64,000 nt of DNA, from contig NZ_CAOS01000013.1 in NCBI RefSeq assembly GCF_000315365.1, forward strand, positions 1 to 64,000, given 5' to 3'. The stretch comes from Desulforamulus hydrothermalis Lam5 = DSM 18033 (GTDB lineage: Bacteria > Bacillota > Desulfotomaculia > Desulfotomaculales > Desulfotomaculaceae). Positions 1-64,000 of this stretch are shown here, piece by piece. The notes beneath the pieces were generated by a model, which had not been told where the DNA came from, ran no database searches, and saw only the letters and a program-made list of their open reading frames with translations. The translations under genes were made by a program, and so were the position numbers. Numbering within the stretch: position 1 is the stretch's first letter; each line of letters begins with the position of its first letter.

Positions 1-2
1 TT

Positions 3-1523
3 TTGAAAAAGAAACTTATTGCTATTTTAACCTGCCTGGTCGCTCTAACCCTGGTTTTAGCAGGTTGCGGCGGCGAAAAAGCAAAAGAAACGGCCAAGGA
101 GCCCGCTGCCCAGGGTAAATTAGTTGACGGCCCCTTCAAAAAGGTTGAAGGACTGCCTGCCATTCAAGCTCCCGAAGGATTTGACTGGAAGCAGTTTGCC
201 GGTGTTGAACTCAACGTAATTTCCGAGAACACACCGCCCAGTTCTGCCATTGCCGCCAATATCAAAGAATTTGAGGAAGCCACCGGTATTAAGGTAAACA
301 TCCAACAAATGGATCTTGGCACACTGGTACAAAAAGTAGGCCTGGACTTTAGTGCCGGCAGCTCCAAGTACCATGTTATTTATGCCGACCCCTACCAGGT
401 ATTGGCCAAGTATTCATCTAAGTTTGTTGATCTCAACGAGTTAGAAAAAGACCCCACGTTGCCTAAGATTCCCGGCGGCTTGGAAGACTTTATTCAGAGC
501 CAGTTGGAAATTGACGGTTACATGGGCTCCAAGGATAAACTGTACGCTTTGCCCTATGACTGCCCGACCATGGTACTGGCTTACCGTACCGACGTAATGG
601 CCAAAATTAAAGATAATTTTATTAATGAAAAGGGCTTTGATCCCACCCCCAACCCTAACATGACCTGGGAGCAGTATTATCAAGTTGCCGAATACATTAA
701 CAAGCACGCGGCTGAACTGGGTGTAAAATACGGCACAGGTCACCAGGCTAAACAGTACGATTCCTTAATGTGCGATTTCTCCAACATCTTGAATGCTTAC
801 GGTGCCGATTACTTTGCCAACCGTGAACTGGGTGGCATTGGTGCTGCCAACCCCGGCAAAACCGCTCTGACCACTCCGGAAGCCTTGCAAGCCTTTGAAT
901 TCTACAACAAGCTGCTAAAGATTGCTCACCCCGGCTCCAAGTCCTGGGATTGGAACGGTTTAGCGGAAGCCTTTGCCGCCGGCGAAGTGGCTATGGCTCC
1001 TGAGTGGCATGAGTTTGCCTCTATGTTTGAAAATCCTGAAAAATCTAAAGTGGCCGGCAAGGTAGCCTGGACCACCCTGCCCAAGGGGCCCAAGCGTTCT
1101 GCCAACATTTTTGGTGGTACCGGTATTGGTATTAACGCTAACGCCAGCGAGAAAGAGAAGAAAGCCGCTTGGTTGTTCCTGGTCTGGGCAACTTCACCGC
1201 AAACCCAGCTGATGATCCTGGAGTCTCCCGTCGGGGGCGCCACTCCTTCCCGTACTTCAGTTTACAATGTAGCTTCTGTGAAGAAAGCCATGGAAGACCC
1301 TGCTTCCGAAGAGGCTAAGAAAATGCCCAACCTGACTTCCATGAAGGCCACCCTGGAAGCCTGGAAGGCCGAAAATGCTTACGGTCGTCCCAAGGTTCCT
1401 CAGTGGCCGCAAATCGATACCATTGTGTTTACTGAACTGTCTAAAATGCTGGCCGGACAGCAAGATCCTAAGACTACTGCTGAATCCATCAGCAAACAAG
1501 TTGACGCATTAACCGGTAACTAA
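3..1523 (+). CDS. ABC transporter sugar/polyol-binding lipoprotein
   Basis: Family 1 extracellular solute-binding protein of 506 aa. It would capture a sugar or sugar alcohol outside the membrane and pass it to the two permeases that follow. The N-terminus has a lysine-rich start, a hydrophobic stretch and the lipobox LAGC (Cys about residue 22), so it should be processed by signal peptidase II and lipid-anchored. The start is a TTG at base 3; its ribosome binding site lies off the window edge, so an upstream start cannot be excluded. The two dehydrogenases and sugar kinases downstream suggest a polyol substrate such as sorbitol, mannitol or xylitol; this is inferred from context. Confidence 0.9.
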   Translation: MKKKLIAILTCLVALTLVLAGCGGEKAKETAKEPAAQGKLVDGPFKKVEGLPAIQAPEGFDWKQFAGVELNVISENTPPSSAIAANIKEFEEATGIKVNIQQMDLGTLVQKVGLDFSAGSSKYHVIYADPYQVLAKYSSKFVDLNELEKDPTLPKIPGGLEDFIQSQLEIDGYMGSKDKLYALPYDCPTMVLAYRTDVMAKIKDNFINEKGFDPTPNPNMTWEQYYQVAEYINKHAAELGVKYGTGHQAKQYDSLMCDFSNILNAYGADYFANRELGGIGAANPGKTALTTPEALQAFEFYNKLLKIAHPGSKSWDWNGLAEAFAAGEVAMAPEWHEFASMFENPEKSKVAGKVAWTTLPKGPKRSANIFGGTGIGINANASEKEKKAAWLFLVWATSPQTQLMILESPVGGATPSRTSVYNVASVKKAMEDPASEEAKKMPNLTSMKATLEAWKAENAYGRPKVPQWPQIDTIVFTELSKMLAGQQDPKTTAESISKQVDALTGN

Positions 1524-1533
1524 CAGGATTAGT

Positions 1534-1555
1534 CAGGGGCCCGCAAGGGCCCCTG
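1534..1555 (+). terminator. Post-SBP stem-loop without U-run
   Basis: A perfect 9-bp inverted repeat (CAGGGGCCC, loop GCAA, GGGCCCCTG) sits between the binding-protein gene and the first permease. It lacks a T-run. Hairpins here usually act as mRNA stabilisers or partial attenuators that keep binding protein more abundant than permeases; that role is inferred. Confidence 0.6.
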
Positions 1556-1586
1556 CTAAACCCCGGCAGAAGGGAGTTGTTTACCT

Positions 1587-2519
1587 TTGAGTACAGAAAA
1601 AGCACTTGGAGCTTCAATGCCGCAGCCACAGCCAAAGGGTGCCCCCAGCGCCGGGGGACGTTTTGCCCGCTTCTTTACCACTGAGAATATGATGCTGACA
1701 CCGGCTATGCTGGTGCTGGCATCCGTCAGTATTTTTCCGTTTCTCTACCTGATTTACGCCAGTTTAATGGATTTTTCCCTGGCCATTGATAATCCCGCCT
1801 TTGCTGGTTTTCGCAACTGGCTCCGCTTGGTGAAAGATCCGCTTATTTTTCAATCCTGGAAAGTTACATTTATCTATGCTGTAGCCGGTCTGGGCCTGGA
1901 GTTGATCCTTGGCGTGGGAATTGCGTTGCTGCTGTATGCCGCTCCCTGGGGTCGCAACTTATTTATTACCCTTTGGATGCTGCCCATCTTTGTGGCGCCG
2001 GTTGTGGCGGGGCTGTTAGGCTGGTTTTTGTTGAACAGCAGTTATGGATTATACGCTTGGCTATTGCAGCAGCTGGGCGTCCATGCTGACATTTTTGGCA
2101 CAGTGGCCACAGCCTGGCCACGCGTCGACTTGTCAGATGTTTGGGAGTGGACACCGCTGATTACCCTTATTGTGCTATCCGGACTGCAATCCCTGCCGAC
2201 AGAACCACTGGAAGCGGCGGAAGTGGACGGCGCCTCCTACTGGCAAAAGTTGCGTTATGTCATTTTGCCTTTATCTTCTCGCATTATTGTCGTAGCCCTG
2301 TTGATTCGTTCCATGGACATTATGCGTTTTATTGACACTATCTTTATCACTACCGCCGGCGGTCCTGCAGACAGCACAAAAATTATCGGCCTACGGCTTT
2401 TTGATGTAGCATTTAGATTTATGGATATTGGTTTTGCTGCCGCCATCGGTCTTTCTATGCTGGTGGTAACCATTTTCCTGGGCAAGGCATTTATCAGAGT
2501 CATGTACGGGAGGGAGTAA
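1587..2519 (+). CDS. Sugar ABC transporter permease, MalF type
   Basis: Membrane permease of 310 aa in the binding-protein-dependent transport family. About six hydrophobic segments are visible after a cytoplasmic N-terminus of roughly 35 residues. The EAA loop that docks the ATPase reads EAAEVDGASYWQKLRYVILP near residues 210-229. The TTG start follows AGAAGGGAG at a slightly long distance. It pairs with the next permease, which begins one base after its stop. No ATPase subunit is encoded in the visible operon, so a shared MsmX-like ATPase elsewhere (or upstream of the window) is likely needed. Confidence 0.92.
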   Translation: MSTEKALGASMPQPQPKGAPSAGGRFARFFTTENMMLTPAMLVLASVSIFPFLYLIYASLMDFSLAIDNPAFAGFRNWLRLVKDPLIFQSWKVTFIYAVAGLGLELILGVGIALLLYAAPWGRNLFITLWMLPIFVAPVVAGLLGWFLLNSSYGLYAWLLQQLGVHADIFGTVATAWPRVDLSDVWEWTPLITLIVLSGLQSLPTEPLEAAEVDGASYWQKLRYVILPLSSRIIVVALLIRSMDIMRFIDTIFITTAGGPADSTKIIGLRLFDVAFRFMDIGFAAAIGLSMLVVTIFLGKAFIRVMYGRE

Positions 2520-2520
2520 C

Positions 2521-3360
2521 TTGGCCGGAAGAAAATTATCAACTCGCAAATTAATTGCCACGGTGCTGATTTATACCGCACTTGCCATAGCCATGGTATG
2601 GGCATTGCTGCCGATTATCTGGATGGTTCTTTCCTCCTTAAAAACCGAGGCTAACATGTTTTCTATGCCGCCTAAGTTCACCTTTAAACCGACCTTCAGT
2701 ACCTATGCTTTCATGTTTACTGAAGGGAACTTTGGCAGCTTTTTAAAGAACAGTATGATTGCCGCCTTTTCCTCCACCGCCATTGCTCTTATTTTAGGCA
2801 CCCTGGGGGGTTATGCCCTGGCCAGGGGGAATTACAGACGGGGCAAGGATATTGCCTTTTGGATTATCAGTACCCGCATGACTCCGGTGGCAGCGGCCAT
2901 TGTGCCGTTATACATTATTTTTGCTAAATTTAATTTAATCGGTACCACCTTTGGTCTGGTTTTTGCCTATACCACCTTTAACTTACCTTTTGCCCTTTGG
3001 ATGATGATGACCTTTTTTGCAGAGTTGCCGCCTGATATGGAGCACGCTGCTATGGTGGACGGAGCCACCAAGTTTCAGGCCTTTTACCGTATTGCCCTGC
3101 CCCAGGTGACGCCGGGGCTGGTAGCTACAGGCATTCTGTGCCTGATGTTTGCCTGGAATGATTTTGCCTTTGCTTCGGTCTTTACCAGTCATAGTAATCA
3201 GACCATTCCGGTTGCTGCTTCACTGCTGGTCAGCCAGACAGGTATTGCCTGGGGTCAGGCCATGGCTACCGGTACCGTTATTATTACCCCGATGTTAATT
3301 GCCGGCCTGGCGGTGCGTAAGTATTTGGTACGGGGGCTGTCCATGGGAGCAGTTAAATAG
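2521..3360 (+). CDS. Sugar ABC transporter permease, MalG type
   Basis: Second permease, 279 aa, with a first membrane segment near residues 13-33 and an EAA loop reading EHAAMVDGATKFQAFYRIAL near 178-197. The start is TTG, one base after the stop of the first permease, with GGGAGG just upstream, so the two are translationally coupled. It should form the heterodimeric channel for the polyol or sugar delivered by the lipoprotein. The family is certain, the substrate is not. Confidence 0.92.
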   Translation: MAGRKLSTRKLIATVLIYTALAIAMVWALLPIIWMVLSSLKTEANMFSMPPKFTFKPTFSTYAFMFTEGNFGSFLKNSMIAAFSSTAIALILGTLGGYALARGNYRRGKDIAFWIISTRMTPVAAAIVPLYIIFAKFNLIGTTFGLVFAYTTFNLPFALWMMMTFFAELPPDMEHAAMVDGATKFQAFYRIALPQVTPGLVATGILCLMFAWNDFAFASVFTSHSNQTIPVAASLLVSQTGIAWGQAMATGTVIITPMLIAGLAVRKYLVRGLSMGAVK

Positions 3361-3367
3361 AAAAAAC

Positions 3368-3390
3368 AGGGGGCCCTGGCCCCTTCTTCT
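3368..3390 (+). terminator. Hairpin after permease genes
   Basis: GGGGCC, a 2-nt loop and GGCCCC form a compact stem, followed by the pyrimidine-rich TTCTTCT. It may partly terminate transcription between the transport genes and the dehydrogenases. The U-run is poor, so read-through is expected. Confidence 0.45.
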
Positions 3391-3432
3391 ATACTTGTAA
3401 TGATTACTTTATTTTTGAGAGGAGTGCAGACC

Positions 3433-4473
3433 ATGAGTAAAATGAAAGCCTGCGTTTTATACGGTCCCCTTGATGTACGGGTGCAAGAATTGCAGGTTCC
3501 CCAACTAAAACCGGATCAGGCCCTGGTTAAAGTGAAGGCCGTGGGTGTGTGCGGTTCTGATGTACATTATTATGAGCACGGCAGAATTGGCCGTTATGTG
3601 GTGGAAAAACCAATGATTCTCGGTCACGAGGCCGGCGGTGAAGTGGTAGCTGTGGGTGAAGCCGTGACTAACCTGCAGGTAGGGCAGAGGGTCGCCATTG
3701 AGCCAGGTGTAACCTGCGGCAAATGCAAATTCTGTAAGGAAGGACGTTACAACCTATGCCCGGATGTTGAGTTTCTGGCAACGCCGCCCTACGATGGAGC
3801 CTTTTGCGAATACCTGGCTATGCGGGCTGATTTCCTGCACCCGATTCCTGATCATATGAGCTATGAAGCTGCTTCCCTGGCCGAGCCCTTTTCTGTGGGT
3901 TTGCATGCCTGCAGGCGTGCCGGCGTCAAGCCGGGTGACACAGTGGCTGTGCTCGGTTTGGGTCCGGTAGGACTGCTAACCGTTGTAGCTGCCAAGGCCT
4001 TCGGGGCTACCAAAATTATTGCCGCTGACTTGGCGCCTATCCGGCTGGAGATGGCCAAAGAAATGGGCGCCACTGCGGTAGTCAATGCTCAGGAACAGGA
4101 TGTTTATAAATTTATTATGCAAGAAACCGGCGGTCTTGGTGTAGATGCGGCCATAGAAACCGCAGGCAGTACGGCTACGAATTTGCTGGCGGTACAAGCG
4201 GCCCGGCGTGGTGGGAAAGTGGCCCTGGTAGGCCTGCCGCCCAACCCGGAAGTTCCCTTTAATGTATTTACTATAGCTGACGGCGAGCTGGATATTTTTG
4301 GCATTTTCCGTTATGCTAACACTTATCCCACAGCGGTGGAACTGTTGGCCAGCGGTATCGCCTCGGTGGAAAAGCTGGTGACGCACCGTTTTACCCTGGA
4401 TCAAGCTAAAGACGCACTGGACAAAGCAAGAACTGACAAACAGGGCAGCATTAAGGTTATGGTTAACCTGTAA
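3433..4473 (+). CDS. Zinc-dependent polyol dehydrogenase (sorbitol/xylitol DH-like)
   Basis: Medium-chain NAD(P)-dependent dehydrogenase of 346 aa, expected to oxidise a sugar alcohol to a ketose. Catalytic zinc ligands are visible in GVCGSDVHYY (Cys40) and ILGHEAGGEV. The structural zinc site is CGKCKFCKEGRYNLC, and the Rossmann motif is VLGLGPVGLL. The ATG at 3433 is preferred over the in-frame ATG at 3400 because GAGAGGAGTG lies just before it. It resembles sorbitol/L-iditol dehydrogenases. A second, different dehydrogenase follows at once, so the operon may handle two polyols or two stereochemical steps. Confidence 0.88.
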   Translation: MSKMKACVLYGPLDVRVQELQVPQLKPDQALVKVKAVGVCGSDVHYYEHGRIGRYVVEKPMILGHEAGGEVVAVGEAVTNLQVGQRVAIEPGVTCGKCKFCKEGRYNLCPDVEFLATPPYDGAFCEYLAMRADFLHPIPDHMSYEAASLAEPFSVGLHACRRAGVKPGDTVAVLGLGPVGLLTVVAAKAFGATKIIAADLAPIRLEMAKEMGATAVVNAQEQDVYKFIMQETGGLGVDAAIETAGSTATNLLAVQAARRGGKVALVGLPPNPEVPFNVFTIADGELDIFGIFRYANTYPTAVELLASGIASVEKLVTHRFTLDQAKDALDKARTDKQGSIKVMVNL

Positions 4474-4487
4474 GGAGGCAGAAAAAC

Positions 4488-5501
4488 ATGAAAACCATGC
4501 GCGCAGCGGTTATTGAAGGACCCCATAAAATAACATTACAAGAAGTACCTTATCCTACCCCTGGCCCCGGCCAGGTGGTGGTAAAGGTAGAAGCCTGCGG
4601 TATTTGTGGCACGGATTATCATATTTTAGAAGGAGATTTTCTTTCACCCTACCCGCTGATTCCCGGCCATGAGTTTTCCGGTACAGTTTATGAGCTGGGC
4701 GAAGGTGTAGAAAACTGGCAGGTGGGCGAAAGAGTTGCCGTAGATCCCTCGGTATACTGCGGTGAGTGTTATTACTGCTTAAGCAACCAGGGCAATATGT
4801 GCCAAAAATGGAATGCTGTCGGCGTTACATTAAACGGCGCCTTTGCGGAATATGTGGCAGTACCGGCGAAAAACCTTTACCGGTTGCCGGAGAACATGAA
4901 CTTTCAGCAGGGTGCCTTTGTGGAGCCCCTTTCCTGCGTGGTTTATGCCATGCGGCGCCTGAATATTCGTTTTGGTGATAAGGTATTGCTGTTTGGCGCC
5001 GGTCCTATGGGTTTGCTTTTGCTGCAGGCGGTTGTTAAGGGTGGCGCTTCGGAAGCGGTGGTGGTTGATTTGGCTGAGGATAAACTGGCCAAAGCAAGGC
5101 AGCTGGGCGCCCATAAAACCTTTTTGGGTACGGCAGGGCTTCAGGAAGCCTACCCGCTGGGGTTTGACATTGTTATAGATGCCACCGGGGTACCGGCGGT
5201 GATAGAGAACATGTTCCGCTTTGCCGGCAACCGCGCCAAGATTATGCAGTTTGGTTGCGCTCCTAAAGATGCCAAAGTTTCCGTCAGTCCTTTTGACATT
5301 TATAATAAAGACTGGGAGATTCTTGGTACCATGGCACTGCTGTTTACCTTTCATCCGGCAGTAAATCTTTTGAAGAACGGGGTAGTAGTAGCCGATCCGT
5401 TGACAACCAGGGAGATCAGTTTGGATGAATTTCCTGCTTACCTGTCTCAGCCCAAGGACAGTAAAGATTTAAAGGTCCTGGTGTGCCCCTGGAAGAAATA
5501 G
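4488..5501 (+). CDS. Zinc-dependent alcohol/polyol dehydrogenase
   Basis: Second medium-chain zinc dehydrogenase, 337 aa, clearly diverged from its neighbour. Motifs: GICGTDYHILEGD (catalytic Cys), IPGHEFSGTV, structural zinc CGECYYCLSNQGNMC and the dinucleotide fold LFGAGPMGLLLL. The ATG follows AAGGAGG. It resembles arabitol- or sorbitol-type dehydrogenases and probably feeds a ketose to the kinases downstream. Its stop lies 11 bases before the xylulokinase start. Confidence 0.87.
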   Translation: MKTMRAAVIEGPHKITLQEVPYPTPGPGQVVVKVEACGICGTDYHILEGDFLSPYPLIPGHEFSGTVYELGEGVENWQVGERVAVDPSVYCGECYYCLSNQGNMCQKWNAVGVTLNGAFAEYVAVPAKNLYRLPENMNFQQGAFVEPLSCVVYAMRRLNIRFGDKVLLFGAGPMGLLLLQAVVKGGASEAVVVDLAEDKLAKARQLGAHKTFLGTAGLQEAYPLGFDIVIDATGVPAVIENMFRFAGNRAKIMQFGCAPKDAKVSVSPFDIYNKDWEILGTMALLFTFHPAVNLLKNGVVVADPLTTREISLDEFPAYLSQPKDSKDLKVLVCPWKK

Positions 5502-5512
5502 GAGGGCCTTGT

Positions 5513-7045
5513 ATGCAGAGTTTATTTTTAGGCATTGATATTGGTACTACAGGGGTTAAGGCTCTGGTGATGGATGAGCAGGGTCGGGTGGTAGCCCAGG
5601 CAACCAGGGAATACCCCTTGCATGTTCCCCGTCCCGGTTGGGCAGAGCAGAACCCGGAGGATTGGTATAAGGCTGCCTGTGGGGCAATTGCCACGATTAT
5701 CAGTAAAGGTATTTCGCCCGGCCAAATACAAGGGATCGGCTTAACCGGCCAAATGCACGGTTCGGTCTTCCTTGATGCACAGGGGAAAGTTATTCGTGAG
5801 GCAATCCTCTGGTGTGACCAGCGCACTGCGGATGAATGCCGGCAAATTACCGACCTGGTGGGAGAAAGCAAACTCATTGAGCTGGTCAGCAACCCGGCGC
5901 TGGCTGGTTTTACAGCACCAAAGATATTATGGCTGCGCAATCATGAACCGGAAAACTACAAGCGTGTGGCCAAGGTACTCCTGCCCAAGGACTACATTAG
6001 CTGGCGTATGACCGGTGTTTTTGCCACCGATGTATCAGATGCCAGCGGTATGCTGTTGCTGGATGTAGTTAACCGCAAGTGGAGCTCAGAAATGCTGGCG
6101 GCTCTGGAGATTCCCGCTGCCTGGTTGGCAGAAGTCTTTGAAAGTCCCGATGTGGTGGGGCGGGTAAGCGCCCGGGGGGCTGCTGAAACGGGGCTGCCTG
6201 AAGGAATTCCGGTAGTGGCCGGTGCCGGCGACAATGCCGCAGGTGCCGTAGGCAACGGGATCATCAGTCCCGGCATGGCCACAGCCAGTTTGGGAACTTC
6301 CGGCGTTGTTTTTACCCCCAGTCAGACTCCTGCCGTAGACCGGGCCGGCCGGCTGCACACCTTCTGTCATGCCGTACCGGGTCAGTGGCACCTGATGGGA
6401 GTTACCATGGCAGCCGGCGGCTCGCTGCGCTGGTACAGAGATACCTTTGCCGGTGAAGAAAGGGCTGTGGCTCAATTAACCGGCAGAGATCCCTATGAAC
6501 TGATGAGTGATGAAGCAGCATTGATAGAACCAGGTGCCGATGGATTGATCTTTCTGCCTTATCTTTCCGGGGAACGCACACCCCATGCAGATCCCTTGGC
6601 CAGAGGAGTGTTCGTCGGCATGAATTTAAAACACACCAAGGGACACTTTGTGCGTTCTATTATGGAAGGAGTGGCCTTTAGTTTAAAAGATACGCTGGAG
6701 ATTATGTCCGGTTTGGGCATTGCCTTAAATGATTTGCGGATTACCGGCGGCGGCGGCCGCAGTGCGGTATGGCGCCAAATCCTGGCGGATGTGTTTAACA
6801 TGCCTTTGCAAGTGATGGAAAACTCTGACGGACCGGCTTACGGAGCAGCTATCTTGGGCGCTGTGGGCGCCGGATGCTGGCAAAGTGTGACCGAAGCGGT
6901 GGCTGCTACCTGCAGCCGCCAGCAGCTGCAAGAGGTGGTGCCCATCCCGCAAAACGCAGCCCGCTACCAAAAAATTTACCAAATTTACATTGACACTTAC
7001 CCGCCCCTGCAACCTCTGTTTAAGCGGCTAAGTGAAGTAAACTAG
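5513..7045 (+). CDS. xylB: Xylulokinase (FGGY family)
   Basis: ATP-dependent sugar kinase of 510 aa. The N-terminal FGGY domain starts FLGIDIGTTGVKALVMDEQG. LTGQMHGSVFLD matches the xylulokinase signature, and ITGGGGRSAVWRQILADVF is the C-terminal nucleotide-binding segment. The ATG at 5513 is chosen because GGAGGG lies at 5501-5506; the in-frame GTG at 5483 would place the start before that site and inside the previous gene. It should phosphorylate D-xylulose, or a similar ketose, made by the dehydrogenases. Xylulose-specific motifs make xylB the best name, but related ketoses are possible. Confidence 0.88.
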   Translation: MQSLFLGIDIGTTGVKALVMDEQGRVVAQATREYPLHVPRPGWAEQNPEDWYKAACGAIATIISKGISPGQIQGIGLTGQMHGSVFLDAQGKVIREAILWCDQRTADECRQITDLVGESKLIELVSNPALAGFTAPKILWLRNHEPENYKRVAKVLLPKDYISWRMTGVFATDVSDASGMLLLDVVNRKWSSEMLAALEIPAAWLAEVFESPDVVGRVSARGAAETGLPEGIPVVAGAGDNAAGAVGNGIISPGMATASLGTSGVVFTPSQTPAVDRAGRLHTFCHAVPGQWHLMGVTMAAGGSLRWYRDTFAGEERAVAQLTGRDPYELMSDEAALIEPGADGLIFLPYLSGERTPHADPLARGVFVGMNLKHTKGHFVRSIMEGVAFSLKDTLEIMSGLGIALNDLRITGGGGRSAVWRQILADVFNMPLQVMENSDGPAYGAAILGAVGAGCWQSVTEAVAATCSRQQLQEVVPIPQNAARYQKIYQIYIDTYPPLQPLFKRLSEVN

Positions 7046-7058
7046 GGGGTGCGTCTGT

Positions 7059-8036
7059 ACGGATATTATTGCCATTGGGGAAGCCCTGATTGATTTTATC
7101 CCCACCACCCCGGGCAAAGGGTTGGCAGATACGCCGGCCTTTGAGAAACGCCCGGGAGGTGCGCCGGCCAACGTAGCGGTGGGGATTGCCCGGTTGGGAG
7201 GCAGTTCAGGTTTTATCGGGAAATTTGCTGACGATGAATTCGGTCGGTTTTTGCTTAAGACATTGGAAGAAAACCAGGTAGATACACAGGCAGTTGTTAT
7301 AACACAGGAAGCTCCGACAGGTTTGGCCTTCGTAACCCTGAAGGATAACGGAGAACGGGAATTTATTTTTTATCGCCGGCCCTGTGCCGATATCCTGCTG
7401 ACCGCTGATGAGATTGCCGTTTCGTATATTGAACAAGCTAAAGTTCTTCATTTCGGGACTGTATCGTTAATCACTGAGCCAGGTCGCAGTGCCACTTACC
7501 ATGCAGTGCGGCAGGCCAGGCAGGCGGGCAAAATTATTTCTTTGGATGTTAACCTGCGAGAAGCCCTCTGGCCTTCCCTGGCAGCAGCCCGGCAAGAGAT
7601 TCGCACAGCCTTGCGCTTGGCGCATATTGTGAAGGTTAGCGGGGAGGAATTAGCCTTTATTACTGAAAATAACGAAAGCCTTGAAGAAGCTGCCAAACAA
7701 ATACTGGAGCTGGGTTCCGACTTGGTTTTGGTAACCCTGGGAGCGGCCGGGTGTTATGTCCAAACAAAACACTTGGCAACCGCTGTTAAAAGTATTGCCG
7801 TGCATTCGGTGGACACCACCGGAGCGGGCGATGCTTTTACGGCAGCTGTGCTGACGCGACTGGTGGAAGCCGGACTGCATGATCCCGGCCGGATTCACAA
7901 CATATCTTTAAGTACCCTGGAGGAAATTTGTACCTTTGCTAATATTGCAGGAGCTTTGACTTGCACCCGAAAAGGGGCCATACCTGCCTTGCCTACCCGA
8001 AAAGAGATAGCAGAACGAATGGGTTTGGCGGAATAA
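7059..8036 (+). CDS. PfkB-family fructokinase, start codon problem
   Basis: Ribokinase/PfkB-type carbohydrate kinase, probably fructokinase, about 325 aa. It carries the N-terminal motif DIIAIGEALIDF, the sugar-binding RPGGAPANVAVG and the catalytic signature DTTGAGDAFTAAV near the C-terminus. The frame is open from a stop at 7038-7040, yet the conserved N-terminus (from 7062) lies upstream of the first canonical start, TTG at 7122, which would remove about 20 essential residues. The CDS is therefore drawn from ACG 7059, nine bases after AGGGGG (7044-7049). A likelier reading is one extra G in the GG at 7061-7062: removing it gives CTG or GTG starts leading to LYDIIAIGEAL. This could be a sequencing error or a real frameshift. 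Confidence 0.75.
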   Translation, partial: TDIIAIGEALIDFIPTTPGKGLADTPAFEKRPGGAPANVAVGIARLGGSSGFIGKFADDEFGRFLLKTLEENQVDTQAVVITQEAPTGLAFVTLKDNGEREFIFYRRPCADILLTADEIAVSYIEQAKVLHFGTVSLITEPGRSATYHAVRQARQAGKIISLDVNLREALWPSLAAARQEIRTALRLAHIVKVSGEELAFITENNESLEEAAKQILELGSDLVLVTLGAAGCYVQTKHLATAVKSIAVHSVDTTGAGDAFTAAVLTRLVEAGLHDPGRIHNISLSTLEEICTFANIAGALTCTRKGAIPALPTRKEIAERMGLAE

Positions 8037-8040
8037 CCTC

Positions 8041-8290
8041 AAGCAAGTAAAGGGCAGCTCCTGTGGAGCAAGTTGGTTTTCTGATCCCCTGACAGCGACT
8101 TGGCGAAGCGCCGGCAACCGCATTTGCTGAGCAAAAGGATAAATCGGGCCGGCACCACAGAACGTGGGTGCCGGCCGAACCTGGCCGGAATGGCGCCCCT
8201 AATAGCAATTAGTGCTGTTGCCGGTGCGTAGACCGGAGCTAAGGGGATCATAAACTTCCGGCAACCATTACTTGAGTGCTTCCTGAAAGG
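8041..8290 (+). ncRNA. Structured element copy 1 (unrecognised RNA or dispersed repeat)
   Basis: The gap before hxlB is dense in complementary segments: CAAGTAA 8044-8050 with TTACTTG 8268-8274, TGATCCCCT 8082-8090 with AGGGGATCA 8242-8250, CCGGCAAC 8111-8118 with GTTGCCGG 8217-8224, and a perfect 10-bp hairpin 8147-8156/8167-8176. They nest, so one long folded RNA is plausible. Bases 8076-8148 match 46748-46820 at 57 of 73 positions without gaps, and 8157-8188 match 46830-46861 at 25 of 32. Two base pairs of the hairpin change in a compensatory way between copies. I do not recognise a known riboswitch or ribozyme. It could be the hxlB leader or a mobile palindromic repeat. Confidence 0.6.
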
Positions 8291-8310
8291 CATTAAAGGA
8301 GGGAAGTTCC

Positions 8311-8868
8311 ATGCAATTGACAGCCTTAAAACAAGATGTTATTACAGAACTGGCCGCTGTTTATAACCAAGTAAAAGATGAAGCAATAATGAATTTGGTG
8401 GAGGAAATTGTTCGGGCTAAGAGAGTGTTTATTTACGGACTGGGCCGGGAGCGATTAATGCTGCAGGCTTTTGCCATGCGACTTATGCACCTGGGGGTGC
8501 AGGTATATATGGTGGGCGATGTAACCACGCCCGGAATCAGTGAAGGGGACCTGTTTATTACCAGTTCCGGCACCGGCCACTTATCCACTGTGGCAGCTTT
8601 ACAAAGCATTGCCCAAAATGCCAAGGCGCGCATTGTTTTCATCACCGCTCACCCGGAAGCTCCGCTTCCCCGGGCTGCCGACGCCGTAATTAAGATTCCT
8701 GCTCAAACAATGAAAGACAGCAGCCAAAATAAAACCTCCCGGCAACCCATGGGCTCCCTTTTTGAACAGGCCCAACTGCTCTTGCTGGATACGGCAGTTA
8801 TCCTGTTACAAGAACGGTTGCAACAAAAGGACGAAGATATGGAAAAACGCCATACAAACCTTGAATAA
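8311..8868 (+). CDS. hxlB: 6-phospho-3-hexuloisomerase
   Basis: SIS-domain isomerase of 185 aa, the usual HxlB length. It interconverts D-arabino-3-hexulose-6-phosphate and fructose-6-phosphate in the ribulose monophosphate route. The phosphosugar-binding motif ITSSGTGHLSTV, the MRLMHLGVQVYMVGD segment, QPMGSLFEQ and the C-terminal HTNLE ending all resemble HxlB. AAAGGAGGGAAG precedes the ATG. Its usual partner HxlA (hexulose phosphate synthase) is not in the window. Placement at the end of a polyol operon suggests a role in hexulose-phosphate handling rather than formaldehyde fixation. Confidence 0.88.
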   Translation: MQLTALKQDVITELAAVYNQVKDEAIMNLVEEIVRAKRVFIYGLGRERLMLQAFAMRLMHLGVQVYMVGDVTTPGISEGDLFITSSGTGHLSTVAALQSIAQNAKARIVFITAHPEAPLPRAADAVIKIPAQTMKDSSQNKTSRQPMGSLFEQAQLLLLDTAVILLQERLQQKDEDMEKRHTNLE

Positions 8869-8906
8869 AATGTTTAAATTGCCAAAGTAGCTTAAACAAG
8901 AAATTT

Positions 8907-10136
8907 TTACAGCAAGGAAACAGCGCCGGTGATAATGCTTGCTGCCGTACAAACCCGGTTGCGCCCCTCGTTTTTTGCCCTGTACAGGGCCTGGTCTGCT
9001 TGCTCAATCAGGCTTTGCGGCGAACCAGACAGGGATGGAATGGTGGCGGCAACCCCTAGACTGACTGTAACATACTTGCTGCAGTGGGAACCAAGGTGGG
9101 GAATACAACGGTCTTCAATGCTCTGACGCAGAATTTCGGCCGCCGTGTACGCACTTTTTAAATCAGTATTCGGCAGCACCACGGCGAACTCCTCGCCGCC
9201 ATACCGGGCAACCAAACCGGCAGACTGGTGCAGAGAATCCCGGAGGCTGGCAGCCACTTGACGCAAGCAGGCGTCCCCGGCCTGGTGGCCGTAGGTGTCA
9301 TTATAATTCTTAAAATAGTCGATATCCACCATAATTACTGCCAGCCAGCTAAGTTCACCGGCAGCCTGCTGCCATCGGCGGTGGATAAATTCATCGAAAG
9401 ATCGCCGGTTTGCTATACCCGTTAATGCATCGTGGGTGGAAAGCTGTTGTAATTGAATATTGTAGTCGGACAACTGTTTTGCTTCCCGCCGGAGGAGTCG
9501 TATCATCGGGCGAAATATTAACAGGGCTTCTAAAGTTAACACCAATAGGGTTACAATCAAAACAGTTAACGCAAAATTCTGTATTTTGCGGTTGGCTTTC
9601 TCGCTTTCTGCCTGGTATTGGGATACCGCTTTATCAATTGTTTGCAGCAGTTCTCCTTGAGCGGCGGACAGGATATATTGGAGGCGGGGATTATTGTAAG
9701 ACAGGTTGTTGTTTGTTTCCTTTAACAAAGCGCGTGATGCGGCAATGAATGTCTGCATTTTTATGTCTAAACGGTCGGGTGGTTCAAAATATATAGCTCT
9801 CATTTGCGCTGAAAGATGACTTGGCAGGTGCCTGGCGGCATCGCCGTGAATTAGCCCTTGATGAGTTTTTTCCAATAAGGTGATGACTTCAGTTAGTTCC
9901 CGGCGAATTTTTTGCTGTTGCTCGGGGCGTTTGCTTTCAACCAACTGCAGGCTAAGCAGGGCAGCTTTTTGCGTCAGCATGCGCTGGCGGCCGCTTAGAT
10001 TTATAACGGCGGCACTGACTTCTTGCGTTTCAATTATTTGATATAAATTCAGATAACCCGCTGTTGCCAGCAAGGCAAGAGTTGTTAAGGCATAAAAGCA
10101 CTTTCTTTGCAGGTTTCTAACTGATGCCGGATTCAT
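8907..10136 (-). CDS. Membrane diguanylate cyclase with PilJ-like sensor
   Basis: Protein of 409 aa. A membrane segment near residues 13-33, an extracytoplasmic region with GRQRMLTQKAALLSLQL typical of PilJ/NIT-like sensor domains, a second membrane segment near 185-210, and a C-terminal GGDEF domain. The active site reads ARYGGEEFAVVLP, so it should make c-di-GMP from two GTP. The inhibitory I-site RxxD expected nine residues before GGEEF is replaced by QSAG, so product inhibition may be absent. It converges on hxlB. The window also has a c-di-GMP riboswitch and pilus ATPases with putative c-di-GMP-binding domains, which makes a shared signalling role attractive. Confidence 0.88.
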   Translation of the reverse strand: MNPASVRNLQRKCFYALTTLALLATAGYLNLYQIIETQEVSAAVINLSGRQRMLTQKAALLSLQLVESKRPEQQQKIRRELTEVITLLEKTHQGLIHGDAARHLPSHLSAQMRAIYFEPPDRLDIKMQTFIAASRALLKETNNNLSYNNPRLQYILSAAQGELLQTIDKAVSQYQAESEKANRKIQNFALTVLIVTLLVLTLEALLIFRPMIRLLRREAKQLSDYNIQLQQLSTHDALTGIANRRSFDEFIHRRWQQAAGELSWLAVIMVDIDYFKNYNDTYGHQAGDACLRQVAASLRDSLHQSAGLVARYGGEEFAVVLPNTDLKSAYTAAEILRQSIEDRCIPHLGSHCSKYVTVSLGVAATIPSLSGSPQSLIEQADQALYRAKNEGRNRVCTAASIITGAVSLL

Positions 10137-10301
10137 AAAATTACCTTTCTTTTCTATTGGTCAGTAAAATGTTCAGCGAACGGTCTGCCTTTTATTTTAA
10201 CAGTGAGAATCATTGCTTGTATTTAATACGACAAAATGAATTAACTTCCTTCCGGCACATGCGAAAAGTATATTGGCAGCCAGGAGAACAGACGGCTAAA
10301 A

Positions 10302-10345
10302 GCAAGCAGCGCCTGAGAATCTTATGACTCCCAGGCGCTGCTTGC
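10302..10345 (-). terminator. Intrinsic terminator of threonine operon
   Basis: Perfect 14-bp inverted repeat, GCAAGCAGCGCCTG and CAGGCGCTGCTTGC, with a 16-nt loop, three bases beyond the threonine ammonia-lyase stop. Read on the minus strand it is followed by TTTT. This is a strong terminator for the minus-strand operon. Confidence 0.85.
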
Positions 10346-10347
10346 AA

Positions 10348-11559
10348 TTAAGAACGGCTGATGCGATAACCTTTTCTTACCAGTTCGCTGATAATGTTAT
10401 GCAAGTGGTCCATATCTTGGGTTTCCAGCACCAGGTCAACCCGTGCTTGGCCCAGTTCTACTTCCGAACGAATCCTGTTATGGTGGACCTCAACCACATT
10501 GGCAGACAGATCGGAAACCGTTTTAAGCAGCCGCTGCAGTTGGCCCGGCTTATCCGGGATAATGGTGGTAAGCTCTGTTTTGCGGCCGGCTTTGGCCAGA
10601 CCTTTATCAACTATGCGGGAAAGCATGTTGACATCAATGTTACCGCCGCTGATGACAGCTACTACCTTTTGTCCCGGTAAATTAACTTTGCCGTTTAAAA
10701 GAGCTGCCACCGGGGTGGCACCCGCACCTTCGGCAATCAGTTTGCACCGTTCCAAAAGTACTAAAATGGCATTTGCAATTTCTCCTTCGTCAACCACGAC
10801 AAAGTCATCGACAAATTCCTTAACTATGTCATAAGTAAGTTGACCGGGAGTCTTAACCGCAATACCGTCAGCAATAGTGGCGGCATTGGCCAGGGTGACC
10901 ACCTGGCGGGATTTAATGGATTCCCTCATGGAAGCCGCATTGCAAGGTTCAACGCCGATAACTTTAATACTCGGGTTGACAGCCTTAGCTGCCAAAGCAA
11001 TCCCTGCAATAATGCCGCCGCCGCCAATGGGCACGATAATGGCATCAGCGTCCGGCAGGTCGTCCAGAATTTCTAATCCGATGGCACCTTGGCCGGCAAT
11101 AACGTAAGGATCGTTAAAGGGATGGACAAAGGTAGCGCCGGTCTCCCGTTGAATTTCCATTGCTTTGGCATAAGCGTCATCGTACACATTGCCGTGCAGC
11201 ACCACCTCAGCACCGTAGTTTCTGGTGGCGGTTATTTTAGCCAGAGGGGCACTGGTAGGCATAACGATGGTGGACTTGATGCCGTAAGTTGAAGCCGCCA
11301 GGGCAACGCCCTGGGCGTGATTGCCTGCTGAGGAGGCAATCACGCCGGCACGTTTTTCTGTTTCGGACAGGTGGCACATTTTGTTAAAGGCACCGCGAAT
11401 TTTAAAAGAACCGGTTTTTTGCAGGTTTTCCAGTTTAAGATAGACATCGCTGCCGGAAATTTCGCTGAGGGTGGTATTGGGCACCAAATCAGTACGGTGA
11501 ATGACGCCCTTCAGACACTGCCGGGCAGCTTTTATATCCTCTAAAGAAATTTTAGACAT
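10348..11559 (-). CDS. ilvA: Threonine ammonia-lyase
   Basis: PLP-dependent threonine (and serine) deaminase, 403 aa, producing 2-oxobutanoate and ammonia. The PLP lysine is in LQKTGSFKIRGAFNKM, the phosphate-binding glycine loop is VPIGGGGIIAGIALA, and an ACT domain occupies about residues 330-403. It is the short form with one ACT domain. The start overlaps the symporter stop by one base (TAATG), so the two are coupled. With the amino-acid symporter and YheO-type regulator upstream, a catabolic role is more likely than isoleucine synthesis; tdcB would be an equally defensible symbol. Confidence 0.88.
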   Translation of the reverse strand: MSKISLEDIKAARQCLKGVIHRTDLVPNTTLSEISGSDVYLKLENLQKTGSFKIRGAFNKMCHLSETEKRAGVIASSAGNHAQGVALAASTYGIKSTIVMPTSAPLAKITATRNYGAEVVLHGNVYDDAYAKAMEIQRETGATFVHPFNDPYVIAGQGAIGLEILDDLPDADAIIVPIGGGGIIAGIALAAKAVNPSIKVIGVEPCNAASMRESIKSRQVVTLANAATIADGIAVKTPGQLTYDIVKEFVDDFVVVDEGEIANAILVLLERCKLIAEGAGATPVAALLNGKVNLPGQKVVAVISGGNIDVNMLSRIVDKGLAKAGRKTELTTIIPDKPGQLQRLLKTVSDLSANVVEVHHNRIRSEVELGQARVDLVLETQDMDHLHNIISELVRKGYRISRS

Positions 11560-12764
11560 TATGCTTCACCGCCAACCGCACTGGTTACAGCAGCACCGCT
11601 GCCTTTGGCAAATTTATCTGCCAGCAGGGCGATGGCACCGTCACCGGTAACGTTGCAGGCGGTACCGAAGCTGTCCTGGGTAAGGTACAGGGCAATCATC
11701 AGACCCAGTTGTGCTTCGTTAAAGCCCAGCATGGATTGCAGCAGGCCCAGGGCTGCCATTACGGCGCCGCCGGGAACGCCGGGAGCAGCCACCATGGTTA
11801 CACCCAGCATCAGGATGAAGGGAAACATCATGTTAAAACTGGTGGTGCCACCTGACATTAAGATAACTGCCATAGAGCACATGGTCAGCGTAATGGTGCT
11901 GCCGGACAGGTGGATGGTGGCACACAGCGGGATGGCAAAGTCAGCCACGCCTTCAGAAATGCCGTTTTTCTTAGCGCTGCGCAGCGTTACCGGAATAGTG
12001 GCTGCGGAAGACTGGGTACCGATGGCAGTCAAGTATGCCGGCAGCATGTTTTTCAAAGCGGTAATGGGGTTCTTTCCGGCCACGGTGCCGGCAATGGTGT
12101 ATTGAAGCAAAATAATGGCAATGTGGCACATAATAACGATGGCAAATACCGAACCAAACACCTTCATGATTTTCACAACCTCGCCGGCGTAGGTCATGTT
12201 GGCAAAAATACCGGCAATGTGAATGGGCAACAAGGGGATAATAACGCTTTGGATAACCTTCTCAATAATTTCCTGGAAATCTTTGGTTACCTGATACATG
12301 GATTTGTTTTTAATGGCGGCCATACCCAGACCAAACAGGAATGCAGTAATCAGGGCGGTCATAACACCCATGATGGGGGGCATGTCTACCTGGAAGAAAC
12401 CTTTAACCAGTGCTTCTTCAGGGTTGGAAGCATGTCCGCCGGCAGCGGTGACAATTTTAGGCAACAGGCCGGTACCAACCAGAAATGCAAAAGTACCTGC
12501 GATAATAGTCGAGACATAAGCCAGCAGAGTGGTTATACCCAGCAGGCGGCCGGCACCTTTGCCCAGTTCGGCAATACCGGGAGCCACAAAGCCGATAATA
12601 ATCAGGGGAATCACATAAGACAAGAAACCGCCGAAGATACCGTTAAAGGTAGCCAGCAGGCGAACAAAGAAATCAAACTGCAAAAATTCTTTGGAAACAT
12701 AACCTACAATAATACCTAAAGCTAGACCGATGATTAATCTGGTTAATAAGCCAACTTTCTTCAC
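11559..12764 (-). CDS. Dicarboxylate/amino acid:cation symporter
   Basis: Membrane transporter of 401 aa in the sodium:dicarboxylate symporter (DAACS) family. Multiple hydrophobic helices, the serine-rich re-entrant hairpin SSAATIPVTLRSAKKNGI near residue 255 and the conserved segment around QDSFGTACNVTGDGA near 365. Being co-transcribed with threonine ammonia-lyase, it probably imports threonine or serine, as SstT-like members do. The substrate is inferred from the operon. Confidence 0.88.
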   Translation of the reverse strand: MKKVGLLTRLIIGLALGIIVGYVSKEFLQFDFFVRLLATFNGIFGGFLSYVIPLIIIGFVAPGIAELGKGAGRLLGITTLLAYVSTIIAGTFAFLVGTGLLPKIVTAAGGHASNPEEALVKGFFQVDMPPIMGVMTALITAFLFGLGMAAIKNKSMYQVTKDFQEIIEKVIQSVIIPLLPIHIAGIFANMTYAGEVVKIMKVFGSVFAIVIMCHIAIILLQYTIAGTVAGKNPITALKNMLPAYLTAIGTQSSAATIPVTLRSAKKNGISEGVADFAIPLCATIHLSGSTITLTMCSMAVILMSGGTTSFNMMFPFILMLGVTMVAAPGVPGGAVMAALGLLQSMLGFNEAQLGLMIALYLTQDSFGTACNVTGDGAIALLADKFAKGSGAAVTSAVGGEA

Positions 12765-12843
12765 GCCAATAACCCTCTCTTTCCGTTAATAATTATTTTA
12801 GTCATGGGTCCTGGAAGGTTTTGTTTGCCTAATTCCCCCTTTG

Positions 12844-12867
12844 CTTAATAATTAGTTAATTATTAAG
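12844..12867. promoter_or_regulatory. 11-bp palindrome between regulator and symporter genes
   Basis: CTTAATAATTA and TAATTATTAAG form a perfect inverted repeat with a 2-nt centre in the 111-bp gap upstream of the symporter. Its AT-rich symmetry suits a regulator binding site or a weak hairpin. The YheO-like protein encoded next door is the obvious candidate to bind it. Confidence 0.4.
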
Positions 12868-12875
12868 TTGTTAAG

Positions 12876-13571
12876 TTATTTGGTTATAAAGTTTAGCCCC
12901 TCTGTGGAGCGGACCTTTTGCAAATAGTTGTAAACAGTGTATTTTGACACTCCCAGCACCGTTGCAATGTAGTCTACGGCACCTTTAATTAAAAAAGCGC
13001 CTTTTTGTTCCAGGGTTGCCACAAACTTGATTTTTTCTTCCATCGACATGGTGGCAGGCGGTTTGCCGACGATTTCTGACGCCTGAGCCACCAGTACATC
13101 TATGGTCTCATGCACGGTAGAAGCAAAGGTTTCCTTCTTTTCATCTTCTCCCTGGTAAGTCAGGTTAATTAAATCCCCCACAGTGGCCTGCATGTGCTGG
13201 AAGTCTGTGATGTCAAAGTTTATACAAAGAGCGCCGATAATTTTGCCGGCACCGTTGCGAATAAAAGTGGTAGAGGATTTTAAGATGCGACCTTCTTTAG
13301 TAATGCTTTTGTAGCCCACCATATCCCGCGCCCTGTCTCCTTCCTGATGCAGCACTTTCACCACCAGATCCGTGATAGGGGCGCCGGGTTGCCGGTGTGT
13401 GATGTCTCCGGCAATATAAATCAGGGATTTGTCCAGGTTGGACAAATCATGGACAGCCACCTCGCAGTTTTTACCAAAATTTTGCGCAATAGTGTCGGCT
13501 ATCCGAATCAAATTGGTAAAAATAATATCATTTTTTTCTTTGTCTGATTTTACTGTTTTTGTACCAGACAT
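12876..13571 (-). CDS. YheO/DauR-type transcriptional regulator
   Basis: Regulator of 231 aa with a YheO-like PAS domain over about residues 20-135 (motifs VAVHDLSNLDKSLIYIAGD and GALCINFDIT) and a C-terminal helix-turn-helix around YIATVLGVSKYTVYNYLQKV. The family senses small molecules and controls amino-acid catabolism; DauR represses D-arginine use. It is encoded upstream of, and in the same direction as, the symporter and threonine deaminase, so it probably controls them. A repeated TTACAA motif in its own promoter region suggests autoregulation. Confidence 0.85.
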   Translation of the reverse strand: MSGTKTVKSDKEKNDIIFTNLIRIADTIAQNFGKNCEVAVHDLSNLDKSLIYIAGDITHRQPGAPITDLVVKVLHQEGDRARDMVGYKSITKEGRILKSSTTFIRNGAGKIIGALCINFDITDFQHMQATVGDLINLTYQGEDEKKETFASTVHETIDVLVAQASEIVGKPPATMSMEEKIKFVATLEQKGAFLIKGAVDYIATVLGVSKYTVYNYLQKVRSTEGLNFITK

Positions 13572-13653
13572 TTTTTCATCACCGCTTTGCTTGGAAACTT
13601 AAATAGAAAAACTATTTTTGAATTTTGCCTTACAGCGTCTTACCAATGACATA

Positions 13654-13679
13654 TTACAATCTTGTTGTAAGAATTACAA
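13654..13679. promoter_or_regulatory. TTACAA/TTGTAA operator-like array
   Basis: TTACAA, 5 bases, TTGTAA, 3 bases, TTACAA: three half-sites alternate in orientation about 85 bp upstream of the YheO-type regulator gene. The symmetry suggests a dimer-binding operator. The binding protein is not proven. Confidence 0.4.
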
Positions 13680-13868
13680 TAATTTTTTAATAAATAGTCC
13701 AAGTAAATAAATGGAAAAAAATACAAGTGTGCTTGCAGAGAGGACTTAAAGGTATATAGTAGGCTTTTTCCCTAATATACGGTAAGTATTTGTATGCTGG
13801 AGGAGGACATTTGGATTTTTAGTGACGCATTCACATTATATTGAAGTATTGGTGTTAAGTTGCAAATC

Positions 13869-13907
13869 ATTGACAGGTGGTCAATCAACCAGTAATTCTG
13901 GTATAAT
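13869..13907 (+). promoter_or_regulatory. Extended -10 promoter with operator palindromes
   Basis: TATAAT at 13902-13907 is preceded by TG at 13899-13900, an extended -10 element about 80 bases before the LUD-domain gene. No good -35 lies 17 bp upstream. ATTGAC-5-GTCAAT (13869-13885) is a perfect inverted repeat just upstream, and CCAG-5-CTGG overlaps the spacer, so an activator or repressor may act here. The rest of the 13572-13987 gap shows only AT-rich DNA and the TTACAA array. Confidence 0.55.
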
Positions 13908-13987
13908 AAATTTTGCTATAAAAATATTTTTAATTGGCCATGAAATAACATAGGCTGGTCAATGTAATTGTTGACGGAGGGGAGAAA

Positions 13988-14629
13988 ATGAGTATTGATC
14001 AATGGCATAAAGATGTGATAGGACAAAGGGTAGTTCAAGCATTAAAGAAGAACCAGTTTGATGCTGCTTATTTCCCTACCCGGGAAACAGCCGTTCAGCA
14101 TGTGTTGAGTTTTATTGCGGCGGGTGCCCAGGTGGGTTTTGGCGGTTCCGTAACTTTGACAAAAGATTTAAATTTAGTGGAACTGGTTAAAGCTAAGGGG
14201 GCAGAACTTCTTGTTCACGGCGATCCAAAGCTCTCACCGGAAGAAAAAATGGAAGTAATGCGCAAGCAGCAGGTTTGTGATGTTTTTTTAACAGGGACCA
14301 ATGCTATTACTATGGATGGCTATTTGGTGAATATTGACGGTGTTGGCAACCGGGTGGCCGCCCTGACCTTCGGACCTAAAAAAGTTATTGTGGTGGTAGG
14401 AATTAACAAAATTTGCCAAGATGTTAATGCCGCTTTTGAACGGTTGAAAACCATTGTTTCGCCCAAAAATAATAAAAGGTTGGATTATACCAACCCTTGT
14501 ACAGTAACCGGTGTATGCGCCGATTGTCAAAGTTCCACCAGAATCTGCAGAATCTACTCGGTAATTAAAAAGAAACCTATGCTTTCCGATATAACAGTGG
14601 TAATTATCGGCGAAGAGCTTGGTTATTGA
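13988..14629 (+). CDS. LUD-domain protein, lactate utilization type
   Basis: Protein of 213 aa with the LUD (LutC/YkgG, DUF162) fold. GAQVGFGGSVTLTKDLNLVE and VFLTGTNAITMDGYLVNID are typical of the stand-alone clostridial members. Family members in LutABC support L-lactate oxidation, but no LutA or LutB is adjacent, so the physiological role here is open. Four cysteines near the C-terminus (CTVTGVCADCQSSTRIC) could bind a metal or iron-sulfur cluster. The ATG follows GGAGGGGAG, and an intrinsic terminator follows the gene, so it is monocistronic. Confidence 0.8.
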   Translation: MSIDQWHKDVIGQRVVQALKKNQFDAAYFPTRETAVQHVLSFIAAGAQVGFGGSVTLTKDLNLVELVKAKGAELLVHGDPKLSPEEKMEVMRKQQVCDVFLTGTNAITMDGYLVNIDGVGNRVAALTFGPKKVIVVVGINKICQDVNAAFERLKTIVSPKNNKRLDYTNPCTVTGVCADCQSSTRICRIYSVIKKKPMLSDITVVIIGEELGY

Positions 14630-14651
14630 TATTTAATATTTAATTAATATA

Positions 14652-14686
14652 AGGGTGTCCCTCAAGATTTAGGGAACACCCTTTTT
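14652..14686 (+). terminator. Intrinsic terminator after LUD gene
   Basis: AGGGTGTCCCT and AGGGAACACCCT pair across an 8-nt loop with one internal mismatch and lead directly into TTTTTC. It ends the LUD-domain transcript. Confidence 0.85.
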
Positions 14687-14785
14687 CTTAGATACAATCC
14701 ATAGCTGCCGAGTGCAAGGTTTGGCCTTGCGGACGTTCTGGGCAAGCCAGACCCGCGCGGCCCTAATTCAACCAAAGTTGATCTG

Positions 14786-15181
14786 TCAGCCCAAATCAAG
14801 AAAAGCATTCACATCAAATTTTACTGTCTTGTGCTTGCCTGCGGCCGGTTCGTTTGCTTGCGGCAAGGAGTTAGCCGGGGTATCGGTTGGTGTTCTTAAT
14901 TCATTTAGCGTTTGTTGTGGCTCGACAGGCACAGTAAGCTGCCCGGCTGAATTTGTTAATTCCTTGATCTCCTGTACAGCAATATATATTTCATCAATAA
15001 GTTTTATTTTGGCAGCTAAAAATTCCAGTTTTTCATTTATTTGAATCAGGTGGTTTTCTAACTGCTTAATGTTAGCATAATGATAAATTCCCTGCTCGCC
15101 TTTTGATATTTCTAACGGCCCGGCAGCCTGGTTATCTGACGGTTTTATTACCGACCGGCGGGTTTTAAACGTATCTGCCAT
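14786..15181 (-). CDS. Small coiled-coil protein downstream of ParM-like gene
   Basis: Unrecognised 131-aa protein. A basic N-terminus (ADTFKTRRSVIK), a predicted coiled coil at about residues 38-75 and a Pro/Thr-rich acidic tail ending KFDVNAFLDLG. It starts 24 bases after the ParM-like gene on the same strand. ParM actins usually share an operon with a small DNA-binding adaptor (ParR), so this could be the adaptor, though no ribbon-helix-helix is obvious. Function is unknown. Confidence 0.65.
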   Translation of the reverse strand: MADTFKTRRSVIKPSDNQAAGPLEISKGEQGIYHYANIKQLENHLIQINEKLEFLAAKIKLIDEIYIAVQEIKELTNSAGQLTVPVEPQQTLNELRTPTDTPANSLPQANEPAAGKHKTVKFDVNAFLDLG

Positions 15182-15205
15182 AAAATCAGCCTCCTGGCAG
15201 CGCTG

Positions 15206-16165
15206 TTACACAATAGATAGGAAACCTTGGGCATTTGCCCATTGGGGTTCCGGGAGGCTGATGGCTCCCCTGAAAAACTCTGTTAACGGTAGTGCCACGG
15301 CCCCGCCGCCGGCCAGGTAGACTCTGCTCAGAAAGCTGAACCTTTCGCCCAGAGCGGCTTGTACCTGGTCAAAGACAGATCTGGCTACGCTTTCTTTAAT
15401 ATTTTGAATAATCGGTCGAAAATCATATTCCTTACCGTTGAATACCACCTGACCGTTGCCCCGGACAATTTCAATCACCCGTACCGGTGATATGGGGGAG
15501 CCGGTCAGGGCCTGAAACTCTGCCGCAAAGGCATCATATACATTGCCCACCGCAGTTTCCAATGAGCCGCACAGACTGGCAATAGGTCTTACCATGTCAT
15601 TAACAATTTCAGCTGTTACATAATCAGTGGTTTTTTGGCCCACATCAATTAACAAAACAGTTCCGGAATTTGTTAATAAAGGTGCCTTTAATAATGCCCC
15701 TGCCCCCTGGGGGTAGATAATAACCTTGCCAAAGCTAATTCGCTTCGGCTCGCCGCTGCCGGTAGCCACATCTGCTTCCAGCTGTTCCAGATGCTTTTTT
15801 AATTCTTCTTTTTGTGCTTTGTAATAGGCTATGGGTAAACCTGCCACCAGGGTGGCTTGGGGTTCTGCGCCCAACAGCTTGGCCACCGTTAAGACTAAAA
15901 TATCATGGTTTGGATGCCTGTGTTTTTCACGGTCGGTGGTAAAGGTAGCCCCTTGTCCCTCTTTAATGGCTAATTCGCCTACAAAGTACTTTTGGACCGG
16001 CCCACCGGGTTTTTGTATGGACACTGCATAGCCTGTTTTTTGGGCAAAGTCAGACAAGGATAACTCCCTGGCCGGGGCAACTACCGAAGGAATGACAATC
16101 CGTCCCTGGTGCGAAACTGCCTTAACATGAGAGTATCCTACATCTATGGCGATTACATTACTCAA
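15206..16165 (-). CDS. ParM/StbA-like actin ATPase
   Basis: Actin-fold protein of 319 aa related to plasmid-segregation ParM/StbA. Phosphate-1 motif VIAIDVGYSHVKAV, phosphate-2 motif LLIDVGQKTTDYV and adenosine motif VYLAGGGAVALPL are all present. The TTG at 16165 is chosen because AAAGGGGGCC lies at the right distance and the actin fold begins at once; an in-frame start at 16216 would add 17 unrelated residues. Such filaments push plasmid copies apart. Finding one beside the left junction of the sigK element hints at an older plasmid-derived neighbourhood, but it lies outside the element as defined by the junctions. Confidence 0.8.
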   Translation of the reverse strand: MSNVIAIDVGYSHVKAVSHQGRIVIPSVVAPARELSLSDFAQKTGYAVSIQKPGGPVQKYFVGELAIKEGQGATFTTDREKHRHPNHDILVLTVAKLLGAEPQATLVAGLPIAYYKAQKEELKKHLEQLEADVATGSGEPKRISFGKVIIYPQGAGALLKAPLLTNSGTVLLIDVGQKTTDYVTAEIVNDMVRPIASLCGSLETAVGNVYDAFAAEFQALTGSPISPVRVIEIVRGNGQVVFNGKEYDFRPIIQNIKESVARSVFDQVQAALGERFSFLSRVYLAGGGAVALPLTEFFRGAISLPEPQWANAQGFLSIV

Positions 16166-16392
16166 ACCAAGGCCCCCTTTAATAAAACTTATGCAAGCAT
16201 AATCTGCCGGTAACACGCTGCTTGTAAATTAATTTAGAGTTCTATAGAAAGCACAGTAATCCTTCACAGATCAACTTTAATGTTTCACAAAAAGCAACTG
16301 TTTAAACAGGCCAACAGCATTGCAACTGCGTCTGTTTCAGCCGACAGACAGAAAAACACACGCAAGGTTTATTAACACACAGAGGCTGCCGT

Positions 16393-16759
16393 TCACTGGC
16401 AACCTTCTGTAGTAAATTCTTTAGTCAGCTTATTCAACGCTCTTTTTTCAATCCGGGAAACATACGAGCGGGATATGCCCAGAGTGCGAGCGATTTCCCG
16501 CTGGGTTTTACGAGCTGTGGTGCCGAGGCCGAAACGCATTTCCAACACTTTTTTTTCCCGGTTGGTCAGGCGACGCACCTTTTCCATCAGGTGTTTTTTT
16601 TCAAAAGTATTTTCAACCATGTCAGACACCACTTCCGGGTCGGTACCCAATATATCTATCAGGCTTATTTCATTACCTTCTTTATCCACGCCAATAGGGT
16701 CATACAGGGAGACTTCTGCTTTTACTTTTTTGATAAACCTCAAGTGCATCAGAATTTCA
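16393..16759 (-). CDS. sigK: sigK 3' part (sigma-K regions 3-4), interrupted gene
   Basis: Carboxy-terminal half of the late mother-cell sporulation sigma factor. The open frame from ATG 16749 encodes 118 aa. [19 protein letters not shown] is highly characteristic of SigK, and region 4.2 reads [20 protein letters not shown]. In-frame codons upstream of that ATG (GAA ATT CTG) continue the SigK sequence to the TGAAAT core at 16754-16759, where homology stops. The fragment has no ribosome binding site, so it should be expressed only after excision joins it to the 5' part at 31.5 kb. Confidence 0.93.
16754..16759 (-). repeat. Left attachment core of the sigK element
   Basis: TGAAAT on the minus strand, within ATTGAAATTCTGATGC. 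It is shared with the right junction. The flanking bases toward the chromosome encode SigK residues E-I-L-M-H-L; those toward the element do not (an in-frame TAA lies close by). Confidence 0.85.
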
Positions 16760-16781
16760 ATTTAACTGACTAGTAAATAGC

Positions 16782-16816
16782 AAGCCCCCTTTGGACATGC
16801 TTATCAAAGGAGGCTT
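16782..16816 (+). promoter_or_regulatory. Hairpin masking the rep ribosome binding site
   Basis: AAGCCCCCTTTG (16782-16793) pairs with CAAAGGAGGCTT (16805-16816) at 11 of 12 positions. The right arm contains the AAAGGAGG ribosome binding site of the replication gene that starts at 16826. Folding would hide this site, which suggests translational control of the initiator or of copy number. Confidence 0.5.
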
Positions 16817-16825
16817 TTATACAAA

Positions 16826-17722
16826 ATGACCAATACCATCCGTCGCAGAGAAACAGGTTTCTTCATTGGTGATAACGCCATCTTTGACCGTCAAGATTTA
16901 TCTGCATATGAAAAGCTAGTCTACATTTACCTTTGCCGCCGGGCAGACAGCGAAAGCCGAGCCTGGCCCAGCTATGCCCGCATCGCCAAGGAATGCGGTG
17001 TTAGCAGAGATACAGCCATGCGGGCTGTATCTAAGCTGGTGGAAAAGGGGCTGCTGGAAAAAAACGTGCGCAAAGACCCTAACGGTAACATGGCTTCTAA
17101 TGAGTATATACTTCTGCCTGTTTTTCCACCGCAAAATTGTGATAATAACCATAGTAGTGGCTATGAGCAACCGGGGGTAGTTGCTCACAGCGACCAGGTG
17201 GTTGCTGTCAGCCACCAGGGTAGTCGCTCACAGCAACTACCCCTAGTCGCTGACAGCGACCCTAAGAATACCCATATAGAAGAATACCCATTAAATCAAT
17301 CATTCAATCATCATCCAATAGGTAACCTTACTAAGATAGAAGGGCCTGCGGTCAGCAGCAGTCATGACGGAATGAGTGATGATGGAATGACTAACGAAGA
17401 AAAGACAGAAGCAATTACAAGAGTTATCGAATATGCAAAAGAAAAATTAGCAAATATCGTTGCTAAAGAAGATATTTTAAAACTAAACGCAAAATGGGAA
17501 AAATGGGTGAGAAAACACGGGGAGCAAAGAGTGCGTTACGCTATCGACAGATTAATAGAGCAAGAGTGCGTGAAGAACATCGCACGCTGGATGGAAGGGC
17601 CGCTAGAGCGGCCGGAGGATTACCCGCCAAAAATTGGCTTTATGAAAAAAGTTAAGCAAGTTGAGCAAACACAGCGAGCTGAGCAAAAAAAGAAGACCCT
17701 CATCAGGTCTATGTTCATTTAA
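16826..17722 (+). CDS. Plasmid-type replication initiator (RepA_N-like)
   Basis: Protein of 298 aa. The N-terminal winged-helix domain (about residues 1-95) has FFIGDNAIFDRQDLSAYEKL and WPSYARIAKECGVSRDTAMR, as in RepA_N/replication-initiator proteins of low-copy Firmicute plasmids. The C-terminal part from about residue 190 is charged and helical, DnaD-like. The central stretch (about residues 110-145) is encoded by five iterons whose spacing is not a multiple of three, so DNA rather than protein is under selection there, as in plasmids whose origin lies inside rep. First gene of the element. A general HTH regulator is the main alternative. Confidence 0.72.
   Translation: MTNTIRRRETGFFIGDNAIFDRQDLSAYEKLVYIYLCRRADSESRAWPSYARIAKECGVSRDTAMRAVSKLVEKGLLEKNVRKDPNGNMASNEYILLPVFPPQNCDNNHSSGYEQPGVVAHSDQVVAVSHQGSRSQQLPLVADSDPKNTHIEEYPLNQSFNHHPIGNLTKIEGPAVSSSHDGMSDDGMTNEEKTEAITRVIEYAKEKLANIVAKEDILKLNAKWEKWVRKHGEQRVRYAIDRLIEQECVKNIARWMEGPLERPEDYPPKIGFMKKVKQVEQTQRAEQKKKTLIRSMFI
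17155..17261. repeat. Five iterons inside rep: candidate origin of replication
   Basis: Five 18-bp imperfect palindromes resembling TAGTCGCTCACAGCGACC start at 17155, 17178, 17199, 17221 and 17244. The spacing is 23, 21, 22 and 23 bp, about two helical turns, so the sites lie on one face of the DNA. Because the spacing shifts the reading frame, the same DNA is read as different peptides. This is the architecture of an initiator-binding origin embedded in a rep gene. Confidence 0.75.
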
Positions 17723-17746
17723 AGAATAACGAAAGGAGAAATTTTC

Positions 17747-19789
17747 ATGAAAAGTATAACACGCTTTACCCTGAAATTCAACAACCCAAAACTTAATGCC
17801 ATAACTGCCATAACTAAAGAATGCTTATATTTCGCGGTTTTACCCCTGCTCATAGGGGTATTCATTCTGGATATATGGCTACTGGGCACCCTGGCCGCCT
17901 GGCTGGTGGCGGCCGGCAAGTGGGCGGCAGGGATGTCCCTGCTGGCCACGCCTGAACAGAAAGAGGCAGCCAAACACGCCTTAAACATGGTGGGATGGTA
18001 CTTTCACCATCCCGTATCCACTGCCTGGGCCTGGCTGACCCGCCCCAATGCAGAGCTATCCCAGCCTGGAGTCAGGGTCATGTGGCTTATCCTGAACCTG
18101 GTAATGTGCGCCGGAGGCATTGCCTGGTGGATGTGGTGGAAAATCGGGTACGGGAAAAAACATCAGGCAGCCCAAGACGGGAGGGATATTGAGAAAATCA
18201 AGTTTGAGAGAGTAAACTTCAAAGCCACGGACTTCATTAACCGGACACCGAAAGATCAAATCTTCCTGGGGTTGGACGACCGGCGGCGGCCGGTGATATT
18301 GCCGGTTAAGAGCCTGACCGAACATATTCTTATTATCGGCGGCAGTGGTAGCGGTAAAACCAGTTTGGCTGTGCTGCCCCTGTGCATCCAGGCTTTCCGG
18401 CGTGGTATGTCTGTTGTTTGTGTTGATTTCAAGGGAGATGAACAGGCAATTAAGCTACTGGCCAGGGAAGCCAGGGCGGCAGGAAAGCGGTTTTACTTCT
18501 TTACCTTACACCCAGAAATTTCCAGTAACACATATAACCCTCTGCAACACGGCACTGCCCTGAGTAAGGTGGAACGCATCATGACTGCCCTGGAACTGGT
18601 ATTTGAGGGCCAGGCCAAGTTTTATACCTACGTTCAGCAGTCTTTCTTTATTCCGATCGTGAAGGCTCTGGACACCCAGGGGGCCCTGTACACCCTGGAG
18701 GGTATTGCCAGAATCCTCAGCAGCGAAGCCCTGGTGGCCAGTCTGCTAGGAATAGACGAAAAAGACGTTAACAAAAATCACTTGAAAGGTTTGACTGCCG
18801 CCCTGGAGCCGTTTACTGATTTAAAAATAATCAATCAACCGGCAGCAGACATAAACCTGCGGCAGATCATGGAAGAAGGTGACATTTGTTATTTTGACCT
18901 GCGTTCGGCCGTCGCCCCCAGCATAGCTTCTGCTCTGGGCAAGATGATAGCCATGGAGCTGCAGGAGCTGGCTGCTTATCGCACACCGGCTTCCCGGCTG
19001 GCCATGATAGCAATAGATGAATTCCAAAACATGGCCTGCCAGGCTTTTGAGAATGTCATTTCAAAAGTACGGTCAGCCAACTACGCCCTGGTGCTGGCCA
19101 ACCAGGCCAGAGGCAATTTGGAAAAGGTGTCGCCGGCTTTTACCAATGAAGTGGCCACCAACACGGCAACTAAGATCATTTTCCACGTAGACGACCCAAA
19201 GGACGTGCAAGACTTTTCCGCCCGGGCGGGTACTGTGTTAGTCAAAGCTAAAACAGAAAGCACAAGCACAAGCAAACCCGGCGGCCGGTTAATCTCTTTT
19301 GGCAGCCACAGCAGCGGTGAAAGTGTGCATGAAGAAGAAGTGCCGCGAATTCATCCCAACGTGTTCCTGAGCCTGCCGGAAAGGAAGTCTGTCATCTTCC
19401 GCCGACGCCAGCAGGCCACTTTAACAAATCATGCTCATATTCTCACCCGGGAAGAAAAAGAACAGTTGGAAGCAGAGCCCTGGCCGGAACCGGTCAGGGT
19501 AAATAAATTTCCGGCCGGCATTACTGTGAGTGAAATCATCGAAGCGGAGAAGCGGAAGATCATCGAAAGACAGTTAGCCAAAAAAAGGGAAGAGGAAGCG
19601 GCCCGCAAGCTGCCGACGAACAGGCGGCAGAGGGGCTGCAGCAGGAGGAAATCGAGCTCTAACCGGCCGGTTACGGCAGTGCATCCCACCCGTGCGCCGG
19701 CTTCCCGCCGTGTCACGGTGGTTATATACCGTAGCAGGGCACGCCCCGGCAAACCAAGCCAAACCTTGCGCCGCAAGTTTGCCCGTTAG
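17747..19789 (+). CDS. VirD4/TraG-type coupling ATPase, C-terminus probably frameshifted
   Basis: Membrane ATPase of the conjugative coupling-protein family. Membrane segments lie near residues 25-60 and 100-125, Walker A is GGSGSGKTS near residue 200, and Walker B is LAMIAIDEFQ near 425, followed by SNYALVLANQARGNLEKVS-like TraM-recognition sequence. The last 60 residues of the 680-aa frame are Arg/Ser-rich and look wrong. One base out of frame, the same DNA encodes a natural acidic tail (PQAADEQAAEGLQQEEIEL) and stops at 19660-19662. The likely true end is therefore 19662 after a lost base near 19605. No relaxase is recognised in the element. It may couple DNA to a secretion system supplied elsewhere. 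Confidence 0.85.
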   Translation: MKSITRFTLKFNNPKLNAITAITKECLYFAVLPLLIGVFILDIWLLGTLAAWLVAAGKWAAGMSLLATPEQKEAAKHALNMVGWYFHHPVSTAWAWLTRPNAELSQPGVRVMWLILNLVMCAGGIAWWMWWKIGYGKKHQAAQDGRDIEKIKFERVNFKATDFINRTPKDQIFLGLDDRRRPVILPVKSLTEHILIIGGSGSGKTSLAVLPLCIQAFRRGMSVVCVDFKGDEQAIKLLAREARAAGKRFYFFTLHPEISSNTYNPLQHGTALSKVERIMTALELVFEGQAKFYTYVQQSFFIPIVKALDTQGALYTLEGIARILSSEALVASLLGIDEKDVNKNHLKGLTAALEPFTDLKIINQPAADINLRQIMEEGDICYFDLRSAVAPSIASALGKMIAMELQELAAYRTPASRLAMIAIDEFQNMACQAFENVISKVRSANYALVLANQARGNLEKVSPAFTNEVATNTATKIIFHVDDPKDVQDFSARAGTVLVKAKTESTSTSKPGGRLISFGSHSSGESVHEEEVPRIHPNVFLSLPERKSVIFRRRQQATLTNHAHILTREEKEQLEAEPWPEPVRVNKFPAGITVSEIIEAEKRKIIERQLAKKREEEAARKLPTNRRQRGCSRRKSSSNRPVTAVHPTRAPASRRVTVVIYRSRARPGKPSQTLRRKFAR

Positions 19790-20145
19790 GCCGCAACCTT
19801 GTCGCGGTGCGGCCTAACGGAATGGGAGCAGCCACCACGCCAAGCGTTCCAATCCTCGCTACCGCTCGGGGAACGCTACGGCGTGGCGCAGGCCTGACGG
19901 CGGCACCCGGCTGCGCGCGCAAGGGGGCTTCGCCCTGCCGCCTGCGCCTGCGGTCTCGCTATCGCTCGACTGGCTGCTCAGTGCCCCGCCGTTCCACCGG
20001 CAATTATTCGGGCTACCGCCGAATAATTGACCGGCTTCACTCCGGGGCACAAAGAGGGGGCCGGGGGCTTTGCCCCCTCCCCCTCTTTAACTCCCCCCAC
20101 CCCCACAGGGGAATTTTATTCCCCTGGACCCCTTTAATTTATCTC
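19663..20145. other. GC-rich palindrome-dense non-coding region
   Basis: No convincing gene once the TraG tail is corrected. Stems include CCGTTAGGCCGC with GCGGCCTAACGG (about 19786-19821), AGCGTTCC with GGAACGCT (about 19838-19875), CAATTATTCGG with CCGAATAATTG (about 20001-20029), and the C-run hairpins GGGGGC-TTT-GCCCCC and GGGGAATTTTATTCCCC before 20130. The position between a coupling-protein gene and replication-relaxation genes suits an origin of transfer or a single-strand origin. A structured RNA is also possible. Confidence 0.5.
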
Positions 20146-20169
20146 TATCTTAAGAAAGGAGCATGTGTG

Positions 20170-20484
20170 ATGAATTTAAACATGACCGCTAACCACGATT
20201 TTGAATTAGCCCAGGAAGTAAACGATTTTGTTAACGCCAGGCTGGAAAGCCTCCACCCGGCCGCAATGCCAGAGGAAGCTGTTAAAGCTATCAACAGGCT
20301 GGAAAAGTTGCTCGAGGGCATAGACTTTACCATCTTGTCTAACATGACATTTGATGAGGTTAGGGAATTCCAGGCAATTGATGACATTATCTCTATGGCT
20401 TTCCACCAACAATATAAGAACGCCTACCGGCTGGGTTTTTGCGATGGCGTCAAATTAATACTCGGCATATTGCAGGAGGAATAA
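20170..20484 (+). CDS. Hypothetical protein, first of a replication-relaxation operon
   Basis: Unrecognised acidic protein of 104 aa, all-helical in appearance (ELAQEVNDFVNARLESLH, AVKAINRLEKLLEGIDF). The ATG at 20170 follows AAGAAAGGAGC. The frame is open far upstream to 19807, but that part is palindrome-rich low-complexity DNA and was excluded. It overlaps the next gene by one base (TAATG), so it is translated with it. Confidence 0.7.
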   Translation: MNLNMTANHDFELAQEVNDFVNARLESLHPAAMPEEAVKAINRLEKLLEGIDFTILSNMTFDEVREFQAIDDIISMAFHQQYKNAYRLGFCDGVKLILGILQEE

Positions 20485-21116
20485 TGGCTAGGATTACCAA
20501 GGCTAAACAGCTCACCGACCGGGACAGGGATATTTTATCAGACCTGGCCCGGTGCCGGGTGCTGTCTTTAGAGCAAATAAAAGACCAGTATTGGCCAAAG
20601 GCCAAGGAAAGGACTTGCTTGGAACGTTTGGCCAGGTTGGAAAAGTCCGGTTATCTAAAGTCCATGGATATTTCCGCCGAAACGCCCGGCCAACATATGA
20701 AGGTATATTGCCTTGATATAAAAGGCCGCCGGGAGGTTTGCGGCCCGGCCGGGTTAGACAAGGCTGATGTGTTCATCACCCATGGCAAACAAAACGAAAT
20801 ATTGCACCAAGTGAGAACGAACCAGGTGTATTTCCGGCTATCAAAAACCGAAAGGGAAACTTACAAAATTGGTGATTTGCTAGAAAAAGTTCGAGGCGGC
20901 CGGCGGGCCGGCGGTGCAGAAGCGCCGGATGCCGCTTACACTTCGGACGAAGGAGAGGAAATATATATCGAGACCGACACCGGTCAGTATACCGGTAAGC
21001 AGGTAAAATCAAAAGTAGCAAGTTTTGCCGGTAAGAAAGTAGTCTGGGTTTGTCCGCAAAACAGGGTTAATTTCTTGCAAAAACATGGTGCAAGAGGTGA
21101 ATTCTTAACTTATTAG
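20484..21116 (+). CDS. Replication-relaxation family winged-helix protein
   Basis: Protein of 210 aa with the N-terminal winged helix typical of the replication-relaxation family on Firmicute plasmids and conjugative elements (LTDRDRDILSDLARCRVLSL, ERLARLEKSGYLKSMD). The C-terminal half contains EIYIETDTGQYTGKQVKSK, a nuclease-like or DNA-processing fold segment seen in this family. Start ATG 20484 has TGCAGGAGG before it. It may act with the coupling ATPase in DNA processing; the exact role is unknown. Confidence 0.75.
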   Translation: MARITKAKQLTDRDRDILSDLARCRVLSLEQIKDQYWPKAKERTCLERLARLEKSGYLKSMDISAETPGQHMKVYCLDIKGRREVCGPAGLDKADVFITHGKQNEILHQVRTNQVYFRLSKTERETYKIGDLLEKVRGGRRAGGAEAPDAAYTSDEGEEIYIETDTGQYTGKQVKSKVASFAGKKVVWVCPQNRVNFLQKHGARGEFLTY

Positions 21117-21127
21117 GGGTGGCGATA

Positions 21128-21775
21128 ATGGCAGGCGGAGTAATTATTACAGAAAGAGATAAGCAGGTGTTGTTATTTTTAGCCAAATGGCGGTTTGCCA
21201 CCGTAGAACAGCTTATTAAGGCCGATATTTTTAAGACCGGCCGCAAAAGGTGCTACAACCGGCTGTTACAGCTATGTAAAAGCAGGTATATTGCCGCCAA
21301 TCGGTTGGCCAGAGGGCAAATGTATTACCACTTGCTACCCGACGGGGCAGAAACACTAGAACTAGACATACCATGGTATTCTCGCTTGTTTAAAAGCGCC
21401 TCGGACAGTACGGTGGTACAGTATTTAGTTTGGTGTGACTACGCCCAGGCTCGTAAGATTGATTATTTATCGTCTAAGCAGGCCTTTCAGGAACTTTCCC
21501 AGGCCTCCTACGATGCCCTCAGACGGGTTATAAAAGGTCAGGATAGGTTCTACTACCAGGACGACATTTTACACGCCCTGGTGGCCGATTTTGGGCTTTC
21601 CACGAAGTATTTGTCAGAGAGGGCTGCCGCCTATGGTAAACTACCGGCAGCTATTAAAGACCGCTTAACCGTGGTCTTTTTGGTTTTTAACGACACTAAA
21701 AGACACGCAGTGGCCAGGTCAGTACAGCATAGCGGACTAAAGGTTAAAATACTTAAAGCAAAGTGGAAGTATTGA
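21128..21775 (+). CDS. Second replication-relaxation-like winged-helix protein
   Basis: Protein of 215 aa, a paralogue in layout of the preceding gene. N-terminal winged helix (ITERDKQVLLFLAKWRFATV, CYNRLLQLCKSRYIAANRLA) and an uncharacterised C-terminal half. ATG 21128 is preferred to GTG 21119 because AGGGG at 21115-21119 is then eight bases upstream. It ends the operon; a GC-rich hairpin follows. Function is inferred only from the family and context. Confidence 0.7.
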   Translation: MAGGVIITERDKQVLLFLAKWRFATVEQLIKADIFKTGRKRCYNRLLQLCKSRYIAANRLARGQMYYHLLPDGAETLELDIPWYSRLFKSASDSTVVQYLVWCDYAQARKIDYLSSKQAFQELSQASYDALRRVIKGQDRFYYQDDILHALVADFGLSTKYLSERAAAYGKLPAAIKDRLTVVFLVFNDTKRHAVARSVQHSGLKVKILKAKWKY

Positions 21776-21776
21776 A

Positions 21777-21879
21777 CGTACCGGCCATGGCCCTAACGGG
21801 CCTTCGCCGGTACGAAAAAAGAGCAGACTGCCGCCAAAGCCTATGCAAGAATGGATTTGGGGTCTGGCTTTGGCGGCAG
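21777..21879. repeat. Two GC-rich inverted repeats
   Basis: CGTACCGGC (21777-21785) with GCCGGTACG (21806-21814), containing an inner GGCCC/GGGCC stem, probably ends the preceding operon. CTGCCGCCAAAGCC (21828-21841) with GGCTTTGGCGGCAG (21866-21879) is a perfect 14-bp repeat with a 24-nt loop. The rest of the gap to 22148 has no supported gene; two overlapping opposite-strand ORFs were rejected. Confidence 0.6.
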
Positions 21880-22148
21880 ACTGCCCTGGTGCATGCCGAT
21901 CTTTGGGGTTTTGCAAGCGGAATAAAATATTTTTCCTTGGCTTCGCTGCGCTGCGGCCTTGGCGGCCGCTGCGGCCGGTGCTGCGGCGGTGCCGATAAGC
22001 AGGGCGGCCGGAATAATGTGCATTAAAACGGTATCAAAGCATATTAACGCACCGTCGCTGGCGTATCGGCCTGGTGCCATCGCTAGGCTCTTTCCCAACC
22101 CGGCGGGGTAGTTTTATTATACAAAAGCCTAAAAAAATGAATTAATAA

Positions 22149-22258
22149 GTTTATTCCACTAATTTTTTTCTCTTAGACCATCATTATTGCTATTATTTGC
22201 CATGTCTACGTTGCTTTGAGTGGAATAAACGGCAGTTTATTCTATATGTTTATTCTTC
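22149..22258. repeat. Long-armed inverted repeat with extra half-sites, possible centromere
   Basis: GTTTATTCCACT (22149-22160) and AGTGGAATAAAC (22219-22230) are a perfect 12-bp inverted repeat separated by 58 bp of AT-rich DNA. Two further TTTATTC copies follow, at about 22236 and 22250. It lies upstream of the ribbon-helix-helix coiled-coil gene, so a partition or binding site for a plasmid maintenance protein is plausible. Confidence 0.45.
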
Positions 22259-22352
22259 TGTATCAGTAAGGGAACATGCTGGCGGTGGCCAGCTTAACTA
22301 CCTCCACCGAGGCCGGTGGTAGGGCAATGGCGGTTATCGCCCAAGGTGATGG

Positions 22353-22488
22353 GGTGTACCTTGGTATACCTATATTTAATTAGTAAACCTTGAAAAATTG
22401 CTTTTGTCCTTAAAATATCTATGGTATACTAAAAGTATACCGGTTTACCAAGGTAAACTTAAGTAAATTCAAGGGGGTTGAGTATACC
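22353..22488. promoter_or_regulatory. GGTATACC operator array
   Basis: GGTGTACC 22353-22360, GGTATACC 22363-22370, GGTATAC-5-GTATACC 22423-22441, GTTTACC-2-GGTAAAC 22443-22458, and GTATACC 22482-22488 touching the ATG. This series of symmetric sites covers the promoter and start of the ribbon-helix-helix gene. It fits cooperative autorepression by that protein. Confidence 0.65.
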
Positions 22489-23274
22489 ATGGCCACAGTG
22501 GCTTTTACGGTGAAAGTTGATGAGGAAGTCAGGGATAAATTGCAGGAGGCCATCCAGAATTCAAATATGACGGCCGGTGAGTTTGTGGCCAGGTTGATAG
22601 GTTCCTACCAGACGGCCCAGGCCAGGGAGACCGTGGCCCAGGTGAAGGAGTTGGAACAGCTCAGGCACCACTTGGGCAGGGTGGAGGAAATTTATATCAG
22701 CCTGGTCAAAGGTGCCCAAGACCGCCAGGAGGCGGATGCCGAGCGCATCGCCCGGGCAGAGGCGGAGGCCCAGGCGGCCAAGGCCGAGGCCCACGAGAAG
22801 GAAAAACAAGCGGCGGCAGCCATTGAGTCGGCCAATGAACGGGTACAGCAGGCCGAGGCCCAGGCGGCCCTGTTGCGGGAGCAGACAGCCAGGGAACTGG
22901 CAGAGATGAAAGAAGCCTTGGAAAGGGCAGAGAACGCACGGGAACAGTCCAACCGGTTGGCCAGCCTGGCGGAGCAGGCGGCAGCGGCCGCCGATGCCAG
23001 GGCGAAAAACTTGGAAGAACAGGCAGCTTTAGCCACAGCCTACCGGCAGGAAAGGGACAGCCTGGCCCAGCAGTTAAAGCAAGCCCAGGAGGCCCTGGCA
23101 CGGGCCGCAGAACGGGCGGAATTGGATAAAGAAAAGGCGGTGGTGGCGGCCCAACGGGAAATGATGAAGGAGATCAGGGAACTGCAAGAGGCCTTGGTCC
23201 GGTGCCGGGAAGAAAAGGCGGTGTTGGAGGTAGAGTTGGCCAGGTTCAAGAATTCTACTCACAATGCTAAATAG
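22489..23274 (+). CDS. Ribbon-helix-helix protein with long coiled coil, Kfr-like layout
   Basis: Protein of 261 aa. An N-terminal ribbon-helix-helix DNA-binding motif (AFTVKVDEEVRDKLQEAIQN, residues about 3-45) is followed by a continuous Ala/Glu/Gln-rich coiled coil to about residue 255. The layout recalls plasmid maintenance proteins such as KfrA, where a DNA-binding head is fused to a long coil. The base composition is higher in GC than that of the flanking spacer. Its promoter carries the GGTATACC array, which it probably binds. A role in element segregation or regulation is inferred. Confidence 0.75.
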   Translation: MATVAFTVKVDEEVRDKLQEAIQNSNMTAGEFVARLIGSYQTAQARETVAQVKELEQLRHHLGRVEEIYISLVKGAQDRQEADAERIARAEAEAQAAKAEAHEKEKQAAAAIESANERVQQAEAQAALLREQTARELAEMKEALERAENAREQSNRLASLAEQAAAAADARAKNLEEQAALATAYRQERDSLAQQLKQAQEALARAAERAELDKEKAVVAAQREMMKEIRELQEALVRCREEKAVLEVELARFKNSTHNAK

Positions 23275-23307
23275 TATCATGGACTTGAAGTTATTCAAGG
23301 TTTTATA

Positions 23308-23667
23308 ATGGCATTAAGGGATACTCCAGGTTACGGGGGCAATAAGGGGGTGGTCTTGGTGGAAATCATTGAGCTGATGGCCAGGGATATTGCCAGTAAA
23401 TTTGACCCATTAAAGGTTATTGTTTTTGGTTCCTGGGCCAGAGGGGAAGCAGGGCCGGACAGTGATGTGGACTTACTGGTCATTCTAAACTGTACGAGGG
23501 ATAAAAAAAGAGATATGCAGGTTGCAATAAGAAAAGAGCTGCGGAAATTCAAGGTTCCCAAGGATATAGTGGTAGCAACGCCGGAAGACATTGAGGAATA
23601 CAAAGATGCCTGGTGGACTGTCTACCACCCCGCCCTGCAAGAAGGGAAGGTGCTTTATGAGCAGTAA
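23308..23667 (+). CDS. Minimal nucleotidyltransferase antitoxin (MntA-like)
   Basis: MNT-domain protein of 119 aa. The nucleotidyltransferase signature GSWARGEAGPDSDVDLLV carries the GS and DxD catalytic residues. It overlaps the HEPN gene by 11 bases. In MntA/HepT pairs this enzyme AMPylates and inactivates the HEPN RNase. The start is uncertain: ATG 23308 has only a weak AAGG upstream, and a GTG near 23353 would leave a complete domain. A stabilisation role for the element is inferred. Confidence 0.82.
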   Translation: MALRDTPGYGGNKGVVLVEIIELMARDIASKFDPLKVIVFGSWARGEAGPDSDVDLLVILNCTRDKKRDMQVAIRKELRKFKVPKDIVVATPEDIEEYKDAWWTVYHPALQEGKVLYEQ

Positions 23668-24049
23668 GAAGTACCTCGAAGTCCAGCGTTGGATTAATAA
23701 GGCCAAAAGTGATCTAAGGGTTGCTCGAATGGCTTTTAATGATAGCGTTCCTGAATATAGTTTAGCCTGTTATTTATCCCAACAGTGTGCTGAAAAAAGT
23801 CTAAAAGCCCTACTAATTTGGTTGGACATCAGGTTTTTGTATAAACACCAGTTAGACTACCTTGTTGAGCTTTTGCCACCAGATTATCAAAGGCTTTTTG
23901 AAGAAATGGATATTGAGTGGTTAAGCGACTGGGTAGCAGAGGGGCGTTATCCCGGCGATTACCCGGAGCCTACAAGAGATGATGCTCAAAAAGCAATCAA
24001 TATGGCAGAAAAAATATTTACGTTGGCAAATGAAATCTTAGTTCTTTGA
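23657..24049 (+). CDS. HEPN-domain toxin (HepT-like)
   Basis: HEPN protein of 130 aa. The RNase motif R-x4-H is present as RFLYKH (Arg59, His64). The residue two after the His, the tyrosine modified in classic HepT proteins, is Leu here; a Tyr lies three positions further on in HQLDYL. ATG 23657 lies within the MNT gene end. The pair should form a toxin-antitoxin module that selects for retention of the excisable element. Confidence 0.82.
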   Translation: MSSKKYLEVQRWINKAKSDLRVARMAFNDSVPEYSLACYLSQQCAEKSLKALLIWLDIRFLYKHQLDYLVELLPPDYQRLFEEMDIEWLSDWVAEGRYPGDYPEPTRDDAQKAINMAEKIFTLANEILVL

Positions 24050-24092
24050 AACCGCAGCCTAGCGGTTTTTAATTTTAAAGGGAGGTTTTTAT

Positions 24093-24290
24093 ATGCAAAA
24101 TATGGGAATAAAAGAAATTGAGGCGGCAGTTTTATATTCTGTCGAGGATGTCTCTAAGATTCTCAAGGTAAGCAATAAAGCGGTATACAAGTGGTTAAAG
24201 AATGGGGTGTTGACCGGATATAAATTTGGCGGAATATACAAAGTAACAGAAGAAGATTTACGGCGATTCATAAAAAAATCACGAATATAA
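24093..24290 (+). CDS. Excisionase-family helix-turn-helix protein
   Basis: Small protein of 65 aa with the MerR-like excisionase fold (LYSVEDVSKILKVSNKAVYK and a wing with EEDLRRFIKK). AAAGGGAGG precedes the ATG. Excisionases of this type set the direction of integrases. In Clostridioides difficile a small skin-encoded protein is needed to drive SpoIVCA-type excision, so this is the best recombination directionality factor candidate here. It could instead be a simple regulator of the neighbouring genes. Confidence 0.72.
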   Translation: MQNMGIKEIEAAVLYSVEDVSKILKVSNKAVYKWLKNGVLTGYKFGGIYKVTEEDLRRFIKKSRI

Positions 24291-24349
24291 AAAAATATCA
24301 AAAAAAGCTTGAAAACAAAAATAGAAAAATATAGAATTTTGGCAAACGG

Positions 24350-24830
24350 GTGGTTGCGGACGTAGCTCATCTGGCTCCTGTCGGCAGGGGAGAATTTGCT
24401 GCCGGGTGCGAAAGAAGGGACGGCAGACTTCTGTAGTGCAAAAAAAAATAAGATGCCGCACGGCCGGCGGTAGTGGCGTACCGCCGGGGTGAAAGAGAGC
24501 CCGTCAATGGTAAAGGCGTAAAACAGTCCCTCCGGTGGGTTCTGGGTCGGACAGAACGTGCCACTGGCGAAGTCCTTTGACATAGCCCTTTGTTCCGGCA
24601 ACACAAAGGGAGTCCCTATGCAGTGTAGTGTAGTGCAAAAGCCTGTAACACCCAGACGGGGTCCCTTGGGCAATGTTTTTGTACTGCCTTTGTGCGTTCT
24701 TTGTTTTCGTCGGTTCACCACCCGCCGATGGCAAAGACCCGAAGGGGAAACAGTACAAAAATACCTCGAAGGATAAGACTTTTTCCGGGCTTTCTATTTT
24801 TCCGACGCGTAGTTCTGCTTCGGGGGTACA
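24350..24830 (+). other. Large structured non-coding region, possible ncRNA
   Basis: About 480 bp with no credible gene. It contains many short stems, including TTTTTGTACTG (24676-24686) with CAGTACAAAAA (24751-24761) and the repeated word TGTAGTG. An AT-rich stretch and an intrinsic terminator (25003-25035) follow on the plus strand with no gene between. A long plus-strand RNA from about 24300 to 25035 is plausible. I looked for a group II intron domain V and did not see it. Confidence 0.4.
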
Positions 24831-25002
24831 TCATGAAAAAAAGATAATTATATTATTAATTCTTGTGTTTTACTCTATTCGTTTCAGCCAGCATTATTGC
24901 ATGGCTTAGTTTTCTATTGTGTTTTTTGATTTAGTTCTAGCCAAACAAATGTTTTGTTTTTGGCTTAGTTTAGTGTTGTTTTTTGTCGTTTATCGATTTG
25001 AG

Positions 25003-25035
25003 ACCGTTCATCTTTTAAAAGATGGACGGTTTTTC
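25003..25035 (+). terminator. Intrinsic terminator
   Basis: ACCGTTCATCTTTT and AAAAGATGGACGGT pair with one mismatch and run into TTTTT. It is oriented to end plus-strand transcription coming from the structured region. Confidence 0.8.
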
Positions 25036-25066
25036 TATTTATATAGGGATTTTTGTCTTAAGCTAG

Positions 25067-25420
25067 CTATTTGGCCCGTCGTTTTAAGTCAAACAGTTGC
25101 ATGTCGTGCTGGGTGAGTTTGGTTGCTAAGTACATAATGCTGCTGTCAAGTGAGTCAAGTTTTTCAGTAGTTTCTCTACGGTTTAGCAGGACTTCTTCTT
25201 TTAAATCATCAATACGGTCAGCCAGGGCCTCTAATGTATTGCTGGTTTTATTAAAGTTATCATTTACAACCTCTCTAAAGTCGTAAAGACCACGGATTTT
25301 CTCAATGACTTCGTTTTCAATTTTGGTTTCAAGTTTTAGTTGGTTTTGCTCCAAGTTACTAACCCGTTGGTTAATAGACTTTAGCTCTTCGAGAATTTGA
25401 AGAAGTATTTGTTCACTCAT
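25067..25420 (-). CDS. Small coiled-coil protein
   Basis: Protein of 117 aa consisting almost wholly of predicted coiled coil (ILEELKSINQRVSNLEQNQ, DRIDDLKEEVLLNRRETTEK). ATG 25420 is chosen because AAAAGGTG precedes it; a GTG three codons earlier is possible. Its start overlaps the end of the XRE repressor gene, so the two form an operon. Function unknown; similar proteins are common next to phage-type repressors. Confidence 0.65.
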   Translation of the reverse strand: MSEQILLQILEELKSINQRVSNLEQNQLKLETKIENEVIEKIRGLYDFREVVNDNFNKTSNTLEALADRIDDLKEEVLLNRRETTEKLDSLDSSIMYLATKLTQHDMQLFDLKRRAK

Positions 25421-25805
25421 GGTTATCACCTTTTATTTCAACTTTTTGTTTTGTTTTAAGTTTTTTCAAGTGCAGTTCTACCAAGGCATCCAGTGTATCC
25501 GTTATGTCTTCGATATGTTCATCGGGAAGGTCTTTTACCCGGGCAATTACATCGTAAATTCTTTTAGTGCCTTTAAGTGGTTGCACTTGCGGTGGTGATG
25601 GGTCGTCTGAACGGCCCATGAGATAGTCGAGAGATACATTAAAGAAGTCAGCAAGTGTAATAAGATTATTTAAAGGAGGGGATGACTGACCGGCTTCATA
25701 TAACTGATACTGTCTAAGTGTAATATTTAATAATGTTGCCATATCCGATTGGGTTTTTTTGTTAGCTTTGCGTAAAGCTTTTAATCTATTCTCAAAATTA
25801 CTCAC
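25413..25805 (-). CDS. XRE-family repressor
   Basis: Protein of 130 aa with an N-terminal helix-turn-helix (LRKANKKTQSDMATLLNITL, residues about 8-60) and a charged C-terminal tail. It is divergent from a second small XRE protein across a 91-bp AT-rich spacer, the classic CI/Cro arrangement. It probably controls element genes such as the plus-strand operon that follows. Confidence 0.82.
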   Translation of the reverse strand: MSNFENRLKALRKANKKTQSDMATLLNITLRQYQLYEAGQSSPPLNNLITLADFFNVSLDYLMGRSDDPSPPQVQPLKGTKRIYDVIARVKDLPDEHIEDITDTLDALVELHLKKLKTKQKVEIKGDNHE

Positions 25806-25896
25806 AGCAGTTTCTCCCTAATATATTTACATGAAATAAAAATTCGTTTATATTAAAAATAACACGAAGTCAAATTACATAAAAGGAGGTGTCATA

Positions 25897-26103
25897 TTGA
25901 GGCATTCATTAAAATTAAGACGAAAGGCTGCAAGACTTACTCAGATGCAAGTAGCAAGCAAATTAGGTATCACTTCCAGAATGTACCAATATATTGAGGC
26001 TGGTCAGCGCAATCCTTCGTGGCCGGTGGCACTACGATTAGAGCAGATATTTAATACGCCAGCAAGTGAACTTTTGAAAATCTCACAAAGAGGTGGTTAT
26101 TAA
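25897..26103 (+). CDS. Cro-like XRE-family protein
   Basis: Protein of 68 aa, a single helix-turn-helix domain (RRKAARLTQMQVASKLGIT). The TTG start at 25897 is supported by AAAAGGAGGTG upstream. It is divergent from the 130-aa XRE repressor, so the pair may form a bistable switch for the element. Confidence 0.8.
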   Translation: MRHSLKLRRKAARLTQMQVASKLGITSRMYQYIEAGQRNPSWPVALRLEQIFNTPASELLKISQRGGY

Positions 26104-26189
26104 TGTATTATAACACAAAACAACCACCCCCAAAACAATAAACCGGAACGGCCTGGGTAAACCGCCGATTTTCGCGAGGAGGGAATAGT

Positions 26190-26501
26190 ATGTCTGTTCC
26201 AAAAATACCAAAATCTGACATCATTTACATAGCTGACCTGGACGGTGTGGTAAAATTTTCCATGCCGAAAGAAAAAGCGGAAAAATTTGTTATAAAAGGG
26301 AAGGGGGAGTGGGTCAGTCCAAACTTGGTGCAAACAATAGTTCGTCTGCGAGCGCCGCGTCGCGCGATGAAAACAGACGACATCATCTTCACTGACCATT
26401 TCTACGATGCCAAAAACTGGAAAGCGGGGGTGGTAGAGCGGGAAAGAATATTTGAGCAAAATTCAAAAAATGTTTTGAAATACCTTCATAAAGGAGAGTG
26501 A
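26190..26501 (+). CDS. Hypothetical protein
   Basis: Unrecognised protein of 103 aa, basic, without membrane segments. It starts MSVPKIPKSDIIYIADLDGV. CGAGGAGGG precedes the ATG. It is seven bases upstream of the secreted stalk-domain protein, so it is probably co-transcribed with it. Confidence 0.65.
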   Translation: MSVPKIPKSDIIYIADLDGVVKFSMPKEKAEKFVIKGKGEWVSPNLVQTIVRLRAPRRAMKTDDIIFTDHFYDAKNWKAGVVERERIFEQNSKNVLKYLHKGE

Positions 26502-26507
26502 TAGTTC

Positions 26508-27446
26508 ATGAAAAAAATGAAACAAAAACTGTTAACCGCAACCGTAGCAGGTGCTCTGACCCTGAGCTTGGCGGCCGGGGCAGGAGCCGAACAAAAGGAA
26601 CAGGTTAACATTTACGACCAGCAAAAGAACCTGGTCAAAAGCGTCGTCTTTGTTCCCGGGCAAAAAGAATACTTTGTAAACGGGCAAACCCCCGGGGTAA
26701 AGATGGATGCTGCCCCGTATATCAGCCAAAATCGCACATTTGTGCCGGTGCGCTACCTGGGCAACGCCCTGGGCGTGGTAAACGAAAACATTGCCTGGGA
26801 TACGAAAACAAGCAAGGCTAAGCTGACCCTGGGCAGCCGGTCAGCCGAGCTGACCATCGGCAAAAAGCAGATTATCTCCAACGGCAAAGTGGTTGAAGCA
26901 GACGTAGCCCCGGAACTGAAAAGCGGCCGCACATTTCTGCCCGCCCGGTTCGTGGCTGAGGCTCTGGGCTACCGGGTGGACTTCATTGACGGCCTGGTAG
27001 TGTGCTACCCGGAAGGCAGTCAGAAACCGGATATTTCAGCAGTTAAGCAGTATATCAACCAGCAACAGCCGCCGGTGCAGCAGGGTGAGACTAAAAATCT
27101 GAACGGTTACACCGTGCCGGTGAAGCCGAAGACTGATTTGATTATTAAATATGGTGAAGAAGAAAAAACAAATAAAGTTGAAATGAATATTGCCATCATC
27201 ATCCCCAACCGGGACGTGCAGGCCCAGTGCGACGAGGCGGAGCAAATCCTGGCATCTAAATTCGGCAAGGACTTTGCTAAAAAAGTGGTGGATGTGGCCA
27301 GGACGAAGACTGATGTCTGGCAGGAAATTTCAACAGGGAAGTTCCCTACTTTTACCGGTCCGAATGGTGAACTTGTGGATGTTAATTCCGGGTGGGGAAG
27401 TACTAGAACCAGTATCGTGGTCTGGAGTAAAGGAGGCAGTAACTAA
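26508..27446 (+). CDS. Secreted protein with copper amine oxidase N-terminal-like domain
   Basis: Exported protein of 312 aa. A signal peptide covers residues 1-27 (cut near AGA). The copper amine oxidase N-terminal-type (stalk) domain has its two typical halves, ISQNRTFVPVRYLGNALGVV and LKSGRTFLPARFVAEALGYR. These domains in Clostridia are surface or cell-wall modules, not oxidases. The last third from about residue 185 is unrecognised. GGAGAG precedes the ATG, and the gene overlaps the next by one base (TAATG). Confidence 0.82.
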   Translation: MKKMKQKLLTATVAGALTLSLAAGAGAEQKEQVNIYDQQKNLVKSVVFVPGQKEYFVNGQTPGVKMDAAPYISQNRTFVPVRYLGNALGVVNENIAWDTKTSKAKLTLGSRSAELTIGKKQIISNGKVVEADVAPELKSGRTFLPARFVAEALGYRVDFIDGLVVCYPEGSQKPDISAVKQYINQQQPPVQQGETKNLNGYTVPVKPKTDLIIKYGEEEKTNKVEMNIAIIIPNRDVQAQCDEAEQILASKFGKDFAKKVVDVARTKTDVWQEISTGKFPTFTGPNGELVDVNSGWGSTRTSIVVWSKGGSN

Positions 27447-28885
27447 TGAAAAAATTCATAACTCTTTTCCTGATCACGATATTTGTATTTAGTATGGCCG
27501 GTTTTGCTAATGCAGAGCCGGCCAATATTACAGAGGCCCTGGCCACGGCGAATGACGAACTGAGAGATAAAAATAATGGAACAGACTACTTTAAAAGTGT
27601 AAATAAGCAGGGCAAACCCATTAACGAAGCCAACTGGGCCAAGAGCCGCCTGTTCACCTACGGCACACCCCAGGAAGCATCACCTGGCAAAAACGATTTT
27701 GACCCTGTAACCAACCAATACCGATACCATGGTTACACCCGAAACGGCGAAAAATACACCAACACCTTCTTCCGTAACGACACCACCGATACGCTGGACG
27801 TTAACAGTGCAAATTGGATTCCATGGCCGTGGGCTAATACGGCTGTACAAAACTTCGTCACCAACGTCATGCGCGAGCCAGCGCTGGAGTCAAACAACCC
27901 CTTCAATAACGACCCGGCCCTTTTGAAGTCAATCATCATGGGTATGGAAAATGTAACCCAGTACAACCCGTATATCAAATTTAAACGAGACAGCCGCCAG
28001 TGGCAGCAGTACGTTCACATATTACAACCGCCCACCAAGTACACCTTTGGCATGGGGCGGTTATTTCATATGAAAAATGGTAATATATGGTATTTAACAA
28101 TCCCCTTGACACCGCTGGCTTTAACTGCTGATCCTGATTTTTCAGTGACATTGGAGGTAGAGAAGTTTCGAGACACAAAACCCGGGGATAAAGTAACGTC
28201 AACAGTGACATACAAACTAAATCAAGACCACCCCAGGGCAGAGAGGGCCTGGTTGCGTCTGCACCACCAGGTGGGTAATACTGAATACCCGGTTAAGCTG
28301 CAGCCACTCAACCCGGCCGATGCACCGAACAGCAACGGTTACGTAACCTTCCAGCCCGGTGAGAGCAAGACCTACAAGTACACATTCACAGTGCAGAGTA
28401 CATCTAAGAAAATCATTGCTCGTATTAACCCGGTGGATAGTGCAAACGACAAAGACTGGAACAACAACCGAGATGAAGCAGACATTTTTAGCGGTTACGA
28501 CGTCGGTATCACTGTAGTTTCGCAGTATGGTAAAGATATCAGCATCGAAAGAGGCAAAACTGATACCCTGCCGTTTTTGGCAATAATTAAACGATACGAC
28601 CAGGAAGGCGGGACTATCCCGGTTAAACTCACCCTTACCGGCCCCGGTGGAACTGTGACAAAGATACTGAACATGACTTCCGGCCAGCGTATTGATGTGC
28701 CGTATAAGTTTACAGTTAACAGTACACCTAAAACATATAAAGTACATGGTGAAGTATGGCCGCCGGACAAATCCTGGGAAGATATTAAACCGAAAAATAA
28801 TGTTTCTGAAGCCAGCATTACAACTAAAACCTTTGGTCTTGCCCCCGGTGAAAATGAAATCCGAGTCAACCTCGGTGGTATATAA
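27446..28885 (+). CDS. Large secreted beta-rich protein
   Basis: Exported protein of 479 aa with a signal peptide ending near FANAEP. The middle and C-terminal parts look like repeated immunoglobulin-like or CARDB-type beta sandwiches (VTLEVEKFRDTKPGDKVTST and a second unit near DVGITVVSQYGKDISIERG). Co-translated with the stalk-domain protein, so the two may form a surface structure. I do not recognise the N-terminal domain. The unit is element cargo with no obvious role in excision or replication. Confidence 0.75.
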   Translation: MKKFITLFLITIFVFSMAGFANAEPANITEALATANDELRDKNNGTDYFKSVNKQGKPINEANWAKSRLFTYGTPQEASPGKNDFDPVTNQYRYHGYTRNGEKYTNTFFRNDTTDTLDVNSANWIPWPWANTAVQNFVTNVMREPALESNNPFNNDPALLKSIIMGMENVTQYNPYIKFKRDSRQWQQYVHILQPPTKYTFGMGRLFHMKNGNIWYLTIPLTPLALTADPDFSVTLEVEKFRDTKPGDKVTSTVTYKLNQDHPRAERAWLRLHHQVGNTEYPVKLQPLNPADAPNSNGYVTFQPGESKTYKYTFTVQSTSKKIIARINPVDSANDKDWNNNRDEADIFSGYDVGITVVSQYGKDISIERGKTDTLPFLAIIKRYDQEGGTIPVKLTLTGPGGTVTKILNMTSGQRIDVPYKFTVNSTPKTYKVHGEVWPPDKSWEDIKPKNNVSEASITTKTFGLAPGENEIRVNLGGI

Positions 28886-28892
28886 CACCGCC

Positions 28893-28916
28893 TTCCCCGC
28901 CCTCCGGGGCGGGGAA
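28893..28916 (+). terminator. Hairpin after secreted-protein genes
   Basis: TTCCCCGCCC, loop TCCG, GGGCGGGGAA: a perfect 10-bp stem eight bases after the stop. The downstream T content is modest (TCTTAATAATTTT), but the stem is very stable. Confidence 0.7.
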
Positions 28917-29003
28917 ATCTTAATAATTTTCCAGCTTTATAATTCCAGGTACATAATAAAAAGTGATAAAATAAGGCTCAAAAGACTCCAGGGGTGTATA
29001 TAA

Positions 29004-29771
29004 ATGTTTACAAAAATTGATTCTCTAAAAAAAATCGTAGAAGCCAAACGACCTTTACATCCAGAATTAATGGCAACCATTGCCCAAAAGTTCCGCGAGG
29101 AATGGACGTATAATTCCAATGCCATTGAAGGCAACACTATGACTTTGCAAGAAACGCTTTTCTTTTTGCGTGAAGGTTTGACTGTACAAGGGCGCACCCT
29201 GCGAGAACATTTAGAGATGATTAATCATGCAGAAGCAGTAGATTACCTGCAAGATGCCATTAAACACCGTGATTTAACCGAAGGGCTTATTAAGGAATTT
29301 CATGCCATTCTTTTCTCGGGTATTAAGACTATGGCCGGGGGAGTACCTGTGGTACCCGGAGCATATAAAACCAAAAATAATCATGTACTAACTGCCAGCG
29401 GTAAAATACATCACTATACGCCGGCCAGTCAGGTTCCGGCTGAGATGGAAAAACTGCTAAAGTGGTACAAGGATAACAAAGGTAAGCTGCATGCCGTTGA
29501 ATTAGCAGCGCTTTTTCACCACAGGTTTGTTGCTATTCACCCTTTTCCGGACGGAAACGGCAGGGTAGGCAGATTGTGTATGAATTTTATTTTAATGAAA
29601 AATGCTTATCCGCCGGCTATTATTCGCAAAGAAAACCGTAAAGAATATTACATTTCTTTAGAAGAAGCTGACCATGGCAACCCGCAGTTATTTATAAATT
29701 TGGTGGCTGATGAAGTAATAAGGAATTTACAGTTGATGGTAGATGAAATAGAAAGAGCTCCCAAAAATTAA
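29004..29771 (+). CDS. Fic-family AMP-transferase
   Basis: Fic/DOC-fold protein of 255 aa. The catalytic motif HPFPDGNGRVGRL lies near residue 178. The N-terminal inhibitory helix carries SNAIEGN near residue 38, which matches the S/TxxxE motif of self-inhibited (class II) Fic enzymes. It should transfer AMP to a protein hydroxyl, with the target unknown. A terminator follows, so it is a single-gene unit in the element. Confidence 0.87.
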   Translation: MFTKIDSLKKIVEAKRPLHPELMATIAQKFREEWTYNSNAIEGNTMTLQETLFFLREGLTVQGRTLREHLEMINHAEAVDYLQDAIKHRDLTEGLIKEFHAILFSGIKTMAGGVPVVPGAYKTKNNHVLTASGKIHHYTPASQVPAEMEKLLKWYKDNKGKLHAVELAALFHHRFVAIHPFPDGNGRVGRLCMNFILMKNAYPPAIIRKENRKEYYISLEEADHGNPQLFINLVADEVIRNLQLMVDEIERAPKN

Positions 29772-29788
29772 ATAGTTCATGCATTAAT

Positions 29789-29815
29789 AAGACCGCCATG
29801 TGCGGTCTTTAATTT
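29789..29815 (+). terminator. Intrinsic terminator after fic
   Basis: AAGACCGC, loop CATGT-type, GCGGTCTT followed by TAATTTTAT. A perfect 8-bp stem 18 bases after the fic stop. Confidence 0.75.
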
Positions 29816-29883
29816 TATAGCGGTTTTTTTATTGCAAGTGTACAAACCGTATAAACATATTCTATGACAGGGGTGATATAGTT

Positions 29884-30048
29884 ATGAAAAAAAGCAGCAG
29901 CAATACCATTTCCAGGCGGCCGGTTATCTCACTAACAGTTTGTTATTCACAAGATGGCGCAGGTTTAAATGATGCATACAAACTACTGGCCAAAAAGGTC
30001 ATGGAACGGAGGTTAGCAGTTTGCGGGCGGCGGTCTATATCCGGGTAA
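29884..30048 (+). CDS. Small protein overlapping the recombinase start
   Basis: ORF of 54 codons starting MKKSSSNTISRRPVISLTV and containing DAYKLLAKKVMERR. It has AGGGGTG upstream and overlaps the recombinase gene by 28 bases. Short ORFs of this type often precede large serine recombinases in Firmicute elements, so it may be a coupled helper or leader. Coding status is moderately supported. Confidence 0.55.
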   Translation: MKKSSSNTISRRPVISLTVCYSQDGAGLNDAYKLLAKKVMERRLAVCGRRSISG

Positions 30049-31502
30049 GTACAGACGACCAGGTGAAACACGGCTACAGTTTGGCCGAACAACGGGAGGC
30101 CTGCTGTAGCCGTGCCCGTATATTAGGAGCCCAGGAAGTGACGGTATTTTCCGATGAGGGAATTTCGGGAAGTACCCTGGAACGCCCTGGCTTAAACGAA
30201 ATGAGGGAAGCTGCTCGGGAGGGCAGGTTTCAGCTGCTGGTTGTGCGAGATGCCGACCGTCTTTCACGAAAGCTGGCCCACCAGTTGCTTATTACCGATG
30301 AATTAGAAAAATGCGGTATTAAGCTGGAATTCCTTGATTTTGACTGGAAGGACACACCGGAGGGACGGTTGTTTTACTCAATACGAGGTGCGATAGCCGA
30401 GTATGAAAGGGAAAAAATTCGGGATCGTATGGGCAGAGGGAAAGAGCAAAAGGCAAGGCAAGGCGGTATTCCAATCAATTTTGACGTTTTTGGGTATCAA
30501 TATGATCCGGAAACCGGAAAAGTAAGCTATTTAGAACACGAAAAAAAAGTTGTAGTTGATATATTTAACTGGTTTACTAGTGAAGATATAGGGGCAAATG
30601 GTATAGCAAAAAGACTGAATGAAAACGGTATACCAACCCGCCGTCGGGCTGGACGGTGGCACCGTCAGGTAGTGAAACAAATATTAGCAAACACTGTCTA
30701 CATTGGCCTGTGGCGGTTTAAAGATATGCTAATTAAAGTACCCCCGATAATAGATGAAAATACATTTTATAGGGCTCAAGAAAAGTTAAGAGAAGTACGC
30801 AGGCTTTACGCAGGAAAACAAAAGCATGGGTATCTTTTGTCCGGACTAATTACTTGTGCGGATTGCGGCAATACCATGACGGGCGCATACGCCAGGTGGT
30901 GGGGCAAGAGAGAAAGAAGATATACATGCAATAAAACCTGCCAGGGATACAAAAACGAAGGATGCAGACCAGCAAAGTATATATTAGCTGACGTTATCGA
31001 AGAAGCGGTCTGGGGGCAAATACAAGCATGGTTAATAGATCCTGACCGCCTGGCCCGGGAGGCTATGGGGCAGATAATTGGGCAGAGCGACCCTAGAGAG
31101 CAGATCATGGTTATAAACAAACACTTAGCCGACATAGAAAAAGGTCAAGAGGCGTTAATTGACGTGATTGCCAAAGGGTATCTTGACCATATTGACAGCA
31201 TAAAGAAAAAATTGACTGAATTGAAACGACGCAAAGAAAAATTGGAAAAAAGAAAAGAAGAATTACTTCTGGCATGCAGGCAACGTGAGGAATTGTTTGC
31301 TAAAATAGATGAGATAAGGGAAATATCCGAGTCCATCTTACGAAGGTTAGATGATTTGGCTTTTACTGAAAAGCGTTCCTTGGTCAGGGCCCTGGTCAAA
31401 CAGGTTATTGTATCCGGCCGAGGTGTACCGGGAGGCAATGGGTTGCGGTTTATCAATGTTACCGTACTGGCTAAAATCCCGGAGCAAAGAATATCTTCTT
31501 AA
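30021..31502 (+). CDS. Large serine recombinase (SpoIVCA-like, sigK element excision)
   Basis: Site-specific recombinase of 493 aa. The resolvase catalytic domain starts AAVYIRVSTDDQVKHGYSL with the nucleophile serine near residue 9. The recombinase domain follows (about 155-260), then a zinc ribbon with CADCGNTM and later cysteines, and a coiled coil near 375-430. The start is TTG 30021 with GGAGG at good spacing. The gene ends 15 bases from the sigK 5' fragment and about 35 bases from the right attachment core. It is the enzyme expected to excise the element in the sporulating mother cell. Confidence 0.92.
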   Translation: MRAAVYIRVSTDDQVKHGYSLAEQREACCSRARILGAQEVTVFSDEGISGSTLERPGLNEMREAAREGRFQLLVVRDADRLSRKLAHQLLITDELEKCGIKLEFLDFDWKDTPEGRLFYSIRGAIAEYEREKIRDRMGRGKEQKARQGGIPINFDVFGYQYDPETGKVSYLEHEKKVVVDIFNWFTSEDIGANGIAKRLNENGIPTRRRAGRWHRQVVKQILANTVYIGLWRFKDMLIKVPPIIDENTFYRAQEKLREVRRLYAGKQKHGYLLSGLITCADCGNTMTGAYARWWGKRERRYTCNKTCQGYKNEGCRPAKYILADVIEEAVWGQIQAWLIDPDRLAREAMGQIIGQSDPREQIMVINKHLADIEKGQEALIDVIAKGYLDHIDSIKKKLTELKRRKEKLEKRKEELLLACRQREELFAKIDEIREISESILRRLDDLAFTEKRSLVRALVKQVIVSGRGVPGGNGLRFINVTVLAKIPEQRISS

Positions 31503-31516
31503 CCGCATGGGGCTTG

Positions 31517-31882
31517 CTATACTCTTGTCAGCGACATTTCATTTTCAATACAGCGAGCTGCGTAGGTAGCCAAGCGGGTTCCCTTATCCGGTTTGAAAGT
31601 ATTGATGGCTTTAATTAAGCCGATGGTGCCGATGGAAATCAGGTCATCTACATCCTCGCCGGTCGAATCAAATTTTTTTACAATATGGGCCACCAGCCGC
31701 AGGTTTCTTTCTGTTAAAACATGCCTGGCATTTTCATCGCCGCCTGCCAGTAGCTCAAGATAATGGGCTTCTTCTTCCTCGTTGAGAGGATGGGGAAAAG
31801 TATTGTTGGCAATGTAGGAAACCAGGGCAATGAAGCCGTTGACTAACGACAGGATAGCGACCGTCCACAGGCCGGGTAGCAT
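31517..31882 (-). CDS. sigK: sigK 5' part (pro-sequence and regions 1-2), interrupted gene
   Basis: Amino-terminal half of sigma-K. The hydrophobic pro-sequence ([20 protein letters not shown]) is cut off by SpoIVFB in the family. [22 protein letters not shown] and YAARCIENE follow SigK exactly. After GAA the frame runs a few codons into element DNA (MSLTRV) and stops. ATG 31882 is chosen, with a G-rich ribosome binding site upstream. Rejoining at TGAAAT links IENE to ILMHLR of the 3' part. Confidence 0.93.
31536..31541 (-). repeat. Right attachment core of the sigK element
   Basis: TGAAAT on the minus strand, within GAAAATGAAATGTCGCTG. It is identical to the left core. SigK homology stops at this point and the sequence beyond belongs to the element. 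Confidence 0.85.
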
Positions 31883-31919
31883 CAAGCAATCCCCCCCAAT
31901 AAGAATTAAGTCAACAATA

Positions 31920-31928
31920 TATGTTATG
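31920..31928 (-). promoter_or_regulatory. Possible mother-cell sigma promoter of sigK
   Basis: On the minus strand CATAACATA lies about 38 bases before the sigK ATG and matches the -10 pattern CATAnnnTA used by sigma-K; it is also near the sigma-E pattern. A convincing -35 was not fixed. Confidence 0.3.
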
Positions 31929-31988
31929 GAGAGAAAAAAAATTGGTGTTTGTCCCGGCAGACAATTTCGGCAAAATTTAGCTGCTAAG

Positions 31989-32018
31989 TTGACGAAAGGT
32001 ACCCGATACGAGTAAAAT
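31989..32018 (+). promoter_or_regulatory. Sigma-A type promoter of yqeG-aro-pil
   Basis: TTGACG (31989-31994), an 18-bp spacer and TAAAAT (32013-32018) lie about 65 bases before yqeG. It is the best promoter for the shikimate genes and perhaps for pilus locus 1. Confidence 0.6.
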
Positions 32019-32083
32019 AGGCACAGTAAAATATTGCAAGCAATATGGGTGCCCCGAGGCGCCGGCTATAAGTGGTGTTAAAG

Positions 32084-32584
32084 ATGTTGTCAGTGCTTCA
32101 TCCCAAGGCCTATGTGCCCTCTTTATTTCATATTAACCTGCAGGATTTAAAAAGCAGGGGTATTAAAGCCATTCTTTTTGATATTGACAACACGCTGATC
32201 CCCTGGGATTGTCAGCAGATGGATCCGCAAATTGAAGCCTGGCTGCGCCACCTCTGTCAGCAGGGATTTAAAATATGCTTTGTATCCAACAATAATGAAG
32301 GCAGGGTAGCAGCCCTATGCCGCTCTTTGCAGGTGCCGGGTATACACAAGGCTGCCAAGCCCCGGCGTAAAGGGTTGCGGCGTGCCCTTGCCCTTTTAGG
32401 TGCGGCAACGCACGAAACTGCCCTGGTGGGGGACCAAGTTTTCACCGATGTACTGGCCGGCAACCGTTTGGGGCTGTATACCATTTTAGTAACGCCGCTG
32501 GCCGGTAAGGAGTTTATCGGCACCAGAATTAACAGGCAATTAGAAAAACTGGTACTGGGTCGCATAAAAAAAATGCAATCATAA
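32084..32584 (+). CDS. yqeG: YqeG-family HAD phosphatase
   Basis: HAD-superfamily IIIA phosphatase of 166 aa. The nucleophile motif is LFDIDNTLIPW, the second motif is FVSNNNEGR, and the acid motif is VGDQVFTDVLAGNR. ATG 32084 is chosen because MLSVLHPKAYVPSLF aligns with the usual YqeG start; in-frame GTGs at 32072 and 32075 are possible. It leads the shikimate operon, a common order in Clostridia. Physiological substrate unknown. Confidence 0.85.
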   Translation: MLSVLHPKAYVPSLFHINLQDLKSRGIKAILFDIDNTLIPWDCQQMDPQIEAWLRHLCQQGFKICFVSNNNEGRVAALCRSLQVPGIHKAAKPRRKGLRRALALLGAATHETALVGDQVFTDVLAGNRLGLYTILVTPLAGKEFIGTRINRQLEKLVLGRIKKMQS

Positions 32585-32636
32585 AGATATTGCTTGGCAC
32601 CGGCCAAGCTTTTCTTGCATCCGGGAGGAAATATGC

Positions 32637-33521
32637 ATGGGTTTACCTGAAATTAACGGAAAAACAAAAGTGTGCGGATTATTTGGCTGGCCGGTAGAAC
32701 ATTCCTTCTCCCCGGCTATGCACAATGCTGCTTATGCCGGATTAGGACTTAACTGGGTGTATGTACCTTACAGCGTACCCCCCAACTGTCTGAGACAGGC
32801 GGTAGAAGGTATGCGTGCCTTGGGTTTGGCGGGGGCAAATGTGACGGTGCCACACAAACAGAGCATCATCCCCCTGCTGGACAAAGTTGATACGGCGGCT
32901 CGGATTATGGGAGCGGTCAATACCGTTCGCCTTGAACAGGGTAAGCTGGTTGGCTATAACACAGATGGGCCGGGCTTTATTCAATTTTTAGCTGCTGAAG
33001 CAAACTTCTCGCCCCAGGGTAAAAGAGTTTTATTGGTGGGCGCCGGCGGGGCAGCCCGGGCAGTGGCGGTTGCTCTGGCCGGAGCCGGCGCGGCAGCCAT
33101 TTACATAACCAACCGGACGCCGGAAAAAGCTGAGCAGCTGGCACGGGATGTGGCCCAAGCCGGTCAGTTAACAACCAGGGTGCTTCCCTGGGGCCGCCAA
33201 TTGCCCGGAACAGTGGTGGCAGAGGTGGATTTGGTGATCCAAACCACCCCTTTGGGCATGGGTGCCCGCTCCGATCAGGTGCCGGAGTTTCCTTTTACTG
33301 CCTTGCAGCCCGGGCAATTAGTATGCGACCTGATCTATAACCCGAACAGAACGTTGTTTCTGCAAATGGCGGCCGCTCGAGGGGCAACTGTATTTAACGG
33401 CCTGGGCATGCTGCTTTACCAGGGAGTGTTAGCCTTTGAGCTGTGGACCGGCTTGCCGGCGCCGGTGGCGATTATGCGGGAAGCACTGCTGAAACAGGTT
33501 TCCGGAGGAGAGGAGAGGTAA
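32637..33521 (+). CDS. aroE: Shikimate dehydrogenase
   Basis: NADPH-dependent reduction of 3-dehydroshikimate to shikimate, 294 aa. Substrate site [17 protein letters not shown], catalytic lysine in [12 protein letters not shown], Rossmann motif [14 protein letters not shown] and the C-terminal [15 protein letters not shown] precedes the ATG. It is the first of four consecutive shikimate-pathway genes. Confidence 0.95.
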
Positions 33522-33523
33522 GA

Positions 33524-34687
33524 TTGTTGCGATTTTTAACGGCCGGCGAATCCCACGGCCCGGCCTTGACAGCCATAGTGGAAGGTATGGTGTCAGGATT
33601 GCCTGTTACGGATGAGTATATTAATAAACAATTGGCCAGACGCCAGAGTGGTTATGGCCGGGGCGGGCGGATGCAAATTGAACGGGATCGGGTAACATTT
33701 TTATCCGGTGTCCGGGGCGGCCTGACTACCGGCAGTCCCATTACTTTGCAAGTGGTTAACCAAGATTGGGTTAACTGGTCAGACATCATGGCGCCGGGGC
33801 CGCAAGCCCGCCTGAATGAGCGGGTGGTTAGCCGGCCCAGGCCCGGTCACGCGGATTTGCCCGGGGCCATTAAATACAACCAGCGGGATATTCGCAACAT
33901 TTTAGAAAGATCCAGCGCCCGGGAAACAGCTGCCCGGGTTGCGGTAGGCAGCCTGGCCCGCCGTTTATTGGAAGAATTAGACATAAGCATTGTAGGTTAT
34001 GTCTGCCGCATCGGAACGGTAGAAGCGACCCGGCAAGAAAACCCGGATCTGCCGAAGTTGCTTGAAAGCCTTGCCAACTCACAGCTGCTTTGTCCGGATC
34101 CCCAGGCCGAGGCAGAAATGGTTAAAGAAATTGACCAAGCCAAGGCAGAGGGCGATTCGTTGGGTGGCGTTTTTGAAATTCATGCCTACGGCGTGCCGCC
34201 GGGATTAGGCAGCCATGTTCACTGGGATCGCAAGTTAGACAGCCGGCTGGCGGGAGCTCTTATGTCTGTTCAGGCCATTAAGGGTGTGGAAATCGGTCAT
34301 GGTTTTGCGGCAGCGGCGGCGCCCGGTTCCCAGGTGCATGACCAGATTTACTATGCTGCCAACCAGGGGTTTTACCGGCGTACAAACAGGGCCGGCGGCA
34401 TTGAAGGGGGAATTAGCAACGGGATGCCTATTGTGGTGCGGGCGGCCATGAAACCCATCCCTACCCTATATAAGCCTTTGCTCAGCGTTGATCTGCATAC
34501 CAAGGAGCCCTATCAGGCTTCGGTGGAAAGATCAGATGTTTGCGCTGTACCTGCTGCCTGTGTGGTGGGAGAAGCAGTGGTGGCCTGGGAACTGGCGGCA
34601 GCTCTGGCGGAGAAATTTGGCGGTGACAGCCTGGCTGAAATAAAAGAAAGGGTTAACCGGTGGCGACAACTGGTTAGGCAGGTGTAA
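33524..34687 (+). CDS. aroC: Chorismate synthase
   Basis: FMN-dependent conversion of EPSP to chorismate, 387 aa. Signatures [20 protein letters not shown] at the start, [16 protein letters not shown], and the C-terminal [13 protein letters not shown]-like segment. TTG 33524 (or TTG 33527) is chosen; an upstream in-frame extension to 33443 lies inside aroE. GGAGGAGAGGAGAGG lies just before the start and overlaps the aroE stop. Confidence 0.94.
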
Positions 34688-34688
34688 G

Positions 34689-35216
34689 ATGAAAAATATT
34701 GTTTTAATCGGCTTTATGGGTACCGGCAAATCCACTGTTGGGCGGGCGCTGGCTAAACGATTGGGTTACCGGTTTATTGATACCGATTATGCCATTGAAC
34801 AAATTACCGGGCTGACAGTGGAGCAGATTTTCCGCAAACATGGCGTAAAACGTTTTCGGGGTGAGGAAGTACTGCTGGCCAGAAAACTGGCTGCTCAGGA
34901 GAACCTGGTGATAGCCACCGGCGGCGGTATGGTGTTGGACCCCGAGAATGTCAAAATGCTCCGGCAAAATGGTTTTCTGGTTTGTTTGGCTGCATCCTCG
35001 GAGACCATTTGCCGGCGGGTGCGCAACAAAAGAACCCGCCCCCTGTTAGCCAGGGGAAACTTGCACCGGCGGGTGGCAAGCTTGCTGGAAGAACGCAAAG
35101 GAGCCTACCAAACGGCGGACTTCACAGTTAATACAGATGACAAAAGTCCGGATGAGATAGTTAACATAATATACCAAACTCTGCTGGAGAGGGGGGTGCT
35201 GGGTGAGAAAAATTAA
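34689..35216 (+). CDS. aroK: Shikimate kinase
   Basis: Phosphorylates shikimate at the 3-hydroxyl, 175 aa. P-loop GFMGTGKSTVGRALAKRLG, shikimate site FIDTDYAIEQ, IATGGGMVLD and the lid region KRTRPLLA. It starts one base after the aroC stop and overlaps aroB by 14 bases. Confidence 0.94.
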   Translation: MKNIVLIGFMGTGKSTVGRALAKRLGYRFIDTDYAIEQITGLTVEQIFRKHGVKRFRGEEVLLARKLAAQENLVIATGGGMVLDPENVKMLRQNGFLVCLAASSETICRRVRNKRTRPLLARGNLHRRVASLLEERKGAYQTADFTVNTDDKSPDEIVNIIYQTLLERGVLGEKN

Positions 35217-36282
35217 CCTGGCTTTGGGGGAACGCAGTTATCCTATTTATCTTGAGGACGGGGGACTTAACCGCCTGGGTTATTACCTGCAGCAGCTGCC
35301 CCTGGAGAAAAAGGCACTCCTCATCACAGACAGCAATGTGTATCCTTTGTACGGCGAAAAGGTTGCGGCAGTTATGAGGCAGGCCGGGTTTCAAGTGGCA
35401 GTGGCCCGGGTGCCGGCCGGCGAACAGGCCAAAACCCTGGAGCAGGCTGCCCGGTTGTATGACCTGGCCTTTGACGCCGGGCTGGACCGCAGCTGCCCGG
35501 TGGTCGCCCTGGGCGGCGGTGTGGTGGGAGATTTGGCGGGCTTTGTGGCTGCCACCTACATGCGGGGGGTTCCGTTTATCCAGGTGCCCACCACGCTGCT
35601 GGCCCAGGTGGACAGCAGCGTAGGCGGCAAGGTGGCCGTCAATCATCCCCGGGGGAAAAATATTATCGGCGCTTTTTACCAACCCAGGCTGGTGCTGATT
35701 GATGTGGCTACCCTGCAGACCTTGCCTGCCCGGCAACTAAAGGCCGGCCTGGCGGAAGTCATCAAGTACGGCGTAATCTGGGACGGGGAATTTTTCCAAT
35801 GGCTGGAAAATAACGGCGTCCGCCTGCTGGCCCAGGACCGGGATGCCCTGCAGTATGTCATAGAGACTTGCTGCCGCATTAAAGCAGCGGTGGTGGAACA
35901 GGATGAAACTGAACAGGGGCGCCGGGCCATTTTAAACTATGGCCACACCGTCGGGCATGCGGTGGAAGCCTTAACCGGCTACGATGCATTTTTACATGGT
36001 GAAGCGGTGGCCATTGGCATGGTAATTGCTGCCAGAATGGCGGTTCAACAGGGGTTATTAGGCTACCGGGAATATCACCGGATTAAGCAACTTATTGCCT
36101 TGGCGGAACTGCCTGCTGAACTGCCGGCAGACTTAGCGCACCGGGACATTTTACAAAGTATCTACCACGACAAAAAAGTAAAAGGTGATCAACTGGTCTT
36201 CATTCTGCCGCAACAAATCGGTCGGGTGGGCATCTACAGGGATATTGACGAAAAAAGTGTGATGCGGGCTTTGAAGGAGTAA
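35203..36282 (+). CDS. aroB: 3-dehydroquinate synthase
   Basis: NAD- and metal-dependent cyclisation of DAHP, 359 aa. Motifs VALGGGVVGDLAGFVAAT, PTTLLAQVDSSVGGKVAVNH, and metal ligands in NYGHTVGHAVEA and HGEAVAIGM. The GTG start lies inside aroK after GGAGAGGGG. The pilus gene pilB follows 23 bases after its stop, so metabolism and pilus genes are probably partly co-transcribed. Confidence 0.95.
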   Translation: MRKINLALGERSYPIYLEDGGLNRLGYYLQQLPLEKKALLITDSNVYPLYGEKVAAVMRQAGFQVAVARVPAGEQAKTLEQAARLYDLAFDAGLDRSCPVVALGGGVVGDLAGFVAATYMRGVPFIQVPTTLLAQVDSSVGGKVAVNHPRGKNIIGAFYQPRLVLIDVATLQTLPARQLKAGLAEVIKYGVIWDGEFFQWLENNGVRLLAQDRDALQYVIETCCRIKAAVVEQDETEQGRRAILNYGHTVGHAVEALTGYDAFLHGEAVAIGMVIAARMAVQQGLLGYREYHRIKQLIALAELPAELPADLAHRDILQSIYHDKKVKGDQLVFILPQQIGRVGIYRDIDEKSVMRALKE

Positions 36283-36305
36283 TTTTTAATACTGAGGGTG
36301 ATCTT

Positions 36306-37772
36306 TTGTTAAACCAATCGCCCCCCAAAATGATAGGAGATATTTTAGCGGAGCAGGGTATAATTACCCGCAGCCAATTAGAGGAAGCGTTGCAAAAACA
36401 GCAACGGTCTCAGGAGCCCCTGGGGCGGGTACTGGTGGGGCTGGGCTATGTTACGGAACACCAGCTGGTGGAAGCCCTGGCGGCCCAGTATCAGTTTGTT
36501 GAAAGGGACATCCGTCAGACCGTAGACCTGCCAAATCATAATCTAATCCGGGAAAGTTCCGGGGAAGAAGCGTCGGTTATAGGTCTGGTGCAACATATTT
36601 TGCAAAAGGCCGTGCGGTTAGGAGCCAGCGACATTCATTTTGAACCCCAGGAAACCGGCTTCAGGGTAAGACTGCGAATGGACGGAATATTGCGGCCCCT
36701 GCTTAACCTGCCTGTAAATATGCAGGCGGCGGTTGTTTCCAGAATTAAAATAATGTCTGATCTTGATATTGCAGAAAAAAGGCTGCCCCAGGACGGACGC
36801 CTGCCGTTAAGTACCGGCAGCCAAAAGTACGACCTGCGCGTGTCCACCATGCCTACCGCCTACGGTGAGAAGGTGGTGATCCGTCTGCTGGATACAGGGG
36901 CAGTAAGGCAATACCGGCTTGAGCAGCTTGATTTTTCCCCGCACAACCTGGCGCGTTTAAAACATTGCCTGCGTGCCGCATACGGGATGATATTAATTAC
37001 CGGGCCCACAGGCAGTGGCAAAACCACTACTTTATATACCGTATTGAACGAATTAAACAACGAACAAAGAAACCTGAGCACCATTGAAGACCCTATTGAA
37101 TACCGCCTGGAGGGAGTTAACCAAACCCAGGTTAATACGAAAGCAGGCATGTCCTTTGCCGTTGGTTTGCGGGCCCTGTTGCGCCAGGATCCGGACATTA
37201 TCATGGTCGGTGAGATTCGCGACAAAGAAACTGCCGAAATTGCCGTTAAAGCTGCCGGTACAGGGCACTTGGTATTGTCAACTTTACATACCAACGATGC
37301 CGTCGGAGCGGTGGACAGATTTATCCATATGGGAATAGAACCGTTTCAGGTGGCCTCCTCGGTGCTGGGGGTAGTGGCCCAGCGGCTGGTGCGCAGGCTT
37401 TGCCCGTACTGTAAACAACCATACCGGGTGGTTGCTGATTCTCTGGAAGGCTATTTTGCCGGCGTGTTGCCGGGTCAGGAAGCGGTGTATTACAGGCCGG
37501 TGGGCTGTCGCCGGTGCTACCATAGCGGTTACCGGGGGCGGTTGGCCATCCATGAAATTTTGCTGCTGTCCCGGCGGCTCAGAACCCTGCTGTTAAACCG
37601 TGCCACTGCCGACGAGTTGCTGGCGGCAGCGGGGCAAGAGGGTATGCAAACCCTGCAGACGGATGGCTTGACCAAGGCTAAACAGGGATTAACCAGCCTG
37701 CCGGAGGTAATGCGAGCCACCTATTTCCAGGCAGAAAGTTTTTTTGACACAACCGTATTACAAAAAATGTAA
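36306..37772 (+). CDS. pilB: Type IV pilus extension ATPase, locus 1
   Basis: GspE/PilB-family hexameric ATPase of 488 aa. A short N-terminal MshEN-like region (IGDILAEQGIITRSQLEEAL and LGRVLVGLGYVTEHQLVEAL, residues about 11-55) resembles c-di-GMP-binding repeats. Walker A GPTGSGKTT, Asp box TIEDPIEY, Walker B DPDIIMVGEIRD, His box STLHTNDA, and a zinc site CPYC/CRRC. TTG start after GAGGGTG. It powers pilus or pseudopilus assembly for the genes that follow; no pilT is present in this locus. Confidence 0.92.
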   Translation: MLNQSPPKMIGDILAEQGIITRSQLEEALQKQQRSQEPLGRVLVGLGYVTEHQLVEALAAQYQFVERDIRQTVDLPNHNLIRESSGEEASVIGLVQHILQKAVRLGASDIHFEPQETGFRVRLRMDGILRPLLNLPVNMQAAVVSRIKIMSDLDIAEKRLPQDGRLPLSTGSQKYDLRVSTMPTAYGEKVVIRLLDTGAVRQYRLEQLDFSPHNLARLKHCLRAAYGMILITGPTGSGKTTTLYTVLNELNNEQRNLSTIEDPIEYRLEGVNQTQVNTKAGMSFAVGLRALLRQDPDIIMVGEIRDKETAEIAVKAAGTGHLVLSTLHTNDAVGAVDRFIHMGIEPFQVASSVLGVVAQRLVRRLCPYCKQPYRVVADSLEGYFAGVLPGQEAVYYRPVGCRRCYHSGYRGRLAIHEILLLSRRLRTLLLNRATADELLAAAGQEGMQTLQTDGLTKAKQGLTSLPEVMRATYFQAESFFDTTVLQKM

Positions 37773-37797
37773 GAGAAAAGATCAAAATGTCGAAAGA

Positions 37798-37829
37798 TTC
37801 CTGTCGGTCCGGGCAGGAAATTTTTTATT
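37798..37829 (+). terminator. Possible terminator between pilB and pilC (locus 1)
   Basis: TTCCTG and CAGGAA pair across a 10-nt loop and are followed by ATTTTTTATT. The stem is short, so partial termination or attenuation is likelier than a full stop. Confidence 0.5.
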
Positions 37830-37894
37830 GTTGCTGAATTTGACAGAATATATTAAATTTTTAGTCGTTTTATTTTGGCCTGCGGGTGGTTATG

Positions 37895-39106
37895 ATGCCC
37901 ATATTATTTAAATATAAAGCCAAAAAAATAACAGGCCGAACTGTCCGCGGCAGGATCACGGCCGCCGGCAAATATGAGGCCATTCAAATACTCCGGCAGC
38001 AAAGGTTGTTTATTACTGAAATTAATGCCATAACCCCGCATCAGCCTTTTTTAAGCGGTTTTGTTGCGCCCAAAGTCAGCCTGAAGGAGCTGGCCCTGTT
38101 CTGCCGGCAATTTGCCACCTTAACTGCTGCCGGCATACCGGTTATCCAGGGTTTAAGCATCTTGCTGGCACAAGCCGAGAACAAAAGGCTGCAACATGCT
38201 TTGGCCGGTGTAATTGACAACTTGCAGGCCGGTCAATCCTTAAGCCAATCCCTGGCCTGTCAGCCTCGTCTCTTTCCGCCGGTGGTTATTCATATGACAG
38301 AGGCCGGGGAAATCAGCGGTTCCCTTGACGATGCGCTGACCCGTTTAGCGGATTACCTCGAAAAATATCATGACCTGTCGGAAAAGTATAAATCAGCCCT
38401 GGCCTATCCTGCTTTTATTTTGTTGCTGGCCCTGGCAGTGGTTGGCCTGATGGTGGTGTTCGTGTTGCCGGCCTTTACCCGGGTTCTTCAAGATTTGCAG
38501 GCGCCGGTACCGGCTGCTACGGCTTTTGTTATGAAAACAGGCGAACTGTTACGACACCGCTGGTATGTTGGGCTGTCCGCCGGCTTATTTGCGGTGGTGC
38601 TGGGGAAAATTTTTGTATCCGGGCCCGGCGGGCAACAGCTAAAGGAAAAGTTAATACTTAAAGTGCCTGTCTACGGATCGCTGGTCAAGAAAATAAATTT
38701 GTTGCGCCTTTGCCGGACCCTGGCGGTTTTATTAAGCAGCGGCATCCCTCTTTTGCGCTGTCTGCATGTGTTGCAAAACAGTGCGCCAAATTCAGCCTTT
38801 AACCGTGCTGTCCGGTTGGCTGCCGACGGTCTCCAAGAAGGACAAGGGCTGGCTTTTTCACTTCAGCAAAGCGGCTTATGGCCGCCTTTGGCAGTCAGGA
38901 TGATTCAGGTGGGAGAAGAAACCGGCGAACTTCCTTTAATGCTGGATAAAGTGGCCGGTTTTTATGAAAAAGAAATATATCAAACCCTCAACCGTCTGAC
39001 TGCTCTGACGGAACCCATTTTAATATGCCTGGTGGGCGGGCTGGTAAGTTTGCTGATGCTGTCCGTTTTGCTGCCTGTTTTCAGCATTATGGATGCTTTG
39101 CCATAA
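37895..39106 (+). CDS. pilC: Type IV pilus/type II secretion platform protein, locus 1
   Basis: Inner-membrane GspF/PilC protein of about 403 aa with two GspF domains (LALFCRQFATLTAAGIPVIQ and LRLCRTLAVLLSSGIPLLRC). Membrane segments lie near residues 170-195, 225-240 and 380-400. Starts at GTG 37886, ATG 37892 and ATG 37895 are in frame; the last gives the usual MPxLFKYKA beginning with GGTGG upstream. It couples the ATPase to pilin polymerisation. Confidence 0.9.
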   Translation: MPILFKYKAKKITGRTVRGRITAAGKYEAIQILRQQRLFITEINAITPHQPFLSGFVAPKVSLKELALFCRQFATLTAAGIPVIQGLSILLAQAENKRLQHALAGVIDNLQAGQSLSQSLACQPRLFPPVVIHMTEAGEISGSLDDALTRLADYLEKYHDLSEKYKSALAYPAFILLLALAVVGLMVVFVLPAFTRVLQDLQAPVPAATAFVMKTGELLRHRWYVGLSAGLFAVVLGKIFVSGPGGQQLKEKLILKVPVYGSLVKKINLLRLCRTLAVLLSSGIPLLRCLHVLQNSAPNSAFNRAVRLAADGLQEGQGLAFSLQQSGLWPPLAVRMIQVGEETGELPLMLDKVAGFYEKEIYQTLNRLTALTEPILICLVGGLVSLLMLSVLLPVFSIMDALP

Positions 39107-39125
39107 CCGGCGGGAGGTGAAAAAA

Positions 39126-39590
39126 ATGAATGCATCCTGGCATAAACAAGGCTTTACCCTGGTGGAAATTTTGGTTGTGATAACCATGCTGGGTATCTTA
39201 TCGGCCGTTCTGGTGCCCCAATTTACCAAACAATTGGACAAGCCCAAACGAAGCAGGGCGGTTTTGGAAATAAAAAGCATGAAGAATGCCCTGGACATGT
39301 ATTATGCCGAGAACAATTGTTACCCTGCCGGCAAACATGAGATTAACTCTTTGATGCAAAACGAAGGGGTTCTCGGGGGAAAGTACGGTCAACCTTCAGC
39401 CGGTGACCCCTGGAACAGGCCCTATTATATAAAAATTGACGGTGCCGCTTATACCATCTGGTCGGAAGGGCCGAACCCGGACAGCCGGGCCGATAATATT
39501 TTTACGGACCAAACCGTTAACGATGTTATTACAGGAACCGGTCCCTATGAGCCAAATGAAGCCACCACCCACTCCCGAGACAATTCATAA
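39126..39590 (+). CDS. GspG-like major pseudopilin
   Basis: Prepilin of 154 aa. The class III signal has cleavage expected in KQG-FTLVEILVVITML with Glu5. The C-terminal part (DPWNRPYYI, YTIWSEGPNPDS) is typical of GspG-type pseudopilins with a calcium-binding loop. GGGAGGTG precedes ATG 39126. The next gene begins within its 3' end. Confidence 0.88.
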   Translation: MNASWHKQGFTLVEILVVITMLGILSAVLVPQFTKQLDKPKRSRAVLEIKSMKNALDMYYAENNCYPAGKHEINSLMQNEGVLGGKYGQPSAGDPWNRPYYIKIDGAAYTIWSEGPNPDSRADNIFTDQTVNDVITGTGPYEPNEATTHSRDNS

Positions 39591-40074
39591 TACTGTCTGT
39601 CACCCTGGGGCAAACGGGGCTAACCGGGCTTTTACCCTGGTGGAAATGCTGGTATCACTGTTTTGCATCATTTTACTGTTAACTGCTGCCATGCCTCTGT
39701 TGACCGGTTCCCTGGCTCGTTATCAAACAGTTACCACCCTCCACAAACTGGTGGCTGACCTTCAATATGTGCAACAGCTGGCCATTAAGACGGAAGATAC
39801 CACCGCTTGCTATGAAATATTCTTTTACCCTACCGGACAACAATATGTTATCAGACATGGAGCCAAATTACTGCGTACAGAAAAATTCCCTTATTACGTT
39901 TGTCTGGTCAGCACTAATTTCGGCCAATCCGGAGAAACCCAAATCCTAACCTTCAATATCCAGGGTAATCCTGTGCAGGCCGGCACCATTACGGTAATGA
40001 ACCGCCGCTCGGGTAAAATCTATCTGGTCAGGGTGGCGGTACTCAGCGGCAGAGTAAGGATAGAAGCACTATAG
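39547..40074 (+). CDS. GspH/FimT-like minor prepilin
   Basis: Prepilin of 175 aa with the hydrophobic segment AFTLVEMLVSLFCIILLLTA. The residue before the conserved Phe is Ala, not the usual Gly, and the leader is long (about 29 aa). ATG 39547 overlaps the preceding gene by 44 bases; ATG 39556 is an alternative. Minor pseudopilins of this type prime assembly. Confidence 0.8.
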   Translation: MSQMKPPPTPETIHNTVCHPGANGANRAFTLVEMLVSLFCIILLLTAAMPLLTGSLARYQTVTTLHKLVADLQYVQQLAIKTEDTTACYEIFFYPTGQQYVIRHGAKLLRTEKFPYYVCLVSTNFGQSGETQILTFNIQGNPVQAGTITVMNRRSGKIYLVRVAVLSGRVRIEAL

Positions 40075-40083
40075 GAGACGCTT

Positions 40084-40530
40084 ATGAAAGCAGTTAACCT
40101 GAACCGGCGAGGATTTACTTTAACGGAACTGTTGGTTTGCCTGCTTATTATAACTGTGGTTATACTGCCGGTAGTGACCCTGCTGGCCCATAACAAGCGG
40201 CAGCAAATTGCGGTTGAGCGCCGGCTGCTGGCAAAACACCTGGCCCAAGCAAAACTTGAAGAAATCAAAGCCATGTATTGGCGTGATTTTAACGCCGGTT
40301 ATTTGAACAACCCGGTCATATCGCCGCAACCTCTCACATTTGGCCCACCCTATATCGACGGTAAATATTTAACAGAAAATGATGACCGGCCCCACAATGA
40401 TTTTACTTATCGCCTTCAGGTCTGGCCGGATCGGAGCAGCCTTTGGGCAACAGTACAGGTAACTATCTATTATCAGGAAGCGGGGCAAGAAAAATGCCTC
40501 AGTTTGTACATGGCAAAAGCAAGACGGTAA
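40084..40530 (+). CDS. PilV/GspI-like minor prepilin
   Basis: Prepilin of 148 aa, with cleavage expected in NRRG-FTLTELLVCLLIITVV, Glu5 present. ATG 40084 follows GGAGACG after the GspH-like stop. Part of the minor pilin set that caps the fibre. Confidence 0.82.
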   Translation: MKAVNLNRRGFTLTELLVCLLIITVVILPVVTLLAHNKRQQIAVERRLLAKHLAQAKLEEIKAMYWRDFNAGYLNNPVISPQPLTFGPPYIDGKYLTENDDRPHNDFTYRLQVWPDRSSLWATVQVTIYYQEAGQEKCLSLYMAKARR

Positions 40531-41129
40531 GTCCCGGCAAGCCGCTGCAAGAGCAGGGGTTTACCCTGGTGGAAGTGCTGGTGGCTACGGTAATCCTGAC
40601 CCTGGTGGTTAATGCCGCGGCGGCCTTGTTGATGACGGGGCTTACTTCCTATTTAAGGTACAGTGAAGAAAGCGATGTGCGCAGTCAACTGAGGATTGGC
40701 ATGAACCGGCTGGAACGGGAACTGCGGGAAGCCCGCTGGTTAACTACCACTACCGACACCCATGTACTGAAGTTCAGAATGCCCAAGCCCATGACAGACA
40801 GCAACCCGGCCATGCCAACCCTGTATGCCCGGGATAAAATTATTGCTTATTATGTCAAGGACGGCGACCTGCTGCGAAAAATATACGACATTCCCAGCGG
40901 TTTTGACGGCCAGGTGCCCAACCGGGGGGAACCGCTTTACCACCCTAACGAAGGGGTGAATACCGTCGCCAGAAATATACAATCACTGAAACTTACCTAC
41001 CTGCCGGCGGAAACGCCGGACAATTCCTATAAAACCATGGTGATTATCACGCTGGAAGGCAAAGGCCGGCTGACCCGACCACCGCTGCTCACATCGGCGG
41101 TACAGCTCAGGTCACCAAAGGACTGGTGA
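40494..41129 (+). CDS. PilW/GspJ-like minor prepilin
   Basis: Prepilin of 211 aa. The processing site is EQG-FTLVEVLVATVILTLV after a 23-residue leader. ATG 40494 lies within the preceding gene (37-base overlap). The mature part is rich in charged residues and beta segments, as in GspJ/PilW proteins. Confidence 0.82.
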   Translation: MPQFVHGKSKTVSPGKPLQEQGFTLVEVLVATVILTLVVNAAAALLMTGLTSYLRYSEESDVRSQLRIGMNRLERELREARWLTTTTDTHVLKFRMPKPMTDSNPAMPTLYARDKIIAYYVKDGDLLRKIYDIPSGFDGQVPNRGEPLYHPNEGVNTVARNIQSLKLTYLPAETPDNSYKTMVIITLEGKGRLTRPPLLTSAVQLRSPKDW

Positions 41130-41132
41130 AGC

Positions 41133-42608
41133 GTGCGAGATTTGATCAATAACCGCCGGGGTCAGGCTGTGCTGCCGGTAGTAACCTTGTTAATGATTTT
41201 AAGCCTTTTATGTACCGCTGCCCTTACTCTGACCCGGACAGATCAACTGACTCTGCAGGCTGCGCTGGAAGAAACCCAGGCTTACTATGTGGCTGATGCG
41301 GCGTTGGAAAAAACCCTAAGCATATTGCAGAGCCGGGTAAAACTGCTGGACAGTTTGCAAATTAACAAAACTTACGATAAAAAGCAACTGACCTCTTTGC
41401 TGGCCGGTTTGTCCGGCCCAGACAAGAACTGCCTGCAATCATTGTTAAATTTGTTTAATGAAAGCTTTGCTGTGCTGGAGATCAGCCGGTCTGACGGTAC
41501 CCCGCAGCAACCGGCGCAATTTACCGGGGCGGGCACCATCCACTCCCTCAGCCTTACTAAAACAGCGGCAGACGCCGGGGGTTATGCAGTGAGGCTTGAG
41601 GTAACCGGCAAATATGCCACCGCCAAACGATCCCTGGTGGCCAATGTGCGGTTTTCCCGTCCGGTCAATGATTTGCCCGGGACGCTGGTGCAGCAATCAG
41701 CCGAATTTATCAATGCCATCATCGAATCACCGCTGGTGGTGCTGGCCGACACTGATTTTAGTGCAGACGGCCTGTTTTATGACGGTATCTATATCAAAGG
41801 CGGCTGCACATTGGGGCCCGCCGCTAACTTGGCCGCCCCGCAACTGCTGGCAACGGGGCCGATCGTTGTTGAGGCCGGCGCTGTTTATACAGGAGAATTA
41901 AAGTCCGGCGGCGATGTTTTAATTAACGGGGATATCATTGACGGGCCTGTACGAAGCTGCGGCAATGTAACGGTACTGCAGGGGCATGTGGGCCGGCCGC
42001 TCAACCAGGGACAGGTTATCCGGTGGGATGGCAGCATTTATGCCACCGGCTCCGTTACCCCGATGGTCTCGGATAACTTTGGTCAAGCCTATGCCGCTAC
42101 TCCCCAGGCGGTCAGCTACCCCTTCCCGGATTTTCCTCTGCTGGATCTTGCCTGGTATGCCCGGCACTGTGACTATTACCTATCCGGCCATCAAACAATC
42201 AGGGCGGAAGACCTGCTGCCGGGTATTTATTACATCCAGGGCAATCTGAACGTCTCCGGCCGTTATCAGGGGAATATTACCCTGGTGGCAGCCGGTTCCA
42301 TAACCATACCCGACAGCGCCCTCCTGCAGGCCCACGATCCGGCTGCCGACTCGCTGTTGTTAATCAGTGCCGGGGAAATCAGCCTGCAGCCGGGAGCTGA
42401 CGTGGCCGCCGCCTTATATAGCCGGGAGAAGATATCTCTGGCCCAGCAGGCCCGCCTGCAGGGTTTGCTGGTTACCCGGCAGCTGGCCTGCAACCGGGCC
42501 ACCGTAACCTACCGGCCTGACTTTCAGAATATTCACCCGGCCTGGGTAACCACCCGCCTGAGCATTATATCCTGGCAGGAAAAATATCCGGTCTTTCGCA
42601 TAGACTAA
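41133..42608 (+). CDS. PilX-like pilus-associated protein
   Basis: Protein of 491 aa. The N-terminus NNRRGQAVLPVVTLLMILSL resembles PilX-type prepilins, which lack a Glu5-type motif. A large exported C-terminal part has repeating turns (SGGDVLINGDIIDGPVRSCG) suggestive of a beta-helix or bactofilin-like fold. GTG start three bases after the preceding gene. It is larger than usual minor pilins and may be a tip adhesin. Confidence 0.72.
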   Translation: MRDLINNRRGQAVLPVVTLLMILSLLCTAALTLTRTDQLTLQAALEETQAYYVADAALEKTLSILQSRVKLLDSLQINKTYDKKQLTSLLAGLSGPDKNCLQSLLNLFNESFAVLEISRSDGTPQQPAQFTGAGTIHSLSLTKTAADAGGYAVRLEVTGKYATAKRSLVANVRFSRPVNDLPGTLVQQSAEFINAIIESPLVVLADTDFSADGLFYDGIYIKGGCTLGPAANLAAPQLLATGPIVVEAGAVYTGELKSGGDVLINGDIIDGPVRSCGNVTVLQGHVGRPLNQGQVIRWDGSIYATGSVTPMVSDNFGQAYAATPQAVSYPFPDFPLLDLAWYARHCDYYLSGHQTIRAEDLLPGIYYIQGNLNVSGRYQGNITLVAAGSITIPDSALLQAHDPAADSLLLISAGEISLQPGADVAAALYSREKISLAQQARLQGLLVTRQLACNRATVTYRPDFQNIHPAWVTTRLSIISWQEKYPVFRID

Positions 42609-42625
42609 CCTGTAAGAGGTGCCAA

Positions 42626-43693
42626 GTGAAAAGATTACTTGAACAAATTTTTACCCGGCGGCAGCCCTGCCTGGCAGCTGTTGACCTTGGTACACACCGC
42701 ATTAAAGCTGTCGAAGTGAAAATTAACCGGGGTGTCCCCAACCTGGCCGCCCTGGGCAGCGTACCGGCCCCGCCGGCAGGCCCGGCACCGGAGGCCGAGG
42801 CGGAACTGGCAGAGGCCCTTGGCCGCCTGATGCACACTGCCGGGCTGACGAGCCGCCAGGTGGTTATTTCACTGCCGGTGCAGCAGGTAAAAACACGGCT
42901 GTTAAAACTTCCTAAGCTGACCAAACAAGCGTGGCAGGCAAGGATAAACCACGAAGCACAAGAGCTGGTGGGGTTGCCCGCTGCCCACTTGACTGTACGT
43001 TATGTAAAGCTGGCTGAACAAGTTGACAACGGGCAGATCTTGAGCAGCCTGCTGCTGGTGGCGCTCCCCACCTCTGTGGTGGAGCAATACTATCATGTTT
43101 TTCTGATGGCCGGACTCAGGGTAGTGGGCATTGATTTGCCGGCTTTCAGCCTCTGGCGGTTATTTGGCAGGGAGGCAGACCGGCAACCGCTGGCTGTCAT
43201 TGATATAGGGGTGGCTGCTGCCCAACTGGTGCTTGTGCAAGGAGGGCGGATTAATTGGGTCGGCCAGGTGGCGGTGGGCAGTGACACTGTTACCGGAGTA
43301 ATTGCCCAAAGCTACGGCATCAGCCGGCAAGAGGCCCGGCAGTTATTAGAAGAAGGCGGCCGGCTGCCCTCGGGTGAAGGAGCGGCGTCAACTGCCCCGG
43401 CGGTTCAGTGGCAACTGGATTTTTATATAAGGGAGGGCATTGACCAACTGGCCAAGGAAATTTACAAGCATCTTGCCCCGGAGCAAACTTATCCGGGCAG
43501 AATCTTGCTTACCGGTGCTACTTCCAGGTTGCCGGGGTTAGGCGGCTATCTAAGCCAAAAATGGGGCATTGCCACAGCGGCGGGCCCGCCGGCTTGCTGG
43601 CAGAGCGTGGTAGACAAGCCCGACCGGGCCTATGATCCTGCCTATGCAGTGGCTCTCGGGCTTATCCTGGGGGAGGTGGGGTACCATGTATAA
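42626..43693 (+). CDS. pilM: Type IV pilus assembly protein PilM, locus 1
   Basis: Actin-like cytoplasmic protein of 355 aa that links the ATPase to PilN. Motifs: AAVDLGTHRIKAVEVKINRG near the start, VIDIGVAAAQLVLVQGG in the middle, and LLTGATSRLPGLGGYL near the end. GTG start after AAGAGGTG. It overlaps pilN by eight bases. Confidence 0.88.
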   Translation: MKRLLEQIFTRRQPCLAAVDLGTHRIKAVEVKINRGVPNLAALGSVPAPPAGPAPEAEAELAEALGRLMHTAGLTSRQVVISLPVQQVKTRLLKLPKLTKQAWQARINHEAQELVGLPAAHLTVRYVKLAEQVDNGQILSSLLLVALPTSVVEQYYHVFLMAGLRVVGIDLPAFSLWRLFGREADRQPLAVIDIGVAAAQLVLVQGGRINWVGQVAVGSDTVTGVIAQSYGISRQEARQLLEEGGRLPSGEGAASTAPAVQWQLDFYIREGIDQLAKEIYKHLAPEQTYPGRILLTGATSRLPGLGGYLSQKWGIATAAGPPACWQSVVDKPDRAYDPAYAVALGLILGEVGYHV

Positions 43694-44381
43694 AATAAAT
43701 TTGCTTCCCCCCTGTCTGCAGTGCCCCGGCAATAAAATTAAGGTTAATTATCTCTGGTTGGGGGCCGCTGTGGCCGTTATTTTATTTGCCGGCTGTTTGC
43801 TTTTTTATTGCCGGCTGTCGGCCGGCCACAGGCAATTGGCCCAGGCACGGCAGGAACTGGCCCAACTGCAGCCCCGGGTTGCGGCAACAGACAAGCTGAC
43901 GGCTTCTCTCAGGGAGCAGCAGGCCATATACGACCAGATGTATCAGGTGCTGCACAACCGGCTTACCTGGTACCGCCTGCTGCAGGATTTACCCTTGGCC
44001 TTGCCGGCCGATACCTGGGTAAACCGCCTGGAAATTCACAGGGCAGGCGGTTTACCGGGGCACGGCGGTCCGGCTGCCTCGCCGGCCGAGGCTGCCACCG
44101 CCGCACAAGGAAATCAGCCGGCCCCGGACAGAACCACCGGGGCGCCGGCGGCTAACCTGTCCCGATCAGCGGCAGTTTCCTGGCGGGTGTATATTTGCGG
44201 CAGTTGCTGGGATATGGAGTCGGTGGGTGTTTTACTGCACCAATTAAGCAGGCTGCCTTATTTTGCCTCAATCCAACTAACCGAAGCCCGCTACGACAGG
44301 TTGCAGGGCATTGTTAAATTTGAACTGACCGCCGCGGTTAAAGGGGGTGCCCGGCATGACAAGCCGACTGTTCAACCTTAG
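43686..44381 (+). CDS. pilN: Type IV pilus assembly protein PilN, locus 1
   Basis: Bitopic membrane protein of 231 aa. The start MYKINLLPP is the PilM-binding peptide, followed by one membrane segment (about residues 22-43) and an extracytoplasmic coiled coil. A Pro/Ala-rich insert lies near residues 120-155. It overlaps pilO. Confidence 0.85.
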   Translation: MYKINLLPPCLQCPGNKIKVNYLWLGAAVAVILFAGCLLFYCRLSAGHRQLAQARQELAQLQPRVAATDKLTASLREQQAIYDQMYQVLHNRLTWYRLLQDLPLALPADTWVNRLEIHRAGGLPGHGGPAASPAEAATAAQGNQPAPDRTTGAPAANLSRSAAVSWRVYICGSCWDMESVGVLLHQLSRLPYFASIQLTEARYDRLQGIVKFELTAAVKGGARHDKPTVQP

Positions 44382-45099
44382 CACCGGAGAAAGGGTGCTG
44401 GTAAGTGCCCTGGTTGTCCTGTGCCTGTGCACCGGTTTGTACCGGTTGGGTCTGGCAAAACCAATAAAAACTTACCTGGATAACCAAAGGCAACTGACCG
44501 AAGTCCAACAAGAAATTACCCGGGCAAAGCAGATCCTGGCGGCAGAAAAAATCAGGCAGCGGCAGGCTGCAGCCATGACAGACAAACTTGCCGCCCTGCG
44601 GCCGTCTTTTAATACCAATGTACAGACAGGGGCCATGCTGGTGGAATTAAGCCGCCAGGCCCGTCAGGCAGGGGCGGTATTGCAATGGATAAAACCCTGG
44701 CCGGCTGCTGCCGGGCAACACCTGTCAGAAACACCCTTTACCCTGCAAATAGACGGTTCGTACAATCAGGTAGTACAGTATGTAAACAGGCTGGAAAACT
44801 TGCCGCAGGCTGCTGAAATCCGCCGTATCCACCTCCGGCCGGGCGACAGCGGCCGCCTGTCCGGCTCTTCCGAAACCGCTGCGGAGATACCGGCATGGTA
44901 TCAAAATGGTGAAGTGCAGGCAGAAATTGAGGTGGTTTTCTTTACTGCAAACGGTTCCCCGGCGTCTCCCAACCGGGCAGCAGAAACCGCAACCAACGGG
45001 GCGGTGGGCCGGGCCAATGCCTTTCAAGCGGCTTATCCCTTGTCGTCCCGGCAGAACCTCAATTCCTTCCCTGCCGATGTCAACAAGCCAGGCAATTAA
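44356..45099 (+). CDS. pilO: Type IV pilus assembly protein PilO, locus 1
   Basis: Bitopic protein of 247 aa with a membrane segment near residues 13-32, a coiled coil, and a ferredoxin-like C-terminal domain (LQIDGSYNQVVQYVNRLENL). ATG 44356 has AAAGGGGG eight bases upstream; a GTG at 44347 is less likely. Last gene of pilus locus 1. Confidence 0.83.
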   Translation: MTSRLFNLSTGERVLVSALVVLCLCTGLYRLGLAKPIKTYLDNQRQLTEVQQEITRAKQILAAEKIRQRQAAAMTDKLAALRPSFNTNVQTGAMLVELSRQARQAGAVLQWIKPWPAAAGQHLSETPFTLQIDGSYNQVVQYVNRLENLPQAAEIRRIHLRPGDSGRLSGSSETAAEIPAWYQNGEVQAEIEVVFFTANGSPASPNRAAETATNGAVGRANAFQAAYPLSSRQNLNSFPADVNKPGN

Positions 45100-45243
45100 A
45101 AACTTTATTTTAACAGTTTCATTGGCAACAACCGGCATATACTATAAAATAATGGTGGAATTTATCAATAATTGTATAGATTGCCTTACCGGGGCAGAAA
45201 CTAGGTCTAAATATTTGGGTTAGATGTGGGGGGAAGGAATTTG

Positions 45244-46692
45244 TTGGATAAAAATGATTTAAAAGAAGTGCTTAGTGTTGCTTTAGCTAACGGCGGCGAC
45301 TTTGCAGATATTTTTCTGGAAGAAAAACAAACCACCGGCATTGGCCTGGAAGCCGGGCGCATTGAGCGGGTTAATTCCGGCCTGGATGCCGGGGCGGGCA
45401 TCCGGGTGCTGTCCGGCGAGGCCACTGCCTATGCCTACACCAATGACACCAGCAAGCAGGGGTTACTGGCAGCGGCTAAGATTGTCAGCCACGCTGCCCA
45501 GGGCGGCCCAAAGGATTTGCAGCTGGATCTTACCACCCTTAAACCGCTGGTTGATTTCCGGATTAAAACCCGCCCGGAGAATGTTTCCACCCAGGCTAAA
45601 GTAGAGCTGGTAAAAAGAGTGGAGCAGGCCGCCCGGGCGGTTGACCGTGAGAAAATAAAGCAGGTTATTGTGGGTTACGGCGATACCGTACAAAAAGTAA
45701 CCGTTGCCAACAGTGAAGGAACTTATGTGGAAGACGAGCGGGTGCGCACCCGTCTGATGGTAAATGTGGTGGCGGCGGAAAACGGCAATATCCAAACGGG
45801 CTATGATGCCATAGGCAGTCATGCCGGCTTTGAAATTTTTGCCGACTGCGATCCGGAACAATTTGCCCGGTCGGCGGCCCACCGGGCGGTTAAAATGCTC
45901 ACGGCCCTGCCGGCCCCGGCCGGCAAAATGCCGGTGGTGATGGCCGGGGAAGCCGGCGGGACAATGGTTCACGAAGCCTGCGGCCACGGCCTGGAGGCCG
46001 ACCTGGAACAAAGACAACTGTCGGTTTACGCCGGCAAAAAGGGCCAGCCGGTGGCCAGCCAATTAATCACGGTTGTTGATGATGCCACCCTGCCCAACCG
46101 TTACGGTTCTTACCGTTTTGACGATGAAGGGGTTCCCTCCCGCAAAGTAACCCTGATTGAAAAGGGTATTTTAACAGATTATCTTTACGACCGCCTTACT
46201 GCCGGCAAAGAAAAACGGGAATCCAACGGTCACGGGCGCCGGGAGTCCTACCAGCACAAACCCCTGCCCCGTATGGCCAACACTTATATTGCCCCGGGCA
46301 AGGAAGACCCGGACAAAATCATTAAAGATTATAAAAGCGGCCTGCTGGTGAAAAAAATGGGCGGCGGACAGGTAAATACCACCACCGGGGATTTTGTCTT
46401 TGATGTGGCTGAAGGCTACTTAATCCAAGACGGCGAAATCGGCCCGCTGGTGCGCGGCGCCACCCTGACCGGCAACGGCCCGGAGGTTTTGCGGATGGTG
46501 GAACGGGTGGGCTCCGACCTGGGCTTTACCATCGGCACCTGCGGCAAAGACGGACAGGGTGCCCCGGTTTCGGATGCCCAGCCAACCATGGCTATCAAAG
46601 AATTAATCGTGGGGGGGACGGCTCACGGGTCTGCTGACAAGCAGCTGAGCCGCCGGTTTACTGCCGGTTATGGCAAAATACGGAGAATATAG
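45244..46692 (+). CDS. tldD: TldD-family metallopeptidase
   Basis: Protein of 482 aa in the TldD/PmbA peptidase family. The zinc motif HEACGHGLEAD is intact near residue 240. TldD normally works as a heterodimer with TldE (PmbA), which is not adjacent here. The start is TTG 45244 because GGGGGGAAGGA lies just before it; TTG 45241 and GTG 45226 are in-frame alternatives. A terminator hairpin follows. It stands between the two pilus loci without an obvious functional link. Confidence 0.88.
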   Translation: MDKNDLKEVLSVALANGGDFADIFLEEKQTTGIGLEAGRIERVNSGLDAGAGIRVLSGEATAYAYTNDTSKQGLLAAAKIVSHAAQGGPKDLQLDLTTLKPLVDFRIKTRPENVSTQAKVELVKRVEQAARAVDREKIKQVIVGYGDTVQKVTVANSEGTYVEDERVRTRLMVNVVAAENGNIQTGYDAIGSHAGFEIFADCDPEQFARSAAHRAVKMLTALPAPAGKMPVVMAGEAGGTMVHEACGHGLEADLEQRQLSVYAGKKGQPVASQLITVVDDATLPNRYGSYRFDDEGVPSRKVTLIEKGILTDYLYDRLTAGKEKRESNGHGRRESYQHKPLPRMANTYIAPGKEDPDKIIKDYKSGLLVKKMGGGQVNTTTGDFVFDVAEGYLIQDGEIGPLVRGATLTGNGPEVLRMVERVGSDLGFTIGTCGKDGQGAPVSDAQPTMAIKELIVGGTAHGSADKQLSRRFTAGYGKIRRI

Positions 46693-46698
46693 CACACC

Positions 46699-46720
46699 GA
46701 AACGGCCGCAAGGCCGTTTC
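46699..46720 (+). terminator. Hairpin after tldD
   Basis: GAAACGGCC, loop GCAA, GGCCGTTTC: a perfect 9-bp stem seven bases after the tldD stop. The T-run is weak (TGATTGC). Confidence 0.65.
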
Positions 46721-46741
46721 TGATTGCAGACAAAGAAAAGT

Positions 46742-46960
46742 CAGGGGGTTTTATGATCCCCTGCCAGCCACTTGTCGAAGCACCGGTCACAGCACTTGAT
46801 GTGCGAAAGGAGCCATTGGGGTGGTGCTCACAGGATGCGGGCGCCAGCCGATTCTGGCCGGGAGAGCCCGTTTGAGGCGACCCCAAGGGCCACCGTAGCG
46901 AATTGGCGGCAGAACTTGCATTTTTTACAAAGTTTTTACCCCGGGGTAATCAGGCAAAGT
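46742..46960 (+). ncRNA. Structured element copy 2
   Basis: Second copy of the element seen at 8041-8290. Blocks 46748-46820 and 46830-46861 align with 8076-8148 and 8157-8188. The hairpin 46819-46829/46839-46849 forms 10 of 11 pairs (three G-U) around an ACAG-containing loop. Two pairs differ from copy 1 in a compensatory way (C-G to T-A, A-T to G-C). A local stem CAGGGG/CCCCTG at 46742-46763 replaces the long-range pair of copy 1. It lies on the same strand as, and just before, the c-di-GMP riboswitch of pilus locus 2. Family unknown. Confidence 0.6.
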
Positions 46961-47024
46961 AGGAATTTTAAATAGTGTGACGAAAATAATTACCAACAAA
47001 GCAATATATAACACACGTATTACA

Positions 47025-47100
47025 AAGGCAAACTCTTTGAAAAAAGAGGACGCAAAGCCACGGGCCTAAGGACCTTAGTCTATGGCGGCCGGGTTGCCTT
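47025..47100 (+). promoter_or_regulatory. c-di-GMP-I (GEMM) riboswitch
   Basis: P1 pairs AAGGCAA 47025-47031 with TTGCCTT 47094-47100. P2 is CTCTTT-GAAA-AAAGAG with a GNRA tetraloop. The conserved ligand pocket reads GGACGCAAAGCC. CCTAAG (47065-47070) and TATGG (47081-47085) form a perfect 11-nt tetraloop receptor in the second helix, and CCGGGTTGCC closes the fold. All the hallmarks of class I c-di-GMP riboswitches are present. It precedes pilB of pilus locus 2 by about 80 bases. Confidence 0.92.
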
Positions 47101-47114
47101 AGGAATGTAGCTGT

Positions 47115-47148
47115 CCAAAACCTAAGTAAATTAGAGTTTTGGTTTTTT
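47115..47148 (+). terminator. Riboswitch expression platform terminator
   Basis: CCAAAAC-CTAA pairs with TTAG-A-GTTTTGG (one bulge) and runs into TTTTTT. CTTAGG (47098-47103) could instead pair with CCTAAG (47121-47126) as an antiterminator. That segment shares three bases with riboswitch helix P1, so ligand-stabilised P1 would favour termination. The switch direction is inferred, not shown. Confidence 0.8.
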
Positions 47149-47178
47149 CATTTTCGTCTTAAAACAGGGGTAATGGCA

Positions 47179-48855
47179 ATGAAACTAACCCGCAGTTTTT
47201 TAGGAACCTGGTTGGTTAACGAAGGAATTATCACCCAGAAACAGCTGGAGGAAGCCCTGGCCTATCAAAAATCAAATAAAGACAAGTCGTTGGTGCTGGG
47301 TAAAGCCCTGGTGCAGCTGGGTTATTGTTCGGAAGACGATATAGCCGGGGTAATTGCCAAGCATGCCGGGGTACCCTTTGTGTCCCTGGAAAAATACAAC
47401 CTTGACCCGGCGGCGCTGGCAGCCTTGCCGCTGGAAGCCGTTAAGCGTTACCGGGCGCTGCCCATCGGATTTGCCGAAGGCAAGCTGGTGGTGGCTATGC
47501 AAAAGCCCACCGACATCATGGCCATTGATGATTTGCGGGTGCTGGCCGGCTACGAGATTAAACCGGTATTTGCGCCGGACAGTGAACTGGAAGTGGCCAT
47601 TGAAAAATACAGCCGCAGCAGCATGGAGTTTACCCAAACAGAAGAAGAAGCGGCGCCGGTCACTGAATTAATAGCCGAACCGGAAGATGCCGGCCAGCCG
47701 GCGGTGCAGCTGGCCAACCTGATCCTGACCCAGGCGGTCAGTGCCAATGCCAGCGACGTGCATATCGAACGCTATGAAAAACGCATGCGGGTTCGCTTCA
47801 GAATTGACGGCGTGCTGCACGATATTATGGAGCCCCCTGTGAAAATGCATGCTTCCCTGGTTTCCCGCATTAAAGTGATGGCTAATATGGACATTGCCGA
47901 CCGGCGCATCCCCCAGGACGGCCGCATGTCCGTAAAAATAGAAGGAAAATCCATTGATATAAGGGTAGCTTCCCTGCCCGCCAGCTTCGGAGAAAGGTTA
48001 ACCCTCCGGCTGCTGGACAGTTCGGCCCGCCGCATCAGCCTGGAGGAACTGGGGCTGGCCCCGGCGGTATTGGAACGCTTCCGGGAAGCAATTAAACTGC
48101 CTTATGGTTTTATCCTGGTCACCGGCCCCACCGGCAGCGGCAAAAGCACCACCCTGTATGCCGGCCTGAATGCGGTGGACCGGGTGAGCAAGAATGTCAT
48201 TACCGTGGAAGACCCGGTGGAATACCGGATGGAAGGCATTAACCAAATTCAAATTAACCCGCAGGCCGGCCTTACCTTTGCATCCGGGCTGCGTTCCATA
48301 CTGCGCAGCGATCCTGACGTTATCATGGTGGGTGAAATTCGCGACCATGAAACAGCCAAAATTGCCATTGAATCTGCCATGACCGGCCACATGGTCTTTT
48401 CTACCCTGCATACCAACGATGCCCCGGGGGCCATCAGCCGGTTAACAGAGATGGGCATCGAACCTTTCTTAACGGCTTCTTCGCTGGTGTGTGTGCTGGC
48501 CCAGCGTTTGGCCAGGATCTTATGCAGCCACTGCAAGGAAAAGATTGAACTGACCCCGCAAGACCTGGCCCATGTACCCGATTTTCCCATTGACCCCGGG
48601 AGCAACCGGGTAACCCTATATAGGCCCAGGGGCTGCATGCGCTGCAGCAATACCGGCTACCGGGGCCGGACAGGCATTTATGAATTGCTTTTTGTCAGCG
48701 ATACAATCCAGCGTTTAACCCTGGCCCGGGCCTCGGCCAGGGAAATTAAACAAGCAGCCCTGGCCGAGGGTATGGTTACCCTGCGCCAGGACGGCTTGCT
48801 CAAGGTGAAACAAGGCATTACTTCCCTGGAGGAAGTGTTGAGGGTGGTCGTTTAA
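47179..48855 (+). CDS. pilB: Type IV pilus extension ATPase, locus 2
   Basis: PilB of 558 aa, full length. The N-terminal MshEN domain has both repeats (LGTWLVNEGIITQKQLEEAL and VLGKALVQLGYCSEDDIAGV) that bind c-di-GMP in homologues. Then Walker A GPTGSGKSTT, Asp box VEDPVEY, Walker B DPDVIMVGEIRD, STLHTNDAPGA, and zinc cysteines CSHC/CMRC. ATG 47179 is preferred to ATG 47173 because AGGGG is then eight bases upstream. The gene sits directly behind the c-di-GMP riboswitch. Confidence 0.94.
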   Translation: MKLTRSFLGTWLVNEGIITQKQLEEALAYQKSNKDKSLVLGKALVQLGYCSEDDIAGVIAKHAGVPFVSLEKYNLDPAALAALPLEAVKRYRALPIGFAEGKLVVAMQKPTDIMAIDDLRVLAGYEIKPVFAPDSELEVAIEKYSRSSMEFTQTEEEAAPVTELIAEPEDAGQPAVQLANLILTQAVSANASDVHIERYEKRMRVRFRIDGVLHDIMEPPVKMHASLVSRIKVMANMDIADRRIPQDGRMSVKIEGKSIDIRVASLPASFGERLTLRLLDSSARRISLEELGLAPAVLERFREAIKLPYGFILVTGPTGSGKSTTLYAGLNAVDRVSKNVITVEDPVEYRMEGINQIQINPQAGLTFASGLRSILRSDPDVIMVGEIRDHETAKIAIESAMTGHMVFSTLHTNDAPGAISRLTEMGIEPFLTASSLVCVLAQRLARILCSHCKEKIELTPQDLAHVPDFPIDPGSNRVTLYRPRGCMRCSNTGYRGRTGIYELLFVSDTIQRLTLARASAREIKQAALAEGMVTLRQDGLLKVKQGITSLEEVLRVVV

Positions 48856-48856
48856 A

Positions 48857-49939
48857 ATGAGCGAACAAGCCTTACCGCACATCAATGAAATACTGGCCCG
48901 CACCGTCCGGATGAACGGTTCGGATTTGCACCTGAACGTCGGAACGCCGCCGGTGGTTCGGGTGTTCGGCGAACTGGTCAGGATGGCCGACCTGCCCTGT
49001 TTGCTGCCCCAGGATGTGCAAAATTTAATTTATCCCATTTTACAGCCCCACTACCGGGAGCAGCTGGAAAAAGACCTGGAACTGGATTTTGCTTATTCAA
49101 TTGCCGGCATCGGCCGTTTTCGCGGCAACATTATGTGGCAAAGGGGTACGCTGGCTGCCAACTTCCGGGTAGTTGCCATGCAGATTCCCCGCCTGGAGGA
49201 TTTAGGGTTGCCGCCGTCGGTGAAAGAGCTGGCCCGCCTGCCCCGGGGTTTGGTGCTGGTTACCGGGCCCACCGGCAGCGGCAAATCAACCACCCTGGCA
49301 GCCATCATCGACGCAATTAACCGGGAAAGAAGCTGCCATATTGTAACCATTGAGAATCCCATTGAATTTTTGCACAGCCATCAAAAATCCATTATTAAAC
49401 AGCGGGAGGTGGGGGTGGATACCCATTCTTTCGCCAGTGCCCTAAGGCATGTGCTGCGCCACGACCCGGACGTTATATTGGTAGGGGAAATGCGTGACCG
49501 GGAGAGCATTGCCATAGCCCTTACCGCTGCGGAAACCGGGCACCTGGTGTTTTCCACCCTGCATACCCAGACTGCCGCCCTGGCCGTGCACCGTATTGTG
49601 GATGTGTTTGCCGACGGCATGCGTGACCAGATTAGGCAGCAGCTGGCCGATTCACTGCAGGGTATTATTGCCCAGCAGTTAATTCCCCGGGCGGACGGCC
49701 GGGGCAGGGTGGCGGCGGTGGAGCTGCTGCTTGGCACGCCCGCCGTGAGAAACCTGATTCGTGAAGGCAAGGAACACCAGCTGTATACCGTCATGCAAAC
49801 AGCCCGGGCAGCCGGCATGCAGACCATGGATCAAGCCCTGGCCAACCTGTGCCTGACCGGCCGGATCAGCCGCAGCATGGCCCTGGAGCGCTGTGTGGAC
49901 AAGGTGGAGCTGGAACGCGCCATCAGCAGGGGTTTTTAA
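48857..49939 (+). CDS. pilT: Type IV pilus retraction ATPase
   Basis: PilT of 360 aa. Walker A GPTGSGKSTTLAAIIDAIN, Walker B DPDVILVGEMRD, His box STLHTQTAA and the PilT-specific retraction motif AVRNLIREGK near residue 295. It starts one base after the pilB stop. Its presence implies retractile pili able to drive twitching or DNA uptake. Confidence 0.94.
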   Translation: MSEQALPHINEILARTVRMNGSDLHLNVGTPPVVRVFGELVRMADLPCLLPQDVQNLIYPILQPHYREQLEKDLELDFAYSIAGIGRFRGNIMWQRGTLAANFRVVAMQIPRLEDLGLPPSVKELARLPRGLVLVTGPTGSGKSTTLAAIIDAINRERSCHIVTIENPIEFLHSHQKSIIKQREVGVDTHSFASALRHVLRHDPDVILVGEMRDRESIAIALTAAETGHLVFSTLHTQTAALAVHRIVDVFADGMRDQIRQQLADSLQGIIAQQLIPRADGRGRVAAVELLLGTPAVRNLIREGKEHQLYTVMQTARAAGMQTMDQALANLCLTGRISRSMALERCVDKVELERAISRGF

Positions 49940-49970
49940 TTTAGTATTTAATTAAAAGCAGGTAGATAGT

Positions 49971-51179
49971 ATGCCGTTATATGCCTACCAGGCCATCGAT
50001 AAAACAGGCAATCTGCTGGAGGGCCGGCTGACAGCGGAAAACCCGCAAGCGGCTGCCGACCGTTTAAGCCAAATGGGGTATGCCCCGGTTGAGATAAAGG
50101 AAATCAAAGATTCCCCCCTGCGGGGTTCCCTTTTAAAGCGCAACAAAGTAAAACTGGGCGAACTGGCTTTTTTCAGCCGCCAGCTGGCTGCCATGCTTGC
50201 TTCCGGTATCCCCCTCACCCGCTGCCTGTATACCCTCAGCGAGCAGACCGGCAATGCCTGGTTGGCCCGCTGCACCGGGGAAATAGCCCGCCGGGTGGAA
50301 GGCGGCATGAGCTTTTCGGAAGCCCTGGGGGGCTACCCGGACATTTTTTCCGGCATGTACAGAGAAATGATTAAAGCCGGCGAACTGGGGGGGGCTTTAA
50401 ATGAAATTCTCCAACGGCTGTCCCAGCAGCTGGAAAAAGAAAAATACCTGCGGGACAGCATCCGGTCTGCCACCTTTTACCCGTCGGTGGTCATTGTATT
50501 TGCCGCAATTATTGTGCTGGCCATGATGTTCTGGGTGGTGCCGATATTTGTCGGATTTTTCCCCCAGCAGGCGGCGCTGCCCTTGCCCACCCGGCTGGTG
50601 GTTGGTTTCAGCAATTCGCTACGCCAGTTCTGGTATTTTTACCTGTTGGGGCTGGCGGCCGTTATGGGGGGGCTGCGGCTGTATATCGGCAGCCCCGCCG
50701 GCAGCCGTGCCTGGGATAAGATAAAATTTCGCCTGCCGGTCTTTGGCGACCTCTTTAAAAAAGCCACCCTTGCCCGCTTTTGCCGCACCCTGGCAACTCT
50801 TTTAGGCGGCGGCATTCCGGTGCTGCAGGCCCTGGCCGCGGCCGGGCCGGCCGCCGGCAGCAGCCAGGTGGCGGAGGCTGTCAAACAAGTGGCGGCGGGT
50901 ATCCAGGAGGGCCGGAGCATTGCTGCTCCCCTTAAGAAAAGCGGCTTTTTCCCGCCCATGGTTATTAACATGGTGGCGGTGGGTGAAGAAACCGGCCAGC
51001 TGGCTGCCCTGCTGGGGCGGGTGGCAGATTTTTACGAAGAAGAAGTGGCCACCGTCACCAAGGGGCTAACCGCCCTGATTGAGCCATTACTGCTTATCTT
51101 TGTGGGTTTCATCATCGGCGCCATTGTAATTGCCATCTACCTGCCCATCTTTACGGTGGTTACCTCGGTGGGCAGATAG
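49971..51179 (+). CDS. pilC: Type IV pilus platform protein, locus 2
   Basis: PilC of 402 aa with two GspF domains (LAFFSRQLAAMLASGIPLTR and LARFCRTLATLLGGGIPVLQ) and membrane segments near residues 170-195, 220-240 and 375-398. Start MPLYAYQAIDKTG is typical. It is paralogous to the locus 1 copy. Confidence 0.93.
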   Translation: MPLYAYQAIDKTGNLLEGRLTAENPQAAADRLSQMGYAPVEIKEIKDSPLRGSLLKRNKVKLGELAFFSRQLAAMLASGIPLTRCLYTLSEQTGNAWLARCTGEIARRVEGGMSFSEALGGYPDIFSGMYREMIKAGELGGALNEILQRLSQQLEKEKYLRDSIRSATFYPSVVIVFAAIIVLAMMFWVVPIFVGFFPQQAALPLPTRLVVGFSNSLRQFWYFYLLGLAAVMGGLRLYIGSPAGSRAWDKIKFRLPVFGDLFKKATLARFCRTLATLLGGGIPVLQALAAAGPAAGSSQVAEAVKQVAAGIQEGRSIAAPLKKSGFFPPMVINMVAVGEETGQLAALLGRVADFYEEEVATVTKGLTALIEPLLLIFVGFIIGAIVIAIYLPIFTVVTSVGR

Positions 51180-51228
51180 GTGTTTGGGGTGTCCAATAAA
51201 ACTGAGATACGGAGCTGAATGGGAAAAC

Positions 51229-52224
51229 ATGGGATTTTTTGCAAGCCCGGGAGCTGTCGGAGTGGAAATAGATACCGGTGTAATTCGGGTGGTGGAACTG
51301 CAGGGCAGCGGCCGGTCAGCCTTCCTGGCGGCGGCCGGTCAAACAGATATCCCGCTGCCGGCGGTGTCCGAAGGGGTGGTGGCACAGGCGGCTGCGGTTG
51401 CCGGGGCCCTGCGGGAGCTTTGGGCCCGCTGTGGCATCAGCAAACAGCATGTGGTGCTGGGGATTTGCAATCAAAACGTGTTTATGCGCATTGCCACCTT
51501 ACCGAAAATACCGGAGAAAAAGTTAGCCCAGGCCCTGCGTTTCCAGGCCGGCCAGTATTTCCCCGTCAACCTCTCCCAACTGGTTTTTGATTACGCCTTG
51601 CTGGGCGAGGTAAATAAAGCCAATGCCGCAGAACTGGAAGTTTTGCTGGTGGCCTCCCGGCGGGACATTGTGCAAAGCAACCTGCAGGCCCTGCAGGCTG
51701 CCGGCCTGCAGACCGAGATACTGGATATTTCCTACCTGGCTCTGCTGCGCACCCTGTCGGCCGCCCAGCGTTCGGATACCCTGGTGCTGGTTGATATCGC
51801 CAACGGATTAACAACCATTCAATTGGTCAGCCAAGGGGTGCCCAGGTTTTCCAGAGTAATTGCTCATTCTTTGATTACTTATGCCGACGAAGCCGGCCTT
51901 GCCCTGCAGGAAGCAGCGCTGCTGTCCCGGCCGCCGGCCGGGGATTGGCTTGTCACCCTGGCCAATGAAATTCGTTCCTCGGTAAGCTACTACCTTGCCC
52001 AGGGCAATGCCAGCACGGTTAACTCGGTACTGCTCAGCGGCCGCGGGGCCCGCCTGAAGCAACTGCCGGAACGGCTGCAGGAAGAACTGGAGGTGCCGGT
52101 GACCGTGCTGGATCCTTTGCAAAACCTCAGCCGATCTTTGCCGGCCACCGGCGTCCATTTAGGGGAGGCAGGAGCAGACTTTGCCGTATGCATCGGTCTG
52201 GCTCTGCGGGGATTGGGGGCTTAA
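51229..52224 (+). CDS. pilM: Type IV pilus assembly protein PilM, locus 2
   Basis: PilM of 331 aa with actin-like motifs GVEIDTGVIRVVELQGSG, LVDIANGLTTIQLVSQG and VLLSGRGARLKQLPERL. ATG 51229 is chosen; the frame is open upstream to 51130, but that part overlaps pilC. GGAGCTGAATGGGA precedes it. Confidence 0.9.
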   Translation: MGFFASPGAVGVEIDTGVIRVVELQGSGRSAFLAAAGQTDIPLPAVSEGVVAQAAAVAGALRELWARCGISKQHVVLGICNQNVFMRIATLPKIPEKKLAQALRFQAGQYFPVNLSQLVFDYALLGEVNKANAAELEVLLVASRRDIVQSNLQALQAAGLQTEILDISYLALLRTLSAAQRSDTLVLVDIANGLTTIQLVSQGVPRFSRVIAHSLITYADEAGLALQEAALLSRPPAGDWLVTLANEIRSSVSYYLAQGNASTVNSVLLSGRGARLKQLPERLQEELEVPVTVLDPLQNLSRSLPATGVHLGEAGADFAVCIGLALRGLGA

Positions 52225-52227
52225 CCC

Positions 52228-52866
52228 ATGGATATCAGAATCAACCTGTTGCCGCCGGAAATACAACAGCAGCGGCTGCGCTTGCGGCGTCAGAAAAAAA
52301 TCCTGGCGGCCGGCCTGGTGGTTTTGTGTTTTCTGCTGGGCGTGTATGCGGCGCTGCACCTGGCTGTGCTGCAGGCCCGGCAGGAGCTGGCCCGGCTGCA
52401 GGCTGAACGACAGGCCCTGCAGGCAGAAATGGCCGCTTACCGGCCCTATGAACAATTACAGGCGCAGACCAACCGGCTGAACGGCCTGTACCGCGCCGCC
52501 ATGGGGACACCGCCGGATTATTATAAAATTTTAGAGGGCATCGGCCTGGCCATTCCGCCGGATGTCTGGCTGACGGATTTCCAGGCCGCAGAGCAAACCG
52601 GCGGTACGGCGGCTGCCCCGGCAGCCGGCGGGCAGCCGGCCGCCTCAAAGGGTGAATTGGTAATCCGGGGCAACGCCCTTAACCACGCGGCGGTGGCCCG
52701 CTGGTTAACAGATCTGCAGCAAATTCCCGGTTTGGCCGACATCCGCTGCCGGTTTATTGATCAAGCAGACCCGGCGAGTCCTTACAGCCGCTTTGAGATT
52801 AAAGCAATTTTGTCGGCCGGCCGGGAGACTCCCTTAAGCCAAGCCGAGGCAGGTGGTTTGCCATAG
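52228..52866 (+). CDS. pilN: Type IV pilus assembly protein PilN, locus 2
   Basis: PilN of 212 aa. The N-terminal MDIRINLLPPE is the PilM-binding peptide. One membrane segment lies at about residues 29-50, then a coiled coil and the C-terminal Fimbrial-assembly domain. It starts three bases after the pilM stop. Confidence 0.88.
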   Translation: MDIRINLLPPEIQQQRLRLRRQKKILAAGLVVLCFLLGVYAALHLAVLQARQELARLQAERQALQAEMAAYRPYEQLQAQTNRLNGLYRAAMGTPPDYYKILEGIGLAIPPDVWLTDFQAAEQTGGTAAAPAAGGQPAASKGELVIRGNALNHAAVARWLTDLQQIPGLADIRCRFIDQADPASPYSRFEIKAILSAGRETPLSQAEAGGLP

Positions 52867-53408
52867 CAGAGAAATCCTTATCTAAAGATAAAATTACTCT
52901 TTTTATTGTCGCCGCGGCTCTTATTGTGCTGCTGTGGCCGGTTTACAGCCGGTTCAGCACCCTGCTGGCGGTGCGGCAGCAGGCGGCGGACGAGCAGGAC
53001 GCCCTGCTGCAGGACCGGCTGCGGCTGCAGGCCCTGGTGCAGGTCAAGGGCCAGGCGGCCCGCTTGCAACAGCAATTGTCAACCCTGCAGGGTCTGCTGC
53101 CCGACCGGCCTGATGAAGGCGGGCTGCTTAACGAATGGCAAGGCATGGCCAATGACACCGGCCTGCAATTGCTGCAGGTGCAATTTGCCGACTACCTCCC
53201 CCAAAAGGAATATGTGGAGATGCCGGTAACCATTGTTCTGGAAGGACAGTATGAAGGCCTGCTGGCTTTTCTGGCGGAACTGCAGCAAGGTGCCCGGGCT
53301 GTCAAAGTTAAGGAAATAAAAATCGGCAAAGGCAGACAGGAAGCGCCGCTGATGAGGGTGGAGCTGACCGCCGGTGTTTTTTATACCGTATCCGGGAGCG
53401 GCAACTAA
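52863..53408 (+). CDS. pilO: Type IV pilus assembly protein PilO, locus 2, non-canonical start
   Basis: The frame encodes a PilO protein of about 181 aa with the membrane segment ITLFIVAAALIVLLWPVY, a coiled coil, and the C-terminal domain (VTIVLEGQYEGLLAFLAELQ). No ATG, GTG or TTG exists in frame before the membrane segment; the first is GTG 52926, inside it, which would remove the anchor. ATA 52863, six bases after AGGTGG and overlapping the pilN stop, is the best placed start. Alternatives are a point error at that codon or translation from 52926. Confidence 0.75.
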   Translation: MAEKSLSKDKITLFIVAAALIVLLWPVYSRFSTLLAVRQQAADEQDALLQDRLRLQALVQVKGQAARLQQQLSTLQGLLPDRPDEGGLLNEWQGMANDTGLQLLQVQFADYLPQKEYVEMPVTIVLEGQYEGLLAFLAELQQGARAVKVKEIKIGKGRQEAPLMRVELTAGVFYTVSGSGN

Positions 53409-53542
53409 AAAAGTACCATGCCTTTAGGCCAAGTAATAACCGTCAGGGGGTTGTAAAACAGCGATTAATAACTAGTCAAGTTTGCTTAAATATATTCGCA
53501 TAACCTACCTACCGTTATATAATAATGGCAAGAGGTGGGTTT

Positions 53543-54157
53543 ATGTATACAATTCAAGAAGCAGCAAAACTACTAGGAGTATCAATATCAACCATGCGGA
53601 GGTGGGAGAAAGAAGGAAAGATCAAACCTATTCGCACACAGGGAGGACATAGGAGATATACCTTAGAGGAATTATCCCAAATAAAGCCCTTGCAACACGA
53701 TACAAAACTAACTATAGCCTACTGCAGGGTATCCTCTTCCGACCAAAAAGAAGATTTACAAAGACAGATAGAAAACGTATCACAGTATTGTACGGCCAAG
53801 GGATATTCCTTCAAGGTTATCACTGATATAGGCAGTGGTCTAAACTACAACAAAAAAGGGCTTAAAGAACTACTGCATCTGGTTCAATCAAATAAATTAG
53901 AACGGATTGTAGTGAATTATAAGGATAGGTTAATTCGCTTTGGCTACGAGGTAATCGAGCAAATCTGCGAATTTCATGGTGTAACTATCGAGATTATCAA
54001 TCATACCGAAGATAAGACCTATGAACAGGAATTAGTGGAAGATATTCTTTCTATCATAACAGTGTTTAGCAGTAGGTTATATGGCAGCAGAAGCCACAAG
54101 CAAAAAAAGATTCAAAAAGAGGCCGAAAAGTGGTTTAAAGAGAGTGATGCCATTTGA
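53543..54157 (+). CDS. tnpA: IS607-type serine transposase
   Basis: Protein of 204 aa. An N-terminal MerR-like helix-turn-helix (TIQEAAKLLGVSISTMRRWE) is fused to a resolvase catalytic domain (IAYCRVSSSDQKEDLQRQIE, with the active-site serine in RVSSSD). AGAGGTGGG precedes ATG 53543. Length and order match IS607 TnpA. It overlaps tnpB by four bases. Confidence 0.9.
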   Translation: MYTIQEAAKLLGVSISTMRRWEKEGKIKPIRTQGGHRRYTLEELSQIKPLQHDTKLTIAYCRVSSSDQKEDLQRQIENVSQYCTAKGYSFKVITDIGSGLNYNKKGLKELLHLVQSNKLERIVVNYKDRLIRFGYEVIEQICEFHGVTIEIINHTEDKTYEQELVEDILSIITVFSSRLYGSRSHKQKKIQKEAEKWFKESDAI

Positions 54158-55421
54158 TATTCAACCGAAAGATAAGGCTAATCGTAACAGACGAACAAGC
54201 AAGAATACTAGACTCCCAATCCAAGAAATGCAACTGGCTGTACAACCGGCTTTTAGCTATAGCAAGAGATGACTATATTAACAATGGCAACAGTAAAAAA
54301 CTCCTATCCGGCCGGAATTTAAGAAACCAGGTGCCATACTAAAGCAAGATAACCCATTTCTTAAGACAGTCCATTCATCACCTCTAAAAAATGTTGCCCT
54401 GCGGTTAAAGGATGCTTACATGCGGTTCTTTAAGCAGGGTAACGGCCTACCCAAATTCCGAGCGTGGAAAAAGAAGTGGTTTTCCCTTTTGTATGACGAA
54501 CCAAACAAAGGCTTTAGAATTAACGGCCGAGAACTAAAACTAAGCCTTGGCACCAATAAAGAAGGCAAAAGGCTTTATATCACCCTGGCTCTGGAAGATA
54601 CCCCGGCGTCCCCGGAGAGCACCATCAAAAACCTACGCATTACAAAAGATCATAAAGCCTATTATGCAGTCTTTTGTATTGAAAAGCCGGATAAAAAACC
54701 GGCTAAAAGATTAAAATGGATAGCCTTAGATCCAAACCACAAAAACCTGATGGTAGGTATTAACCAAAATGGTGTTAGTTATGAGTTTAAGAACTTGACT
54801 CAAATTAAATACTGGGACAAAGTAATTGACCGGTTGAAATCGAAAAGGGATGTCTGTCTACGTAAAGCAAAGTTTATTGAAACCTACGAAGGCAGAGGCT
54901 ATTGGCAGCCCAGTAAGCGTTGGCTGAGGATAAATAAGGCTTTGGATAAGGCCTATAATGCCCGGCGAGAACAGATTAAGCAGGGATTATATGCAATCGC
55001 TAACCGGCTGGCCAAAACCTATGATTTAGTTCTTATGGGTGATTATACTCCCACCTTGGAAACAGCTAAATATGATAATATGCACCGTTCGATGCTAAAC
55101 CGGACAGCCATTGCAAAAGCCAGGAAAATTATTGCCTGGGTCATGGAGAAGTCCGGCAAGCATTTTAAAGAGGTAGCAGAGGAAGGAACCACTAAAACCT
55201 GTTCCTTCTGTGGCCACGAAGAAAAGAAGGGCCCAACGGTGCGGGTCTTTACCTGCCCTAACTGTCAGACGACACTTAGCAGGGACATAAATAGTGCTAT
55301 CAATATAGCCAAAAAAGAAAATTTATTGCCGTGCCTCGGCTATGTGGAAGACTTAAGTCGTACCACGTACACTGTGGCCTGGGATTACACTAGGTGTGAC
55401 CTGATGGTGCAGATGAATTAA
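54154..55421 (+). pseudogene. tnpB: tnpB of the IS607 element, single frameshift
   Basis: Frame 1 (54154-54342) encodes the N-terminus ending GRNLRNQVPY then stop. Frame 0 continues with LKQDNPFLKTVHSSPLKN and runs to 55421. One missing base near 54338 explains the break. The RuvC nuclease has ALDPNHKNL (first Asp) and SRDINSAINI (third Asp), with a zinc ribbon CSFCGHEE/CPNC. The usual second-site Glu is GDYTPTLE here, while VAEEGTTKTCS carries acidic residues, a layout seen in TnpBs with a relocated catalytic Glu. The protein is an RNA-guided nuclease relative. Activity needs the frame to be intact. Confidence 0.85.
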
Positions 55422-55422
55422 A

Positions 55423-55444
55423 CAGAAACCGTGATAGGTTTCTG
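55423..55444 (+). repeat. Hairpin at the IS607 right end
   Basis: CAGAAACC, loop GTGATA, GGTTTCTG just after the tnpB stop. It may be the 3' stem of the tnpB guide RNA or the element end, or a terminator. Confidence 0.5.
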
Positions 55445-55496
55445 CCTGGATTTAGTTAGTTTTAAGTAAATTTAGGAAGGCGGAACCGGTAACACC

Positions 55497-56126
55497 ATGG
55501 CAGATAACCGTATAAAAATAGATAAAGAAAAAATTAAACAATTCTGGGCCAGGCTTAATGAAATTAAGGTGGAGGATATAGTTCCTTACGTTAAGCAAAA
55601 CAAGCGCCAAGCACTTCTGGCCGGCGGTGCTTTGCTTGTACTCATTGGCCTCATCCTGCTTGTTAAATGGAATGTGGCTTTCTTCAGCAGCCAGGCCGGC
55701 GGTACGGCGCCCGCCGGGGCCGGGTTGAACCAGGCCGCCCCTGCCGTTTCCCAACCCACCACCACTTTATTGCCGGCAACCAAGCGTACCATGGAGGAGC
55801 GCCCCCAGCCCAGGGATCCCTTCAGCGGCTCGCTGCAGCTGAAGGGTGTAATTACCGGCGGCGGTGGCGATAACCTGGCCATTATAGAAGCAGGCAACAC
55901 CTCTTATATTGTGGGGCCGGGCCAGGAACTGGCGGGCGGCCTGGTGGTGAAGGAAGTTACCGGCAACTGGGTGGTGCTGCAAGCGGCAAGCGGCAAAATA
56001 TACCTGGAATTCAACGGACGGGTGAAAAAGGAAGCGTCGCCGGCCGCAGCCAAGCAGGATAAGCAAGCGGCGGGTGCGGCTGCCGACCAAGCGGCCGGCA
56101 GCCAAAACAAAGGGGGTGGCAACTGA
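55497..56126 (+). CDS. PilP-like pilus assembly protein
   Basis: Protein of 209 aa with one membrane segment (about residues 39-60, ALLAGGALLVLIGLILLVKW), a Pro/Ala-rich linker, and a small beta domain (LQLKGVITGGGGDNLAIIEA) like PilP/GspC HR domains. The tail is Ala/Gln-rich. It overlaps the next gene by one base. The role in linking PilMNO to the secretin-type protein is inferred. Confidence 0.72.
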   Translation: MADNRIKIDKEKIKQFWARLNEIKVEDIVPYVKQNKRQALLAGGALLVLIGLILLVKWNVAFFSSQAGGTAPAGAGLNQAAPAVSQPTTTLLPATKRTMEERPQPRDPFSGSLQLKGVITGGGGDNLAIIEAGNTSYIVGPGQELAGGLVVKEVTGNWVVLQAASGKIYLEFNGRVKKEASPAAAKQDKQAAGAAADQAAGSQNKGGGN

Positions 56127-57205
56127 TGCCGGGCAAAACAGCGGGGTTAAACAGCCGACATAGGTTTAAAGCCTGCTTGAATAAACTGTTAATAATAGTG
56201 TGGCTGGCCGGCAGCCTGGGGCCGGCCGGGGCAGCAGCGGCCAGCGATGCGGCGGCCGGTACCGGCTACCCGGCCTTGGCAGAGGCGGCTTACGACATCG
56301 GCAGCATGAATATGGATGTGCGGGATGCCGACCTGCGCGATGTGTTGTCTGCCCTGGCCGTGAAAATGGGCGTCAACATCCTGCTGCTGGATACAGAACC
56401 CGAACCGGTAACCTTCCGGGCCTACCGTGTAACCCCCCGGCTGGCCATGGAACTGATTATCCAGAGCAAAGGCCTGGCCTACCTGCAAAAGGGCGATATT
56501 ATTGTGGTGGGCCCGCCGGATACCTTGCTGCGGGATTTCTTTGACCAGCTGGTGCTTACCCGTTTTGACACCAATTATATTAAAACCGATAAACTGAAAA
56601 GCATGCTGAGCGAGCTGGGCATCCAGGGGGTAAAAAGCGTGGTGCTGGATACCAACCCCCATGTGATCTGGGTGCAGGGCACCGCCGCCGGCCTGAAAAA
56701 AGTGAAAGAAGTAATTGCCTCGGTGGATATCCCGGAACAGGCGGAGGAAGATGACAAAACTCGTTTTGTTTACAAGTTAACCTATATTGTAGCGGAGGAT
56801 GCCGCCAAGCGGTTGGAGAAATTTGGTTTTCCGGACGTTCAAACCATTACCACCGACGGTGACCGCTATGGCCACGAGATCATGGTGATCTGCCCCAAAA
56901 AGATAGAAACCCAGGTTAAAAGCGCCCTGAACAGCCTGGATATGCCCCGCCAAAAAACCAAAGCCCCCCTGATTACCGCCAAGGGGGACTATGCCCACCA
57001 GGCGCTGGCGTCCGCCCGGGATCTGCTCAGCCAGTTGAGCGGCGTCCCGGTGGGCAACATGAGCATCTCCAGGAATTTAGGCACCAGCAAGTCGCCTGCG
57101 CATGTTTTATGGGTGGAAGAAACGCCGGATAAAATCAGGCTGCTGCGCGATTTGATCCAGGAAATGGATTTGGGCGATATGAGCAGCCAGGAAAGTTCGG
57201 ATTGA
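56126..57205 (+). CDS. Secretin N-domain protein without a barrel
   Basis: Exported protein of 359 aa (signal peptide near residues 20-40). It has STN/N1-type periplasmic domains of PilQ-like secretins (MNMDVRDADLRDVLSALAVK and NPHVIWVQGTAAGLKKVKEV), but it stops before any secretin beta-barrel. A monoderm cell has no outer membrane, so a barrel-less form may act as a wall-spanning ring or scaffold for the pilus. Confidence 0.8.
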   Translation: MPGKTAGLNSRHRFKACLNKLLIIVWLAGSLGPAGAAAASDAAAGTGYPALAEAAYDIGSMNMDVRDADLRDVLSALAVKMGVNILLLDTEPEPVTFRAYRVTPRLAMELIIQSKGLAYLQKGDIIVVGPPDTLLRDFFDQLVLTRFDTNYIKTDKLKSMLSELGIQGVKSVVLDTNPHVIWVQGTAAGLKKVKEVIASVDIPEQAEEDDKTRFVYKLTYIVAEDAAKRLEKFGFPDVQTITTDGDRYGHEIMVICPKKIETQVKSALNSLDMPRQKTKAPLITAKGDYAHQALASARDLLSQLSGVPVGNMSISRNLGTSKSPAHVLWVEETPDKIRLLRDLIQEMDLGDMSSQESSD

Positions 57206-57296
57206 CGCAGTGATTAATCAAAAATATATTAAGCAACCTGATTGCAAAAAGCGGTACTGTGATTTTATGTAAACTAAACGGAAAGGGGGTGAATTT

Positions 57297-57674
57297 ATGT
57301 TCCGAAAACTGTGCGCCCTGCTCAAAAACCGCCGGGGCTTTACCCTGGTGGAATTAATGGTAGTGGTTGTCATCATCGGCATCCTGGTGGCCATTGCCGT
57401 GCCGGTATATAACAACTCTCAGGTTGCTGCACAACAAAGAGCTGTGGAGGCTAATCTAAGAACAATTGATGGTGCTATTGCTCAATATCAAGCAAACAAC
57501 AATGGAGCTAACCCTGCTAACATAAATGCTTTGGTAGGAACTTACTTGCAAGGGTTGCCAGAGGGGCCGGCGGGAGCTGTATACTCTATTGGCGGTACGC
57601 CTCTTAGAGCGCAAGTGACTGTTACCATTAATGGAACGACTTATACCAATGCATCATTGCCAATCACTTGGTAA
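57297..57674 (+). CDS. pilA: Major type IV pilin
   Basis: Prepilin of 125 aa. Leader MFRKLCALLKNRRG, mature start FTLVELMVVVVIIGILVAIA with Glu5. GAAAGGGGGTG precedes the ATG. The conserved 5' part has the GC-rich base use of its neighbours, but from about 57410 the codons turn AT-rich, suggesting replacement of the variable region. A large GC-rich hairpin follows. Confidence 0.9.
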   Translation: MFRKLCALLKNRRGFTLVELMVVVVIIGILVAIAVPVYNNSQVAAQQRAVEANLRTIDGAIAQYQANNNGANPANINALVGTYLQGLPEGPAGAVYSIGGTPLRAQVTVTINGTTYTNASLPITW

Positions 57675-57763
57675 TAAAGCGACAATAACAATAACTAACA
57701 TAGTGACAGTAGCTGTAGGGCTAAACAATAACTTTTTTATCCATTGCCACAACGTCACATTCG

Positions 57764-57794
57764 CCGGGGGAGTGCTGATTGCGCACTCCCCCGG
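57764..57794 (+). terminator. Strong hairpin after pilA
   Basis: CCGGGGGAGTGC and GCACTCCCCCGG pair perfectly across a 7-nt loop, 90 bases after the pilA stop. No U-run follows, so it may stabilise the pilin mRNA and lower downstream expression. Confidence 0.65.
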
Positions 57795-57843
57795 TGAATA
57801 ATGCGTTGCAGAATTGCAGAATAGCAGCAAAGGAGGCGAGCGG

Positions 57844-59490
57844 GTGAGGTTGCTGACCAATCAACTGCCAAACCGGCAGGGTTTTACCCTGGTGGAACTG
57901 CTGGTGGCCATCACCGTTTTGCTGGTGTTTGTCCTGGCTTATATGCCCCTGTCCACCTTTATTGCCCAGGGTTCCCAGGCCAACCGGGCCCGCCTGACCG
58001 CCGGCAACCTGGCTGACAACATGATTGAGGAAATTCGCAGCCGTTCCTATAACGAGGTGGGGGTGCAGGGCGGCAACCCGGCCGGCGACATACCGCCCGT
58101 GCAAACCGTCACGCTGGACGGCATTACTTATACCGTTCAAACCTGGATCAACTGGGTGGATGACCCGGCCGGCACCGGCAGCTGCACAGGCAGCGGCCTG
58201 CCTTACGATTACAAGCTGGTCAGGGTGGTTGTGACCGCCCAGGGCTTTTTTAACAACGGGGCCGCTGTCCGGGCGGCCGCCCAGACCCTGGTGGCCCGGG
58301 AAGGGGAGCAGGTGTTACTGCCCGGCGGCAATATCAGGGCCTGTGTCGTCCGGGGCTGGCGGACGGATGCCGCTGCCCCGGATGTACCGGTCGAAAGCGT
58401 AACGGTGGAGCTTACGGCGGGGCCCGACGCGCCCCAAACCCTCTGGACCACCCGCTACGGCGGCGCTGTTTTTGCCGGCCTCAAGCCCGGCACCTACGCC
58501 GTGGAAGTGCGGCCTTACAGCCTGGGCATGATACCGCAGCCCGACCAGGCTGCCTGGCAGGCCCAGGTGGCAGAAGGCAGCACCGCAGCCAACAAGTTTG
58601 AGGTGGAATACCCGGCCCGCCTGCGTCTCAAGCTGGAAGACCTGGACCACCACCCGGTGACCGGCTTGGCCGGGCAGATGCTTCTGCATCTTGATGCCCC
58701 TTACGGGGCTGATATTGATAAAGTGCTGACCGCCGGCCAGCTGCAGGCAGACGGCCGGCTGCCGGACGATTTGCTGCCCCCTCTCTGGCCGGTGGGCAGC
58801 GGTTACCCCGGGCGATACCAACTGGCAGTAACCCCCGACGAGGCCGCCGGCTACTTGTTCTCCCGGGTGGTTGAGCGGTCCCACGACGGCGAAAAAGACT
58901 GGGATGGGGGTTTTGCCGGGCCGGGAACGGAGAAACAGCTGGTTATTTACCTGGCAGCCATCCCGTCGCCCCCCGGGGATGCCGGGCAGGCCGCTGCCAT
59001 CGGCTGGTTTAACGGCAACAGCCATGTATTGGAAAACATCACCGACAGGTATCCCCGCAACCCCGGCGAACCGCTGCTGCCGGTAATTTTTCAGCCGGCC
59101 AATAACCAATCCCTGATAAAAACCACCGCCAACCAGCAGCCGGATTTTACCGCTTCAGCCATGTTCTGGCAACAGGATTTGGAGATTGCCGGCCGGTCCC
59201 GGCTCACCCTGCGCAGCCGGCAGATTGTTTTTAAGGGCAAAGTGGTGCTGGAGGAGCAAAACAACCACCCGACCGGCGAATTATTATTGTCGGTGCCCCG
59301 GGAAGAGGCAGCCGGCGGGGAAACAGGCGGCCTGCCTGGACCAAACTACGGCGAGGTGTATTTTGTCAAGGGTGTCTGGCGGGGCGACCAACAAATTGTT
59401 GAACCCGGCGCCTATTACTGGCCGGACGGCTTCCGCCTGCCTGCGGATTACGGTAAAACACCGGCGCAGGGCGGCTTAATCAGGCGCTGA
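57844..59490 (+). CDS. Large modular prepilin (PilV-like)
   Basis: Prepilin of 548 aa with processing site NRQG-FTLVELLVAITVLLVFV. The large mature part includes a carboxypeptidase regulatory or Cna-like beta domain (TRYGGAVFAGLKPGTYAVEV). GTG 57844 has AAAGGAGG at good spacing; the frame upstream to 57814 lacks such a site. Its size suggests a tip adhesin on the pilus. Confidence 0.82.
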   Translation: MRLLTNQLPNRQGFTLVELLVAITVLLVFVLAYMPLSTFIAQGSQANRARLTAGNLADNMIEEIRSRSYNEVGVQGGNPAGDIPPVQTVTLDGITYTVQTWINWVDDPAGTGSCTGSGLPYDYKLVRVVVTAQGFFNNGAAVRAAAQTLVAREGEQVLLPGGNIRACVVRGWRTDAAAPDVPVESVTVELTAGPDAPQTLWTTRYGGAVFAGLKPGTYAVEVRPYSLGMIPQPDQAAWQAQVAEGSTAANKFEVEYPARLRLKLEDLDHHPVTGLAGQMLLHLDAPYGADIDKVLTAGQLQADGRLPDDLLPPLWPVGSGYPGRYQLAVTPDEAAGYLFSRVVERSHDGEKDWDGGFAGPGTEKQLVIYLAAIPSPPGDAGQAAAIGWFNGNSHVLENITDRYPRNPGEPLLPVIFQPANNQSLIKTTANQQPDFTASAMFWQQDLEIAGRSRLTLRSRQIVFKGKVVLEEQNNHPTGELLLSVPREEAAGGETGGLPGPNYGEVYFVKGVWRGDQQIVEPGAYYWPDGFRLPADYGKTPAQGGLIRR

Positions 59491-59514
59491 CCGGCCCCAA
59501 GAGGGTGAAAGCAT

Positions 59515-60132
59515 ATGCCGTACAGCAAGTTTATGGGCTGCTGCCTTAAAAAGTTGATGAACAACCGGGGTTTTTCCCTGGTGGAATTAATTATCGGGCT
59601 GGCCCTGCTCAGCCTTGTGTTGGCTGCCGCTTACCAGTTTTATTTTTTCAGCCAGCGCAGCTGGCAGCGGGCCGAGGCGGAAGCCGGCACCCTCCAGGCG
59701 GCCCGCCTGGCGGTCATGCAGCTGGCCAGGGAAATCCGCAGCGCCCGCAAGGCCACCGCCAACCTGGCTGCCGTCTATATTGCCGAAGGTGTTACGCCTG
59801 CCGGCAGCCAGCTGGATATTTATACGGATGTTAACAATGACGGCAAACCCGAACGGGTTTGCTACCGCCTGCAAAACGGTGCCCTGCAGCGGGGGGTGGC
59901 GCTGCGCCAGAGCCGGCAGCCGGATGCCTTTCCCTATACCTACGGCAGCCCGGCAACCTGGCAGACGGTGGTGGCCGGGGTGGCCAACACCGCCGACCAG
60001 CCGGTTTTTTCCCTTAAAGAAGACTATCCCAATGTGGTACAGATAAATTTAATCATCAACGCCGAGGGTTTAAGCAAACCGGTGACTGTCAAGAGCAACC
60101 TGGTTATCCGCAGCCGGGCGGCGGCGGACTGA
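59515..60132 (+). CDS. PilW-like minor prepilin
   Basis: Prepilin of 205 aa with processing site NNRG-FSLVELIIGLALLSLV. GAGGGTG precedes the ATG. It contains VYIAEGVTPAGSQLDIYTD and other beta segments typical of PilW proteins. Confidence 0.85.
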   Translation: MPYSKFMGCCLKKLMNNRGFSLVELIIGLALLSLVLAAAYQFYFFSQRSWQRAEAEAGTLQAARLAVMQLAREIRSARKATANLAAVYIAEGVTPAGSQLDIYTDVNNDGKPERVCYRLQNGALQRGVALRQSRQPDAFPYTYGSPATWQTVVAGVANTADQPVFSLKEDYPNVVQINLIINAEGLSKPVTVKSNLVIRSRAAAD

Positions 60133-60159
60133 TACTGCTGCAGCAAAGGGGTGAAATAA

Positions 60160-61539
60160 ATGGCTGTATGGCGGGATGAGAGAGGTATCGCCTTACCTGT
60201 GGTGCTGGTGTTTATCACTGTCTTTACCCTGCTCGGTTTTACCGCCGCTTATCTGGTAACCGGCCAGACTACCCTGGGCAGCCGTTATGCCGGCAGCCGG
60301 GACGCCCTGCACTATGCCGAGGCGGGCTGTCAAAACTACCTCTGGCACCTCAACGAAGGCACCCCCGGTAATGTTGAGTTTGATAAGGATATCAAGTTTG
60401 CCGACGGCTGGTACCGGCTGCAGTTAATAAGTACCGGCCAGCAGACGGTTACCCTGCGGGCCACCGGCTGGCCGGCCGCCGACCCCACCAACAAGCGGAC
60501 CATTGAAACCCGCTTCCGGAAGCGGCAGTTTAACCAGCATGTGTATTTATCCCACAATGACGGTTCCAATATCTGGTGGGGGGACGGCGAAAAGTGCTAC
60601 GGGCCCCTGCACACCAACACCGACCTGCGCATTCAGGGCAGGCCTGTCTTTTACGGCAAGGTTACCTACAGCAACCGGTTGATTAAGGGTACTAGATACA
60701 ACCCTGATTTCCGGGCAGGCCCGCCCCAAAAGGTAGCCGGCCTGGTGTTCCCCGCCAGCAACAACCAGCTCAAGCTTTTAGCCAGACAGGGCGGCTATTA
60801 CTACGAGGGGCGCACCAGCATAATGCTGCTGGGCAGCGGCCAGCTGGTCAGCCGCAATGCCAAGCGGGCCGGGGATGACGGGAAATTGGGCAGCCCGGAA
60901 ACCCGGCCGCTGCCGGCCAACGGGGTCATTTATGTGGACGGCACCACCGGCAATGACCAGTACAGCAATGACAAGTTTGACCTCTCCCGGGGCAATGTCT
61001 TTGTTTCCGGTACTTTAAAAGGGCAGTTAACCATCGGGGCGGCCAACGACATTTACATTACCGGCAAAGACCCCACCAATTATGATTACAGCAAGGCAAC
61101 CGCCACCGGCGGGGTGCGCTATGCCGCCACCACCTTTACCCCGGTTTACCAGAACGGCGAACAGGTGGGCTGGACGGTCAGCGGGGATGATATGCTGGGT
61201 CTGGTGGCCAACAATAATGTGTGGATTTTAGGGCGGTACTGGTTTACCGGCAGTGTTCAGGATGTAGCACCCTATGACATGGCCATACAAGGGGTGGTAT
61301 TTGCCATTAATAAAGGTTTCGGTTATGAAACCTATGATTGGTACGATAAAGGCACCATCAACCTGATCGGTTCCTTAATCCAGTACAAACGCTTGCCGGT
61401 TGGTTTGATCGGCCAGAGCGGCTACAGCAAAAATTATTCCTTCGACCCGCGCATGAATTACCAGACGCCGCCGCATTTTTTGGAGCCCAGCGAAGCGGGC
61501 TGGGAAGTGGATTACTGGCAGGAGACGGCCAATCCCTGA
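60160..61539 (+). CDS. PilX-like pilus-associated protein
   Basis: Protein of 459 aa. The N-terminal RGIALPVVLVFITVFTLLG matches PilX-type proteins. The exported body has NGVIYVDG- and GNVFVSGTLKGQLTIG-type strands that suggest a beta-helix, like the PilX-like protein of locus 1. AAAGGGGTG precedes the ATG. Probably a minor pilin or tip component. Confidence 0.78.
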   Translation: MAVWRDERGIALPVVLVFITVFTLLGFTAAYLVTGQTTLGSRYAGSRDALHYAEAGCQNYLWHLNEGTPGNVEFDKDIKFADGWYRLQLISTGQQTVTLRATGWPAADPTNKRTIETRFRKRQFNQHVYLSHNDGSNIWWGDGEKCYGPLHTNTDLRIQGRPVFYGKVTYSNRLIKGTRYNPDFRAGPPQKVAGLVFPASNNQLKLLARQGGYYYEGRTSIMLLGSGQLVSRNAKRAGDDGKLGSPETRPLPANGVIYVDGTTGNDQYSNDKFDLSRGNVFVSGTLKGQLTIGAANDIYITGKDPTNYDYSKATATGGVRYAATTFTPVYQNGEQVGWTVSGDDMLGLVANNNVWILGRYWFTGSVQDVAPYDMAIQGVVFAINKGFGYETYDWYDKGTINLIGSLIQYKRLPVGLIGQSGYSKNYSFDPRMNYQTPPHFLEPSEAGWEVDYWQETANP

Positions 61540-61554
61540 GCCAACCCGGCGCAA

Positions 61555-62823
61555 TTATTGCGGCACATTAATTTTGGCCAGGTATACCTGCACATCATTG
61601 TTGTTATTGCCCAGCCAGGTTAATAAATCGGCCCACCAGCCCACAACCAGGCAACCGCCGTCAGGGGTGGAGCACACTGCAAATCTTTCGTCAAATTTGC
61701 TGCCTGGCACGGTTTTCTCCCCCAGCTTGCCGCCCTCCTTATCGGTTTCTACCAGGTACAGGTGGCAGCCCTGCTTGTCGCCGGCAAGCGTCCAACCGGC
61801 CAGCAGATACCCCCGGCGGGTAGCTTGCACATGCCTGCCGACAGCCCAGCCGTTGCCATGATAGGATTTTTCCCACTGCACCTGACCCTGGCTGTCCAGC
61901 TTAATTAAACAGGCAGCCGGTATGCCGTCCGGGCAGATTTGGCCCGCCAGGATAAAACCGCCGTCCTCGGTTGTTTCCAGCCGGCTGACGCCGCCGCCGC
62001 TGCCGCAGGTTTTTTCCCACAGTTTACGGCCTGTGGGGTCGGTTTTAATTAAGTAAATGTCGTAGTTACCCGTTCCCAGGGAGCAGGTGGTACCCGCCAG
62101 GAGATAGCCGCCGTCCGCCGTAGGCCGGACACAGGCAGCGGCGTCTGCCCTGGGGCCGCCAAAGGTTTGTTCCCATTGCAGTTTCCCGGCAGCATCGGTT
62201 TTAATTAAAAATGCATCTTGATTATCCGACCCGGCAGCAGTTGTTTCGCCGGCGATGATATAGCCGCCGTCGGCAGTTGGCCGGACACAACGGCCGGCCT
62301 GCTCGCCCGGGCCGCCGAGATTGCAGGACCACTGCATTTGGCCGGCAGCGTCGGTTTTCAGCAGGTACACGTCCTGATCCGTCCGCCAGGGGTTAGACTG
62401 GGTAACCCCGGTCAGGATGCAGCCGCCGTCATTCGTCGGGCAAAGGGCCAAAATCCGGTCGTCTTTGGCGCCGCCGTAAGTTTTCTGCCACTTTACCAGG
62501 CCGTTGGCATCCAATTTGGCCAGGTAAGCATCGTATTCCCCGGCGCCGTGCATATAGTAAGACAGTGATTCCCCGGCCACCAGGCAGCCATCGGCGGTTG
62601 CCACAGCCGTTAAGCCACGGTCAACCTGCCGGTAACCGAAGGTTTTTTCAAAGGCCGGCGACGGTGCGGCGGCCCAGGCCAAGGAGCAGCTGAGCAAGCC
62701 GCCCCAAATCGCCGCCAACACCCACCAAAACCAAAGGAACCCCTGTCTGCCGGGCCAACACCGGTGGACCTGGCTGCTATAGTTTAACCCATCTTGGCTG
62801 TTATTGTTGAGCAAACGGTTCAC
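61555..62823 (-). CDS. Exported repeat protein, beta-propeller-like
   Basis: Protein of 422 aa on the opposite strand to the pilus genes. A signal-anchor lies near residues 30-52. About seven repeats of roughly 50 aa follow, each with DGGYIIAG, YLIKTDAAGKLQWE and TFGG-like motifs, which suggest a beta-propeller. It splits the pilin genes from pilD. Function unknown; such repeats occur in surface or stress-sensing proteins. Confidence 0.75.
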   Translation of the reverse strand: MNRLLNNNSQDGLNYSSQVHRCWPGRQGFLWFWWVLAAIWGGLLSCSLAWAAAPSPAFEKTFGYRQVDRGLTAVATADGCLVAGESLSYYMHGAGEYDAYLAKLDANGLVKWQKTYGGAKDDRILALCPTNDGGCILTGVTQSNPWRTDQDVYLLKTDAAGQMQWSCNLGGPGEQAGRCVRPTADGGYIIAGETTAAGSDNQDAFLIKTDAAGKLQWEQTFGGPRADAAACVRPTADGGYLLAGTTCSLGTGNYDIYLIKTDPTGRKLWEKTCGSGGGVSRLETTEDGGFILAGQICPDGIPAACLIKLDSQGQVQWEKSYHGNGWAVGRHVQATRRGYLLAGWTLAGDKQGCHLYLVETDKEGGKLGEKTVPGSKFDERFAVCSTPDGGCLVVGWWADLLTWLGNNNNDVQVYLAKINVPQ

Positions 62824-62969
62824 CCTCTAACTGATTTATTAAAGATATTATATCAAAAATTTACCAGGTTTCTTGCATCAGGCCGGCACGAGCAATAAAT
62901 TTTTGCTCAGGGGCCGCAGGTAAGTGTTTTTGCGGGTTAGCCGGAAAATTAAAGGATTGAGGCAGGTTT

Positions 62970-63719
62970 ATGGAAATATATGTTCTTTGGTTCATCCTGG
63001 GATTAATTACAGGCAGTTTTTTAAACGTGTGTATAGTCCGGGTGCCCCTGGGCCGGTCGGTAGTTACCACACCGTCCCACTGTTTTTCTTGCGGCACCAG
63101 GTTAAGGCCCCGGGACTTAATTCCCCTGGTCGGTTTTCTTTTGCTGCAAGGCCAATGCCGCTACTGCGGGGCAGGCATTGCCTGGCATTACCCCCTGGTT
63201 GAGCTGGCCGGCGGCTTGTTGTTCACGGGCACCCTGTATTACTGGGGGCTGTCCTGGCGGGCCGCTGCCATGCTGGTGTTTTTTTCCCTGCTGCTGGTTG
63301 TTGCCGTGATCGACCTGCAGCACCAAATTATTCCGGACGGCATCCTGCTGGCCGGCGCCTTGCTGGGTATGCCCTTTTTATACCTGCAAGGCCCGGCGCT
63401 GCTGAAAGACGGTATGGCAGGTTTGCTGGCCGCCGGCCTGTTTATGCTGGCCCTTGCCCTGCTGGCCCAGGGGGGGATGGGGGGCGGCGATATCAAATTG
63501 GCTGCCGTCATGGGACTGTTCCTGGGCGTAAAGCAGGTGGCAGTGGCCCTGCTGATAGCCTTTTTACTGGGGGGCACCGCCGGCCTGGTATTGCTGGCCA
63601 CCGGCCGCAAAGGCAGGAAAGATCCCATTCCCTTTGGGCCTTTTTTAGCCCTGGGCTCCCTTATAGCGGCGGTGGCAGGAGAGCGGCTGGCAGCCTGGTA
63701 TATTAATTTGCTCTCGTAA
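62970..63719 (+). CDS. pilD: Prepilin peptidase
   Basis: Membrane aspartic protease of 249 aa that cuts and N-methylates prepilins. Zinc cysteines CFSCG and CRYCG in the N-terminal domain, catalytic Asp in VVAVIDLQHQIIPDG and GGGDIKLAAVMG. About seven membrane segments. It should process all the prepilins in both loci. Confidence 0.93.
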   Translation: MEIYVLWFILGLITGSFLNVCIVRVPLGRSVVTTPSHCFSCGTRLRPRDLIPLVGFLLLQGQCRYCGAGIAWHYPLVELAGGLLFTGTLYYWGLSWRAAAMLVFFSLLLVVAVIDLQHQIIPDGILLAGALLGMPFLYLQGPALLKDGMAGLLAAGLFMLALALLAQGGMGGGDIKLAAVMGLFLGVKQVAVALLIAFLLGGTAGLVLLATGRKGRKDPIPFGPFLALGSLIAAVAGERLAAWYINLLS

Positions 63720-63856
63720 GATATCGGCAAAGAACCTTGCTAAAAAGAATTCGTGGCCAGACACACCTGACAGCCGGACGTCATATGTTAATGTAGAAAA
63801 CGGCAGAGGACTCATGAGTTTTTTGTTTAGAACAGGCGTCTAGGGGGTCGTGGCTG

Positions 63857-64000
63857 GTGAAAATAGGTGATATCGTAACCAGAAAAATTTATGGGGAAGA
63901 CATGCAGTTTTGTGTTTTGGGCTTTTATACTAACCAGAGAACCGGTGAAAAGGTTGCTATATTGGCTTTGTTGGATCCAAACCTGATTGTGGAAGCGTCT
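63857..64000 (+). CDS. yabG: Sporulation protease YabG, N-terminal part
   Basis: First 48 codons only; the gene runs off the window. VKIGDIVTRKIYGEDMQFCV matches the start of YabG, a spore-coat-associated protease made under sigma-K. GTG 63857 has AGGGGG nine bases upstream. Its presence supports a spore-forming host. Confidence 0.8.
   Translation, partial: MKIGDIVTRKIYGEDMQFCVLGFYTNQRTGEKVAILALLDPNLIVEAS

Follow-up and report, generated by a model that had tools for sequence, protein, structure and literature searches.

The window analysed here, a stretch of 64,000 nucleotides from Desulforamulus hydrothermalis Lam5, contains two similar segments (copy 1 and copy 2) that a sequence-only reading had presented as an unassigned structured RNA family of two copies. 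We asked what these segments are, and what role, if any, their RNA might play. The evidence below leads us to conclude, with a probability of about 0.87, that both are relics of a ~265-bp, terminator-targeting, non-autonomous IS1182 MITE that carries the TwoAYGGAY RNA.

Two structured segments in the window

Both RNA-like copies lie where they had been placed, and direct reading of the sequence, folding and BLAST confirmed that they are homologous and structured. The fold of 8041-8310 was more stable than its dinucleotide shuffles (z = -3.7; 0/200 shuffles equally good), as was that of 46692-46930 (z = -3.0; 1/200), and the compensatory pairs reported earlier are present in the window sequence (C8150-G8173 versus T46822-A46846, and A8154-T8169 versus G46826-C46842). 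A covariance model, R1, built from 15 related sequences with both window copies left out, recovered both of them: copy 1, at 8101-8234, scored 33.9 bits (E = 6.5e-6), and copy 2, at 46773-46915, scored 53.6 bits (E = 2.5e-10). The model gave no other significant match across the window. The features are as follows:

8067..8264 (+): copy 1, span similar to the dispersed repeat (BLAST, 70-75% to ~40 genomic copies, best E 5e-31)
8083..8249 (+): copy 1, outer stem GATCCCC...GGGGATC around the core, common to full-length copies (sequence, fold, copy consensus)
8101..8234 (+): copy 1, degenerate TwoAYGGAY-type core; hairpin 1 kept with its loop GGA changed to GAA, hairpin 2 lost (model R1, loop table)
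8147..8176 (+): copy 1, hairpin 1 with the compensatory changes given above; helix 7 of the family structure (sequence)
46700..46719 (+): terminator hairpin AAACGGCC-GCAA-GGCCGTTT, 3' of tldD (which ends at 46692) and abutting copy 2 (sequence)
46720..46736 (+): copy 2, degenerate left terminal inverted repeat (TIR) CTGATTGCAGACAAAGA, 13/17 to CAGACTGTAGACAAAGG (sequence versus TIR consensus)
46720..46903 (+): copy 2, right-truncated MITE, 85-89% identity to other copies (BLAST)
46773..46915 (+): copy 2, TwoAYGGAY-type core with both GGA loops, CACAGGATGCG and GCCGGGAGAGC (model R1, loop table)

The similarity of copy 2 to the other copies ends at 46903, which means that it has lost its right end together with the hairpin on that side; the right part of its enclosing stem is damaged, and both GGA loops are present. 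By analogy with the 47/52 full copies described below, the hairpin at 46700-46719 reads as the left one of two duplicated target hairpins, the right one having been lost. Copy 1 has unlike end repeats, no clear IS1182-type TIR and no target duplication visible in its flanks. Lacking GGA loops, it looks functionally dead, and judging by its homology to the full copies it likely arose by the same insertion route.

Copy 1 is flanked by genes for a PfkB-family sugar kinase (7122-8036) and the 6-phospho-3-hexuloisomerase HxlB (hxlB, 8311-8868). It interrupts a sugar operon (5483-8868, +) that comprises xylulokinase, the PfkB-family kinase, copy 1 and the HxlB isomerase, and that is adjoined by a GGDEF diguanylate cyclase gene (8907-10136, -).

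A dispersed repeat bounded by inverted repeats

The suggested genome-wide search for further copies was productive. In the D. hydrothermalis genome (2.69 Mb, 16 contigs, 99.94% complete), BLAST placed each query copy at ~40 additional sites, with a best E of 5e-31 for copy 1 and of 9e-62 for copy 2 (identity up to 89%), from 138-139 first-look candidates per query copy. The pair is thus real, but as a two-copy family the description fell short, both segments being worn members of a many-copy, small transposable element. Of 60 relatives, one, the sister species G001, has full-length matches, whereas the matches in G009 and further genomes are partial.

Alignment of the copies defined a unit of ~265 bp, a near-palindrome ending in 17-bp inverted repeats of the CAGACTGTAGACAAAGG type, a pattern that occurs 120 times in this genome at <=3 mismatches, compared to 4 times for a control pattern. 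Shorter derivatives of 54-57 bp and 111-115 bp exist as well, and those without the full core still have good target duplications (for example, 21/21 at L096). One orthologous insertion measures 265 bp in G001 (L061) and 57 bp in D. hydrothermalis (L116), indicating that some insertions predate the split of the two species. L095, considered as a longer TIR-bearing element, was rejected, its adjoining ORFs resembling ordinary chromosomal genes and not a transposase. Among the D. hydrothermalis copies, the core diverges by 3.5% and the spacers and TIRs by 8-11%, and the GGA is altered at 5/294 sites; the lower divergence of the core hints at constraint, and subfamily structure could yield the same difference.

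The interior of the repeat is TwoAYGGAY

In Rfam scans of the window and of the copies, neither window copy was reported for TwoAYGGAY (RF01731) at the gathering cut-off of 43 bits, and we therefore call them degenerate relatives of this motif. Permissive scans of the two copies returned PVT1_3 and CLRN1-AS1, and a sub-threshold hammerhead appeared at 46695-46735 (E 0.25); all were rejected as chance matches. Less worn copies of the repeat did match: the intact copy L015 scored 58.6 bits, and 55 copies in this genome pass the gathering score. The interior of the repeat is thus TwoAYGGAY, a known orphan RNA of unexplained function, matches to which were found in 51/398 sampled genomes of the phylum, often several per genome. 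The sequence-only reading had itself named two findings that would speak against it, a strong Rfam hit, which was obtained for the 55 other copies and for neither window copy, and many copies with transposon-like ends and no transcript, of which the copies and the ends were found. The family is therefore not an unassigned one, and with dozens of copies bearing terminal repeats and target duplications, a stand-alone RNA gene or riboswitch did not hold up either.

The claim that compensatory change reflects RNA-like structure, on the other hand, was substantiated. In the 15 related sequences, 28/44 pairs show changes on both sides; in 39 matches across Clostridia, 95.1% of cells are paired and 42/44 pairs have double changes, with 439 double-change cells, as opposed to 112 in shuffles and <=92 in slid structures, an alignment that leans to the model. 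In two genomes of an unrelated clostridial family (G090 and G167), the core likewise lies within IS1182-type TIRs and hairpin duplications (for example, 20/20 at L251). In most other lineages it is enclosed not by IS1182 ends but by other long palindromes, each particular to its lineage, or it has other repeats nearby.

Several of these occurrences have features of their own. The cores at L204 and L205 (G298) and at L236-L241 (G407) lie close to repeats of REP-type appearance (GAGTCACGGGGACGG or CAGGGGGACAGTCCC), a different carrier of TwoAYGGAY. Distant relatives of the core at L074 (1505-1703) and L063 (1034-1233) have far longer inserts replacing the GGA hairpins, and a 26-bp motif of theirs recurs about a dozen times in G049 and G057. 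L183 holds two TwoAYGGAY copies on opposite strands, ~430 bp apart (913-1070, -, and 1501-1658, +).

The only Rfam match in the whole window at the families' own thresholds was a c-di-GMP-I riboswitch (47017-47101, +, 85 bits, E 2.3e-15). It is located upstream of the gene for a PilB/GspE-type ATPase (47173-48855) with an MshE-like c-di-GMP-binding domain, an arrangement that likely places this ATPase under dual RNA and protein control by c-di-GMP.

Insertions duplicate entire terminator hairpins

Both ends could be measured in 52 copies, 51 from this genome and one from G001. In 47/52, the element is flanked by direct repeats of 15-31 bp that score above all 1000 random flank pairings and mostly abut the TIRs (for example, AAACGCCACCGCTTCGGCTGGTGGCGTTT, 29/29, and CAATCCCTTGATTTTTATCAAGGGATTA, 28/28). 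The flanking repeats fold below -6 kcal/mol in 91% of cases, compared to 11% of shuffles, and most of them are complete terminator hairpins. An A-rich stretch precedes the left repeat and a T-rich stretch follows the right one, the arrangement that should result when a bidirectional terminator hairpin is duplicated and its tracts are not. At L059 and L032 the two terminator repeats differ by compensatory stem changes, and so both hairpins appear to stay functional, suggesting that both are still under selection.

By longest ORF, the elements are oriented to their neighbouring genes as 16 sense, 15 antisense, 16 convergent and 3 divergent. This absence of a sense bias speaks against cis-regulation and agrees with a mobile element that seeks out terminators.

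A probable IS1182 partner

The congener G001 harbors a ~1604-bp element with TIRs like those of the repeat (15/17 positions in common) and a 469-aa transposase that matches NCBIfam NF033551 IS1182 (E = 1.3e-136) as well as Pfam DDE_Tnp_1_6 and DUF772. In two congeners, hairpin duplications flank the full, autonomous IS1182 copies (5/5 in G008 and 3/3 in G004). Three unrelated IS1182 elements, in Peribacillus, Acetoanaerobium and Cetobacterium, have TIRs of the same type and are flanked by perfect hairpin duplications of 22-24 bp; at a second Peribacillus IS1182 copy (L274) no duplication was seen, and a Thermocaproicibacter IS1182 element sat at the end of its record. The D. hydrothermalis genome has no IS1182 transposase of this type at E <= 1e-10, and so the donor is deduced from the TIR and target type; either the MITEs are stranded in this genome, or the assembly misses the transposase. 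With TIRs common to autonomous IS1182 elements, no transposase of its own and a target duplication at 47/52 copies, the family fits an IS1182-mobilised MITE, and from the shared TIRs and hairpin duplications we infer that it was mobilised in trans by an IS1182 transposase.

IS1272, a studied relative of IS1182, deletes its hairpin target instead of duplicating it (PMC5678879, PMC4923244). Such stem-loop replacement was rejected here, given that the hairpin is duplicated and not deleted in the D. hydrothermalis copies, in the congeners G008 and G004 and in three unrelated IS1182 elements. Duplication of a whole hairpin corresponds to the hypothetical 'pathway b' drawn in PMC5678879. In the open-access literature, IS1182 or MITEs combined with terminators or CsrA were not found described, an absence that is weak evidence.

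The mechanism that we propose would begin with an IS1182-family transposase that, acting in trans, selects an intrinsic-terminator hairpin as its target. The element ends would be joined at both feet of the stem, thereby duplicating the whole 15-31-bp hairpin, as the flanking sequences show. The T tract beside the stem is not part of what is duplicated, and so it stays with the far-side hairpin and is missing from the upstream one; a transcript arriving from either side should therefore pass the hairpin that it meets first, include the RNA and end at the other. The RNA is predicted to form a long stem topped by two hairpins, the loops of which match CsrA sites, and once transcribed it probably binds CsrA.

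CsrA-type loops and alternative explanations

In the TwoAYGGAY-type sequences, GGA is found in 38/39 hairpin-1 loops and in 37/39 hairpin-2 loops (copy 1 fails), and the consensus of both loops, CA(N)GGA(Y)G, is the pattern of a CsrA site; the CsrA-site match and a tandem-GA motif were noted for TwoAYGGAY in 2014 (PMC4333381). D. hydrothermalis has csrA (C13:312340-312495), as do 49/51 genomes with TwoAYGGAY and 236/347 others (Fisher p = 4.1e-6, a value that ignores shared ancestry and genome type). A CsrA-titrating role of the element RNA is therefore plausible from sequence. In its stronger form, the dispersed copies, lying between duplicated terminators, would be transcribed as parts of 3' UTRs and would jointly titrate CsrA, to the benefit of the host or the element, a reading that extends the MITE explanation and does not exclude it. 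The loops, the co-occurrence with csrA (kinship ignored), the low divergence of the core and the rarely altered GGA all speak for it, but half of the tandem copies are antisense, such that the neighbour's promoter would not make the RNA, and copy 1 is without GGA. On balance we regard it as possible and lean against it. The full proposal, that TwoAYGGAY is a mobile CsrA-binding RNA that IS1182-type MITEs put into terminators, where the hairpin is duplicated, termination is kept and the RNA is transcribed as part of a 3' UTR, its accumulated copies tuning the host Csr system, is offered as a speculative one, and we doubt that it is right in its entirety.

The RNA-like structure itself could be accounted for in other ways. 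If it acts as DNA, with the palindrome and hairpins serving transposition or replication as single-stranded folds, the covariation would reflect selection on DNA cruciforms. The near-palindrome, the lack of orientation bias and the good target duplications of the short derivatives without full core agree with this; yet the loops and asymmetric internal loops are conserved across unrelated outer contexts, beyond what a palindrome needs, and the same derivatives suggest that the core is dispensable for end recognition, unless they are post-insertion deletions. We consider this explanation unlikely. Less likely still is a stand-alone or cis-regulatory, riboswitch-like RNA in two copies (compare the Rfam type 'Cis-reg'), as which the strong covariation and the position of copy 1 5' of hxlB could be read. 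At the family level it is contradicted by the terminal repeats and target duplications that dozens of copies bear, and the nearly equal numbers of sense and antisense tandem contexts also stand against it, as does the score 'cis-reg n' given to TwoAYGGAY by Weinberg 2010 (PMC2864571). No orthologue of copy 1 was found before hxlB in other genomes, for example before the hxlB orthologue in L263. That the flanking direct repeats are convergent or gene-converted terminators, and not target duplications, is hardly credible: pairs with compensatory stem changes, such as those of L059 and L032, would suit it, but many pairs match exactly over 20-29 bp, loops included, and adjoin the TIR with no gap, and independent full-length IS1182 copies display the same pattern.

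Significance and comparison with known systems

As members of a transposable element that carries TwoAYGGAY, the two copies make the supposed new RNA gene the cargo of a mobile element, a warning that covarying repeats within one genome may be such cargo and not RNA genes. The orphan motif TwoAYGGAY gains a concrete carrier and a testable role. Furthermore, dozens of sites reveal a mode of targeting in which the transposase copies an entire terminator hairpin, so that termination on both sides of the element should survive the insertion.

The repeat resembles the IS1182 family, including IS1272 and TnSha1 (PMC5678879, PMC4923244), in the transposase family of its putative NF033551 partner and in its hairpin and terminator targets. 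However, all or part of the stem-loop is lost when IS1272 or TnSha1 inserts, whereas the subgroup with TIR CAGACTGTAGACAAA duplicates the whole of it. Its interior shares with TwoAYGGAY RF01731 (Weinberg 2010, PMC2864571) the two-hairpin core, the GGA loops and the enclosing stem, but the motif as published had no known carrier, and here it makes up the interior of a high-copy MITE. Like BOX, RUP, SPRITE, Coxiella QMITEs and other bacterial MITEs and small repeats (reviewed in PMC10969869), it is short, non-coding, TIR-bounded and intergenic, and such repeats can yield sRNAs; its duplicated terminator-hairpin target and its cargo RNA with double CsrA-type sites are features for which no counterpart is mentioned in the passages of that review consulted here. 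Finally, its paired GGA-bearing hairpin loops recall CsrA-sequestering sRNAs of the CsrB/RsmZ type, from which it differs in not being a promoter-driven gene and in offering only two predicted sites per copy, though across dozens of copies.
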